This document shows positions 1 through 64,000 of a DNA stretch of 64,000 bases, piece by piece. A model generated the notes under the pieces. It saw only the letters and a list, made by a program, of their open reading frames with translations, was not told where the DNA came from and did no database searches. A program made the position numbers and the translations under genes. The first letter of the stretch is position 1. Every line of letters starts with the position of its first letter. The stretch is taken from the NCBI GenBank assembly GCA_903813345.2, contig CAIIXF020000005.1:18665375-18729374 (forward strand). The letters are read 5' to 3'. The stretch comes from Owenia fusiformis (Eukaryota > Annelida > Polychaeta > Sabellida > Oweniidae).

Positions 1-1524
1 TTAGGGTGCTGTACTAAGAATGTTACGACAAGAATAATCTTCTCAGTGTCTACAGGTGTTTGCTGACAAACAGAATTAGTATGTTATAGACAATATTTTT
101 TATGAATTCTCTTTGTTAATCAAGCTCATCAGATCCTGGATTCCATTTGCCTGGAAATGAAGATCTAACTGTCAAAGAAATAGATGGCCAAATTGAATCA
201 AGATGGATGGTGTGTCAAAACTAATTCAGATGAATCCAATTTTAATGTTAGATTGTTGGTATGAGTCAAAATTGACTTTTTCATAATTACTATTTTCTGG
301 ATATTTTGAATTTGATATTCAGTAGATCAATATTATTGTTTATAAATGTTCTAATAAACCTACATATTAATTAAAATTCATATTCAAAATTATCTATTTG
401 ATTCAACCAAAGACAAAATTCTGATTTGGTAATTCAACATTATGCAGAAACTACAGAATTTCTGAAATGTACATGTGTTTATTTGTTTACTAGTTTAACA
501 AAAATTTGGTGCAATATATCTACATGTACTTTATTTTTCAAATAAGTGATGATAAATATTCAAAGATATACTCGTATATGTAAATAATATAAAAATATAA
601 AAAAATTGTATTTTGACTCTTTATTTTCAATTGTCTTATCAGCATCCTAAATTCCACAAATCATAATTCAAAATATTTTAGAGAAATGGCTACCAGGATC
701 CCTTGTTGAAGAATTGTCTTTTTGTTATGCAAATATAAAGTTTTTTTTTGTATGAGTAATGAGATAATATCAGGTTAGCTCTTAGATTTTTAAAAGGATA
801 AAAAATAAAAATGCCTGTCTATGTAGATGCTTGATTCAACAAAAGCCTTGTCAAATGTAAAATTTTAGAGAAAAGAACAAATATTGTAATATCATATGAT
901 TCAGAGCATGAAAAGATGGTGGAGAAAACTTTTATTTCATCGGGGAAGAAACTTTTAAGTGAGTTAAGTAGAATGCTTTTATATCAAACCCTTGGGTGCT
1001 ATATTGTGATCAATTTGCTGTAAGTCATGGTGTGAATGGAAATTTATAAATTGTTAAGTATGAAAGGGCAATTTCTCAATAAACACTACATGTAATTTAT
1101 AAATATTAGACAGTTAAAGAAGCCCTCTGTGACTAAATGTATGATAAGTAAATAAATCTAATAGCTCATCAGAGTTACATAATCAAAGGCCACCCTTTAA
1201 CAAGATAATTATTTAAAATTGTTTTTTGATGATCAAGTGATGAGTCTAAGATATTCAATTATTGAAATAAATGGTTGTGCATCTGTGCAAAATGATATTG
1301 CAGCAATGTCATTTGTAAAGCAATTTGAGGCAACTAACTTCCTATATTGAATGATATACAATGTACAGTAGCCACCTCTTTTGAAACCAGAATACTGATA
1401 AAGTAGATACTGAACATTTAAAAAAGTGCTTTATTGTTGTCATCTTGTTTTAATCATTAAATCGTTTAATTTATGAACATTAAAGTAGACTTAACATATA
1501 TACAGTTGTATTCTTTATTTCCAG
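1..1524. other. Intron sequence upstream of the first visible PKA-R exon
   Basis: No exon, RNA gene or bounded mobile element was recognised here. The stretch is AT-rich with short homopolymer runs and ends in a splice acceptor (TTTCCAG) at 1518-1524. It is inferred to be part of an intron of the PKA regulatory subunit gene, whose upstream exons (dimerisation/docking domain, inhibitor site and the start of cAMP domain A) must lie left of the window. Confidence 0.6.
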
Positions 1525-1678
1525 TGGTATGTATGACATTTTTGTTGAGATCGACAACAAACCTAAATGTGTTGGGTCTTACGACAATCAGGGCAGTTTT
1601 GGGGAGCTAGCTCTTATGTACAACATGCCTCGTGCTGCCACTATAGTAGCAACAACTGAGGGCAATCTCTGGGCCATG
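1525..1678 (+). CDS. PRKAR2: PKA-RII exon: cAMP-binding domain A cassette
   Basis: The exon is preceded by TTTCCAG and followed by GTATGT. It begins with the last base of a split codon and then reads [13 protein letters not shown] through [16 protein letters not shown] to WAM, ending in phase 0. It contains the Glu and Arg that contact the cAMP ribose and phosphate in domain A. Confidence 0.95.
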
Positions 1679-4600
1679 GTATGTATACTTTTACTTAGGA
1701 GGTCTAAGGGGTGCTTGTGATCTAAGATTTGAATGGCCTATAGGGCCCAATGCAGAAGTCACACTTGAACACTTGAATATCTTATATATTGTCAAAACAG
1801 GCTGACACACATGTTTCATTGTCACTTACAATTTGAAATTTTTCTTCCCATTCAAAAATAGTAAAATTCAAACCCTCCTGATTCCAAAAGGATTTTAGTT
1901 TGATTTTTTTTCATATACCGTATTATCTCTAATAAACGCACCCACTCCAATAAACGCACACCCGACTTTTCCAAGAAAGACTGGCAACTTAAAAAACAAA
2001 AATCAAGAAAAAATATAATTTATTCGAGCGGGCGATAATAGGGTAATATTGAATTATTCACTTACCGCTATCGATAGAGCCGTTTGTGAGTATAATGCTG
2101 TTACAGACGTGTCTAAGGAACCTTATGAGCTATAACTACGTTCATGATAACCTTATAGTGATGAGTTAAAAGCTACAATGAACGTTAATTCGGGCCCGTC
2201 GGAGTTACTCAAACTCGCAGTGCATCATGGGAGTTCCGATCTATAAATATTCTTCTGCCCTTATGTTTATCATCAATATTGAATGATGCGTATTATAATG
2301 CCAATTAACCCACGGAAACACATTCAGCAGATTGATAAATGCATGAGGAAAACATTGAGGTATGATAATATGTTATCTAGTTGGAGTGAGTCTAGTTTTA
2401 AAGAGGAAAATCATGAAACACCCTATTATCGCCCAATTTTTTCACAAATCCCCGGGGATTTTGTCATTTGAGACATCTCCTCCAGGAGAATTTGGGAGAC
2501 GCACTGTGCGTTTATTGGAGAGAATACGGTATGTAAAAGCTCTAGCTTAATATGTGGTTATTAGTTGCCAAAGAGACATTGGAATATAAAAGACAAAGCT
2601 TTTTGTAAGATTGTTCTCTTTCTGATACTACCTTTTAAGTATCATCTAAGTGTTAATTCAATCCCTGAGTGATCAGTGTTTGATTGCAATGAATGGTTTA
2701 AACACTACTTTATTCCTTCTTGGAAATCTCTCAATTAATCCCCCTGGCACACCAGAGGTACATATTACCTGACTTTATATCATTCCTTGAGAAGGTGTAG
2801 ATGTTCATCTTATTGATTTTTGGATGTTTAAACCTTTTATACAAGGTTTGATAAACACTCATTCGATTTCTGCAAACCAAAAGGTCTAATTTTGCAAGTA
2901 GTCTTGCATAAAGTCTCTAGACCCCCCCCCCCCCCCCCCCGTCATCTAGATTCCCCTATTTACTTCTCTTTGAAGAAGTGGTGTAGAGAGCGATTGAATG
3001 AGGACAAATGTGGTTTGATATAATTTTTGAAATATTATATTCAATTGTCTTATCTTAGTTGTCATACTTATTTCAAGGAAGAGAATTATAACTCAAGTAC
3101 CATAATCTAAAATCTTTTCTTGAATTGATTTTGCGAAGTGCAAATACAGAAAATGGACATGAATATAAATGTTTGACAAAATGCCATGTCTCCATAAATC
3201 TTTAAACAGGTTACTGATTCAGGTAGTTAGTCCATTACAAGGATAGGATACATTCAGGAAACCATAAATTCAACAAATAATCACACAGAAGTTATTGATT
3301 CCTCTAAGCTCACATTTATTTAATGGGATTCTAACTTCATGAATTCCCCATTGTTGTTGTTCCCCATAGTAAGGTGAAGAAACAATGTCAACTCTGGTCT
3401 TCTAATTTCAAATGTTAACCTACTTTGATATGAAGATCATTCTTTCAATCCAATATGTTTATGCATTTCAATTTCTGTAAGTGAAACAGTCCATTATTAT
3501 CTGTGATTAACATGTTTTAGTATATCCCTGGTCTAGTCTGGGCTTTGAGAGCCCATGGTCTAATATATAAGGACCTACAAATCACTCATTTTATTAATAT
3601 GATATATGATGATGATGATAATAATATATGTTGGGGTCTGCAATCTTCATCAATTTACTGGAAAATTTCAAGAAAACTGTTATACTAATCAATGTTTTAG
3701 TGGCCAATGCCGCCATGTACACTCCTGTGCTTCATCTTGCATGAAGCATGACGTTTTTATGCCACCACCAGAAGTTGTTATAGTCGCCAACTTTTTTAGG
3801 ATAGCATTTAGCAGTCGACATTTGGTGATTGTCTGTAACAAGTGGCAGTTGGTGATATTTTGCATGTTAATGCCTTGTTTCCTTTTAGAGTAGGCAAAAT
3901 TGCAAACCCCTCTTTGTTTTTCTCATATGTCTTGATATAAACTAATCTAATTTCAGGATCGTTCAACATTTAGAAGAATTGTACTGAAGAATGCATATAA
4001 CAAACGAAAGATGTATGAAAACCTACTAGAAAATGTGCCAATGCTCAATAGTATTAATGTAAGTATAATGTACAATTTCGCTGTTCACTTCGCTTCCGTG
4101 TAAAAGTGTCAGGGTATACCAAATTTGGCCTCATTTTGGTCGCTGGTTTATCAATTTTTTAAAACCTCACTTAGCTTGAATTTTGGCATGATGAATATTA
4201 TATTTTCAAATAATGGGAAATATTAAAATATTTTGCTCTGAATAAAAAGTCTGGTAGTTAGTGCCATCAAACTCAGCAGACATATCAATTCATGATTAAT
4301 TCAAAAATTGCAGAATTTTGCATTTCGTAGCGCAGAATTCGAGTAGCCCTGAATTGCATGAATCTGTTGATAGTTGTTGTAAATCGATGTTCCCACAAAT
4401 TATGACAGCCATGTTATATGAAGGAAACAGAGATGTACACATACATCATAATGACATACATGTATACACATTTATTGAACTTGTTCCCTACATAACAATT
4501 TGTATTCATTTCACTTCTAATTGTCAATTAGTGTCAACACTTGTAGATATTTACAGATGACAATTAATATATCTGTCTCACACAGTGGAATGAAGTATCA

Positions 4601-7600
4601 ATCAGCATTCATCATGCAATTCATTAGATGCACCTGCTTTGTGTGATTTGTCTCATTTTGCCAGGAACTTGTGTAACAGCTTAATAGATTTCATACTTAA
4701 TTAAAGATATGTTATCCAATTCATCCTTGACTAAGCATTAGCAATTTAGCATTTTATTTCAGAAAAGTGAAATCTAATGGTTTATCTAATTAGTTAATGT
4801 TTTTATCTCTTGCATAATAATACCTTCACTAAATATGATTATAAATCTTTGGTGAATATTTACAAAATTTTACAAAATGATCAGCTCATATTCATTCATC
4901 CATGATCCAAACTCTCTTTTTATATATCGTATAATTGCTTCATTTTTCAGAGTTACGAAAGAATGAACATAGCAGATGCCTTATTCCCCAAGACCTTCAA
5001 AGATGGTGAACAGGTTATTAAGCAGGTAAATTGTCATTTTCTAGATGCACAGTCTACTGTCCCTGTAGTAATATAAATCCAATTCACACTTTACAGTTTT
5101 AATGGAAATAAGATCTTCATCATCTTAAATGCTTGTTTCATGTTTTTATGGGAGTTTGAATGAGCAGTGAAAGGTAAGTTGCAAAGAGTGAGAGCTGAAC
5201 CTTTGCAAATGGTATCAATTCCCACATATATTTCAAGTTTTCATGTGATTTAACCACTATATCGAGTTTTTTAACCTCTTGACTACCTGGAGTGACGTGA
5301 TTTCTCATCACCTCAGAAATGACCTTGAAGCCCAGAGTGACGAGAAAATCTGTCACAATTTTTTTCACTAAAATTACTCATATTTGAACAATTTTCATGC
5401 AATTTACAAAAAAATTGTTATAAAATGTGTAGAAATGACCTCTGCCGTCTAATTTTATTAAGTTGAGCATCTGAAGTTGTATAAGTATGTAGTATAATGT
5501 CAAAATGTGGCAAAAATGAAAAAATTTCTGGTTTCAACGGATTTTAGAGCCTGGGATTCAAGAAGTTAATCAATTTGCAGATTATATATGATATAATAGT
5601 TCCATGGCATTTTTTCATTTTCTTTTGTCATAAAAATCGAAATAGTCTAGGAGCTAGATTTCCAGAACAAATAGTCTGCAATGAAATATATCATTTAAAC
5701 CTCTACAATTGACATGTCATATCTGTAAATTTTTTTACTTGAACTGTTTTTTTGCTTTATTTAATTTTTGAACATATCTAGTATTCTCTATAACCTAAGA
5801 TTGTCAGTTTATTGCAACTCCCAATTCCGAAGTGATCAATAATTCCAAGCATTAGGATTAAATAATGTCAATTTTATGCTGTGTATATATCTCTTGTTAC
5901 ACCATCAATTACACGGGAGCCTGACTTTTTCTAGACAGTTTATTGATGACCTCTGTTCTTGGGTAACCCTTTAAACCTTGCCATTATCATTCACTCATAT
6001 TTTGACAAATCTGACTAATTTCTCAGGAAAAATAATTATTCAGAAATGTATAAATAATCCTTATGTGGCCATAGTTAGTAGTTCTAAGATTGAGAAGTAA
6101 TGAAAAGGACCATCAAATACAGAAATTGATTAATAAAAAACTCAGACTTGAACTGGCTATTAGTTTGAGGAAGATGTGATATTCTTTCAATTTACTGCTT
6201 GAATGACTTTTAGATTGTGAGTTGTTCTACTTTATAACTAGTCGGCTGATCAATTGACAAATTCCTCTGACATTAACTTCCTAAAATCAACCTCACATCT
6301 ATAGATTAACAACTAGAATGTCTATAAAGGTATCTACTCCACTGACTTTTTTCAAAACATTTTAAGCTATTAATGGCATTTTGTGATGTTTCATCTCAAA
6401 CTCAAAACTGAAGAATGATACAGAGAAGATGGTATATGAAATGTTCAAACTTGTTCTAAAATGATAAATTGATATAATGATTATCATGATATCCACTGTT
6501 TTTTTAACTGGCATTTAGTGTTTTTATCATTTGCCACTCTGTGTCTGTAACAAATATATTACCAAGTATTTTGTTAAGTTAATGCCTTGCATAATCTACA
6601 TGTGTCACATGATCAGAGATCAGGACTAAAAAGTAGGTCAAATTGAGGAATATAGATGTTTGATTGATGTTAAAAGTATGCTAGCTCCTTTCTAGGAGTT
6701 TGACAATTACATTCTGGTATTCATTATTCTGATATCTATATATTCTATAGTTGCTGAAATTATTTGAAAATGTCTTTGTTTGTTCAATGAATCATTGTAC
6801 TTAGCTAGATCAACAGAAAGATTAATATTAAGCCAGTATCCATCACTATTAATCTAATGCTGCAAATCGATGAAACAACCCTAGAAAAAATATTATTTTG
6901 GTTATCCTTTAAGATGAACCATTTATATACTAAAGTTACCAATTTTTCAAGGACGTAAGGCTGTTGTAGTTTATACTCTTAATTATGTATTAGTGCAAGA
7001 AAGCTTTTATTCAAAATGCTATTTCAAGTACAGGAAGTTGTCTGGTTTTGTAAATCAGGCAGGGGAATATTTTCTATTGTATTTGTGCACAAAGGATCTC
7101 TATTGTCCAACCCTAGGGTCACATACACTACATCTACTTCAGATTGCTATCTTAGATAAGGCACTATTAACTGTTATTGATTTTTTCTGATAAAACTAGG
7201 AAATTAGCCAAAGTCAACAGTGTACTCCTAGTTCACACATGTAATCTCAGATTGATGAATTATTCCATCAAACATAGGTTCAGATATTACAGGATTTTAA
7301 ATTGATTCTTACAAAGAGGGTAAAAGTACTGTGCAACCTAAGACTCCATGTCAGGAACATGTGCTGTAAAACTTATATATCCAAACACCTGGCTAATCCA
7401 ACACCTTCAAATCTAAACACTTTCTGGTCCCGTTTTTTCCCATTGACTTGCAAAACTTTGAAATGTGAACACCTCTTAATTTGAACAGTGAACAGTCATA
7501 TTTGAAAAATGAACCTGTCTGATATGAACACCTTTCATAAAATATCACATGTTTCATACAAAATTGCTTGAATAAATACACAAATATTTCATTTTATTGA

Positions 7601-10600
7601 GGTGAATACCTGTGCATCTTTTACAAGCAATATCCTGGATTTTTTTGAAAATATTATTTTTTCGAAAAGTCTAATTATTTCACTTTCTCAATTCAGGGTA
7701 TGTTGGAAAGTTCATTTTTCCATATACAATAGAGTAAATTGGATTACTAAATGTAATATTAAAACTCTCAAAGGTCCAATGTCAAGCTGATCTTACCACT
7801 GTATTAAATGAAAAAATGTAAAATAAATACTTGAAAATGCCTAGATTGATGCTTTATATTGTGTATTTTCCAGGGAGATGAAGCTTTCTGTATGTACTTT
7901 GTAGAGGAAGGTGAATGCAGAGTGACAGTTACACAGGGAGTAAGTAATTAAGTATACAATGTGATAAATATGCAATATGATGATACCCATACTCATTATT
8001 AACCAGGTTCACATCATTCATATCATGTAATACATATGAGGTTATTATATGGGAATGTATTCTTCATGTCATGTTTGAAGTATGATATATGAAACAGGCC
8101 CGTAGCCAGGGGGGGTTCGCAGGGTTCGGGCGAACCCCCCACCCCCCCCCCCCCCCCCCCCCCGGCCAAAAATTCTTTCAAAATCATGCAGTTTTTCACC
8201 ATTTTGAGCACTTTTCAAGTAATTTTAGCCATATTTGGGCCAAAATTGTCAAATGTGAACCCCCCCCCCCCTGGAACTTTTTGAAAACTGAACCCCCCCT
8301 TGGCAAATCCTGGCTACGGGTCTGTGAAATGAACCAATGTTTAAATGCTTACTTATGAAAATGTCATACAAATAGAATGGTATTTGAGACCTGTATGACA
8401 TGATGTATGTTTCAAACCTTTAAAGGGATATTGATCACAAGCCCATTTTTTTTTTTCTTGATATGGTAGCTCTAGGATGCAGAAATAGTTTCTTCATCCT
8501 AGGGTAGCTCTAGCCATTTTTTATACTATCCATATTTAGCAAAACATTGGGAAATGTTTTGATGGTCAAAATTGATCATTTAGAAATGCAGTGCTCATTT
8601 CCTATATTTTGCTAAATATTGAAAGTACAAAAATGGCCATGCTACCATTAGTCTACATATCAAGAGAGAAATTGGCTTGCAAGGAATATCCCTTTAATTG
8701 TAAAAAGTTCAAGTTTATATTACTCACTGCCCTCACTACCTTAAGTTTGAGTTTGTTTTTTGAAAGACAAATCCTCATCAGCTGAGTTATTTGTGGTTCC
8801 AGGAAGACACAGATGAGGTGGAAGTCACTCGGGTTCAAAAAGGTGGATATTTTGGAGGTATGTCAATGTTCACTACGTCTCTATTCTCTAGGGGTTCAAT
8901 GGTTAACCAAAACTATGGAGCTTTAACCATCATGTCTTGACGGTTCATTGGCCGCGATGGTACATTATGGTCAGAAAAATTGTTTTGCTAGGCTTTTTAG
9001 CGTTTTAGGAGCCTTGGAAAAATACTGTTCGTAAATGCATGTTCGCTAAAATACTGACCTATGTTATCCTACATTTAAATACTGTCTAGACATGATATAT
9101 CTTATCTGAATCCCATGTTGTTTTTCAAGTGTCCTAATCGAAATTATATAATATATCAGTGCAATAAAAATATGTTTTTACAACTCAGAGCCTTTGAATG
9201 TCTGAGTGTGCTAAAACTCGACTCAAAGTTCGATCGATTTTAAGTATTGTACATGGTACGAATATTTATTCCATGTAATCTATGAGGTAAAAATTAATAT
9301 TATGAGGGACGAATGGAAGCATAAGAATCAACTTTTTAAATTGAGAATATCATATTACAAAACTATTTTCTTCTTTTCACAACCTTTATTTTAACTTCGC
9401 AGGACGTTTCGTATAAAATAAAGGTAGTAAAAAGGAGAAAATTGTTTTGTGATTTAATAATCCAGCCTGAAGAACATGTTTAAGAATATTATATTAGTTC
9501 GCAAATGTGTAGATTTCTATGTCACCACCAAAAGTGGTGACATATTGTTATGGTCTCTGTTTTTTTGTGACGGTGGTTGGTGGGCAGTGGTTGGCATCTG
9601 GCGTCTTTAACAAATTCTAAAAACTTCCAATAACTTAACAAATACTGTTTAGACTGACTTAAAATTTAAAATCATCTACTTCTTAGATTAGTTTAAATCT
9701 GATTTCAGATTTGACAAGGTCAAAAATGTATATTTTCAACTTGCTTTATATTGACCAATTTTTTTTCAAAATCATCTATAAGTTCAAATCTGACTTCAGA
9801 TTTGACCTTCTCAAGGTCAAAATAAGGTCATAAAGATCTTTTTTCAACTTGCTTCAAATTGATCAATGTTTTTCAAAGGCACCTACAAATTCTCAGAATT
9901 TCAAATCTGACTTTAGATTTGAAATCTGTCCTTCAATGACTTTTACAAGGCCAAAAAAGGTCAAAAAGGTCTTTTTTCAACTTGCTTCAAAATTGACCAA
10001 TTTTTTCAAAATCATCTACAAGACCTCAGAAATTCAAGTTTCATTTTAAGATTTAAGACTTGACCTTCTTATGGTAAAAAGGTATTTTTTCAACTTGCTT
10101 TAAATATTGATCAATTTTTTTCAGAATCATCTACAAGTTATCATAAGTTCAAATCTGACTAATATAAAACTCATAATATTGTGAGCAACTATGTGGTGGC
10201 ATTTTATCATGTTAATGCCTTGTCTTAAACATATGATACTGATATAAAAAATTTTGTGGAAAATCTGCCTCATTCTGCCACAACTCATGAAATAAGGTAA
10301 AAAGAAAAATTGTATATTTGAGGTTCCAATATCTTGTCTTAAATAATTGCAAAATAATGGTAGAATACATTTGAATTTCTACCCCCTGTCGGGGCGATAT
10401 TCAAACCTCTGTAAATTCGTTTGCTCTGTACACATAAGGTGTAATTAGTACAGGTACAATACATGTAGCTCCTTTTCATGCCATTTTGTTTTGTTTTCAG
10501 AGTTAGCATTGGTGACCCATAAACCAAGAGCAGCTAGTGTATATGCTGTAGGGGGTACTAAGCTAGCAGGTAAACTTAAGCACACCCATTTACTTTACAT

Positions 10601-11773
10601 ACCACATGCCTTTCACAGTTGGTGCATGACTCTGATATCATATGTTGGATGACACATGCCTTTCACAGTTGGTGGATGACTCTGATATCATATGTTGGAT
10701 GACACTAGTCAACCTGCTCTCATTAATTGAAAAGCATTAGTAAACAGATTTAACCTTTACCATGCTGCCTTATTTCAGCAAATATATCCCACGCATCTGG
10801 CTTCTTTTTCAAAGAGTGCAAAAAATTGATATGCCTGGACTAAATAATTAATATCTCAATAGCTACCGAATGAATCTGGATAAAATTTTCACTAAAAGGG
10901 AAGATACAGTGGCCTGGCTCATGAAAAAAATGTTCTTATGAATATTTTTCGTACAATAACATGACTGGGCATAAATATACCATGAATACTCCTCCGAAAT
11001 CCGCCGCTCCGCCCCTTCGTCTGGTCAGAATTCAAATCTGAATTTGCAGCGATCGAATGTTCAATTTTTCAATTCAGAAAATATTCTAGTTTCTATTTTC
11101 GATGACCATTATCGGCTTCCAAGAGCCTAAAGAGCTCGAAATCGTAGTCCATTTCCTCCACATTTTCGTTGTGATCGTATTTGTCCGCCATTTTGTACGA
11201 TTTGTTCACTTAAAACGACTAAAACACTGTTTAAATTGTTGAATTGAGAATTATTTTTCGAAATATCGCCATTTTTAGGTCAACAGGAAGTCATGTTAGG
11301 CACTGAATAAATCGGGCAATCTAATTGGACAATACGAATGGCGCGAAAAAGTAAAGTTTTTAAAAGTTTGAAATTGGGCGTACGGGTCCGCCGGCAGTTG
11401 TGAGAGACATTTTAGTCTCGGCGGACGCGTTCGCCGGCAGCACGCTAAAGGTTAAGATATCACAAACCACATCGTTTGATTTAATTAATCATGTTGTTGC
11501 AATTATATATACACAACCAATCTGCAAAGGTACTGTACAGTGCATTAGCATGGATACTTATTTACTAGCTCTCATTTAAGGTGATTTTAATTAAAACAAC
11601 AGGTTATGATATATGTCTAATCTGTCATTTTTTTTTTTTCAGTGTTAGATGTTGATGCTTTTGAAAGACTACTAGGACCATGTATGGATATAATGAAACG
11701 AAATGTATCTAATTATGAAGATCAATTAGTTGAGATTTTTGGATCTAAAACAAATCTCACTGATATGCGATGA
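1525..11773 (+). CDS. PRKAR2: cAMP-dependent protein kinase type II regulatory subunit (3' part, 7 exons)
   Basis: Coding exons are 1525-1678, 3957-4058, 4951-5025, 7874-7939, 8803-8857, 10501-10569 and 11643-11773, with stop TGA at 11771-11773. All junctions have GT donors and AG acceptors and the phases join in frame. The protein binds cAMP and holds the PKA catalytic subunit inactive; type II subunits usually anchor to AKAPs through an N-terminal domain that is not in this window. Exon 1 carries the phosphate-binding cassette of cAMP domain A ([16 protein letters not shown]); MYN rather than IYG marks type II. The middle exons match the domain A/B linker and the start of domain B ([36 protein letters not shown]). 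Exons 5-6 give the domain B cassette ([16 protein letters not shown]), and the last exon ends like vertebrate RII ([15 protein letters not shown]). The invariant Glu and Arg are present in both cassettes. The gene looks functional; only the 5' part is missing, because of the window edge. Confidence 0.96.
1916..2531. mobile_element. TA-flanked MITE (616 bp) in a PKA-RII intron
   Basis: The left end TACCGTATTATCTCTAATAA (continuing ACGCAC) is the reverse complement of the right end at 2506-2531 with two mismatches in 26. The TA at each end is consistent with a TA target duplication of the IS630/Tc1/mariner/pogo type. The internal ORFs (about 62 aa) resemble no transposase. A second partial copy of the AATAAACGCAC motif lies just inside the left end. 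Confidence 0.8.
2532..3956. other. PKA-RII intron remainder with poly-C tract and a short dispersed repeat
   Basis: No exon is visible. It contains a C18-type homopolymer around 2923-2941 and a short (GAT)n run near 3607-3620. About 3757-3885 holds a degraded copy of the dispersed repeat described at 9519-10227 (GCCACCACCAGAAG ... CATGTTAATGCCTTG). Confidence 0.5.
3957..4058 (+). CDS. PRKAR2: PKA-RII exon: domain A/B linker helix
   Basis: This 34-codon exon (phase 0 to 0) lies between TTTCAG and GTAAGT. It encodes [20 protein letters not shown] and onward to LNSIN, which matches the RII segment DRxTFRRIIxKN...KRKM. Confidence 0.95.
4059..4950. other. PKA-RII intron without recognised features
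   Basis: AT-rich intron bounded by the GTAAGT donor at 4059 and the TTTTTCAG acceptor ending at 4950. I see no gene, TIR pair or tandem repeat in it. Confidence 0.5.
4951..5025 (+). CDS. PRKAR2: PKA-RII exon: start of cAMP-binding domain B
   Basis: This 25-codon exon (phase 0 to 0) lies between TTTTTCAG and GTAAAT. It encodes [20 protein letters not shown] followed by QVIKQ, typical of the first beta strands of RII domain B. Confidence 0.95.
5275..5565. mobile_element. TTAA-flanked MITE (piggyBac-like), 291 bp
   Basis: TTAA at 5271-5274 and 5566-5569 flank ends reading CCTCTTGACTACCTGG and, inverted, CTTCTTGAATCCCAGG. A TTAA target and CC-ended TIRs are typical of piggyBac-like elements. 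There is an internal duplicated GAGTGACG motif at about 5290 and 5334. There is no coding capacity. Confidence 0.65.
5570..7873. other. PKA-RII intron, no gene recognised
   Basis: Intron 3 remainder. Around 7300-7560 a degenerate repeated phrase (variants of GAACACCT / CCAAACACCT) is visible but no boundaries can be set. The small ORFs at 6993, 7302 and 7602 show no recognisable domain. Confidence 0.4.
7874..7939 (+). CDS. PRKAR2: PKA-RII exon: domain B beta strands
   Basis: This 22-codon exon (phase 0 to 0) lies between TTTTCCAG and GTAAGT. It encodes [19 protein letters not shown] then TQG, the usual G-x-x-x-x-x-x-Y/F-x-V-x-x-G-E-x pattern of cyclic-nucleotide-binding domains. Confidence 0.95.
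8095..8324. mobile_element. CAGGCCCG MITE, copy 1 (230 bp)
   Basis: TIRs are CAGGCCCGTAGCCAGG at 8095-8110 and its near-inverse at 8309-8324. A 5-bp TSD TGAAA lies at 8090-8094 and 8325-8329. The interior has poly-G/poly-C tracts and is closely related to the copy at 20310-20521. It has no ORF of its own; the predicted peptides are artefacts of the poly-C tract. A CAG start with a short TSD would suit a hAT-like element, but the family is not certain. Confidence 0.85.
8424..8693. mobile_element. TTAA-flanked MITE, 270 bp
   Basis: TTAA at 8420-8423 and 8694-8697 flank inverted ends AGGGATATT. The arms continue with gaps for about 55 bp (CAAGCC, CTTGATATG and GGTAGC are found in both). It is likely a non-autonomous piggyBac or Kolobok element. 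Confidence 0.75.
8803..8857 (+). CDS. PRKAR2: PKA-RII exon: domain B, up to the cassette
   Basis: This 55-bp exon lies between TTCCAG and GTATGT and ends in phase 1. It encodes [18 protein letters not shown]; the split Glu codon is completed by the next exon to give YFGELAL. Confidence 0.94.
9358..9452. repeat. Short inverted repeat
   Basis: Arms containing ACAAAACTATTTTCTTCTTTT and its imperfect inverse flank a centre near 9400 (TTCGCAGGACGTTTCGTA). It is probably a remnant of a fold-back element. The stretch 10255-10330 nearby resembles the arms of the palindromic element at 49614-50461. Confidence 0.5.
9519..10227. repeat. Dispersed element with internal tandem core
   Basis: It begins ATGTCACCACCAAAAGTGGT and ends GGTGGCATTTTATCATGTTA followed by ATGCCTT. 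Shorter versions of both ends occur at 3757-3885, and the start recurs at 42304-42372. Between the ends are four to five tandem copies of a roughly 110-120-bp unit (phrases TCAAATCTGACTTCAGATTT and TTTTTCAACTTGCTT). Variable tandem cores between fixed ends are known from non-autonomous mollusc repeats, but I cannot assign the class. Confidence 0.65.
10501..10569 (+). CDS. PRKAR2: PKA-RII exon: domain B phosphate-binding cassette
   Basis: This 69-bp exon lies between TTTTCAG and GTAAAC. It completes the Glu codon and encodes [19 protein letters not shown] then TKLA. PRAAS contains the phosphate-contacting Arg of domain B. Confidence 0.95.
10603..10703. repeat. 50-bp direct tandem duplication
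   Basis: Two adjacent 50-bp copies starting CACATGCCTTTCACAGTTGG differ by one base (GCATGAC versus GGATGAC). The position is just downstream of the PKA-RII exon ending at 10569. Confidence 0.9.
10754..11451. mobile_element. TTAA-flanked piggyBac-like MITE, 698 bp
   Basis: TTAA at 10750-10753 and 11452-11455. The ends are CCTTTACCATGCTGCC and, inverted, CCTTTAGCGTGCTGCC. The right half is GC-rich compared with its surroundings. No transposase is visible. Confidence 0.8.
11643..11773 (+). CDS. PRKAR2: PKA-RII terminal coding exon
   Basis: A long poly-T tract and CAG acceptor precede this exon. It encodes [20 protein letters not shown] and onward to the C-terminus LTDMR, with stop TGA at 11771-11773. 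Length and sequence match the RII C-terminal helix. Confidence 0.95.
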
Positions 11774-13200
11774 GGCATTCCACCAAAAAAACAGTTTAGT
11801 TCAATGACAAGTGACAGTGGTCCAAAGATGGGCTTTACCAAATTAACTTTTCAATCAGATATATTTGAATTGGCTTCATCTTGATTTTAACATTAAGTTA
11901 AGATTATGTTTCCTGAGAAAAAAGTTGTTGTCTTCTCATAAGCAGCCTGGCCTGATTTGTAGAAGTCTATAGTATAAAGCAAACCAACATGACAAAGCAG
12001 AATAAGTATTACCACATGAATACATTTAAACAAAACTGATTTGATGATGAACGCTATAGTTCTCATTTTGCACAACTGATTTTGTGAGATTTTACTTCAA
12101 TTCATATACTGTTGGTGAACTATTTTTTATCTGAATATGTATTTGTACATGTGAAATCTGGTCATTTTGTACATTAAGCTTTCTGTAAATTGATGTGGAA
12201 GAAGCACACTCAGCTATGGTTATTGTGTCAGAGTGTTATGTTATGGTCATTGTGAGTTATTATCTGCACAAAAGGCATTTTAAAACATATTGTACAATTC
12301 AGACTCATTGTGTACAGCTTCAAATTCATTGTGTAAATGCTGAGGTTATCTGTACAGTGTATGTAAAGTTATTATGTACAACATTTTTGTGTATAATGTT
12401 AAGCTCATTGTGTACAATACAATGGTCATACATAGCTATTTGTGTACAATTGTCATCATATTCAATCATTTATTGTCCAAATACTGAGCCCATTGTGTAC
12501 AATAACTTTATTGAGCACTAAGTTCATGTATTTAGTAACCATTATAGGATCAGACCATTCATTTCATACCGACAAGTTGACAATATCCTACGCACTCACT
12601 CGCACGTGGACTACATTTGATTGCTTTAATGGCATAGAACAAGTATGAGGGTCATTCAAAAAATGCTGATAAAAATACTCCCAACTTCTTTGAATGCTTC
12701 AAGCAATTGTGGAAACATACCATTCTTGTATGGAAAGAGGGAATAAACATCTCAGACGGCAAATAAAGACTTATCAAAGACATATTTATAAATTATACCA
12801 CCATTGTTATTTACCCCAGATAAAAGACATTGTTCTTCAGAAGTCAACTTAACTTTAATCAATTTTAAAAATAAATTATAAGTACAGTATGAAGAGGAAC
12901 ATTTTGACTTGTGAAGTTTTTTCAATATGCTTTATCTCAGATGTTTTATCAGTTCTTATCCAAAGTTTAAGGTGAACAACTACTTTATGAAATTCTTTTA
13001 TTATTTGTGTCTTCCATTGTACAGTATTTGTCCTGTGCTTTTATGACTTGCTAAGTGTAATTAAATCTGATAATTCATGTGTATATTAATCACTGATTTT
13101 CCATCTTCCATTTTTTGTTTGTCTGCATTGTAATGTAGGGCCCTAGTGCATCTAAATGTCTTCCCATCCATTATTCCTCATGTTTTAATGATTTCTTAAA
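11774..13200 (+). other. Probable PKA-RII 3' UTR and downstream sequence
   Basis: The sequence following the stop codon has no further conserved coding exon. A degenerate phrase CATTGTGTACA recurs between 12225 and 12500. AATAAA-containing words occur (for example near 12866), but no poly(A) site can be fixed. Confidence 0.4.
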
Positions 13201-13204
13201 TACT

Positions 13205-13440
13205 GATTAATTTTTTTGGCACACCAATTAAACTTTCCTGGCATATTAACAAAGGTATTCATGCATACCAATTAAGGTTTCTAGGCATAAGAATACCAAT
13301 GAAGGTTTCCTGGTGTATCAATTGAGGTTTTTGGCATAAGAATATCAATAGAAGTTTTCTGGCGTACTGATTGAGGTTTTTAGGCGAGGCATAAGAATAC
13401 TAATGAACGTATCCTGCCATACCAACGAGGCACAAAAAAG
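13205..13440. repeat. Degenerate minisatellite (about 30-60-bp unit)
   Basis: There are repeated variants of ACCAATTAAGGTTTC, TGGCATAAGAATA and TACCAATGAAGG. Roughly five divergent units are present. Confidence 0.65.
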
Positions 13441-13679
13441 TGTAGATGATGACTTCACCTTTCTGCCATTACTGGTATCCCAGGAAGGTGGAATTATTAT
13501 CTCCAATTTTTTCATTTTTTTGTCAGATGTAATATGTTCAATGAAAAAAATCGCACATGTACAGCAACACTGTACTTTACTGTAAAAACCTGTCACCAGT
13601 TTTTTAATTTTCTCATCATTTATTGGTCCAGATTTATTATAACTTCATTCCATGTTACATTGTATAATTATTTTGCATT

Positions 13680-14235
13680 GTGCTGTGTTATTATATTATA
13701 CTGTATTACATTGCAATACATCTACATGTACTTTGTACTCCATTGTGTTGGACTGTATGACATTGCAATAAACATACTTTGTACTCCATTGTGTTGGACT
13801 GTATTACATTGCAATACATATACTTTGTACTTTGTGTTGGACTGTATTACATTGCAATACATGTACTTTGTACTCCATTGTGTTGGACTTCATTACATTG
13901 TAATACATAAACTTTGTACTTTATTGTGTTGGACTGTATTACATTGCAATACATGTACTTTGTAGTCCATTGTGTTGGACTGTATTACATTGCAATACAC
14001 ATATTTTGTACTTAATTGTGTTAGACTGTATTACATTGCAATACACAAACCTTGTACTCCGTTGTGTTGGACTGTATTACATTGCAATACACATACTTTG
14101 TACTCCATTGTGTTGGACTGTTTTACTAGCAATATGCATACTTTGTACTCCATTGTGTTGGACTGTATTACATTGCAATACACCTATATGTACTTTGTAC
14201 TCTATTGTGTTGCACTGTATTACCTTTATATTGCA
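13680..14235. repeat. 46-bp minisatellite, about 12 copies
   Basis: The unit contains TGTGTTGGACTGTATTACAT then TGCAATACAT and ACTTTGTACTCCAT. Copies are well conserved with a few short deletions. The open frames across it (13534-13965, 13970-14260) are periodic translations of the repeat and are not genes. Confidence 0.92.
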
Positions 14236-15149
14236 TTGTATAAGTTGTAACATTGTTTAGTGAGAGAATGAACAAACAACAGATAAATACTTTATGATTT
14301 CAACAAAGTCAATGCAGATAATGTATATTAAGTTGTATAACATATCATCTGCATTTATATATTTATTTACAGTACTTTTTTATTGTTACTATTACTACTA
14401 GACAGTTTATAAATAGGTTATATATTATATATATGTATTATGTTATTGTATGAATTGCACTTAGCAGCAGACTTGTCTCTTATAATGCCAATTTCTTGTA
14501 CTGTAAAAATCCCATAATGTACATTATAGTGTACATATATTGTATACAATTACAGTGCATCAAAGCAATATTGTATCTCGTTAAATATATTGTGGCATTA
14601 ATGAAGTTGTATGAAGCTAATCAGCACTAGTTTACATTTGAATCTGAATGAAATGAAATATCTATCCTACTTTTTATGATCTCTGTAGAAACATGACAAT
14701 CTTGTATCTTCTGTATCGCTGTTTTATTCCATGACAACATAAATGAGCTAAAAACTTCCCTGGTTATACCAATACTACATATATTACTGGAACATACTGT
14801 GGTAGTGCCAGCGCATACTGGTTGTACCATTATTATCTACAATACTGGCAGTACCACAATGTATTAGTTGTACCAATCTGCCAATACTAGCCTCTGCACT
14901 GGCTGTACCAATTTAGCTAAAATAACGATAGTATCAATATATACTAGTAATAGTACTGTAATTATAGTATCAGTACCTATGGTTTTACCAGTGCTTCAAT
15001 ACTTTACTTTCACTGAGCAAATGTCAAAAATGAGAAGCTTGTGCAATAGATTTCTTTTTGTATTAACTAGATTTCAACCTAATTGGTTTGTGTTTCTAAA
15101 TGTTATATAAAGTCTGAAGCATTAGATATATTTAGAACTATGTGAGTAT
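14236..15149. other. Intergenic, with degenerate TACTGGTTGTACCAAT-type repeats
   Basis: Between about 14760 and 15010, variants of ACTGG..GTACCA recur in irregular spacing, suggesting a decayed short tandem array. No gene is visible. Confidence 0.45.
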
Positions 15150-15158
15150 ATGATTATG

Positions 15159-16837
15159 TAGCCTTGCCCAAGTCGGTATTTTTTTTACTTATCTGATCTT
15201 GAATTATAACCGCCTTGTACAATCCATTACATCTCCACCGTTATTACGCTGAAATATTCAACGGTTTCGAGATTTCCATAATACCTACCCTGTCAGGGGT
15301 ATTGCGAAACCTTATTGATTGACAGATATCGCGTGGACACGACGTGTGACTTCAGGCTGAATGACCAATCAACACGTTATCAGGTTGAACTGCATAAACA
15401 AAACAGACTTCCCATCTACGATTTGAAATTCAATGATCTGATCTTACTCGAGTCTCTAGCTTACAGCTAGACGAAACTTCATTGATTTCGTATGTACTGT
15501 GCTACAAGCACCTACACGCACCTACACGCACCTAGAACTCATTTTTAATAAATTTTACAAATATTTTTAAGAATATTAATCATATTTAGGATGAAGCGTT
15601 GCTTGTCTGGATTTAGATATTTCAAAATTTCGTTTCGGAGTTTGACACATGGTGAAATTTTCTCGCTGTAGCTAAAAATGGCTTCCGGTTCTGGACGTGA
15701 ATAACATTTGAAAATTATTCTCGCTTAAAGAAATCAAATATAACAATAGATTCAGACGGGGATGTGAGCTGATGTTCTTCAAATCTATACATAAAGGTAT
15801 ATTTCATATTATTATGCCATATTTACTGTGCGTGTGACACAATGATTTACAATATTTATAATACTAAGGCAGCTCAATCTTCCTCCTCAAAGCCGGAATA
15901 TAGAGAAGGCTTTGGACCGAAATAAATCTGATCGAGTGTTTCTTTAGAGTTAGAATATATTATGTAATTAAATTTACATTGGAAGGTAAGAGTCATTAAT
16001 ATAAATTAAATCATGCGATTCAATGTTGATTTAAAACTGATTTCGCGATGAAAATGCACGAAGACCTATAGATGTGTAGCGGCTAGCGGGTCATGTTGTC
16101 TATCGGTGATTGAATCTCAGCCTACTAATGTTAAGCGATCGTTTCAACGTTTATTGTTGAAATCTTCTCACCTTTCGTTATCCGATCGATGCTCCGGCAT
16201 CCACTAAACTCTCATTGATATTTATCTGATAAAATATTTGTATTTTCATGATGAATTCGTGCAAAATTTTACCCTGCGCGCAGAGTCTAGTTAAACTACA
16301 CTCTGCCTAGTAGAGACTATATTTCAGTTTAGTAGCCCCGCCCCCACGACGGGTACCGGTGACAGTTTGGGTATAAATTACTTTTGACCTAGACGCACTG
16401 ACCTTTCTTCCACCAATCAGCGAGCTTGAAGAAACATACGCCAAATGCGTTCTAATAAAATATGCGCATGTCATTGGTCAATTCCGGGCTCAGCGATGAC
16501 GTCAGAAGGAATGACCATATATAGAACGTCGGTCAAATTTTGCCGACGAACACTGATTGGCGCGGTGAGTTCACAGGTTTATTTTAGTTTGAAAGAGTGA
16601 AGACGAAGCTCTCTTTTAAGAAGTGAAGTCAAACGAATGCAAAGGGTAGCAAAATTTGTTCGTGAAAAGTCCCGGTGAAAAGTGTACTTGTTTAGCTATT
16701 GCTGCAGGGCCGTCGTTGATTGGTTAAATTTTACCGACATAAACATTGAGTCGGTTTAGCACGTGGCTTTCTCATTTGTACAAGGCGGTCATAATAGAAA
16801 TCAGGATAAGTAAAAGAGACCGACTTGGGCAAGGCTA
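15159..16837. mobile_element. Mutator-like (MULE) non-autonomous element with 9-bp TSD
   Basis: TIRs start TAGCCTTGCCCAAGTCGGT, and both ends also share a subterminal ACCGCCTTGTACAA block about 55 bp in. They are flanked by an identical 9-bp direct repeat ATGATTATG at 15150-15158 and 16838-16846. A 9-bp TSD is characteristic of the Mutator superfamily. The 1679-bp element is richer in GC and CpG than its surroundings. It carries no transposase ORF but has a promoter-like segment at 16410-16566. Parts recur in inverted orientation at 18128-18218. Confidence 0.85.
16410..16566 (+). promoter_or_regulatory. Promoter-like segment inside the MULE
   Basis: In order, it holds a CCAAT box (16412-16416), an inverted CCAAT (ATTGG, 16473-16477), a perfect CRE TGACGTCA (16497-16504) and TATATA (16518-16523). 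About 40 bp later there is a consensus splice donor GGTGAGT near 16564-16570. The spacing resembles an RNA polymerase II core promoter followed by a short first exon. This is inference from motif order; no downstream exon was identified. Confidence 0.45.
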
Positions 16838-16846
16838 ATGATTATG

Positions 16847-18127
16847 AAATGATAAAACAGAAGCCTAATTTAATGTAAGGCTGGCAAGCAGCCAATTGTA
16901 GCAAGTGCAAACATAGAAATAAACCAACCCCAGTGTATTATTAGAGGAATTCTAATTCAAAACCACTCTCAGATATAGATTCATTGTAAATCCATAAATA
17001 TTCTGTGTAAAAGTACAAGTATATCCAACTTCAGGATACTGTTTTACTGAGCACAGTGATTGAACCACTTGTAAATCAGGGGATTACCTCATTGGGAGAA
17101 GTATATGTGGCAAAACAAACATCGCACATGCTTTAACTTTCATTTTTGTAATGGATTTTGAAGAATTTCATTTTTAGTTAATAGCCATATTATGTGAAGT
17201 GAATGACCAACTGTTTCACTGTTATAGCCATGTTGGATATTATATTAAACATAATTAATAAAACTCACTATGATTAATCTCTGTTTGTTCATGTAGCCTG
17301 AGTTGGGAGGAATTTAATCAAGCCTCAAGCCAGTATACCATTCATTTTTTAGATGGTTGTTCTGATTGTGTACATCTTTCCTCATGTTCTTCTGAATCTA
17401 ATGCTCACTTTCGTGTGCATGGATGATCTATTTTTTATGATTACCTGACTATTTTATTTCAAATAAAAATTCACACATAGCTGCAAGGTGTTGATTCCAG
17501 CCAATCTAAACAAGTATTTCATACAACTGCACTGCATTATATTACCAATAGCACACACAAGGTCATTTATTGAATGGATGTCAAGGTGACAACTTGACAG
17601 ATTGAAATTAATGCTTTGCCAACTTCACCCTTGCAAAAAATTACTGAAAATATGCTCTTTTAGCAGTTTCGTGATTTCATATCTTTTAGGTGATTTTGTA
17701 GAAAATATTTGCAATGTGTGAAAATTTAAGCCCAACACTTGATGCATTCGGGGATGCATTGTGCTGATTATATTAAACACTGTGTTCTGATTGGCTGTAA
17801 TAGGACACACATTGTATTGCTATGTGTGAATTAAAAATATTTCTGAGAATAGTTCATCAATTGAAAACAAACCCTGTCCTATGTGAGATTTATTTTATCA
17901 TTTCCTCCAATATTGAAATCAACGTGTCTGCCATATTTAAAATTAAAATGCAGAATTTCGCCACCTTTCATTTGTTCTATTCTAGACTCCGAACGCCGGA
18001 CCGCCGTCTCGAAAAGTTGGAGACCATAACAATACGAGTATGTCGTAGTGACATAAAAATTGTTGCATTAGTTCGTCCTGGCTTCTTACAAATGAGCTTC
18101 ATAGTTTATAACTCGATTACTTCTCTG
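16847..18127. other. Intergenic, no recognised gene
   Basis: AT-rich sequence. The ORF at 17822-18163 runs into the repeat at 18128 and has no recognisable domain. No TIR pair was found. Confidence 0.4.
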
Positions 18128-18310
18128 CACTACCCTTTGCATTCGTTTGACTTCACTTCTTAAAAGAGAGCTTCGTCTTCTTGTAGTTTAACTAGACTCT
18201 GCACGCAGGGTAACTCCTGTGTCTCTGTTCATAGATGGTATTTCAAATATGTCCGTGTCAGATAAACCTGTAAACTACTCTGCACGCAGGGTATCTCTGC
18301 ACTCGGGGTA
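18128..18310. repeat. Inverted copy of two modules of the MULE interior
   Basis: 18130-18185 is the near-perfect inverse of 16598-16655 (CTACCCTTTGCATTCGTTTG and onward). 18186-18216 is the inverse of 16269-16300 (around CAGAGTCTAGTTAAACT). In the MULE these two modules are separated by about 300 bp; here they are adjacent. The phrase ACTCTGCACGCAGGGTA then repeats at about 18275-18293. Confidence 0.75.
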
Positions 18311-18443
18311 GAGAGTTCCTGTTTTTCTAGTACTATTGAGAATTGGGATATTTTTCAAATATGGAAGTTGTTGAAGATGTAATACATGGAACTTTATAAA
18401 GTCTTTTTTTCAAAATTTATGTATGCATGTGTATATAGAGGAT

Positions 18444-18563
18444 ATCCTATGATTTATGAGTGATTTTTATCCACGAATGGATATGGTATCTGAACGAGCG
18501 AGAGAGTGCAGATATCAATATCCATGAGTGGATTAAAATCATATCACAAGCAAATCATAGGAT
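18444..18563. repeat. Hairpin element
   Basis: Arms ATCCTATGATTTATGAGTGA (18444-) and, inverted, the block ending at 18563 enclose an apex with GAACGAGCGAGAGAGTGCAG. It belongs to the hairpin class described in the findings. Confidence 0.7.
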
Positions 18564-18727
18564 GTTCTTTTTATTCCATAGTTAACGTCATCATCATCAG
18601 AATCGTCGGAAATTAAGTGATTTAATTCGAATTTTTCATACATCAAGCCGTTGCCGGTTCACGAGAGACGCATTTTTAAACAATGTTATGCAAAGCTAAC
18701 GCTATGGCTGTATGGTCATGATGGTAC

Positions 18728-19306
18728 TACAGGGTGGGCCAAAAAACGCCACTTTTTTTTCAAAATGCTATAACTTTTTTAATTTTTGGTACAAAATCAT
18801 AATTTGCATACCAAATGAAACTTGAAGATGATATCTAGCCATGGATCATGAATTGTCCACTTTTACTTGGATAAAGTATGTCACCAGCGTCTCACTTAAA
18901 CATGTGGTGTGCCATGAGAAATAAGCATAATTTGCAAAATGTTCCTGAACTGATATGGCCTGATGACCGCCAAGCTAATAGTCCTGATGCAAACCCAAGT
19001 GAGTATAGGGTTTGGGATGGTCCCCAGGAGATTTTATGAAGGCACCAAATCTAATAAATTGCTCAACTAAAGCTGGCAATTAAGACATGTTGAAAATTTT
19101 TTAGCTAACATTCCATTGATACTGCTATATCAGCAAGGCGACTAAAACTAAAATCTATCATCAAATAGGGTTGAATGACTTGTTACATTATATTATTACT
19201 AAGAACCCCTGGCACTATATAACTGCAAAGTTTGGGGTATGTAGGGTGGAAAATAAAAAAGTTATAGTGTCTTGAAAAAAAGTGGCGTTTTTTGGCCCAC
19301 CCTGTA
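18728..19306. mobile_element. Tc1/mariner-type element with transposase relic, TA TSD
   Basis: The ends are CAGGGTGGGCCAAAAAACGC and its inverse, continuing for about 35 bp, with TA at 18728-18729 and 19305-19306. Around 18948-19030 the + strand still reads LIWPDDRQANSPDANPSEYR then VWD. This resembles the W-P-x-x-S-P-D-x-N-P-x-E/D-Y block around the last catalytic acid of Tc1/mariner transposases. The rest of the frame is lost, so the element is dead. Confidence 0.82.
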
Positions 19307-19827
19307 TATAGATCGTATTAAAAATCTATCCATAAAGGACTCACTTTGACTCATTTGTTCAACTTATGTCTGATCTAGGAATACTAGATATGACACCAAA
19401 TGTTATAAGCAAAAAGTATTGTTGACATGGCAATTTTGAGGAAGTTAGTTAAACTCTAGTTTCTAGTTTTTGTTTCAAAAAATCTATGAGGCCATTCAAG
19501 TTCAAGTGTACTATTTTATCATGTATTATTATACATACAAAACTGATTAGTTTACATGTGTGATATGCTGTACGTGTATGATAACAGCTATTCTCCGACA
19601 TTTCTTTATAGATATACGTACCACTGGTCAGCATTAAGCGAAGGTACCGTCGTTACCTTCGCATTTAAGATTGCAGATCGTTCGAATTAAAGTACTTTAC
19701 TTTGCTTTATAGTTGACGTAATGCTTTGATATTTGAACTAAATTAGGCTTGTATGACATGGAATCTCTAGAGTATGATCATCTGTTCACATATCGTACAT
19801 GGGCAGTTCCACGAAGGTAACTAACCC

Positions 19828-20790
19828 CTATCACACCAAACTCGTTCTTACCCGTTCTTGCCAGTCCTACGAAAACGTCGTACTTCGTTCATAAACAGTC
19901 TTCAATACGTCCATCTCATTCTTAGTTCGTTCAGGTCGCACCATCGGTCGGTGGGCAACGTCGAATAACGCGTCCCTTAGTCTAGAAGGTCATCATGATA
20001 CAGAACGGTATGGTCGCCAATGAATTTTGAATCGATTCAAAATTCTAAAATCACCTTCCCGTCTGAGAACGTTCATGAAGTTCGTGAATAGACCTTAGAA
20101 AGTTGCAGCTACGTTCATTCCGTTCGCAAACCGTTTAAAACCAGTTTTGAAGATCGCAGTGGCAACTTGTTTGGTGTGATAGCTATATTTTTGCTAACTC
20201 GTTCATAAGCAGTCTTAAATACGTTCATAATTAGTTTAAACCCGTTTGTAATATTAGTTCTACCTCGTTCTCAATACGTCCTCAGACAGTTCAACTTGTT
20301 GTTAAAACGCAGGCCCGTAGCCAGGGGGGGGGGTTCGCTGGGTTCGGGCGAACCCCCCCCCCCTGGCCAAAATTTTTCTCAAAATCATGCAGTTTTTCAC
20401 CATTTTGAGCACTTCTCAAGTGATTTTAGCCATACTTGGGCCAAAATTGTCAAATGTGAACCCCCCTGGAAATTTTTGAAAATTGAACCCCCCCCCTTGG
20501 CAAATCCTGGCTACGGGCCTGAAACGTCCCTAGAGTAGGATTGAAGTACGACGGTTCCGTTCGTAGTACGTTCAGCTCGTCAATAGTACGTTTACACTCG
20601 TTCTTATTGTAGAACGCATCGACCAAGAGAAAATTTTGAGCGTGTTCTAAGTTCTAGAGGACCTACCCGTTCGAGTACGTTCGATGACGTTTGTAAAGAG
20701 ACCCCAAACGGTTCTAAGTTCGTCCAGTCCGTTCGTACACAGTTGAAGGCCGTTTTCGAGAACGTAGTGAAAACTAGTTTGGTGTGATAG
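19828..20790. mobile_element. TATCACACCAAAC element, with internal third end
   Basis: The left end CTATCACACCAAACTCGTT and right end (inverse) CTATCACACCAAACTAGTT are at 19828 and about 20790. A further inverse copy of the end lies at about 20168-20188, so this may be two elements abutting or a duplication. The interior is filled with degenerate CGTTCnTAnnC words (ACGTTCATAAACAGTC type), unlike any neighbouring DNA. The MITE at 20310-20521 is inserted in it. Confidence 0.65.
20310..20521. mobile_element. CAGGCCCG MITE, copy 2 (212 bp)
   Basis: TIRs CAGGCCCGTAGCCAGG and its perfect inverse; 5-bp TSD AAACG at 20305-20309 and 20522-20526. The interior is nearly the same as copy 1 (8095-8324) except for the length of the G/C runs. 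Confidence 0.9.
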
Positions 20791-20809
20791 TAGGGTAAAA
20801 ATGCATAAT

Positions 20810-23690
20810 CATCCATTCCAGATATAAGGTGCAATTTGGGGTTCAAACTTTTTGAAAAATAAAGTTTCTCTATTTGTATCAATCCTTTGGTATATTATAC
20901 TGTAATGTATCAAGGGACAAAATACAAAAAATTGCAAACTAATCTATAACCATTTTGAAATTATTGTTGATTTTACAAGTGTACCTTCATTCGTCAAAAA
21001 TGATCTCTGAAATGTACGTTTTGTTATGAAATGTCCCTTTCAAAAAATAATTTGACCTATTGGAATTACCTAATTGTAAAAAATCAATATGCATGTAACA
21101 TTAGGACAAATGTCGAAGTCAAGGAAAGAAGTCAACTTCTTCAAAAATAGTTTTCCTAGGAACAGCTGATGGTTATTGCATTTACGTATGAAACGACAAA
21201 TGCAATCTAGGTTCAATAAAATAAACTAGTGTCTTTAAGTTTGTATGATTTATTAATCAGAGAGTCAATTTAAGTTTATTTTAGCTTATGAAGAATTTCA
21301 GTTATATGTCTATTCAATAATCTATAAATACCCTACATAACATGTATCAATATGCATAACTTTCGGTTTTTCTTGAAACACCCTGTGATAACGTACATTT
21401 CGTTTAAAAACCACAGATTTTGACATGGCAAAATTACACGTCAGTAAAACTGAAAAATAATCCTAAATATGATAGCCTATGATTGTAATTGTAATTTAGA
21501 TATTAAAAGTGAGAAATGCATAAATCTTTCACTTCTATGTATTTTTAGGACAGATATATGCCAAGGATAACGTACATTTCAACCTCAATATGTAAAACCT
21601 CATAGGCATCATTTCACCCAACGTGATAGAATAATTGGTTCATATCAACCTTATTTACTTTAATTTAAACAAACTATATTTCTTGCTAGTTTATTTTTTA
21701 CCTTTAATTTAAACGTATTACTTAAATAAATATATAGCCCAAGCCCAAGCCCAAACCACATCACATTCCTTTTACTATCACTTTGGGAATTAGAGTCACT
21801 TGCCAAGAATATAAGATCCCCTCCTCCTTGTCATGTTAGTAATTTGTTTTTGTACTTATTTATGCTGTACCATAATCATGGAAACATGCATCATGTGATA
21901 CATTACATATCTTGGAAACAGAAGTACGTTTCACTTTGTGGCTGCTTCACTTTCTTTTTCTTGCTCTTAAACACTAGCGTAGATAACGTACATATCATGC
22001 GCATTTTGGGTTGTTTTCATGTGTCCTTATTTATTTTCACAATGATTATAACAGTAGCAACTAAGTCAGTTATAATCTTGTTGCATCAATATTTATATTA
22101 TCTTCCCAACTTATGGATGCTGAATGTTTGAGTCCCAGCTTTTATAGAGTTTTAACTTAACTGTGTCAGAGCTTGTTCAGTAGAAATAAATATCAACTAA
22201 TTCTTAGTCATGGGATGTGTTTGTGACCATGTAAGAAATCCCGAGTTATTTACAGATATACTTGGAATGTCTGCACGTTGCCTGTACTAAGAGAGTGGTC
22301 AATTTTATGCCTTTGATGTTTTCAACTCCATAAAATGCCTTCGAGACCGTCCATGAAAAAGGCACTCGTCATGTTCGACTTCATGAAAAAAGCATGTCAT
22401 CATGAATTCTCTTCTTATGTTTAATTTACCCATCCAATAGTGCATTTGATTCTCACAATTTGGAGAAATGTGATAAACTTGTATCAATAATAGGACCAAC
22501 TACCATTTTGGTCAAACAAACCGATGATGTTTACAAACACCGCTTAGAAATAGACATGCCACCTATTGATATGTACGTTATGTATGACAACGTACATATC
22601 CGAGAGATTTATATTACCAGAAAACTTCATAGCAGTGCTATTATGTAGCTTATTCAATAGTTACACATTAACTAAGTTTATCCACAACTTAACTACGCAA
22701 AAATTTGCTATTTAAGTTGTGATGTAAGTAATATATCGTTTTGACAAAGTAAGGGGTGTAAATTTTCTCTTATACTCACCTTGATACAAGTAAAAGTTCT
22801 CGAAATACACTTCAGTTTAAAGCACAACTGCTGCTAAACAATCTATTAGTTCAAATAAGTCATGATAAAAACAAGAAATACCAAATTTATATATATTATC
22901 ACACATAATTAGCAAATTTGATAAAACAAGACAACGTACATTTCAAGTCTCGTACATTATCAATTTGTTAGAAGTGATCTTCCAGAGCGAAGCTGGAAGC
23001 TTTTCTCAACAGGTTAATGGCTCCTACTTGGTCAGTATCAATGACTTAAAAGTACTAGTGGGTTCAAATCAACTGACCTAATCTCATGTTTGTATAAAGT
23101 GTGATAACGTACATATCAAAGAAAAGTATAACTTTTCAAAAATCTTGACTTTAGTAGCTACTGATTGAACCATTATGTAACTGGTACAAAATTGACGTGT
23201 TTCGATGCTAGAAATGTTTAAGCCAGTTTGTATGATGAGCATAATCTCAAGCAGCATTAATATTTTAAAATGTTATTGCATGATGCATACCTTGGGGGTG
23301 TTGAGCTCCAAAAATAGGCGACACGTATATTAGAACGTCTAGAGAATAGGAAAATCAAGGAAACTGCACCAAATTGATATATATTTAAGGGATCCAGCCA
23401 TACTATGTGTGTTACAAAATATATAACATTATGATTCATAGTTTTTGAGTAATGATGTGTGAAAGTCAATTTTTGAAACCGGCGACAATAACGTACTTAT
23501 CATTTTAGCATATATTCGAGTCTGTAAAAAATAAAACAAACGCATTCCGCACGAAATGCCATGTCCCTAAGGTAGGCATAATGTTCAACTAATGAAAACA
23601 CAAAAAAACTTGGTCAAATCACCTCATCGAGTAAAATATTTACCGGGACCCTAAATTGCACCTTATATCTGGAATGAGTGAATACGGTAA
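20810..23690. mobile_element. Inverted-repeat unit with eight AACGTACATWTC boxes
   Basis: The left block (about 20811-20846, ATTCCAGATATAAGGTGCAA and so on) is repeated inverted at about 23647-23682. A third, related block (ATTCCACATATAAGG...) lies at 61910-61960. Between the pair, the 12-mer AACGTACATWTC or a close variant appears at about 21015 (inverted), 21390, 21569, 21985, 22571 (inverted) with 22589, 22933, 23105 and 23490, in otherwise dissimilar sequence. No confident protein is encoded. It could be a non-autonomous transposon with iterated protein-binding sites. The boundaries are approximate. Confidence 0.55.
22569..22600. repeat. Perfect inverted repeat of the AACGTACATATC box
   Basis: GATATGTACGTT and AACGTACATATC flank a 9-nt loop. 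It is the only place where two boxes face each other. Confidence 0.85.
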
Positions 23691-24221
23691 AGGTCGTGTT
23701 AGTTTTCAAGATGATGCGGTAACTGTATGATCATGAAGTTTGTAATATTGCTCTTTTTCAAGCCAAAGAGATGCACTTGCCCTTGTGTGCAGTATACATG
23801 TCGCTATTTTGCTGTCCACACCTTGTACCTTAAAGTGTATGTTCGCGTTGGTTCAATTCTAGGAGGCCTGCCCTAAGCGGTGGAAGATATCGTTTAACTG
23901 TAGCGCATACGCACGATCAAACAAATGATCATATTCCATATAGCCTAATAGATTCTATGTCATATACGTAATTAAGCCTGATTAAGTTCAAATGACGAGG
24001 CACCATGTCTACTGTAAAGCAGTTTAATTCGATGAGAACGAAAGTATCGAAATTAACATTTATCGTCTGCCATCTTAAATGCAAAGGTAACGGCCGTTAA
24101 GTTCGATTGATACTGACTAGTGGTACTTCAGATGCCCGTTCAGCTTCAAAGTTTCGTGTTTAGAACAACATCGACATTTTAATATTACATGTACATGTAC
24201 GAGGTTTAATAGATAGTTACA

Positions 24222-24323
24222 ATGTCTGATGTTCCTCGTCTTGTAACAGCCCTTGTGGTTGGTATGGGATGGCGTGGGAAAACTTACTCGAACTTTGCTT
24301 TGGATTTTCCTGATAGACTGAAA
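24222..24323 (+). CDS. Oxidoreductase exon 1 (start codon, Rossmann motif)
   Basis: ATG at 24222-24224 (context ACAATG). 34 codons to donor GTAAGT, phase 0. It encodes MSDVPRLVTALVVGMGWRGK and onward; G-x-G-x-x-G is complete. This ATG is chosen because it places the Rossmann glycines about 14 residues from the start, as is usual. Confidence 0.9.
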
Positions 24324-27300
24324 GTAAGTGTGCATAATTATAAGTAAATGCTATTATCATAAGTCATGATAACTACCCTGAACATGTTCTTTCTGTATTT
24401 AATTCTTCGTTGTCTGTAACTTGGCACATATACAGACAGAAATAAGAAGCCATACATTTGGCAAATATTATTATTACATAGAGATCAATAGATAGGAATA
24501 CCCATAGAAGTTCAGGGTCTGAGGGTGGTCGTTTTCCTCATATCTTTGTCATTTTAGGAAATTACTATCTGCTTTTGACATATTGTACATCATTCAATTT
24601 CCTACCAGCCTACCATTTTTCATGACAATCAGACTGATAGTCACAATGTAGAGCACTTAAACAACATGCTCCGGGTGCGACCATCATCGTGCTGTAGGCA
24701 AACCTGCACGAATCAATGACCCGACTGCATTCTTCAGCAGGTATGGCCGGAAGGACACGAATGATCTCCCTTTTGAAGTCTGCAATTATCCTTCTATAAG
24801 GCCATTCTGCATGACAGGTATATCCAGAATTATGGCAATGTCTATACTTTCTATACATTGTCTATACTTTCTATACTTTCTATACTTTCGAACTGCTTTT
24901 TCCTATAACTGTCTTAGACAAATCAGATGTCTATACTTTCTATACTTTCTATACTTTCGATCTGCTTTTCCCCATATAGGTAACCTATATCCAGAATTAT
25001 GGCAATGTCTATACTTTTTTTTTAATTCACCAAAATCGAAAGTGAACAAGAAACTTATGACGTCACATATTATTATTCCGCTTTTTGACCACCCTGTAGG
25101 AGATAAAGATACCCCGCCATTAATGTGGTAGAGATAGCATACCAATAGATGTGGGAAAGATAAGGATACCAATAGACGTGGGAAATATAATGAAACCCAT
25201 TGACGTGAGAAATATAATTATACCCATACACGTGGAAAATATAAGTTTACTCATAGAAGTGGGAAAGATAAGGATATCAATTAAAGTGGGAAATATATGG
25301 ACACCCATTGCTGATATGGGGAAGATCAAGTGGCGTAGCTACATGTACCAAAGTAAGAACGTCCGTACTCTTAAAATCAGAAAAATAATATTTTCCATAT
25401 TCTCGCTCTTCACCCTTTTCTCGACAGTCAATGGATCTGAGTCCCAATAAAGAACCAAATAACTAAAAGATTTGAAGTCATCTTATCCCGAGTAACCCAA
25501 GATAATCTGCCGAATCATTGAACGTAGCGACGCAGAACAGACTTAGGAATACATGTTAGTCCCAAAGCGAAATGACACTATGGGGCCACGAATATGCGTG
25601 AAGAGATGGTACAAGGCGAGGAACATCCCGATTTCACTAAATGAAACAATCCAACATACCCCTTTACACTTAGTACAACTTTCCACGTGTCTGCACATAT
25701 CGAAGTATTTGCAGTTCGAAATCGACGTGTGCAGTCATAATTTATTTCTGAGATGCGTGACACAACTGCATGGGAGATTTCTACTAGATTGCAGCACTGA
25801 TGTCTTTAGAAGTGGGAGAGATATGGATACTCATAGACGCGGAAAATATTATGATCCCCATGAAGTACCGTAAATATCCTGATAGTTCCTGTCCTTGTAC
25901 AAAATAACTTAGTTATTTAAAACTAAATGCATTTTTACCTCTATAGATAGTTGGCATCGCAGAACCAAGAAAAGAGGTACTCGATCATTGCCAGACTGCC
26001 TACAATGTTGCAGACAAGTACTGTTTTCAGAGTGAGAATACCGTTTTTTTCTAAATGCATAACAATGATTTCTTCGATGCAGATGCAGTCGTCTTTCTTC
26101 CTAAAAATATACATGTATCATATTGTGAATAAAAATGAAATACATTCCACACAAAGCCTAACATATGTTTTACATACAGTGACATACTACACAGTTTGTT
26201 TGATGGCTTCCACCCTATGCAGACAGAGCCTGTGGGAAATATTGGGTGCGGCGCAAATGAGCGGAGGGTGCGGAGCTAACGGTCATTTTTGAATTTAAAA
26301 TTGGGATATTTCTGAAACTAAGCCGTTTTGGGACTTCAAATATACCAAGATATGTGTATTTGACACCAAATATCAATAAGATTGTGAAAATAGTAGTGCA
26401 ATTTATTTTATAGCGACGCATTATGCCTTAAACATTTCCAAGACCTATATATTTTGAGAATATCCTTTTAATACTGCGTCCCCAGCATTCATAAAAAATG
26501 GTGTTCAAGATACACTACCCATGCAAATTATTTTTGCATCTTGGAAGCCAGACAGTATCTGTGTGATTTTATAAAAATTCGGAAATGTTCTTCAGATATG
26601 AGCCCCCTCTAAATATTGGGTGCGGAGGTACGTTTATGGAGCTCCTCCGCACCCAATATTTAGAGGGGGCTCATATCTGAAGAACATTTCCGAATTTTTA
26701 TAAAATCACACAGATACTGCCTGGCTTCCAAGATGCAAAAATAATTTGTATAGATAGTGTACCTTGAACACCATTTTTTATGAATGCTGGGGACTCAGTA
26801 TTAAAAGGATAATTTCAAAATATATAGGTCTGGGAAAGGTTTAAGGCACACTGCGTCGCTATAGAATGAATTGCGCTACTATTTTCAGAATTGTATTGAT
26901 ATTTGGTGTCAAATACACATATCTTGGTATATTTGAAGTCCCAAAACGGCTTAGTTTCAGAAATATCCCAAATTTAAATTCAAAAATGACCGTTAGCTTG
27001 GCACCCTCCGCTCATTTGCTCCGCACCCAATATTTCCCACAGGCTCTGTCTGCATAGGGTGGCTTCAGAGAGTCACTTTTTCAATCGAATCGAATATCGA
27101 ATCTATTTAATCTCAGTGCAAATGTCTCGCTTTCAGAGAGCAACCAAGGGGCGACGTTTTATGTAATGTAAAGTTATTTTTCATTAAATTTTAAAATCTG
27201 TTGGAGCTGATAGAAACTGACTATATAGATATTTTTCTGATAAACATTATTTTTTAGGTTGGGAAGATGCAGCGAAACTTGAAAAATTTGCTGACTGTGT

Positions 27301-30300
27301 TATTATATGTACTCTTGAATCCGAACACATGGTAAGACAAGCCTATAATTACATATTGCCTCAAAGTAATTTTCAATGATTTCCTTTTAAATTCTAAAAA
27401 TATAGTTTTTTTTAATATTGTTCGATTGATATTTTTATCATCCTTGAGAATTTACTTGAAAGATAATATACTGTGTTAATGAGAAATGCCACATTTAAAT
27501 TGAGAAAGTATTTATGGTAAAATATATGACCGTCTAAAATCACTTGCCATACTGTACCTGAGGCCTCATTATCAGTTGGTCGCAAACTATGTGCGTTGCG
27601 ACAGCGATCGCAGAACGCAACGCTTGAGTTGCGTCTTATTTTCAGTTGATGTCGATGGTATTAGGTTTGGTATGTTAACGAAGACGCATTTCACATATTT
27701 AGTCCCTCGCTTTTGTTACACTGACGATCGGCATTAATATTGCCAATATTACACTGATATTGGTCGTTCGTCAGTGTAACAAAAGCGAGGGACTAAATAC
27801 GTGAATTGTGTCTTCGTTAACATGTAAAACCTAAAACCATCGCCACACTCTCAAACTAGACTATCTTCATTAACTTCGGGCCAAATTATTATCCACAACA
27901 TGACTTATAAGTAGGTGTAAATCGGGAAATAAAAAGATCTTACCGAAACCTAGTCCCGGAAGTAGTTCCGCCATGATACACTGACGATACGTCTGTGTAA
28001 CTAGGTGGGTAGCAGTGAAGAGCAAGAGTTATTAATATGTCTCATTGAAAAAAGAGGCACATATTTTATTGTCTCCGGTAGGTAGTTCTGTTACTGGAGA
28101 GGTTAAGCTAACGATGTTTTTCACAACGTAACCGTGAACGCAAAGTACAAAAATTAACAAAGGAATGTATCGAGCGCTCATAGTTTTATGCGCGCTTAGT
28201 CTACTTCAGATACTCTTTCAGCTTCAGAGTTTCGCGTTTAGAACGGGAGATTTTACAATTTGACGTTGGGTCAACGGGAACCATTTTACTCGTGTCTATT
28301 GAGCAATATGCTGTCAATTTTGATTTCGATGCACAGTTGAATTCTTGCTGAACACGATGATGTATGTCATGCATGATTTAGCGCCAAAAATCTTACGAAA
28401 CGAGCTCGTTTAAAATATGTATTAGAAAACCAGCTATAAAACCGCATCAATGACATACTATAGAATCATTACACGCTATGGTGTAGTCTAAACAAACACT
28501 GGATTTGAACGGCTATTTATATGAGAAGGCTACATGAATTTGTATATGGTCGAGTGATACGTACAGGTTCAGTTTCGATTATTTATGCAAAGCTTAACCT
28601 CTCCATTGTGTCAATTGCAATATGATATTTTCCGAGGCCAATATCGTATTTTCTCAAGAAAAATTCTTATATCATCATGATCATCAATAACCTTATTTAT
28701 GACATTCAATAATATTTTTCTGAAACTTGTTTTGTATGTCGCGACGCAATAACGGTGACATAAAATGATACACCTGAATTTATCGAATGACATTTTCAAC
28801 TTTTACTAACAATTTTTAAAGTAGGAATAATTATTTGTTATTACTAAAACGGATCATACAAAATATGACATGATAACACAATATCAAGACTCGTGAAATT
28901 TTCTGATAATTCTGATACAGGATTTTGGCTGATACTGGTTCTAATACGGGACTTTAGCTGATATGGGATCTGATACGGAATATTTTGAATGCAAGATTTA
29001 TTCCCAGTTCATTTCCCAGGGAAAAAATGCTAGTGTGGAATAATATGGGTTAATTAGACCCAATACATAATCCCTAGGAAATATTCTACATTCCCTATTG
29101 CTACTGAGATTGTCCCCTACGTGCCATTATTTTCTCTATTGCGACAGAGATGATCAAATGGTACAGTCTCATTAGCAAAACAGATTGGTACATCACAATA
29201 ACTAGCCAATCGGAGGGCTTCATTTTACAGATTATACGAAAATAATTAATGTGAAGGATTTTTCTTTTAAAACCTTGAAAATTCTAAATGAATATGGGAG
29301 ATGATAATCACAATTTTCCAGAATTTTATTTACGTACTTCACGCCCGGTGATCGTACAAAAATGATGGAGGGGGGGGGGGGGGGGATTAGGCGATTTCTG
29401 CAAGAAAACTCAACAAATTTGGAAGATTTGTTTTTTCAAGAAAAAATTTACAACTGAATTGCCAAATGAATAGGCGCAGTGCATGGCAAAATATGTTAGG
29501 CTATCTAGTATTTTTTTGAACTGATACCCTTCTAAGATATGAGGTCTATTAAAAAAGCGCATCATCACCAACGTGCAAAAGTCAATGTGTCAATGTTTTT
29601 GCTATAAATCGGGCAACAATGCATGACCTGTAATGAATAGGTATAAGGGACGTTATTGTCACAATACCAATGACATTGCTCACTTTTTAAAGTTAGTTTC
29701 CATGCGTTATACAAAACATAATCGAAATAAATTAATTTGGGATGGAGGGGGGGGGGGGAATCAGATGGAAGGGGATCACGTGTATATAAGACATGATAAG
29801 ACGTGCTACTTGAATCTATTCTTATGACTCCAAATTTTCCCATGTTTCATTCTCCAGAGATATAATATCCAGTTTCTTACTGGGGTAATGAGTTTAGTTT
29901 TTTCAAATACACGAGTTCTTGTGAATTTGTTCCATCGCAAAGATATATAAATCCCCCCTCCACCCGATCCCCCCCCCCTCCATCACAAATTAATTTATTT
30001 CGATTATTTTTCGTATAACGCATGGAAGCTTACTTTAAAAAATAAGCAATTATTAATGTCATACGAATTGTGATAATAACGTCCCTTATACCTATTTCTT
30101 ACAGGTCGTGTAGACCATTGTTGCCCGATTTATAGCAAAAAATGACTTTTGCACGTTGGTGATGAGGCGCCTTTTTTAATAGATCTCATATCACCCTATG
30201 CAGACAGAGCCTGTGGGAAATATTGGGTGCGGCGCAAATGAGCGGAGAGTGCGGAGCTAACGGTCATTTTTGAATTTAAAATTGGGATATTTCTGAAACT

Positions 30301-33300
30301 AAGCCGTTTTGGGACTTCAAATATACCAAGATATGTGTATTTGACACCAAATATCAATAAAATTGTGAAAATAGTAGTGCAATTCATTTTATAGCGACGC
30401 ATTATGCCTTAAACATTTCCCAGACCTATATATTTTGAGACTATCCTTTTAATACTGCGTCCCCAGCATTCATAAAAAATGGTGTTCAAGATACACTACC
30501 CATGCAAATTATTTTTGCATCTTGGAAGCCAGGCAGTATCTGTGTGATTTTATAAAAATTCGGAAATGTTCTTCAGATATGAGCCCCCTCTAAATATTGG
30601 GTGCGGAGGTACGTTTATGGAGCTCCTCCGCACCCAATATTTAGAGGGGGGCTCATATTTGAAAAAATTTCCGAATTTTTATAAAACCACACAGATACTG
30701 CCTGGCTTCCAAGATGCAAAAATAATTTGTATAGATAGTGTACCTTGAACACCATTTTTTATGAATGCTGGGGACTCAGTTTTAAAAGGATAATTTCAAA
30801 ATATATAGGTGTGGGAAAGGTTTAAGGCACACTGCGTCGCTATAGAATGAATTGCGCTACTATTTTCACAATTGTATTGATATTTGGTGTCAAATACACA
30901 TATCTTGGTATATTTGAAGTCCCAAAACGGCTTAGTTTCAGAAATATCTCCCAAATTTAAATTCAAAAATGACCGTTAGCTCCGCACCCTCCGCTCATTT
31001 GCTCCGCACCCAATATTTCCCACAGGCTCTGTCTGCATAGGGTGCATATCCTAGAATGGTATATCAGTTCAAAAAATTACTAGATGACCTAACATATTTT
31101 GCCATGCACTGCGCCTATTCATTTGAAAGAAATATTATGGTAAACAATATTTAAGATACCCTGGTCAGTGCTCATTTCGTATTCTTAGCGAATATTCTGG
31201 TTCAAACAAGTTTATCAACTCCATCACCAATGCTCTGGGCATTCTATACCTTTGCAACATCTCAGAATCATCTAGTGTATCAATTGGATTGATTCTATCT
31301 CGAAATATTCTCAGTCCTATGCGATTGTGGAGTCGATTCAAAAAGAAGTGGAACATGTTTAGCTTTCTTCCCGCCGCTTCCGGAGTGCTATTTGCAGACG
31401 ATATATCCGATGCGTTAGCATTGTTTGGAAACAAACATGATATTCTTGAAGGATTTACAAGCTTGACAAAATGTATGTTACAATGATATAATATAGATAT
31501 GATTGAATCATTCCTTCGGTAAAGATATTGTCAACTTAATAGGTAATGAGATGATTCACAAAAAAACACCGGAAAACAACCATTAACATATAAGAAATAG
31601 TGTTTAAAGATGCACTACATTTGGGTTTTGATTTGCGGCAGGGTAAAAAGAATAGTACAATAACGTCATTTCTAAGGGCGATATAGTGAAATATTGGACC
31701 GAGGGCCGAAGTTCAGTGTAAGTCAAAATGGCATACGAACCGAGTAGAAATATATATATTTCAATGTTAACCTATGACTTAATAATATTAGGGATGTTTA
31801 GCTAGACAGTGATATAATAAAACAAATATTTCACTCTATTTTCGGTGAATACCTGTAGCACTTTCACAAGGTGATATTCCACTTGCCCTTCGGGCTTCGT
31901 GGAATATCACTTGTGAAAGATGTACAGGTATTCACCGAAAATAGAGTGAAATATTTGTTCAATATTGCTCGTAGAAATGACGTTATTAGTATTATTACCA
32001 ACGTTAACGACCAGAGGCCTCATTATCCGGTCGACGCACCGCAAATCGCAATCGCAACGTAAATATTTAGCGAATCGTACGCAAAACGATATTATGAGGT
32101 CATCTCAAAGGCACTCTAGCGCAAATTCATTGTCGTTTTGCGTCTTTAGCGCAAATCGCAGTTTTCTTATTACACGGTAGACGCATCGCTATTTTCATTT
32201 CGCATCGCAAATACACTGCTAACCGCACGCAAATTGGTATTATGCAGTCATCGCACAGTTGCGTCCACGTAAATCAGTTGATTTTTATGTCGCAAACTCC
32301 ACTTTATTTGCGGCATCCCTGACCCTGCCGCAATATAAATCGCAAACATATCATCAAGCATCTTGATAGTTTTCCTATTTAAATTAAGATTATCGTTGTA
32401 GAAATCTAGGAAGTGCCCTTTGAGACATCCAACTAAAAATAGGTTGAAAAACATTAGAGACACAAATAACCAAAACTTATCAAAATCAAGTCTGAAAGTG
32501 CACGATTATGCTACCTTGGTTTTGTGAAATCTATAATAAATATCGCAATTCCATTTCGCATATCGTCTGCTAAAATTAAAATATTAGGGTTCGATCAAGC
32601 TGGAAAATGTGGCGCATATTATTCCAGGATGTTCACAATAGAAGAGGTTTACGCTTATTCAGAGACAGGAGTCAGCCGTTAGAGATGACTGACGATGAGA
32701 TATTAAACAGATATCGCATGCCGAGGCCACTCATTCTTGAGTTGATTAATATATTAGATGGGGGTCTAGCGTCAAGAACAAGGAATCCTCAGGCAATTCC
32801 ATGTCAGCTAAAAGTATTCATTTCATTACGATTTTATGCTACAGGTTGTATGCAAATGATAAATGGAGATATATTCGGGGTATCCCAACCTACTGTTTCG
32901 AACATTGTTGCTGAGGTATCGGCGGTTTTCTCTAGGTAGGCTATATCAGTCGGACTAATTACAAAGACACCGTGTCTTGTTTTCAAGATGGGCTGCCTTC
33001 CAGTGACAGATCTAGATTTTCGCAAGATATATATAGGTTGTGTAGTGGGAGGGATTCAATATGGGTTTTATTATGATGGACAATATGATATTTACCGAGA
33101 GCCCGGAGGGTCAGAGGGAAATACCAAATTGTCCCTCACAATATGTGAAATATCAAATTGTCATGAGGAATAAACCCATATTTAATCCCGACCAGTAAAT
33201 TAGCTTTTTATTCCATGATATTCATAACTGTCTTCATAAAATCATTAGTTAGATTTTTCTATGAAAAAATGGTATATTTAATCAAGAAAATATGACTTAG

Positions 33301-36300
33301 CTTTATGATATTTTTAAATATAAAAAAATTATTGTACATGTGTAACATAAACACATCAACATCAAAACATTCAGCAATACGTAAGCATTTTTGTCTGTGT
33401 CAGAGCGATGATGATAAAACTGGAATTCGTTTTTCACATAAGAACATCATTTTAGCATGCGATATCGACCCAACTGATTGAAAGAGGAAGCTTTGTTTGG
33501 CAAAAATTTTCAATACGATTTTTTCTCAATATCAAAAATATTCCCGGTTATTCATCGGGAATTAGTAGTATCATGGGATAAATAGAGATTATCCTATATG
33601 AGGTTCAGGATATTGAACTATAGGATGATCTGTTTATCCCATACCAATCTTGGTCATTTTGTTCACGCTGTTCAATTGGCCGGAGTTCAGAAAATGTCCA
33701 ACCAACCGTAAGAATTCATTTAGAATAGCCTGATTTTCAGATATTCATCCACATTTATTTCTGAAATCCTTGTTTAACAGGGATACGCTCATTTCCTTCC
33801 TTCAAACAGATCGCGATTGTCTGCCTTTTCTCCATTAACGTTTACAGTAATTATGCGCATGTTACAAAAATGAACCAATATGCGAACGGCGATTATGACG
33901 TCAGCGGGCAGGTATACTATATCTGCCCGCTCAGAGCGGGACGTGTAGCTATACCTGACCGCTGATGAAAATATATAGAGATTATCCTATATGAGGTTCA
34001 GGATATTGGGATTATCCCGAGGCTAATATAATATATTTGCCCGAGGGCCGCAGGTCCCGAGGGAAAATATATTATATTGGCCAAGTGATAATCCCAATAT
34101 CCTGAACCTCATATAGGATAATATGTTTATCCCATACCAATATTGGTCATCTGGTTAACATTGTTCAATCGTGGAAATATTTTAGAATATTCATGTCCAG
34201 TTTTGTTTTCTTGGCCGTGGGCGGATTTTCCTGTTCTCTCAAATATTCCCACATTTATTTTCCCAAATTTCTGATTGATTAAGTTGATGCTCCTTCTCTT
34301 TTTTAAACCATCAAACAGATCCCGATTGTCTGTGTTTTCTCCATTGTCGTTTACAGTCATTACGCGAACGTTACAAATTATGAACAAATATGCGAGTAGC
34401 GATTGTGACGTAGCGGGCAGATATACTATATCTGCCCGCTCGGAGCGGGACGTAAAGCTATATCTGCCCGCTGATGAAAATATAAGTTTTTACAAACCGG
34501 CTTTATGTACCTGTAACACGTCCAAGTATGGGATAAATAGAGGTTATTTAATGGGAGGTTTTTGATACAGGGTATATCTGAGGGAAATACAATATATCAA
34601 CCCGAGGGACCGTAGGGACCGAGGGTTGATATATTGTATCAACCCTGTATCAAAAATCGAGCATTTAATAACTGATTTATTCTATACTTAGTAGATTGTG
34701 AGGAATAATAGCAAAGTCCCCTGGCTCAGTATCTACTCCCTGAATTTATGACGTCGTAGATCTGCTGAGCGGGAGATATATATATCTCCCGCTCACGTCA
34801 CATATCAGTTATATTCCCGCATGTTATATACCTTTAACACTACTAAGTATGGAATAAAAGTTTTTACAAACCAGCTTTATGTACCTATAACACGTCCAAG
34901 TATGGGATTGACACATCCGCACTGGCGTAAACATATACATAAACATTAAAAAATCGATAAATATATTTTGAGCTCTAAGTTTAAATTTCCCGCGTTTCCA
35001 ATTTATTTGCGATTAGCATACTGTTGCGTCTGCGTTGCGTCTGCGATTGCGTGAAGCGCGTAATACGACGCAAACCATGATTTGCGCTTGCGAATAATGT
35101 TGATTCGCAAGCGCAACGCAAATCGCAACGCTAATTTAGCGCTGACCGGATAATGAGGGCTCAGGACTGAAACAGCAAGAAAATCTTACGCATTGAACGA
35201 TATCTAATTTCCCGGGGAAAATTGCCAGTCCAGAATATATTCTAGACCGGTCCATATGGACCACCACTATGACGTCACACATTTCTCAGGTCGATATAGT
35301 AAAATAAACGCCTTCTAAACTAGCACTAAAACCCCTAGAACTGGCCCGGCAAGGTGGTAATAATCGCAAATATGAGTTCATTTGCGTTCAGAAAATCTAT
35401 AATCTTGCGTCAGAACTGCGTTGCGTCAAAGTGGTAATATGTTTTTTATGAAATATATGCGATGCGATGCGTTGCGTGGCGCAACGCATGCGATTCTGTG
35501 TTGCGACCAACTGATAATGAGGCCTCAGGATCACAATGGTCATGGTCAAAATGACCATAAACATGATGAAATTGCTTTTCAGTCCTCTGAAATTGTGACT
35601 GAAAAATAATCAAAAGTTATCCTCAAGGTCACTGTTCAACAGAATATTTTGAATCAGAAATCGTACCCAATATATTGCTTTAAATGCTGAGATTTAAAAA
35701 TTGTCTAATCCAGAGTGGTCATAAATTTGATTGATTGGAAATTGATTGATTTTCAAATCAGTTGTTTTCATTTTTCTCTATTGTGAATTCAAATTTCCAA
35801 AACTCCAGAATCTTTCAAAAAGGACAACTTTTATCTATTTCTTAAGCTACAGAAAAAGCTAGTCTATCATTTTAAGGATCTTTCTAAATCTGACCATGAC
35901 CATTGTGATTCTGGTCATGTAATAATATATCGGAGTAGTCAAACTGAGTGAAGATCAAAGCAGAACTATGTTAGATTAGTTCAAAAAATTCAAAAATCCA
36001 TATGTTTTTCCATTTCCTGTTTGGTGTAAAGAGCTCTTAAATATTATTACTACTTAGTATACTTTGCATTTCCTAGGACAAACACATCAAAATAGAAATG
36101 GTAAATGATTCTATGCCTAATGAAATATGAACTGAATGCGTCACAGTATTTCAATTATAGGCCCCATCCTGTGCTTTTGCAAAGAGGGGATATGATATTT
36201 TACTGGAGAAAGCGATTGCTGTAAGTATGGTTATAATATTTTTTATGATACAGTCGCTCAAATTGCCGTTAAGTACTTGCTCATTGCATAAAGATGATAA

Positions 36301-39300
36301 CATAAGAAAGCGTATGTTGCTTATAATATTTTATTTGCACATCATAAATGCAACAAGGCGCTATACATAATATGAATACAACCGTACAAAAATCAAATTA
36401 CAGTCAATCAAAAATACAGGCATATTGAATTAAAAGTTTTTGATTAAATTTTCAATCCACAATGCTAAAACAGTTTCCCTTTCTATGATATGAAATATAG
36501 ATTCATAAAATTGTAAATTTGTAACAAAAGCTGTTCTTATATCAAATCTTTTCCAACTCTCGTGTTCAGAAAAATTGCACCAATTATTATAAATTGTTAT
36601 GCCAAGTTGGGTCTTAAACAATTGGGCAAAAACATGACGAAATTTAAATCTGTAGTCACGACGGCCCAACCAAGATTAAATATTCAACTGATAATCTTGA
36701 CGCATTCTGATTTTAAAATGAAGTGAAAACAAAAAAGACAGTTGCAGTGAAAAATGTTAATCAAATGGAAGACCTATTAGTACACGGAATTCATGTTTCT
36801 TATAATTTTTGATGGAACAAATCGTGAAACTTTGTGGGGTGGTTCAGTATGGTATTTCAAGCAATTTTAGTCGCCTGTACAAGCCTCATTTTGGAAAAAT
36901 GTCATGTTATACCCCTAAGCCATTTTCGGGGAGGGGGTCAAAAATGAAAAAATCATAGCTCTCCAAATTTTTAGATATCAGGCCATTTTATGATAAATTT
37001 GATGATTACAAAGAATATGTCACACTCAAAAAAATTATTTGAGCTGAATTTAATTTAAAAGTCTCTTTTTAACCCTTTGACAACCAATATTTTGAAATGT
37101 CTAATAGACAAATACTTTCTAAAAGGATCAACATTTTTTTAATTCCTTGATATTTTTTACTGTAAAAAATCACAGATGGTGTGGAGGCTATTCCTAATAC
37201 CCATGCAAAATCATGATAAAAATATTAAGTATGAATAGAATAAAAAAAATCTTTAGCATACTGGTGCTTCTTCCAGGATTGAAGGGGTACCATTGAAAAT
37301 TGATAAAATCTAGCAAGTCATATATCTTAAGCATATCACAAAGATTCAAATTGACTTCAGATCCATGTAGGGTACCTCAAGACATGCAAAATTTGATTGT
37401 TGATATTTTATGAATCACTTTCAAAAGTGCTGATTCGGCACATTTTAACATTTCTGAGTCTGAGTTTGACATTATGTTGAGAACTGTTTAATGGTTCACT
37501 TGACAAAAGAGCAATAGTTCTAGCATTTACAGGGTGATCCAGAAGTAACGTCAAAGATGTTGTAATTTCAAAAGTATTCATCAGATCTTCATGAAATTTG
37601 GTATACATGTACCCACAACATTTCTGAGTTACCATCTCAAAGATTGGAATTCAATCATTTCATTGGTTGAAATTATGGTTGCTATAGTAACCCGATATCG
37701 CGTAACCCGGGGCAAATTACTTAACGTGTAATGCGTAATCTCAAAATATCAACAAGATCTGAAATTGTTATATCCTCAACATTTTATTTCACAACAATAT
37801 AAATCATACTATTGCACAGTTACTAATAATAGTTCATTCTACATAATTGCCACCATTTGCAACACATTTCTCATGTCTGGATACCCATTCCTTGAACACA
37901 GAATTAAATCCATTAGAACTCATTCCTTGTAGGGCTAGTACTACGGCATTTTTCAATTCCTCACAGGATTGAAAATTATTTCCACTAAGGTTTCTTTTTA
38001 GTTCCCCATACAAATAAAAGTCACTGGGGGCAAGATCAGGTGAATAAGGGGCATGTTCAAGTTGTTGAAATCCAAGTGTTTGGACTGTGTTGCTGGTCAG
38101 GATTGCAGTGTGCGTAGGGGCATTGTCCCAATGCAAGATAAACTGCTGCAGATGTCCGGGACGCTTTTTCCTCAGGGAACGTTGAAGATCACGCTTCAGA
38201 ACCTGAAAAACAAATGTTTAATGGTTGTTAAACCAGTTGTTTCATTGATTGGATTTGGATTTGAATCATGGCCATGGAGTTATAATTATATTGACAGTGA
38301 ACAACATTTAAATACTTTAATTTAAAAATAAAATTCACAGTATGATGTATTATTAGAACAAATGATATCTTACCTTTGCAATGTAAACGGCATTAATTCT
38401 CTGGCCAATGGGAACAAAATGGGTTAACACCATTCCTCTAATGTCAAAGAATGTCACAACCATTTGTTTCTTTTGTGGAATTCCTGGTACTATTTTAGGC
38501 TTGGTTGGTGTTGGGGAGTTGTCATGTTTCCACGATGAACTTTGTTGCGTGGTCTCTGGGATGTAGAATGATAGCAATGATTCGTCACTCGTAATGATCT
38601 TGTTAAGAAAGTCATCTCCATCTCTCCGATATTTTGCAAGAAAGTCCCTTGAAGCCTTAACACGCCGGTCTTTCTGCTCCTGTGTCAAGTCATGCAGCAC
38701 CCATTTAGCAGACACCTTCTTTAACAGACAGTTCTTTGTCAGTATCCGTTGCACAGTCCCATAGCTCAGATCGTGTTTTTCAGCCAATTCTCTGATAGAA
38801 ATTTGCCTATTGTCCATAACATCAGCTTCAATTGCTTTGATGGTTTGATCATCGAATGACGACACTGGCCTGCCTCCTCGCTGCTTGTCTACCACTTCAT
38901 CATATCCACTGGAATACTTGTTAAACCACCTGTAAATGTTTCTCTCAGCAATGGCAGCTTTACCATATGCCTTCTTTATCTGTCTTATAGTCTCTTTTAC
39001 ACCTTTCCCCAACTTTACACAGAACTTAATGTTTGTTCTTTGCTCTATTTTACTCTGACTTGGCGCCATCTTGAATTGGGTGGGTTAGTGTCCTTGGTCA
39101 TGTTAGTATTTGTCATGGATGATGGAAGCAATTCAAAGAAATTGAAAGCTTTTTATGAATGCCTATTGTGACATCACAACTATTACATATTTGTTACCAT
39201 GGCAACAAATATAAAAATCATAGAAAACAAACAATGAACATTTTCAAATGTTACTGACTTTTTAAATTAGAGAAATTCACAAAAACGTTATGGTTTCTCT

Positions 39301-42300
39301 TCAATTTGCCCCGGGTTACGCGATATCGGGTTACTATAGCAACCATAATTTCAACCAATGAAATGATTGAATTCCAATCTTTGAGATGGTAACTCAGAAA
39401 TGTTGTGGGTACATGTATACCAAATTTCATGAAGATCTGATGAATACTTTTGAAATTACAATGTCTTTGACGTTACTTCTGGATCACCCTGTACATCATA
39501 TGACATTAGAAAAATTATTGACTAAATACTTAAGTTTCACTAAAATATCGTTATCCATATAAAAGAATATGCAATTGCATAGATGAATTAGAAAAACACA
39601 CGGAAAGTATCACAACAGGCTTCAGACATTTACAAGTTGGATTTTTGGTTGGGCTGTTTCTGAGGTTTTAAACAGGAGAATATGTTAGACCAATGCATTA
39701 ACTCCAGGACAAGCACTCATAGAGATGATAAAAAGATTTGAACTTGAGACAGGAAAGGTGCAAACATCCCACCAACATGTTTTTTCAATGCTTGATGCAT
39801 CATTTTACAGGGTGTCCCGAAAGTTTGCCCCCCCCCCTAGGCAGACATATACCAGTGTCATCATTGTATGAGTCATATATCATTTTAAAGCTCATCCAAA
39901 GTTACATTGAATTGCCAAGAATCATGATTCAACTCTCAAATGGGAAAAAGTGATAGTCATTTTAAAATTTAGTGTTTGGCCAAAATAAAGTTCAATTTCA
40001 CACCCCATTACAAGTCAATGAGTCCTCCCTTGGTCATGTTATCAGCAGCAATTCTTTTCAGATAGGACCATAAAAGCTCTACGGGGTGTGGAATTTTGTA
40101 ATCCTCTTAAAACCTTATAAGGCACTTTTGAAGAGTTTCCTTGGAGTATCAACCCTCACCGTCTCTTTTTCCAACTCAATATCCATCCAACCCAAAAAGA
40201 ATTGCTGCTGTTAAGATGGCCCTGGAGGACACATTGACTAGTTATTAGGTGTTAAATTGAATTGAATTTTGGGCAAACACTAAAAATTGAAATGCCTGTA
40301 ATTTTTTCACATTTGAGATGATACTTGCCGAATCAATGTAACTTTGGATAAATGATATGATACGTACTATGAAGACAATGGAATATGTCTGCCTAGAGGG
40401 GATACTTTCGGGACACCCTGTATGTTGTGTTTTGAGACAGAGTTAACTCTTAAAAGGAAAAATGCATTCCTTTGAGATAAAGTGGAAAACAATATTTCCC
40501 ATGGTATTTTCCCATATCCCATAGGGAAAACTCATGCAATCAATTGTGTTCAGCTTAATTTTGGTCACCCACAATTGACATCTTTAAAACCCCTGATTGA
40601 ATGCATTTTTTCTTTTAAGAGGATAACTGTGTCCCAAAACGCAACATATTGATGAAACAAACATTAAAAAAACAGATGCGGAAAGGACTGAAAAGCAGAC
40701 AAATCTCAGGCGAAATATGTTGATGGTGTGTTTGCAACTTCCTGTCTCAAACTCCACTCTTGGTTTTGAGGGATAAGAATAAAAGCATTGGATATGGGTT
40801 GGAAGGAGGGTGACCTGACTTTTTACTGATAATGGTGCTTAGGTCTAAGTTGTGTCCTGATTTTTGACTGCTAAATAGGACTACTTCAAATGACCAAATG
40901 GTATGAATGTGGGTCGTGTCACCCATGAAAATCTTCACAGTACCAATCAAAATATTTGTTTCACCGGGAGTCACACTTATAAATGTTAATTTTTGGTCTT
41001 CTATTAATAGAAGCTATTGATTTGATGTTTACCTTGTATAATTACACTGGGATTCATTGAAATTATCATTTAAATTTTGTTTTGTTTATTCAGGCAATGG
41101 GATTACATGCTAGAATAGTCTAAAGAGGTAAAACACATTGGATGCAATAATGCTGGTATGGCTTTTCTCTCCTGTTACTATGTGCTGTGTCACCTGTGAA
41201 TATCTTCACATCACTAATCAAAAGTCTCCAAATATTTGTTAAACGAGCAATCACACCTTTGAATGATAATTTTATGAATGATAATTTTACGACTGTTATT
41301 GAGGTCATTTTTTGTCTCATATTTCTAATCAAGTTCTCCATTCTGTATAACCCTATAAAGTGTCAAAGAGAAAGGACCAATCGTTCCGGAACCCAGCAGA
41401 AAAAAGAAGAAATCTAAGTATAGACCAGTCATAAGGAAAACAAACCCCAACTATCCAATACCATAATCCAATGTGAATGGGAAACAATGTCTAATGCCCC
41501 TCATCCCTACCATAAAAAATTTACAGTTCAGACTATTTAAAAGAGCATATTCTTTTTCATTGCCTATTATCACTGACTCTTTTTGAAGCACTTAGTATTC
41601 TTTTGGCAGGAATTCCATCTCAATCAGCTTTAACACTTATTGTTACTGTTATGATATTTGATTTCAAATGTTCAAGGATAAACAACTAGATTGTTTAAAT
41701 ATCAGCAGAAGATGTTATTTGCTCATCTGAACCCCGTCACCTGTACTTATCTCATAAAGAGCAAGTTAACCCTTAATTGGGCTTTTGTTTTTACACCCTC
41801 TCAAGGTTTTTGGGGTATTTCGCAATAACTTTGCAACCAGAGAAGCTTTTTTCATTCTGACTTCAGTTCTACATAGTTTAATCAATTACCTTTTAGAATA
41901 TGTATGCATTATTTATCATGAATGCAAGAAAATATGTGAAAACCTTATTATAAGTGTTCAGGTGTTTTAGCATTGTATCATTTCGTAGCATTTAGTATAT
42001 AACCCTGTATGAATTGAATATCTTTTGGTGATAGTGATGTTCTGTGGTCTCAGGTAGCATAAAAGTCATCATGTGATTTACATCTGGTTGGTTTTATCTG
42101 AAAGGAATTGGATTAATTGAGGATTAGATGGAATTTCCTGTTGATAGAATGATTATTTCTGATATAATTATTGCAAAGAATGAACTCTGGTGACCCAAAA
42201 AACCATTTAAGGGTTAATGGTGTGTAATAATAAAATCTACATATTATAATACCATGTGTAGTTTGTAAGCGCTCTTCAAACAATTAACTATATCGCCATG

Positions 42301-45300
42301 TAAAATGTCACTACCACTTGTGATGACATATTGTTAAAGTCTTTAATATTTTTGTGGGTGGTGTTCAGTGGTTGGTGTTTGGCAGTTGTTAGTCTGGGGT
42401 CCCAGTAGGGCTCTAATCAATTATTCAAAAAAACTTAACAACGTTTGTTTAGAATTATATCTAATACTTTCAATGTCACAAAGTGTTAATAGATGTGCTT
42501 TGTTATCAAATGTGCTTAATGGATATACATTACTTGTTTGTAGCTACCACAATAATTATGAATTTTTACTGGGCCTCTAGGAAGACCAGTTTTGTACTGA
42601 TAGAGCTACTCAGAATAAATATTAGCATTTTCTTGTATATGGATAAAGATATTTCATTGTAAGTTAAAGATCTGTTACATCTTTTTCCAGCAACATAAAA
42701 TGTAAAAATCAAAATATTTGCTCAATCTACAATTGTGCTATTGAATAGTGTCTAACAAGATTTCGGACTTTGACACTGATATAATAAAATCTGCTGAATC
42801 AGCACTTTTGAGCCTGGACTGTCACCTGCAGGCAACAAAATACAATGCAACATAGGAATTTCATCAATACTGATACAACTAATGCACAAAATATAACTAG
42901 TATGACAGTATGCCTTAATTTGATATTGATGTCTACTTACCCCCCCCTCCATAACCACAGGCCAGATATTTTGTTATTTTTTTTCTTATCTAGTAAATCC
43001 TGTATGAACTCAAAAATGTTTACATGTATTGAAGCATAAATCAAATTTGTCCTTGATTTTATTTCAGTTCTAGAACCATCTTGGGAGAGAAGATATACAA
43101 TAAAATGTAATTAACATAGAACTTAAAAAATGTCTATACTTGGACATCAAAGGGTTAAAACCATACTTTTCTTTAGGCAGACATCATTAAAATAACTTAT
43201 AAGCCTAAAATATAACATATTTAGGTTGTGGCAACATAAGATTCCCCAGAATTAAGGAGGATTATTTTATTATAATTTTTTGAAATTTTACCCCTCTGAA
43301 AATTATGGGTAGGGGGTACAAAATCAATTTTCTCCCCCAAAACAGCTCTAGAACTTTGTACATGCGGATAAAAATGTTTTAAATGGTTCACAGATCCACT
43401 AAAATAAAATTCACGATTTGTTCCATCCAAAATCGCAAGGGCCATTTTTTGTAATGAATTCCGTGTACTATATGAAATAACACTTCTTTTGGTTGAACCT
43501 TTTAGATTTCCGTGTACTTTTGTGTAATTTACATGTATACACTTAGGGGTGTTCTAGCCCCCAGGTATCCACAACTTGATGCACATTTCATTACACAGGA
43601 GAATGCAGAAAACTGTAAGGAGGTTGTACGTGTTTGTAAGGAGGAGAAAGTGCAACTGGTGATATGTACGGTACTGAGGTATCTGCCTGAAAGTAGGAGG
43701 ATAACAGAGTTGGTTAACAATGGTGTAGTAGGCGACATACTCAATATACAGATGATACATCATGTGAGAAATTTATATTGTATGTGCCATTGTATCTACT
43801 TTATTCAGATTGACACGTTTCAGACTCCGAATGATGCAAAATAGATGAGATATACTGAAATTATGGTTTAACATCAAATTGCACAACATCAAAACGTATA
43901 TAGATGATATCCTACTTTAATCATTGATTGTTCTGATAACACTGACTCTGACTAATACTATTCAATATTTGTATGTGGTGGTCGACAATGGTTGCATTTA
44001 TCAAATGAGGCAAATGATGACGAATATGGTTTTAATCAATTGTCAAAATGCCTTTTGACAGTCGTTGAACTGAAAAGAAGCCAAGTAATTCTCAAAAAGG
44101 CACACCGATTGAGGCCCTACAAAATTGTGAGGGGGAGCCCCCCATCCCCCTGGATCTACCAGTGGGCTAATCTATATAGTGCTTTCGCGACTACAGAGAC
44201 ACTCAAATATTAAACGGTTTTACTGTCGCGCTATACCAGTATACCACCATCTTGGAATATTTCTTATGTTAAACTCAAGTACTTTTCAGCAAGGCAATGT
44301 CATGTACAGTCATTGCTATATCAGAGGGAATTGGTCACACGTTAAGACAGGGACATCATTTCTGATTGGCTGTTGCCATGACATTGATCTCATCACTCAA
44401 TGGATGGGTGATCGTAGATGTATCAGTGTGACATCTTTCGGGAGCAACATACACCTGAATAAGCAAAATAAGGTCTGTATTTATTCCTAAACTGCTCTTT
44501 GTAGCATTTCTGTATTTCAAAACTCAAATATTTAATTTGTTGACATATGCACATTCAGAACGGTTAAGCAAAGCACAATTTGATTGAATTATATTTCGCC
44601 ATGGCGTTGTCATTTTAGCCACCAGAAGCTGGCAAAATGTGCGTTGATTGTCCTGTGGAAGAGAAGTGTCAATTTTCAGCCAAAAAAATCTACCTCGATC
44701 CTTTCAAAAAAGGGGACATGGGCTTCCCTGTGAATCTGATTACCCCATTGGTCCCAGACATAGAAGGTGTTACAAAGGCTATCAATACTACAAAGTTTGG
44801 AGAATGTGTATATGATCTTGGCACAGAGCAGTTGGACAACCAGGTACATTTAAAGTGTGAACACAGTTTTTTGGCAGAGGAGGTTTCCTTTTGTTGTTAT
44901 GATATATCTGAAAGGTAACCGGAGAACTCATCCCCTGGACAATTCATCCTATAAACATCTCATCCCCTGGACAACTTATCTCATAGACAACTCATCCCCT
45001 GGACGACTCATCCTTTAGCGTGTTTGAGTATATAGTAATTTAATATTATATTATCAATTCATCTTTGATATTCAAATAATTTTAAAATGTTTTGGTTGTG
45101 AATATGGTCAGTTTTAAGTTACAAAAAAAACATATATTACATGAACATTGGTATTCCACTCGATTACCCTGTTACCGGAACGGATTGTTTCGGTAATAAA
45201 ATGTTGGAGCCTCGAAGGTAAGATTTCTTTTTTATCTTATTTCACGAGTTGTAGGCAGAATTCCCGCGACATTCTACACCTCACTTTTGTTACTTTACAT

Positions 45301-47580
45301 AAAAAACTTCAAAAACAGTTAAGATCTGCTTCTAACCCGTTCCTTTTATGTGACAATAGTGAGATAATGTACAGGGGATGAGTTGTCCAGGGGATTATGA
45401 GATGTCCAGGGATGAGTTGTCTAGGTGATGAGTTGTCCGTAAGCCGTCTAAATAAACCTGTCAATGAAAGTATAAAACTAATAGCTGCAACCCTTCATTA
45501 ATATGACAGCCCCTTTCTTTCTATTGTGCATCATGTTTATGTTTGTTCATGATTGACCCCCTCAAGTACGAGAGGCAGAAATTGTGGCAATGCCGATTTT
45601 TTAAAATCATTAAACTTACACTAGCATTAAACATGCTGTAAAGTAGGATAGTCAAACTTTTGGAGGGGATTGTATTTTGTAAATTATGAAACTTCAAGGT
45701 CGTCAACCTGATGTACGAGGGAGGTTCTACAGTTAGTATGAGCCATGTTGGTATAACAAGTAGACAGGCTGGCAGAACAATCAAGATATTTGGCACCAAG
45801 GTATGAACTCAGCTCGTCTTTGAATGCATATCAAGATGTTTTGCTTGAATTCCAGCTTTCATTTGTGATGACGGGAACTGACGTCGCGTCATCGGATGGT
45901 AATTAGTATTTACGGCGACAAAAGTGGTACTGGGTACCGTTTAAAATATTACAATACGGATATAAATTTTTATATACTTGTTTTTTCTTATTTTGCCTTG
46001 TGCATTGGTTCCGAAATGCTAATATGGTGAATATGAATTGTATTGACCTTAATTAGTTTTAACAAATGTTTTTGAAATTGAAATGAAATTGTTTGGAATA
46101 CTTTTCATCATTTGACAACAAAACATATTTCACAGGGTGAGATTGAAAGCAACTTAGATGGAAGTGTCACACATTATGATCTAGAGACAAACACGAAAAG
46201 TAAGTATTTAGTTGGGGGGGGGAGGGGTCCACAAGGTGTTCTACTAAGCTTACAAGAATTTGTAACGCCAGTACTTTACATTTTTGGAAAACGATATGGA
46301 TAACCTGAATTGATGATTTATAAACGCTATGGGAATTATTGATTTGGTCCCAAAAACGTCAGGAGAAGTTTTCATTTACATTATCATTTGTTATTTGTAT
46401 TTATCCAGGTGTTTGGAATCCGGAGCCACTAAAAGTAAAGTCTCAACTGACACAGTTTGGTGGAGCAGACTTTCATTTGATGGACACATTCGTAGATTCA
46501 GTAGCGGTACGTACATAGGCTTACGAACAACTCATCCGCTATATAGACAACTCATCCCTGGACAACTACTCCCCTAGACAACTCATCCCCTGGATGAACT
46601 CATCCCCTAGACAATTCATCCTGGACAACTCATCCTTTCATCACATGAAGCTAAATTGTAAAGTGTTTCAGGAAAAGAAATATTAGTAAATACACTTCGG
46701 ATCATTCAAAATACTCATTACTCTATTGACACAAAATTATGAAAGCATTTATTTGATATCAGTCAAACGGTGCCAGTAAAATTCTAATCTCTTGTCATTA
46801 TATTACTAAAGCTTTCTGCGTAACTTGGAAACATGAACTTTAAGTAACTTCATCTTTGAATGATGTGAAAAGATAGTCTTTGGATTAAAGAATATTTGAG
46901 CTAAGAACAACAAACATATTAGACATCAAAGGAGCTTTTTCAATCAATGTTAATATAATATTGAAATTGTATATTATAAGTAAAATTAAAAGTAATTATT
47001 TACAATTATCAGGTTGATTATCACCTTTACAATATCATATATTTTGTTTAACATTTTTGCAGATTTCTCGACCAGAAAGTCTTTGTTCATGCAATATAAG
47101 TTTTTGAAACGCAAAAACTAATCATATTCATATTCATAGCGAAACATCCTCAAAGGATGAGTCGCCCAGGGGATGAATTGTCCAGGGGATGAGTTGTCCA
47201 TGGGATGAATTGTCCAGGAGATGAGTTGTCCATGGGATGAGTTGTCTAGGGGATGAATTGTCCAGGAGATGAGTTGTCTTGGGGATGAGTTGTCCAGGGA
47301 TGAATTGTCTATAGGGGAAGAGATGTCCGGTTACCTTGCTTGAAACGGCACCCTTGATTCTACAGGATAGTAATAATATATTGTTACCTTTCGATGATCA
47401 TACGTGATTGAATGAGACTGATCGCACGAACACATTTTAATTTTTCAGAGGCGTGACAGTAGTCGTATCCCTGCAACCATAGAGTCATCTCTGTACAGTC
47501 ATCTGCTCACGTTTGAGATTGACAGGGCTCAGAGGGAGAATACTATCTTGGCAATATCACCTGAACTTGGTGTGTTGTAA
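24222..47580 (+). CDS. Gfo/Idh/MocA-family NAD(P)-dependent oxidoreductase, complete, 11 exons
   Basis: The exons are 24222-24323, 25947-26031, 27258-27331, 36161-36220, 43599-43763, 44290-44472, 44619-44843, 45699-45800, 46136-46199, 46409-46506 and 47449-47580. Together they are 1290 bp, exactly 430 codons including stop TAA, in one frame, so 429 aa. Exon 1 has the Rossmann dinucleotide motif GMGWRG after LVVGMG. Next come IVGIAEPR (end of beta 2), VIICTLESEHM, and HMAPSCAFAKRGYDILLEKA, the position of the family EKP motif, here EKA. The C-terminal domain follows, with CHDIDLITQWMG, a Cys-rich CVDCPVEEKCQF segment, MYEGGSTVSMS and GGADFHLMDTFV. The family moves hydride between sugar-like substrates and NAD(P); the substrate here is unknown. 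It is probably cytosolic, as no signal peptide is seen. The large introns 1, 3 and 4 hold most of the transposons. EKA instead of EKP is unusual but keeps the Lys. Confidence 0.93.
24513..25098. mobile_element. CAGGGTGGTC-type mariner relative, decayed copy in intron 1
   Basis: It resembles the element at 56776-57351: left end near 24513 with GTTTTCCTCATATCTTTGTC, right end TTTTTGACCACCCTGTA at 25082-25098. On the - strand about 24620-24800 reads DFKREIIRVLPAIPAEECSR and further, like the C-terminal region of Tc1-like transposases. The right half is overwritten by a TATACTTTC repeat. Confidence 0.7.
24838..25022. repeat. TATACTTTC tandem repeat in two blocks
   Basis: Runs of TCTATACTTTCTATACTTTC at 24842-24893 and 24930-24960. 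Each block is associated with a copy of CCAGAATTATGGCAATGTC (24826 and 24990), so the unit was duplicated as a block. Confidence 0.85.
25099..25330. repeat. 30-bp minisatellite
   Basis: About seven units containing ATAGACGTGGGAAAGATAAG and GATACCA, starting immediately at the right end of the mariner relative. A few stray units recur at 25808-25870. Confidence 0.85.
25947..26031 (+). CDS. Oxidoreductase exon 2
   Basis: 85 bp after CTATAG, ending one base past CAG at donor GTGAGA (phase 1). Encodes IVGIAEPRKEVLDHCQTAYN then VADKYCFQ. IVGIAEP is the second beta strand that normally follows the Rossmann helix. Confidence 0.92.
26211..27061. mobile_element. Palindromic (fold-back) element, copy 1, 851 bp
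   Basis: Two arms of about 415 bp, nearly perfect inverses, meet at a short loop near 26627-26643. Ends are CACCCTATGCAGACAGAGCC and its inverse; 5-bp TSD GCTTC at 26206-26210 and 27062-27066. The arms share a 60-68-residue open frame, most likely by chance. Very similar to copy 2 at 30192-31044. Confidence 0.92.
27258..27331 (+). CDS. Oxidoreductase exon 3
   Basis: 74 bp between TTTTTAG and GTAAGA. It completes the Ser codon and encodes SWEDAAKLEKFADCVIICTL then ESEHM, matching the family block D-x-V-I-I-C-T-x-x-x-x-H. Confidence 0.92.
27655..27845. repeat. 190-bp hairpin
   Basis: The left arm (GTTAACGAAGACGC..., TTAGTCCCTCGCTTTTGTTA) and its inverse on the right (TAACAAAAGCGAGGGACTAA) meet near 27750 around GGCATTAATATTGCC. 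Confidence 0.8.
28096..28603. mobile_element. Possible small TIR element (GGAGAGGTTAAGC ends)
   Basis: GGAGAGGTTAAGC at about 28097 and its inverse at about 28591-28603. No TSD was found, so the assignment is weak. It contains the 43-bp near copy of the sequence upstream of oxidoreductase exon 1. Confidence 0.4.
29089..29250. repeat. Partial copy of the 49.9-50.06-kb repeat
   Basis: Phrases TATTGCTACTGAGATTGTCC, TATTGCGACAGAGATGATCA and GGCTTCATTTTACAGAT recur in the same order at about 49918-50055 inside the palindromic element there. Confidence 0.75.
29465..31125. repeat. Long inverted repeat interrupted by the nested palindromic element
   Basis: Left arm about 29465-29750; right arm about 29965-30191 continuing at 31045-31125. 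Matching phrases: AATAGGCGCAGTGCATGGC, CACCAACGTGCAAAAGT, GGTATAAGGGACGTTATTGT. The right arm is split exactly at the TSD (CATAT) of the element at 30192-31044. The centre holds poly-G/poly-C runs. Confidence 0.85.
30192..31044. mobile_element. Palindromic (fold-back) element, copy 2, 853 bp
   Basis: Same ends and interior as copy 1. 5-bp TSD CATAT at 30187-30191 and 31045-31049. The uninterrupted left arm of the host repeat near 29535-29545 shows the empty target with a single CATAT, which confirms the insertion. Confidence 0.93.
31165..31434 (-). pseudogene. PIF/Harbinger (HARBI1-like) transposase fragment A
   Basis: An 89-codon open frame including HNRIGLRIFRDRINPIDTLD and YRMPRALVMELINLF. 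This is the N-terminal region of HARBI1-type nucleases (R-x-x-N-P-x-x...YRMxxxxxxxLxxLL). The downstream DDE catalytic region is missing. It is homologous to fragment B at 32607-32939 but clearly diverged, so it comes from a different family member. Confidence 0.75.
31640..32000. repeat. Nested inverted repeat with hairpin core (31820-31959)
   Basis: The outer arms carry ATAACGTCATTTCTA near 31660 and its inverse near 31975. The inner arms are nearly perfect inverses of about 62 bp (ACAAATATTTCACTCTATTT and onward), with an apex TTGCCCTTCGGGCTTCG. A further CCGAGGGCCGAAG motif is at about 31699. Confidence 0.75.
32607..32939 (+). pseudogene. PIF/Harbinger (HARBI1-like) transposase fragment B
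   Basis: 110 codons: HNRRGLRLFRDRSQPLEMTD, YRMPRPLILELINIL, then LKVFISLRFYATGCMQ and GDIFGVSQPTVSNIV. The last part is the helix-turn-helix-like L-x-x-YATG...D-x-x-GVSQPTVS block of Harbinger nucleases. The frame stops before the first catalytic Asp; the hairpin at 33051-33190 follows at once. Fragment, non-functional. Confidence 0.85.
33051..33190. repeat. Hairpin with GAGAGCCCGGAGGG apex
   Basis: Arms GGATTCAATATGGGTTTTAT and the inverse ending at about 33188 enclose CCGAGAGCCCGGAGGGTCAG at the tip. It replaces the rest of transposase fragment B. Confidence 0.75.
33630..34486. repeat. Tandem duplication (about 350-bp units) with GCGGGCAGATATA hairpins
   Basis: Copy A 33630-33976 and copy B 34124-34484 share TGTTTATCCCATACCAAT at the start, CGATTGTCTG and TTTTCTCCATT in the middle, and GCTGATGAAAATATA at the end, at moderate identity. 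Each has a 29-bp hairpin (33903-33931 and 34412-34440) AGCGGGCAG..CTGCCCGCT followed by GAGCGGGACGT. Confidence 0.8.
33981..34122. repeat. Hairpin with CCCGAGGGCCGCAGG apex
   Basis: Arms ATTATCCTATATGAGGTTCA and the inverse ending at 34122 are nearly perfect for about 45 bp. The tip reads TTGCCCGAGGGCCGCAGGTC then CCGAGGG. It sits exactly between the two tandem copies A and B. Confidence 0.85.
34524..34689. repeat. Hairpin with CCCGAGGGACCGTAGGG apex
   Basis: Arms with TTTTTGATACAGGG and AATACAATATATCAACCC and their inverses; the tip is GAGGGACCGTAGGGACCGAG. The flanking phrase TTTACAAACCGGCTTTATGT (34490) recurs at 34862. Confidence 0.82.
34767..34794. repeat. Perfect 28-bp palindrome
   Basis: GAGCGGGAGATATA joined directly to its inverse, followed by ACGTCAC. 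It is related to the hairpins at 33903 and 34412 but with a compensating change (GGGAGATATA instead of GGGCAGATATA). Confidence 0.9.
35527..35915. repeat. Small inverted-repeat element (ATCACAATGGTCATGGTCA)
   Basis: ATCACAATGGTCATGGTCA at 35530 and its inverse at about 35893-35911. It abuts the right end of the outer Harbinger-like pair. No TSD was resolved. Confidence 0.55.
36161..36220 (+). CDS. Oxidoreductase exon 4 (EKP-equivalent motif)
   Basis: 20 codons between AATTATAG and GTAAGT, phase 0 to 0: APSCAFAKRGYDILLEKAIA. The family consensus LLEKP appears as LLEKA; the Lys that contacts cofactor and substrate is kept. Confidence 0.9.
36430..36669 (-). other. Unassigned 79-codon open frame
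   Basis: The frame begins MGRRDYRFKFRHVFAQLFKT. The composition is protein-like (charged and aromatic residues in helical spacing), but I recognise no family. It lies just outside the left end of the 6.7-kb element and could be a retroelement remnant. Confidence 0.25.
37834..39069 (-). CDS. Mariner transposase, DD34D, with one intron
   Basis: Exon 1 is 39069-38374 (232 codons) and exon 2 is 38202-37834 (122 codons plus stop), together 354 aa, normal for mariners. The 171-bp gap 38373-38203 starts GTAAGA and ends TTTGTTTTTCAG in the reading direction, phase 0; without removal the frame stops after six codons. The protein has an N-terminal helix-turn-helix pair (about residues 15-110, RNIYRWFNKY and SYGTVQRIL) and WVLHDL at 123-128 (mariner WVPHEL motif). 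The first catalytic Asp is D162 in TSDES, the second is D258 in WDNAPTH and the third is D293 in YSPDLAPSDF. D258 and D293 are separated by 34 residues, the DD34D signature. No frameshift or premature stop is seen. It cuts and pastes the element at TA sites. The start ATG has context AAGATGG. Confidence 0.93.
38203..38373 (-). other. Putative spliceosomal intron in the mariner transposase
   Basis: 171 bp, GT at 38373-38372 and AG at 38204-38203 in transcript order, donor AAAG|GTAAGA, pyrimidine tract TTTGTTTTTCAG, branch-like TTTAAC and ATTAAAC upstream. It falls in phase 0 between AVYIAK and VLKRDLQ; the joined reading is the normal mariner sequence. Confidence 0.8.
39806..40422. mobile_element. 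CAGGGTGTCCCGAAAG MITE, 617 bp
   Basis: TIRs CAGGGTGTCCCGAAAGT and near inverse, TA at 39806-39807 and 40421-40422. Longer interrupted arms are visible (GGCAGACATAT, CATTGAATTGCC / TTGCCGAATCAATG). No ORF of transposase type. Confidence 0.85.
41770..42213. mobile_element. TTAA-flanked MITE, 444 bp
   Basis: TTAA at 41766-41769 and 42214-42217; ends CCCTTAATTGG and, inverted, CCCTTAAATGG. Terminal CCC with TTAA target fits piggyBac-like elements. Confidence 0.75.
42304..42372. repeat. Fragment of the TGTCACCACC dispersed repeat
   Basis: ATGTCACTACCACTTGTGAT then GACATATTGTTA and GGTGGTGTTCAGTGGTTGGT match the start of the repeat at 9519. Only the first part is present. Confidence 0.7.
43599..43763 (+). 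CDS. Oxidoreductase exon 5
   Basis: 55 codons between TTACACAG and GTGAGA, phase 0 to 0: ENAENCKEVVRVCKEEKVQL, then VICTVLRYLPESRRITELV and onward to NIQMIHH. It matches the family region after EKP, where a segment like xxHxxRYxPxxxxxKxLIxxGxIG is usual. Confidence 0.92.
44290..44472 (+). CDS. Oxidoreductase exon 6 (CHDID block)
   Basis: 61 codons between TTTTCAG and GTCTGT. It encodes QGNVMYSHCYIRGNW, TSFLIGCCHDIDLITQWMG and a stretch ending LNKQNK. The CHDID block corresponds to the conserved H/D-containing helix of the substrate site. Confidence 0.93.
44619..44843 (+). CDS. Oxidoreductase exon 7 (cysteine motif)
   Basis: 75 codons between CATTTTAG and GTACAT. It encodes PPEAGKMCVDCPVEEKCQFS, then AKKIYLDP and onward to LGTEQLDNQ. 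C-x2-C-x5-C is typical of a subset of the family. Confidence 0.93.
44913..45450 (+). mobile_element. Element with minisatellite termini, copy 1 (intron 7)
   Basis: It starts GGTAACCGGAGAACTCATCC and continues with four to five units of about 20-25 bp (ACTCATCCCCTGGACAA). After a 350-bp interior it ends with the same minisatellite inverted (45372-45437) and GTCCGTAAGCC. The two outer ends differ (GGTAACCGG versus GGCTTACGG). The interior includes a half copy (45150-45300) of the palindromic element at 49614-50461. Confidence 0.75.
45699..45800 (+). CDS. Oxidoreductase exon 8
   Basis: 34 codons after a weak acceptor (ACTTCAAG) to donor GTATGA: VVNLMYEGGSTVSMSHVGIT then SRQAGRTIKIFGTK. It corresponds to the beta-sheet strands of the C-terminal domain. 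Confidence 0.9.
46136..46199 (+). CDS. Oxidoreductase exon 9
   Basis: 64 bp between TTTCACAG and GTAAGT, ending in phase 1: GEIESNLDGSVTHYDLETNT then K. It continues the C-terminal sheet (family pattern G-x-I-x-G-x-L). Confidence 0.9.
46409..46506 (+). CDS. Oxidoreductase exon 10
   Basis: 98 bp between TTATCCAG and GTACGT: SVWNPEPLKVKSQLTQFGGA then DFHLMDTFVDSVA. It contains the family block GHGGxDxxLxxxFVxA, here FGGADFHLMDTFVDSV. Confidence 0.93.
46515..47337 (-). mobile_element. Element with minisatellite termini, copy 2 (intron 10)
   Basis: It starts GGCTTACGAACAACTCATCC (46519) and ends GATGTCCGGTTACC (about 47337), so it is inverted relative to copy 1. The minisatellite occupies 46525-46640 and, inverted, 47150-47330. 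It begins only a few bases after the exon 10 splice donor. Confidence 0.78.
47449..47580 (+). CDS. Oxidoreductase exon 11 (stop codon)
   Basis: 132 bp after TTTTTCAG: RRDSSRIPATIESSLYSHLL then TFEIDRAQRENTILAISPEL, GVL and TAA at 47578-47580. Confidence 0.92.
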   Translation, partial: RRDSSRIPATIESSLYSHLLTFEIDRAQRENTILAISPELGVL

Positions 47581-48480
47581 AACCTGAACAATTTCACGAA
47601 ACGTTGATGACAATAGAGAGCTTTCGATAAAAGATTTTTTGAAAACGTACTTCAAAGGATTTTGTCACACTGAAACCAATTTAATTTAATTTAATCGAAT
47701 TCAATTTTGAAATTGATTTTCATAAATTGTTCCCAGTTGACATAGTTGTTCAATTTTCGTATTGCCCTTATGTATAGTTATACAAATTAAAATATGTCCA
47801 GTAAAAGAAAAAATATTACCTGTCCAATACAAGAAAAGGTATTTCACGTTTTGTGATTTTATAACATGAAGCGGGTCTTCACTCTGCGTTCGATGGGAGC
47901 CGAGTGATGTCTGATTATAATTCTTTTCATTCATCCCAAATATCCAAAATCCAATTCATTCTCCAAATTTATTGGAGGTGATATTATTAGAATAAATACG
48001 GAAAGGTATTTTTTGCTTTAATATTTGGATTTAATTTTGGATTAATAAGTGACTTGATATTGGTTATTTTGACATATTGTCTTTAATTGTAAAATACACA
48101 CATAATATGAGACCAATTTCTTACATATTCATGGCACTAGCAGAAGATACCTTAAAGTATCTCGGGTAAAGTTTTCAAAGAATTTGATATATCTATGGCT
48201 TAGAAATTACTTGTCAAATTGCTCATCATTAATAGTAATAATTGTAATTAGGTCACCATATAAATCAATAGAGAGTAGGACCAAAATTTGATAGGACCAC
48301 CTACCCTTTTACACCTGTATTGGATATTACGACATGCTCTCTTTAATTTCTTAGCACTCGCATAACATTTAATTGATCTTTTTCATATTTTTGTACACAT
48401 TTTCAGTGAATTTGAATTGGTTCATCAGTTGCCGAGATAATACTTGTTATATTATTACAATAATGTTCTGACTTGCTTCT
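47581..48480. other. Downstream of the oxidoreductase, no gene recognised
   Basis: This includes the presumptive 3' UTR after TAA at 47580. AT-rich; no clear polyadenylation site, TIR pair or coding exon was recognised. Confidence 0.4.
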
Positions 48481-49090
48481 CAATGTTCAAATGTTTCAAG
48501 TTTCAGCAGATTCTATCACGATAACTATATGAAAAAAAGAATATATGCTTGGGATTATGCCCAACTTCTTTATCTTTTAATCCCCCATACAGAAGATGAC
48601 ATGACTTGTTTGGGTTGCAACGAAAACACTTTTGATATTGTGAAACATACCTTACTCTTTTGTCCAAAACTATTTAAAACCAGAGATTGTTGGTTTGAAG
48701 ACATGGTAGAAATTTTAAATGTGGCAGATTCTGTTATGTTATTCAACTCAGAAACAGATATTTAATAGAAACCCTTTTAGGGGTGGGGGGATCAGATCTC
48801 CTTTATAATATTGATCAAATTCAATGGGAAAAATTCTCACTCTTTGTGCAAAGCATATTAAGCATATGAAAATTACATTTTTAAATTAGAACATGTCCAT
48901 AAATTGATATAATTTGTAGTAGTGAGGTTTTTATATTTACTCATGCAAATCCATCATAAAATATAATGTAGTTCTGTTATTTTCATTATACATTCATTGT
49001 ATATTATATTGTTTTGTATTTATATGTCATGTATAATGTTTAACTCTCCATAGTTGGGAGGAAATAAAGATTAAACAAACAAACAAACAT
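48481..49090 (+). mobile_element. LINE (non-LTR retrotransposon) 3' remnant
   Basis: The open frame 48529-48765 includes DDMTCLGCNENTFDIVKHTL then LFCPKL. This C-x2-C...H...C pattern is found near the C-terminus of many LINE reverse-transcriptase proteins. It is followed by an untranslated stretch ending in GATTAAACAAACAAACAAAC at about 49069-49088, a tail typical of a LINE 3' end. It is 5' truncated, as is usual. Confidence 0.7.
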
Positions 49091-49264
49091 ATTCCATTAT
49101 AGATAAACCGTCATTTTTTCAAGTCTAAGTTTATTATAAATCCATAAAATAATCAAATGATTGGCCAAAACCGTTGTCCAATAGCATCCAGGATTCGATC
49201 TGCTAAAAGGTGGCATAAACGATGGATTTCCTGTATATAGTTTTTGTGTCAATAATATGTTGAA

Positions 49265-49613
49265 GATCGAAAGATGTCTGCTCCAGATTATCACTGAATA
49301 TGTCTGACACTCGGGGTCCGGAATCCATGGTTGTCAACTTCCAATTATCACTGAATGTGTTTGAGATCCATTGTTATCGGCTTCAATTTAGCACTATATG
49401 TCCATGAGATCCATTGTTATCGACTTCAATTTAGCACTATATGTCCATGAGATCCATAGTATTCAGCTCCAAATTATCACTATATATTTCTAAGAGATCC
49501 TTAGTTGTTAGAAAGCTTCTGTATGTGTCTATGAGATCCATAGTTGTCGGCTCCAATTTAGCACTACACATCTCAGAGATCCGTAATTCAGCTGCTGTAT
49601 GTGTCTATATAAT
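49265..49613. repeat. Minisatellite block 1 (GAGATCCATAGTTGTCGGCT)
   Basis: Five to six degenerate units of about 60 bp with GAGATCCATAGTTGTCGGCT, CCAATTTAGCACTATATGTC. Further blocks of the same array are at 50466-50540, 55787-56047 and 61587-61700, separated by insertions. Confidence 0.85.
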
Positions 49614-50461
49614 CACTGGTGATCCACTCGATTACGCTGGTTACCAAAACGGTTCGTTTTGGTAACAAAATGTCGGAACATCCGGAAGGTATGATTTTCT
49701 CGTTTCCTTATTTTACACGTTGTAGGCAGAATTCCCATGACATTTTTTAACACTATAAGTTATTGAATGATTTGAAGTGCAATACAGGATATATTCTGCT
49801 CGAGAAATTCCGTATTGGAACGAGACGAAGTCGAGTGCCAATACAGAATATCGAGACAGATTATATCCTGTATTGCACTTCAAATCATTCAATAACGTTT
49901 TTATCGTGTGATCCTCTGTATTGCTACTGAGATTGTCCCCTCCGTACCAATATTTTCTGTATTGCGACGGAGATGATCAACGGGGACAATCTCAGTAGCA
50001 ATACAGATTGGTACAGCACAAGAACTGACCAATCAGATGGCTTCATTTTACAGATCATACGATAAAAACGTGTATCAGTATCATATGTTTAAGAAATTGT
50101 ACATATTTGCGACCAAATAGTTCAGAAGACAACAGAATCGTCGATTTACTTCCTCACTTAAGTTACATAAACGGTTTGGGTTAAAAGTGCAGATCTTAAC
50201 TGATTTTCTAAAAACCGTTTATGTAACTTAAGTGATGAAGTAAATCGACGATTCTGTTGTCCTCTGAGCTATTTTTTCGCAAACATGAACATTTTCTAAA
50301 ACATATGATACTGCTGCACGTTGTGAGAAAAAACGTCATGGGGATTCTGCCTACAACGCGTGAAATAAGGAAAAAAGAAAAATAGTGCCTTCGACGTTCC
50401 GACATTTTGTTACCAAAACGGTTCGTTTTGGTAACCAGCGTAATCGAGTGGATCACCAGTA
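49614..50461. mobile_element. Palindromic TIR element with 5-bp TSD ATAAT
   Basis: Ends CACTGGTGATCCACTCGATT and, inverted, TACTGGTGATCCACTCGATT; TSD ATAAT at 49609-49613 and 50462-50466. The arms match for about 140 bp, including a small perfect hairpin TTACCAAAACG-GTT-inverse. The interior holds a GAGACGAAGTCGAG-apex hairpin (49759-49896) and another hairpin (about 50112-50270). Related fragments lie at 45150-45300 and 10255-10345. Confidence 0.8.
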
Positions 50462-50466
50462 ATAAT

Positions 50467-51059
50467 GAGATCCATATTTGTCAACTTCCAATGATCACTG
50501 AATAAGAGAGATGTGTAGTTGAATAAAGATGAATAAATAGATGTCACCGATTGTTTTATTTGTTTTGTTAAAAACCTGCGATATAGTCACTCAATTGATT
50601 TATCAAAAAGCGTTGATTCATGGCTTTATATGAAAGCCCATGGTTGATTGAATCTGCCTAAAACTCGATTGGCATTTTAATTATATATATTGTGATTAAT
50701 CGTGAAAATTCTGGCTGAATTCTGGTTAAATGAATAAATCAAGGTTTTAAAGAATTTCAATCTAGCATCAATGGATATTTGGCTCACACTTATTTAAAAT
50801 CAATCTGCTAGAATTTCATTCTGTTCAATCGTGCCTTCTTTTTTACAATGAGGTGCATAACGAACAACGAATTTAAATATAAGTGTATAACTTAAATCAC
50901 TAGTATTGTGGAAAACGTTTCACTGAATTCACATATGGTATTCAAAAGAAGGAAGGGTAAGACAATAGAGGTGTAATATATAAATCTCTTAAAATCTCAC
51001 GAAAAATCATTATCGGAATCATCTTCCAAAGATCACTGTATATATTTATGACAACCATT
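50467..51059. other. Minisatellite remnant and unassigned sequence
   Basis: One or two decayed units of the GAGATCCATA array (50468-50540 and 51030-51059) flank about 490 bp with no recognisable feature. Confidence 0.45.
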
Positions 51060-52017
51060 TAGTGGGCTGTATAGCAAGGTTGGTCGGGGTCGGGAGCTGG
51101 GGATAATTTTATTGCTTAAATATAACCATATAATTATCCTACATTAGAATCCACTCAGTCTAACATCAATTTCTGGTGCGAAAGTTGTCATTTTTGAGTT
51201 TTACCCCACTTGACGACAAATTCTTGGGGGTACTATGACAAATGCTTATAACTAAAGAAGTATTTATTTGATCATCTTCATTTTTGGCATGGGTAATTAA
51301 TAGGTATGTAAAAGTAAAATTTGAAAAATTCATACAAATCTGATGATTGATCCATTCTTAAGATAATAATTCAGGTATTTTCAAGGGTCAATTTCAACAT
51401 TTTCTGAATGTCGACATGAACTAAAAATAACATTATGACCCAATGACATATTTATTGAATGTTTTTAGGCTTTAGAAAATAATTTGACTATATAAGCTAA
51501 AATAATAACATAAGAATTGTACCATATTGATAATTCTTCATCGCCATCCAGGCACAAATAAACACCCCCCCCCCCCCCATTTTCGAATATAAAGGTCTTT
51601 ACCTGAAACTTCCTCAAATAGCTATATTTCAGAAACTATTACAGCCTACATTCCAAAATTTCTAATGGTGATTATACACATTATACTCTGCATAATAGAC
51701 ATATAATTGAGATTTATCCATTCTATAGCTAATAAATAAGGTATTTTCAAGGTTCAATTTCAGCATTTTTGGAATGTGGCCATGAGGTAAAAATTACATG
51801 ACCCAATGACATATTTATTAAATGTTTTTAGGCTTTAGAAAATAATTCGACTATATCAGCTAAGATAATAACATAAAAATTGTACAATATTGAAAATTCT
51901 TCATCGCCATCCAGGGATAAATGCCCCACACCATTTGCGAAAATAAAGGTTTTTACCTGAAACTTTCTCAAATAGCTATATTTCAGAAACTATTACAGCC
52001 TCCATTCCAAAATTTCT

Positions 52018-53640
52018 CATGTTGATTATACACAACATTCTCTGCATATTATACATATAATTGAAGTCTTAACACTTTTGAGGGTGTAGCTAATAATAAT
52101 AGTATATTTATTACACATCTTAGAAATCAAAATATATGTTTTAGAAGGTTGTCACAACACTACAAGAGACATATTTTGGATTGCCATCATTTTTGAGAAT
52201 ATTACAAAAACAAATTTATATTATGCAATAATCACATATTTTCATTTGACATTATTGAAATATATTATCCAGCTAGTTTTAATGATTTCAGTATCCTGCA
52301 ATATTTCAACTTATGATGGAAATTTTGGATGCATGCTGTATTTGTAACTTTTCAGCATATTTGGCGTGTCCTGAATTCAAATCTGCCGGATGCAATTTGT
52401 GTACTTTGCGGCATTTATCTGTACAGACATATCAATATATGCATCCCAGGGAAAGGGTCCATTTTTCTCAATTTTTTTCAATTCAATGAATTTGTATTTG
52501 CTAATTTTAAAGGAAATTTATAGATCTAATCAATTTAATTGTGATTTCACATGATATCTTACATATTTTCCCATTTGTTCCAGGAATTTCAGGTTGAAAC
52601 AGTTAAAATAATTAAAAATATTTGATTTTTTCCCTTGTTTTCATAATATATTGGCCAGTTTTTGGCTTCCAGTATACAACTGCGCATTGTTTAAATAAAG
52701 CAATAGGTGCACTTGTAATGATTGGATTATTACTAAAACTTCCAAATCTTTAATGGAATATGAACAGAAGATAAGTACCATAGGTAACATATATGGTCTA
52801 TACAAAATGACATTACTCTTGCGGTGTATGACTGACAGATTCACCTGCGGTATATGGCATACTCACTTACCAATGAGAATGTGATACGGAAGTACGCAAT
52901 TGTCAATTATATTGATTGAGGGCAAAGGGCAAAAGTTTATAATATATCATACTGGCTACTGAATCAACAGGCCCGTACATTGGATGTATAGAGGTTATCT
53001 AATGGTTGGGATGGAATGTGAATTTTATTCCAAGGGAAAATATGATATTGGCCAAGGAAAATATCATATTGATGTCACAGCATTTGCTTAGCAACCACCT
53101 ATTAATTGTTAAAAAGCATCCCTTGATGAAATGTTAATGCCATACATGTATTTGGTCCTGTGGAAAGGGCCTGAAGGCTTTTATGAGGTTACACGTCTCA
53201 GTTATTCAGTTACTTAGTAATCTTTCCCATCACTTGACATCGCTTGACTAACAGTAAACCATTATAAGTATGCACAATGGAAATAGGTGACATCACACTA
53301 ATTACCTAGCAACTACATGGAAAAACAACCCAAAAAGTAAAAGTATACCTTCTCGCACCATTGATACCATTATTCATAAGGCACACACGTTAGGTTGAAG
53401 CAAAATGATCTGATATTCATATCCATTTACAGTAGAGCATCTCTTTTGTGAAGCCAATGTTTTTTTGAATTGTTTGCTTAGTAACCACTTAGCATGTGTG
53501 TCCTTATTCATATTCTTTATCGTTGTCAAGGTTATGCTTACAAATAGTGTTTGGGATTTCTTGGCTTAAAAGCATTTTAGGTCAATTTTGGCATTGCTAG
53601 GTAGGTGGTCGTTGAGCAACTTCTGTGATGCCAAAACTAA
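52018..53640. other. Interior of the 4.7-kb element, unassigned
   Basis: No domain-bearing ORF. Phrases around 52985-53090 (GATGTATAGAGGTTATCTAATGG, AAAATATGATATTGGCCAAG) recall the arms of the hairpins at 33.9-34.6 kb. Confidence 0.4.
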
Positions 53641-54832
53641 GGGAGCTACTAGGGGCTCCCTTAGAAACATTAGAGTCTATTAGAAAACCGCTTGGGCCCT
53701 ATAGGGAAAACAAGAGCCTACCAGTGAACCACTGGCAGCTACTAGTGAAACACTAGGGTGCCAATAGGGAATACCAATCGGGGTAATTAGAGCATCACCA
53801 GGGGCTACTAGAGAACCAATTGGGACAACTAGGGCACCACCAGGGGCCACTAGAGAACCAATTTGGGTAACTAAGGTGCCACTAGGTGATACTCAAGAAC
53901 CAATTTGGGTAACTAGAGTACTGTGCCACTGGGGGCAACAAGAGAACTGATTGGGGTAACTAGCGTGCCACTGGAGGGCGCTAGAGAACTAATTCGGATA
54001 ATTAGAGTACCATCAGGGGCTACTAGAAAACCAATTGGGGTAACTAGGTACTACTAAGGGCTACTAGAGAACCAATTTGGGTAACTAAGGTGCTATAGGG
54101 GCCTACTAGAGAACCAAATGGGTAACTAGGATGCTACTAGGGGCTACTAGAGAACTAATTTAGGTAACTAAGGTGCTATATGGGCCTACTAGAGAACCAA
54201 TTTGGGTAACTAGGGGGCTACTAGAGAACCAATTGGGGTAACTAAGGTGCTACTAGGGGGTACTAGAAAACCAACTTGGGTAACTAAGGTGCTATAGGGG
54301 CCTACTAGAGAACCAAATGGGGTAACTAGGATGCTACTAGGGGCTACTAGAGAACTAATTTTGGTAACTAAGGTGCTATAGGGGCCTACTAGAGAACCAA
54401 ATGGGTAACTAGGATGCTACTAGGGGATACTAGAGAACTAATTTAGGTAACTAAGGTGCTATATGGGCCTACTAGAGAACCAATTTGGGTAACTAGGGGG
54501 CTACTAGAGAACCAATTGGGGTAACAAAGGTGCTACTAGAGGCTACTAGAAAACCAACTTGGGTAACTAAGGTGCTATAGGGGCCTACTAGAGAACCAAA
54601 TGGGGTAACTAGGATGCTACTAGGGGCTACTAGAGAACTAATTTTGGTAACTAAGGTGCTATAGGAGCCTACTAGAGAACCAATTTAGGTAACTAGGGGC
54701 TACTAGAGAACCAATTAGGGTAACTAAGGTGCTACCAGGGGCTACTAGAGAACCAATTGGGGTAACTAAGGTGCTATAGGGGCCTATTAGAGAAACAAAT
54801 TGGGTAACTAGGGTGCTACTAGGGGCTTCTAC
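53640..54832. repeat. 42-bp minisatellite with higher-order period
   Basis: Nearly 28 units containing CTACTAGAGAACCAATTTGG then GTAACTAAGGTGCTA. In 54060-54660 variants recur in the same order at about 283-bp spacing (for example GTGCTATATGGGCC at about 54173 and 54456), showing a higher-order repeat. It stops exactly at the right arm of the element. Confidence 0.92.
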
Positions 54833-55787
54833 TACAATTTTGGAATGGAGGCTGTAATAGTTTCTGAAATATAGCTATTTGAGAAAGTTTCAGGTAAAAA
54901 CTTTTATTTTCGCAAATGGGGTGGGGTATTTATCCCTGGATGGCGATGAAGAATTATCAATACCGTACAATTCTTATGTTATTATCTTAGCTTATATAGT
55001 CAAATTATTTTCTAAAGTCTAAAAACATTTTATAAATATGTCATTGGGTCATGTGATTTTTACTTCATGGCGACATTCCGAAAATCCTAAAATTGAACCT
55101 TGAAAATACCTTAATTATTAGGTATAGAATGGATAAATCTCAATTACATGTCTATTATGCAGAGTATAATGTGTATAATCACCATGAGAATTTTTTTTAA
55201 TGTAGGCTGTAATAGTTTCTGAAATATAGCTATTTGAGGAAGTTTCAGGTAAAGACCTTTATATTCGAAAATGGGGGGGGGGTGTTTATTTGTGCCTGGA
55301 TGGCGATGAAGAATTATCAATATGGTACAATTCTTATGTTATTATTTTAGCTTATATAGTCAAATTATTTTCTAAAGCCTAAAAACATTCAATAAATATG
55401 TCATTGGGTCATAATGTTATTTTTAGTTCATGTCGACATTCAGAAAATGTTGAAATTGACCCTTGAAAATACCTGAATTGTTATCTTTAGAATGGATCAA
55501 TCACCCGATTTGTATGAATTTTTCTAATTTTACTTTTACATACCTGTTCATAACCCATGCCAAAAATGAAGATGATCAAATAAATACTTCTTTAGTTATA
55601 AGCATTTGTCATAGTACCCCCAAGAATTTGTCGTCAAGGGGGGTAAAACTCAAAAATGACAACTTTCGCACCAGAAATTGATGTTAGACTGAGTGGATTC
55701 TAATGTAGGATGATGATATGGATATATTTAAGCAATAAAATTATCCCCAGCTCCCGACCCCGACCAACCTTGCTATACAGCCCACTA

Positions 55788-56047
55788 ATAGTTGTCCGCT
55801 CCAAATTATCACTGTGTCTCTAGGAGATCCATAGTTATCAGCTCCAAATTATCACTGAATGTATCTATGAGATCCATATAGTTGCCCGCATCTTGGATTT
55901 CCAAGGTATGATGTTTTCATATGATTGAAAATCAAACTTGGAAACGAGTATGAGTTGCCCGCTCCAAATGATATCTGTGTCTCTATGAGATAGCTGTCAC
56001 ATAGCTAGTTGTAAGCTCCGAATTAAATCATCATTGTATATACGTAT
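55788..56047. repeat. Minisatellite block (GAGATCCATAGTT), continuation
   Basis: Four units of the 49.3-kb array, for example AGGAGATCCATAGTTATCAG then CTCCAAATTATCACTGAATG. Confidence 0.85.
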
Positions 56048-56775
56048 GTGGAAGCCCAACTGTTCTGGGCTGCCCAGAAGTTCGGACTGTTGCCCAACTA
56101 TTCTGACAACCCAAGTGTTCCGAGTTCACTTATTTTATCATATCTTAAAATTCACAAGAGAGGGTCCAAAAATAAAATGTTGCTGGAAAATGGTAGGATA
56201 AAGCGAGAGAGTCCTAAAATGTTGACCCTTTGAAAGTTGTAACCCAATTTTCAAAAATATTGACCCATTTTTTAAAAGCAGGCCCATTTTTCCAAAAATG
56301 AGGCACATTCCTGAAATTGAGACCCAGCCTAAATATATCGATATATGTCTAAATTTCTATTGTTCATGAGTGTTCCATGTAGTCTGGCAGAAATATAGGG
56401 TATTTTGACATTTAATCGTTTTCTTCAGATTACAATGTTTTTTTAACTTATCAACATGAATATAGGATTGGGACCTCAAAACCACCGGATGCCGGAGCGG
56501 CACCCTTGGGCAACTCTCTACAGAGCGTTTCTTATACCCCCTGATAAAATATACAGGGGGTACTATAAGACACCCTCATATCTCAGATACTAATATAAAT
56601 ATTAACTTGAAATTTTCAGGAATTAGTTTTAGTATGATGCTTGACATGTATGACAAAAATCAAGAAAAAATCTTAATCCGTTGCTATAGCAACAGTAACG
56701 GAACACTATTTGTTACCGTAGAGATGCATTATTTTGCTGATTTTCAACATTTCTTCATATTCTTGATTCTTAAAG

Positions 56776-57351
56776 TACAGGGTGGTCAAAAAATGGAAAC
56801 CGTGCATTTTCCTAATATCTTTGTCATTTTAAGGATCTACTCCTTGATATTTCACACATTTGTACATCATTCAATTTCCTACCACCCTACCAAATTTCAT
56901 GACCATCAGACTGATAGTCACAATTTTACAGCACTTTGAATAACATGCTTCAATTTTGGCCATCATTGCACTGTAGGCAAACCTGCACAGTTGTCAATGG
57001 GCCAAATGCATTTCTCAGCAGGTATGGCCTGAATGATACGGATGATCTCACTTTTGAGGTTTGTGATTGTCCTGAGGTCATTCTCATGCACTTTTTCCTT
57101 GCCATATCCCTACAGGTAGAGACATTTTGGATGACGAGTGCAGGTGGCCCGAGAGCGCAATAGTGGCCACTAGGGCATGTTCTGTAAAGTGCTGTAACAT
57201 TGTTACTATCAATCTGATGGTCATGAAATAAAATAGGCTGGTAGAAAATTGAATGATGTACAAATGTGCAAAATATCAGGGAGTTATTTCTTAAAATGAC
57301 AAATTTATGAGGAAAATGGTGTAAGGGTTTCCATTTTTTGACCACACTGTA
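56776..57351. mobile_element. CAGGGTGGTCAAAAAATGG mariner-type MITE, 576 bp
   Basis: TIRs CAGGGTGGTCAAAAAATGGA and near inverse (GACCACACTG has one change), TA at 56776-56777 and 57350-57351. The - strand retains a fragment like KVRSSVSFRPYLLRNAF, matching the C-terminal helix region of Tc1-like transposases. The decayed relative is at 24513-25098. Confidence 0.85.
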
Positions 57352-57604
57352 GTATATAGTATTACACTAGTATATAGGACACTGCATGTTTTATATTTAG
57401 TATATTATATACATGTATATCAAATGAAATCTAATGAATTCATACAGTAGTGAGGTTGACATATAGTCTAGACCTTGGCATTTAGAACATGCATCATAAG
57501 GAAATCTAATGTAATCATACAATAGAGAGGTTGGCATAATCTAGATTTTGGCATAATGGCTAAATTTTATAAGAATTAGCTTTCCTCTTCTGAGCAATCA
57601 GACT

Positions 57605-59245
57605 ACTGGGGGGGGGGGCTGTATAGCTCCTGGGGGCCACTGGGGGCCATCGTATAGCTTTTAAAGGCACTTTGAATATTTGATTTAACATTGAATTCAA
57701 TTGGACATGTTGGATATTTTCTTTAACAGTGAAATTTATTGGCTATGAAACATTTCAGATTGACAACATCGTGAATTTTTTGTCAGTGAAAATTTGGGCT
57801 TAGTTCTGGGGGCCACTGGGGGCCCTCGTATAGTTTCTGGAGGCCACTGGGGGCCACTGTGTAGCTTCTGGGGGTCACCATATAGCTTCTAGGGGCCATT
57901 TGGAGCCCCTGTATAGCTTCTGGGGGCTACCATATAGCTTTTTTGGGGCCACTAGGGGCCCCTGTATAGCTTCTGGGGGCTCCTGTATAGCTTCTTGGGG
58001 ACACTGGGGGGCCACCATATAGTTTTAGGGGGCCACTAGGGGCCCCTGTATAGCTTCTGGGGGTCACCATATAGCTTCTAGGGGCCATTTGGAGACCCTG
58101 TATAGCTTCTGGGGGCCACCATATAGCTTTTTTGGGGCCACTAGGGGCCCCTGTATAGCTTCTGGGGTCACCATATAGCTTCTAGGGGCCATTTGGAGCC
58201 CCTGTATAGCTTCTGGGGGCTACCATATAGCTTCTGGGGGGCCACTGGATGCCATCTTACAGCTTCTAGCGGCTACTGAGGGCCACCGTATAGCTTCTGG
58301 GTACCATCATATAGCTTCTGGGGCCTACCATATAGCTTCTTGGGGCCACCAGGGGCCCCTGTATAGCTTTTGGGGGCCACTGTAAAGCTTCTTGGAGCCA
58401 CTGGGGGCTACCATATAGCTTCTGGGGACTACTAGGGGCCCCTGTATATGCTTCTGGGGGCCACCATATAGCTTCCCTGGGCCACCTTATAGCTTTAGTG
58501 GGGTACTAGGGGCCACTGTATAGATTCTGGGGGCCCCTGTATAGCTTCTGGGGGCCACTGGGAACCACCGTAGAATTTCTGGGAGCTATCATAAAGCTTC
58601 TGGGGCCACTGGGGGCCATCGAATAGCTGTATAGATTCTGGGGGCCACTAGGTACCCTGTATAGTTTTTGGGGGCCCCTGTATAGCTTCTGGGGGCCACC
58701 ATATAGCTTCTAGGGGCCGTTTGGAGCCCCTATATAGCTTCTAAGGGCCCCTGTAAAGCTTCTGGGGGTCACCATATAGCTTCTAGGGGCCATTTGGAGC
58801 CCCTGTATAGCTTCTGGGAGCTACCATATAGCTTCTGGGGGCTACTAGGGGTCCCTGTATAGCTTCTGGGGGCTACCATATAGCTTCTAGGGGCCGTTTG
58901 GAGCCCCTATATAGCTTCTGGATGCCCCTGTATAGCTTCTGGGGGTCACCATATAGCTTCTAGGGACCATTTGGACCCCCTGTATAGTTTCTGGGGGCTA
59001 CTAGGGGTCCTTGTATAGCTTCTAGGGGCCACCTTATAGCTTATTGGGGCCACTGGGGGCCCCTGTATAGCTTCTGTGGCTACTGGAGGCCACCATATAG
59101 CTTCTGGGAGCCACCATTTAGCTTCTGGGAGCCACCATTTAGCTTCTGGGAGCCACCATTTAGCTTCTGGAGGCCACTGGGGGCCCCTGTATAGCTTCTG
59201 GAGGCCACTGGGGTCCATGGTATTGCTTCTGGGGGCCACTGGGGG
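57605..59245. repeat. GGGGGCCACTGGGGGCC minisatellite, 1.6 kb
   Basis: Irregular units of about 20-35 bp: GGGGGCCACCATATAGCTTC, TAGGGGCCATTTGGAGCCCC, TGTATAGCTTCT. A longer block recurs near 57860, 58065, 58165, 58765 and 58940, so there is higher-order structure. The stop-free frame 58946-59239 (-) is a translation of the repeat. Confidence 0.92.
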
Positions 59246-59983
59246 TATTTTTTATTTGAACCTAGATAATTAAATGTATTTTGCCAGTTTCACCAAAATC
59301 ATCAAATTTGGTGGCTGTCAAGATGGGTTAAAATTAAATTATCATTTTTTAACAAATTTATGTGACTATTTTTCTCTAAAACAGCACTTTCTTTTACGTA
59401 GGGAGCATAAGCTTTTCAACAAGTGTTATTTTGGACCACCTTTTGAGGAAAGTGAAATGCAAAAACCTGATTTTCAAGTGATGTTACCATAGCAACTGAA
59501 ATGTTAGATATATTACATAAACCATATGATGAATTATTTCATCTTTACTTCTAATCATATGTATAATAGATAAGTATATACTTCAGATGCTTTAAGAACC
59601 AAGAATATGAAGAAAATTATGAAAATCGGCAAAATAATGCATTTCTACGGTAACAAAAAGTGCTCTATTACTGTTGCTATAGCAACGGATTTCTTGATTT
59701 CTTGATTTTTGTCACACGTGTCGAGCATCATGCTAAAGCTAATTCCCGAAAATTTCAAGTAATTATATTTATTAGTGTCTGAGATATGAGGGTGTCTTAT
59801 AGTACCCCCTGTATATTTTATCAGGGGGGTATAAGAAATATTCTGTAGAGAGTTGCCCAAGGGTGCCGCTCCGGCATCCGATGGTTTTGAGGTCCCAACC
59901 CTATATTCATGCTGATAAGTTAAAAAAAACATTGTAATCCGAAGAAAACAATTAGCTTTGAAGTTTCTGCCAGACTAATGGTG

Positions 59984-61311
59984 ATACGACGTCAGATACT
60001 GTACATCACGGCGTAACATTGTAATTGTTCATTTTACCGACAAAATGCAAAGATTTACACGATAAATATGCGCAATGCTCCTCCAAGTAATTGCAGAAGT
60101 TTTAATATTCGTGGAATCTTCTTAAAAACTTCAAGTTTTGTTCAGATTAATGTGAGCTTCAATACAATTCTATATTCAAAAAGGTTGTGTCACGATATAC
60201 AGAATTAGAATCACCAGAAAGTAGACATTTCAAACCCTACCCGTTTTCTTCTTTGTCGCGCTTTTCGGCCCTGCGCTCTCGTTGTCGCACCGTTTTTCTA
60301 GACTCTTTCACAGTGCCCCTTGTCATATTCAACTGATATACACAGACGGGAAGATATTAAGGATTGTTAAATGCATTATTTGTAATTTATTTTAACTCGA
60401 ATATTTAGCTCTATTTATTTAAAGCAATGAATAATAAAGGAGAACATATAATACGCTAACGGCGTAACGTCTTATTTTGTAAAGGCTTCACTTGGGGTTG
60501 CGGTGATAAAATGATGTCTATCTCAATATATACTGGTTCAAATTAAATGAAATTGATTGTATGTAGTAAGGGATATATTTAAAAGAACATGCTGAAACAT
60601 TGGAAAGTTTTGAATGTTTATCCCTTAATTAGAAATATTTGAACTCAAAAAATGAAACGTAATTTTGTGAATTTTTCACATGGCTTCACTTCATATTTCT
60701 TTCAATTTATGCTTCTTACAGACTGAATTTTAATCGAAATGATATAGTTTTTTGATAAAAATATAGAATATGATATGCCTTTCAGGAATCAAAAAATAAT
60801 AATTCACCTTTCAAACGATTTAATGTTTAATTGATCAAAATATATATCTTGTTGGTACGAAATTCTGCCTGTCCACACTTTTTTTGCATAAATATAAGCG
60901 TTAAGTTAGCATTGTTATATTATGACATCATCATACAGAATCTGTTTGTCTTTTCCAAAATGGTGAATTTAAATTTTGTGAAAATTTGAGAAAGATCCGT
61001 TAAGAAATGAAAAGGTTATCTTAATTTTTCGTTTAAAATTAAAATCATTTTTCTTCAAAATGTTACAGTCCACACCCGATTTTAGCATAGAAAGTCGCAT
61101 AATACGGCTTGCGTGATTCTCATTTAAAAAGTCCCAAATCAGTTATTTGGAATTCTGATAGGCAAAATATTTCATGGACATACGTGTTCAACTGATGACG
61201 AAAAATTGTAGAAAAATATGATTTTGCTGTCGAGATATTGCGGTTTTAAAAGTAAGTACGCATGTAAAAATGCAGTAAAATGCCGCGATGTACAGTATCT
61301 GACGTCGTGTC
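59984..61311. mobile_element. TIR element nested in the 5.5-kb element
   Basis: ACGACGTCAGATACTGTACAT at about 59987 and its inverse at about 61285-61308 (one mismatch). No TSD was resolved. The interior is AT-rich without an ORF of note. Confidence 0.6.
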
Positions 61312-61586
61312 GGTGCAAAAGTTGAACACCGGCCGGGGATTTGTCACTCCTCAATGGGTACCCTGTTAGTTTATATAAATAAATGGAAAGCCACATTATA
61401 AGTGGTTTCATTAACTTAATTTCAACAGTCATCTCTGCAAAAACCTAGCATTGAATTAGAAATTGAAAATCATGAACAAATCGAGTGTATTTAATAAGAT
61501 AAGTAAACCAAGAATACTTGGGCCAAGTCAGAATACTTCGGCAAGAGTCGGAATACTTGGGTAGCCCAGAACACTTGGAGCTTCAC

Positions 61587-61730
61587 ATACGTATATGTCT
61601 ATAATGAGATCCATATTAGCGTCTGTATGTGTCTAAGAGATCCATATATATCAGCGTCCGATGATCACTGAATAGTAAATATGTCTGAGATATGTCCGGG
61701 ACAGTTGTAGTCTTCCATACAACCAAATGC
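61587..61730. repeat. Minisatellite block (GAGATCCATA), last part
   Basis: Units at 61599-61690 (ATGAGATCCATATTAGCGTC, AAGAGATCCATATATATCAG) complete the array that starts at 49265. Confidence 0.8.
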
Positions 61731-61904
61731 GTCTGGCAAATAAAAATGCCAATGTGACATACATTACTGACAGAAAAATAGGGTTTGGGATTTATATCAA
61801 TCAGTTAATAAGTCGAACATACACGTTCATTTGCAGAGACATACAGTGTATGTCTCTGAATGAATACAAAGATTGCAATGCTGGTTTTAATTGGCTGCCA
61901 GCTA

Positions 61905-62870
61905 AGCGGTCATTCCACATATAAGGAGACATTTAAGGTTCCAAACTTTTGAAAAATGAACTTCGTTTCATTGCATTCATTTTAAGATTTTGATTTTGTT
62001 TTATGTATCCTCTATAGAATCCCAAAGTTTTGGCATTTTAACTTTTATATATCAAAAGTTACACTATTTTGAAAATAAGAGGTGTAAAATTATAAAAAGC
62101 GTATAGTTTAAGATTCGTTCTCGATACCTCTTTTATTCTATGGAGATTTTAGCTAACTTGATATGCGATGTCTTCCTCTGGTAATCTCTATTCTATAGAT
62201 CACTAAGGAACAAAACTATAAATTGCATTTGGGAAATCACTAATCATTTTAATCAAGAAATAACATAAATTTACGTTGTAATGCATAAATGCAGTCGCTT
62301 CTCAAAAAAATTATTTTACAAAACGCAACACTGTCATGTATTCTCATAATGTTTAACACAACATGTGAAAAGTTATTTTGGGCATACAATGAAACTATGA
62401 GATTTCGCTTTCAAATCATCATATATTTGTATGTGGCAAAGACATCTAGTAATAATCAGAAATAAGTTAAACTTGTCAGTGCAAAACAACGTCGCTTAAA
62501 GTAAAAGTTGACGCAATTGTTAATCCACTGAATCTTTCTCGTATATATCCAAAGTCTTAAAACACAAGCTCCTGTCAATTGTATGGTCACCATTAACCAT
62601 TTTATATCGTTTAATAGAGATAAAAAATTACTTTGAAAATAATAACGTATCTTAAAATCATTATGAAAACATTTTAACTCGATCAATATCATTTATTTAT
62701 TTGTTTAGAAGAATATAAACTCGTGATATGACCAACTACAAACAAAAACAACTTCTTAAACAACAAAACATAAAATGCTTCATATATAATAGCAGAGGCA
62801 AATGAAAGGGAACGTCGCTTAAATCTAAGACATTTCGTTCCTTTACAAATGTCAAATGTTTACTTCGCCG
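61905..62870. repeat. Second copy of the ATTCCA-ATATAAGG end, with AACGTCGCTTAAA boxes
   Basis: 61910-61960 matches 20813-20865 at roughly 80 percent (ATTCCACATATAAGG ... CAAACTTTTGAAAAAT). Downstream, AACGTCGCTTAAA occurs at about 62489 and 62810 and the variant AACGTATCTTAAAA at 62643. The opposite end was not found, so it may lie outside the window or be lost. Confidence 0.5.
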
Positions 62871-63129
62871 GAATAAGGCTTTAGCCAACGTTTTCACTAG
62901 ATGTGCTCCACTTTTGCAAGATCAATTGCATGTCACTGGCGGCGATTTTCATCATCTTATTTCAATTGTTTTCCATTTAGCTCAGCACGGGGCACATATT
63001 ATCGTCTTCTTCTGATACGTTCCTTTTCAAGGTATTTTTGTCCCTCAATTATTTCTTTCTCTACTGTGCGTATCAAAAAAATGCAACAGATTGTTATCTT
63101 GGAAAAACACAAAACCAGTGATAACAGCA

Positions 63130-64000
63130 TTGATTTCAATTCAATGCACCAAAGCCATGTGTCTCCTCTTTACAATGGTATATCATTCATTGATATTTGG
63201 TCATGGTCGGGTGAGTAATCATTCCATTTGAAAAGTGGGCCAAAATTAGCTTCGGGACAAGTTATAAACATTGCAAAAGTCAGTGTACGGAGCCCGATGC
63301 AATATTGGACGAAAACATTAAACCAATGCTGACTGCATCCTTTTAATTCAATGTACCAAAAAGCCAAATTACTCCTCTTTGCAATGAAATATCATTCATT
63401 CACAGGGAGTCATCTCTGTCCGAATAATCATTAATTTTGCAAAGTGGGGCAAAATTCAGCTCGGACCCAAGTTTAAAACATTGCAAAAGTCAGTACAAGG
63501 GGCATAGGGGCTATTGGAAGAAGGTGTGACAGGTATGGCATAGACAGTAAAGTGTTCATACTCACACTCTTGCAAGAATACATCCTATACCCCTTCAAAT
63601 TGCCACCACTTCCTTGCACATAAAGATGCGCTCATCTGTCCACGTCATGCATGGTTCAGCCCTAAATCATGTGTGGGTTAAAGCAAAGAAAAGCAGTCCG
63701 TGGGCAAATCTTTTTCGAGGTTTTGCAATATCTGGTGGAGGAATTGTGAGCACAGATGCTCCTGAGATAGCTCCAAAAGAAAAAGTCACAACAATTAAAG
63801 TCAGGGGAACTTCCATTGGCACTTAGCCCTTGCACTGATTTTTTCAATATCTAAAACTTGGCGCAGAGCCGATTTTGACCCACTGTGTAAATGGAAGGAT
63901 TTCTCACCCAACCATTACCACATGTGAATGAATGACATATCATTGCAAAGAAGAGAGACATGGCTTTATGGTACGTTAAATGAAATTGATGTAGTTATTA
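63130..64000. repeat. Duplicated and inverted unit of about 165 bp
   Basis: Unit 1 63134-63295 and unit 2 63341-63502 share TTCAATGTACC-type, CTCCTCTTTGCAATG, ATATCATTCATT, GCAAAAGTCAGT. An inverted third piece is at about 63925-63990 (GACATATCATTGCAAAGAAG, AGACATGGCTTT). This is probably one end and the middle of a TIR element running out of the window. Confidence 0.6.

What the first reader, a model, noticed from the sequence alone, without database searches (positions are those of the whole stretch)
37834..39069. Mariner transposase gene with a spliceosomal-type intron and otherwise intact DD34D frame
Seen: two open frames on the - strand join exactly (232 + 122 codons, phase 0) if a 171-bp GTAAGA...TTTTTCAG segment is removed. 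The joined protein has every mariner motif and DD34D spacing. Known: most mariner transposases are intronless. Inference: an intron was gained and has been kept while the coding frame stays open, so splicing may regulate transposition, for example giving a truncated 238-aa protein without two catalytic Asp when unspliced, as in P-element control.
Basis: partly seen in the sequence, partly recalled or inferred. Interest (0 to 1): 0.72.

Follow-up and report, generated by a model that had tools for sequence, protein, structure and literature searches.

The report
Mariner transposon with one predicted intron
This is a complete, apparently recent jumping gene of the mariner family whose single gene seems to be interrupted by one ordinary intron, which is uncommon for mariners but has precedents in related transposons.

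Summary
On the - strand, 39069-38374 (232 codons) and 38202-37834 (122 codons plus stop) join in phase 0 when 38373-38203 (171 bp, GTAAGA...TTTTTCAG) is left out. The joined 354-residue protein aligns nearly end to end with Mos1 transposase (E 1.1e-43), catalytic Asp at 162, 258 and 293: DD34D. The donor is the best of 105 GT sites in the element, the acceptor second of 108 AG sites, the pair best of 32 frame-keeping pairs tried (recalled matrices). A spliceosomal intron is very likely, without RNA proof. The P-element-like regulation idea has no support. Intron-bearing Tc1/mariner elements are known (Minos; TLEWI; passages). No other copy of this family was found, so whether the intron is a family trait is untested. 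Uncommon variant of a known kind; modest interest.

The parts
37530..39491 (-). whole mariner element, 1,962 bp, TA on each side (TA|CAGGGTG ... CACCCTG|TA)
39303..39491 (-). 5' terminal inverted repeat, 189 bp
   Evidence: 194-nt arms that include flanking bases, 98%; 191 bp with the TA, 98.95%, two differences
37530..37718 (-). 3' terminal inverted repeat, 189 bp
38374..39069 (-). exon 1, 232 codons: HTH domains, WVLHDL, first catalytic Asp (D162)
   Evidence: Pfam HTH_48 E 1.3e-8, HTH_32 2.5e-8 and Transposase_1 4.7e-7, each above its gathering score
38203..38373 (-). predicted spliceosomal intron, 171 bp, GTAAGA...TTTTTCAG; branch-point-like TTAAC 26 nt from its 3' end; in-frame TAA after 6 codons
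37834..38202 (-). exon 2, 122 codons and stop: catalytic D258 and D293, YSPDLAPSDFYLYG
   Evidence: alone only a sub-threshold Pfam DDE_3 match (E 0.0027)
37783..37788 (-). AATAAA polyadenylation-type hexamer inside the element, about 45 nt after the stop
   Evidence: motif match only

Best explanation
This is a complete, structurally autonomous mariner (DD34D) DNA transposon in an unidentified, probably animal, genome. Its single transposase gene is split by one short GT-AG spliceosomal intron in the catalytic domain, between the first and second catalytic aspartates. The host spliceosome removes the intron, giving a 354-residue transposase that binds the terminal inverted repeats and cuts and pastes the element at TA. 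Shown from sequence: frames, splice signals, inverted repeats, TA ends, near-full-length match to Mos1. Inferred: that splicing occurs, that it is constitutive, and that the protein is active.
For: Exact phase-0 join and open 354-residue frame; Mos1 match over residues 7-354, E 1.1e-43, 32% identity with the catalytic triad aligned; donor rank 1 of 105 and acceptor rank 2 of 108 in the element, best of 32 frame-keeping pairs tried; one branch-point-like TTAAC 26 nt before the 3' end, the only such match in the part of the intron scanned for it; exon G+C 42%, intron 25%; inverted repeats 187 of 189 identical with TA ends.
Against: No RNA evidence. Only one copy was at hand, so it is not shown that the intron is a family trait or that the frame is under selection. 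The acceptor is not the best of the element (38024 scores 3.7 against 3.6), and an in-frame alternative acceptor at 38146 comes close as a pair (8.4 against 9.5). The alignment to Mos1 has a one-residue gap two residues after the join. The shuffle control (0 of 1,000) is weak, because few shuffles keep GT and AG at the ends. The matrices were approximate, from recall.
Confidence: 0.85

Rival explanations
1. Regulated splicing: intron retention makes a 238-residue protein with the DNA-binding half and one of three catalytic Asp, which represses transposition, as recalled for the P element.
For: The unspliced frame does stop after 238 residues; it keeps the HTH domains and D162 but not D258 or D293.
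Against: Many introns with an early in-frame stop would give such a product. The donor is among the strongest 0.15% of GT sites in the window, and of the eight best donors of the element the nearest upstream is 38715, over 300 nt away. This is mild evidence only: weak GT sites at 38430, 38457 and 38460 exist, and the pseudo-donors recalled for the P element need not score high.
Confidence: 0.07
2. Copy-specific 171-bp insertion or local sequence gain that only looks like an intron.
For: Only one copy is available; two weakly related DNA matches read across the site without an insert (L001, with only 8 aligned residues before the join; H1).
Against: Exact protein join, best-ranked donor and pair, AT-rich interior, branch-point-like site; reading, the only repeat at the two junctions that I noticed is AGGT.
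Confidence: 0.06
3. The intron is an introner or small transposon that brought its own splice sites.
For: It sits at AG|GT on both sides.
Against: No second copy in the 64-kb window; exact inverted repeats inside it of at most 7 nt. One window says little about a whole genome.
Confidence: 0.03

Closest known systems
mariner family, Mos1 (DD34D, Tc1/mariner superfamily)
   Same: Near-full-length protein similarity, E 1.1e-43, 32% identity and the same catalytic spacing; TA ends
   Different: Most mariners are about 1,200-1,300 bp with a single ORF and 20-30 bp TIRs (PMC7325037, passage); this one is 1,962 bp with 189-bp TIRs and a predicted intron
Minos (Drosophila hydei, Tc1 family)
   Same: Layout: 1.8 kb, 254-bp TIRs, two-exon transposase gene with a 60-bp intron (PMC2874221, passage)
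   Different: Minos is placed in the Tc1 family with DD34E (PMC7325037, passage), although the passage of PMC2874221 prints DD34D; the intron positions were not compared
TLEWI, Tc1-like elements with spliceosomal introns in molluscs (Puzakov et al. 2020)
   Same: Introns within a Tc1/mariner transposase gene
   Different: 3-5 introns (PMC10379824, passage and its reference list); Tc1-like by the title of the cited paper, which is itself not held

Membership tests
mariner (DD34D) | DD34D catalytic triad | tested here: met
   D162, D258, D293; 34 residues between the last two
mariner (DD34D) | Mos1-type HTH plus mariner transposase domain | tested here: met
   HTH_48 and Transposase_1 above gathering score (exon 1); Mos1 match over residues 7-354
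mariner (DD34D) | TIRs flanked by a TA duplication | tested here: met
   189-bp TIRs, TA at both ends
mariner (DD34D) | single uninterrupted ORF and 20-30 bp TIRs (usual, not defining) | tested here: not met
   two open stretches and 189-bp TIRs, against the usual form described in PMC7325037 (passage)
mariner (DD34D) | place within a mariner subfamily on a tree | not tested
   no set of animal mariner sequences was at hand; the PDB search gave Mos1, SETMAR and Sleeping Beauty chains
spliceosomal intron (GT-AG) | consensus splice sites that restore a homologous protein | tested here: met
spliceosomal intron (GT-AG) | removal seen in RNA | not testable with these tools
   no RNA data
Minos and TLEWI (Tc1 family) | DD34E catalytic triad (Minos: PMC7325037; TLEWI: recalled) | tested here: not met
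   the third residue is Asp, D293
P-element-type splicing control | regulated retention of the intron giving a repressor | not testable with these tools
   no RNA; no strong competing donor near the real one among the eight best

The most novel reading that the evidence does not exclude
A lineage of animal DD34D mariners with long TIRs in which one intron at this position is fixed, and in which retention of the intron yields a 238-residue DNA-binding repressor, evolved independently of the P element.
Probability: 0.06. Interest if true: 0.65.

Novelty: new variant of a known kind. Interest (0 to 1): 0.3.

Why it matters
Tc1/mariner elements as a rule hold a single intronless ORF (PMC10379824, passage), and mariners proper are usually short with short TIRs (PMC7325037, passage). 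A complete, apparently young DD34D mariner with a predicted intron and 189-bp TIRs would show that the mariner family tolerates a Minos-like layout, and that such a copy depends on the host spliceosome, which could limit its spread between distant hosts (inference). It is also an annotation caution, since an ORF scan would call this gene broken. It is not a new mechanism.

Tried and rejected
Own-genome search: no genome is held for this window. Relatives: viral contigs with the joined protein (4 pattern stretches, none confirmed); genome contigs and viral contigs with the alignment to Mos1 (26 and 106 pattern stretches, none confirmed); the first 23 bases of the TIR in viral contigs (0); a degenerate DNA pattern for the YSPDLAPSDF motif in genome contigs (1 locus, L001) and viral contigs (0); tblastn in plasmids (1 record of 72,556, 26% identity over residues 178-354). 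These collections hold prokaryotes, viruses and plasmids, so missing an animal transposon in them means little. L001 is a mariner-like stretch broken by stops and a frame change in a contig titled Endomicrobium MAG, 32% identical over query residues 225-353 and continuous over the intron site; host DNA in the assembly is my guess. H1 lies in a Proteus plasmid record with no annotated feature under the match; I did not open it, and judge it continuous from its coordinates alone. Both are too distant to say when the intron arose.

Host identity: no tRNA, no Rfam match at gathering score. Of the 9 ORFs of 120 or more codons, 5 were sent to Pfam with no match above a gathering score, the 2 that hold the exons were sent as exons, and 2 (13453 and 56466) were not sent. 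The host stays unidentified.

Literature: 10 searches answered. Only passages were read, of 9 papers: PMC10379824, PMC2874221, PMC9783078 (12 of 14 places), PMC8533490, PMC8504770, PMC7325037 (in one search 12 of 39 places), PMC10294476, PMC3203195, PMC8151067. In those listings and passages I saw no report of an intron in an animal DD34D mariner. But subscription papers, such as the Crassostrea gigas Tc1/mariner survey seen only as a reference, are not held, and introns in plant mariner-like elements are recalled, not read. So I do not claim that it is unreported.

A scan for bacterial-type promoters over the 5' region is not informative for such a gene. NCBIfam gave only matches below its cut-offs, the best to IS630 transposase. 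No structure was predicted, since the joined protein is not encoded letter for letter in the window.

Full report
Observation. The minus strand of 37834-39069 carries two open stretches. Exon 1 (39069-38374, 232 codons) and exon 2 (38202-37834, 122 codons and a stop) join in phase 0 when the 171 bases 38373-38203 are left out, giving 354 residues; read without splicing the frame stops after 238 residues. The numbers in the finding are correct.

The element. The gene lies between inverted repeats of 189 bp (39491-39303 and 37530-37718) with two differences, or 191 bp when the flanking TA is counted. They begin CAGGGTGATCC and have TA on both sides, so that the element runs from 39491 to 37530, 1,962 bp. 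An AATAAA lies inside the element about 45 nt after the stop. There is no second copy of the element in the window. The repeat identity and the open frame suggest a fairly recent insertion, but repeat identity is not a clock (inference).

The protein. It aligns with Mos1 transposase over residues 7-354 (E 1.1e-43), 32% identical. The alignment runs over the join, with a one-residue gap two residues after it. The two exon products were scanned apart: exon 1 matches HTH_48, HTH_32 and Transposase_1 above their gathering scores; exon 2 alone gives only a sub-threshold DDE_3 match. The catalytic aspartates are at 162, 258 and 293, with 34 residues between the last two: DD34D.

The intron. Under generic metazoan matrices typed from recall, the donor ranks 1 of 105 GT sites in the element and within the top 0.15% of 6,694 GT sites of both strands of the window; the acceptor ranks 2 of 108 in the element and within the top 2.9% of 6,515 in the window. 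Of 32 GT-AG pairs in the stretch tried (introns of 60 bp or more around the gap) that keep an open frame, this pair scores highest, 9.5; the next uses an acceptor at 38146 (8.4) and would leave 335 residues. None of 1,000 shuffles of the intron gave as good a pair at its exact ends, which is a weak control because most shuffles lose GT or AG there (all). A TTAAC branch-point-like site lies 26 nt before the 3' end, and exact inverted repeats inside the intron reach 7 nt at most. G+C is 42% in the exons and 25% in the intron. This is what an ordinary short intron looks like. RNA evidence is missing.

Regulation. The 238-residue unspliced product would hold the DNA-binding half and one of three catalytic Asp. 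That follows from the place of the first stop in the intron and is not evidence of control. The strong donor, and the lack of another of the eight best donors within 300 nt upstream, speak mildly for constitutive splicing; weak GT sites do lie closer (38430, 38457, 38460).

Relatives. Searches of the collections at hand gave no member of this family; they hold no animal genomes. Two distant matches, L001 and H1, read across the site without an insert, and the Mos1 protein has no extra stretch there. This fits a gain in the lineage of this element, but 3 distant sequences cannot date it.

Comparison with what is known. Most mariners are 1,200-1,300 bp with one ORF and 20-30 bp TIRs (PMC7325037, passage). 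Minos, of the Tc1 family, has 254-bp TIRs and a two-exon gene with a 60-bp intron (PMC2874221, passage; family, PMC7325037, passage), and TLEWI elements, cited as Tc1-like elements with spliceosomal introns in mollusc genomes, have 3-5 introns (PMC10379824, passage and reference). So introns in this superfamily are known. What looks uncommon is the combination with a DD34D mariner and long TIRs; I could not establish from the 10 searches made whether this combination is in print.

Verdict. A real, complete mariner with a very probable intron: an uncommon variant of a known kind. The regulatory story is unsupported. Interest 0.3.

Noticed in passing
39806-40422: A 617-bp element with nested inverted arms over much of its length (81-92% complementary) and ends TACAGGGTGTCCCGAAAG...CTTTCGGGACACCCTGTA lies about 300 bp from the mariner; the ends share CAGGGTG with it, so it may be a foldback MITE of a related mariner.
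   Followed up: partly
26210-27061 and 30192-31044: Two copies of an about 854-bp palindromic repeat, 97.9% identical to each other and each about 93% self-complementary, with ends CACCCTATGCAGACAGAGCC.
   Followed up: partly
53773-54831 and 57804-59245: Long tandem arrays (units of about 42 bp, and of about 21 and 52 bp).
   Followed up: no
31165-31530 (-): 121-codon open frame that looked to me like part of a Harbinger-type nuclease; Pfam gave no match, so this is recall only.
   Followed up: partly
L001:2603-2989: Broken mariner-like sequence in a contig titled Endomicrobium MAG; perhaps insect host DNA in the assembly.
   Followed up: partly
H1, NZ_CP135988.1:4068-4592: Mariner-like match (26% identity) in an 8.4-kb Proteus mirabilis plasmid record with no annotated feature under it.
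   Followed up: no
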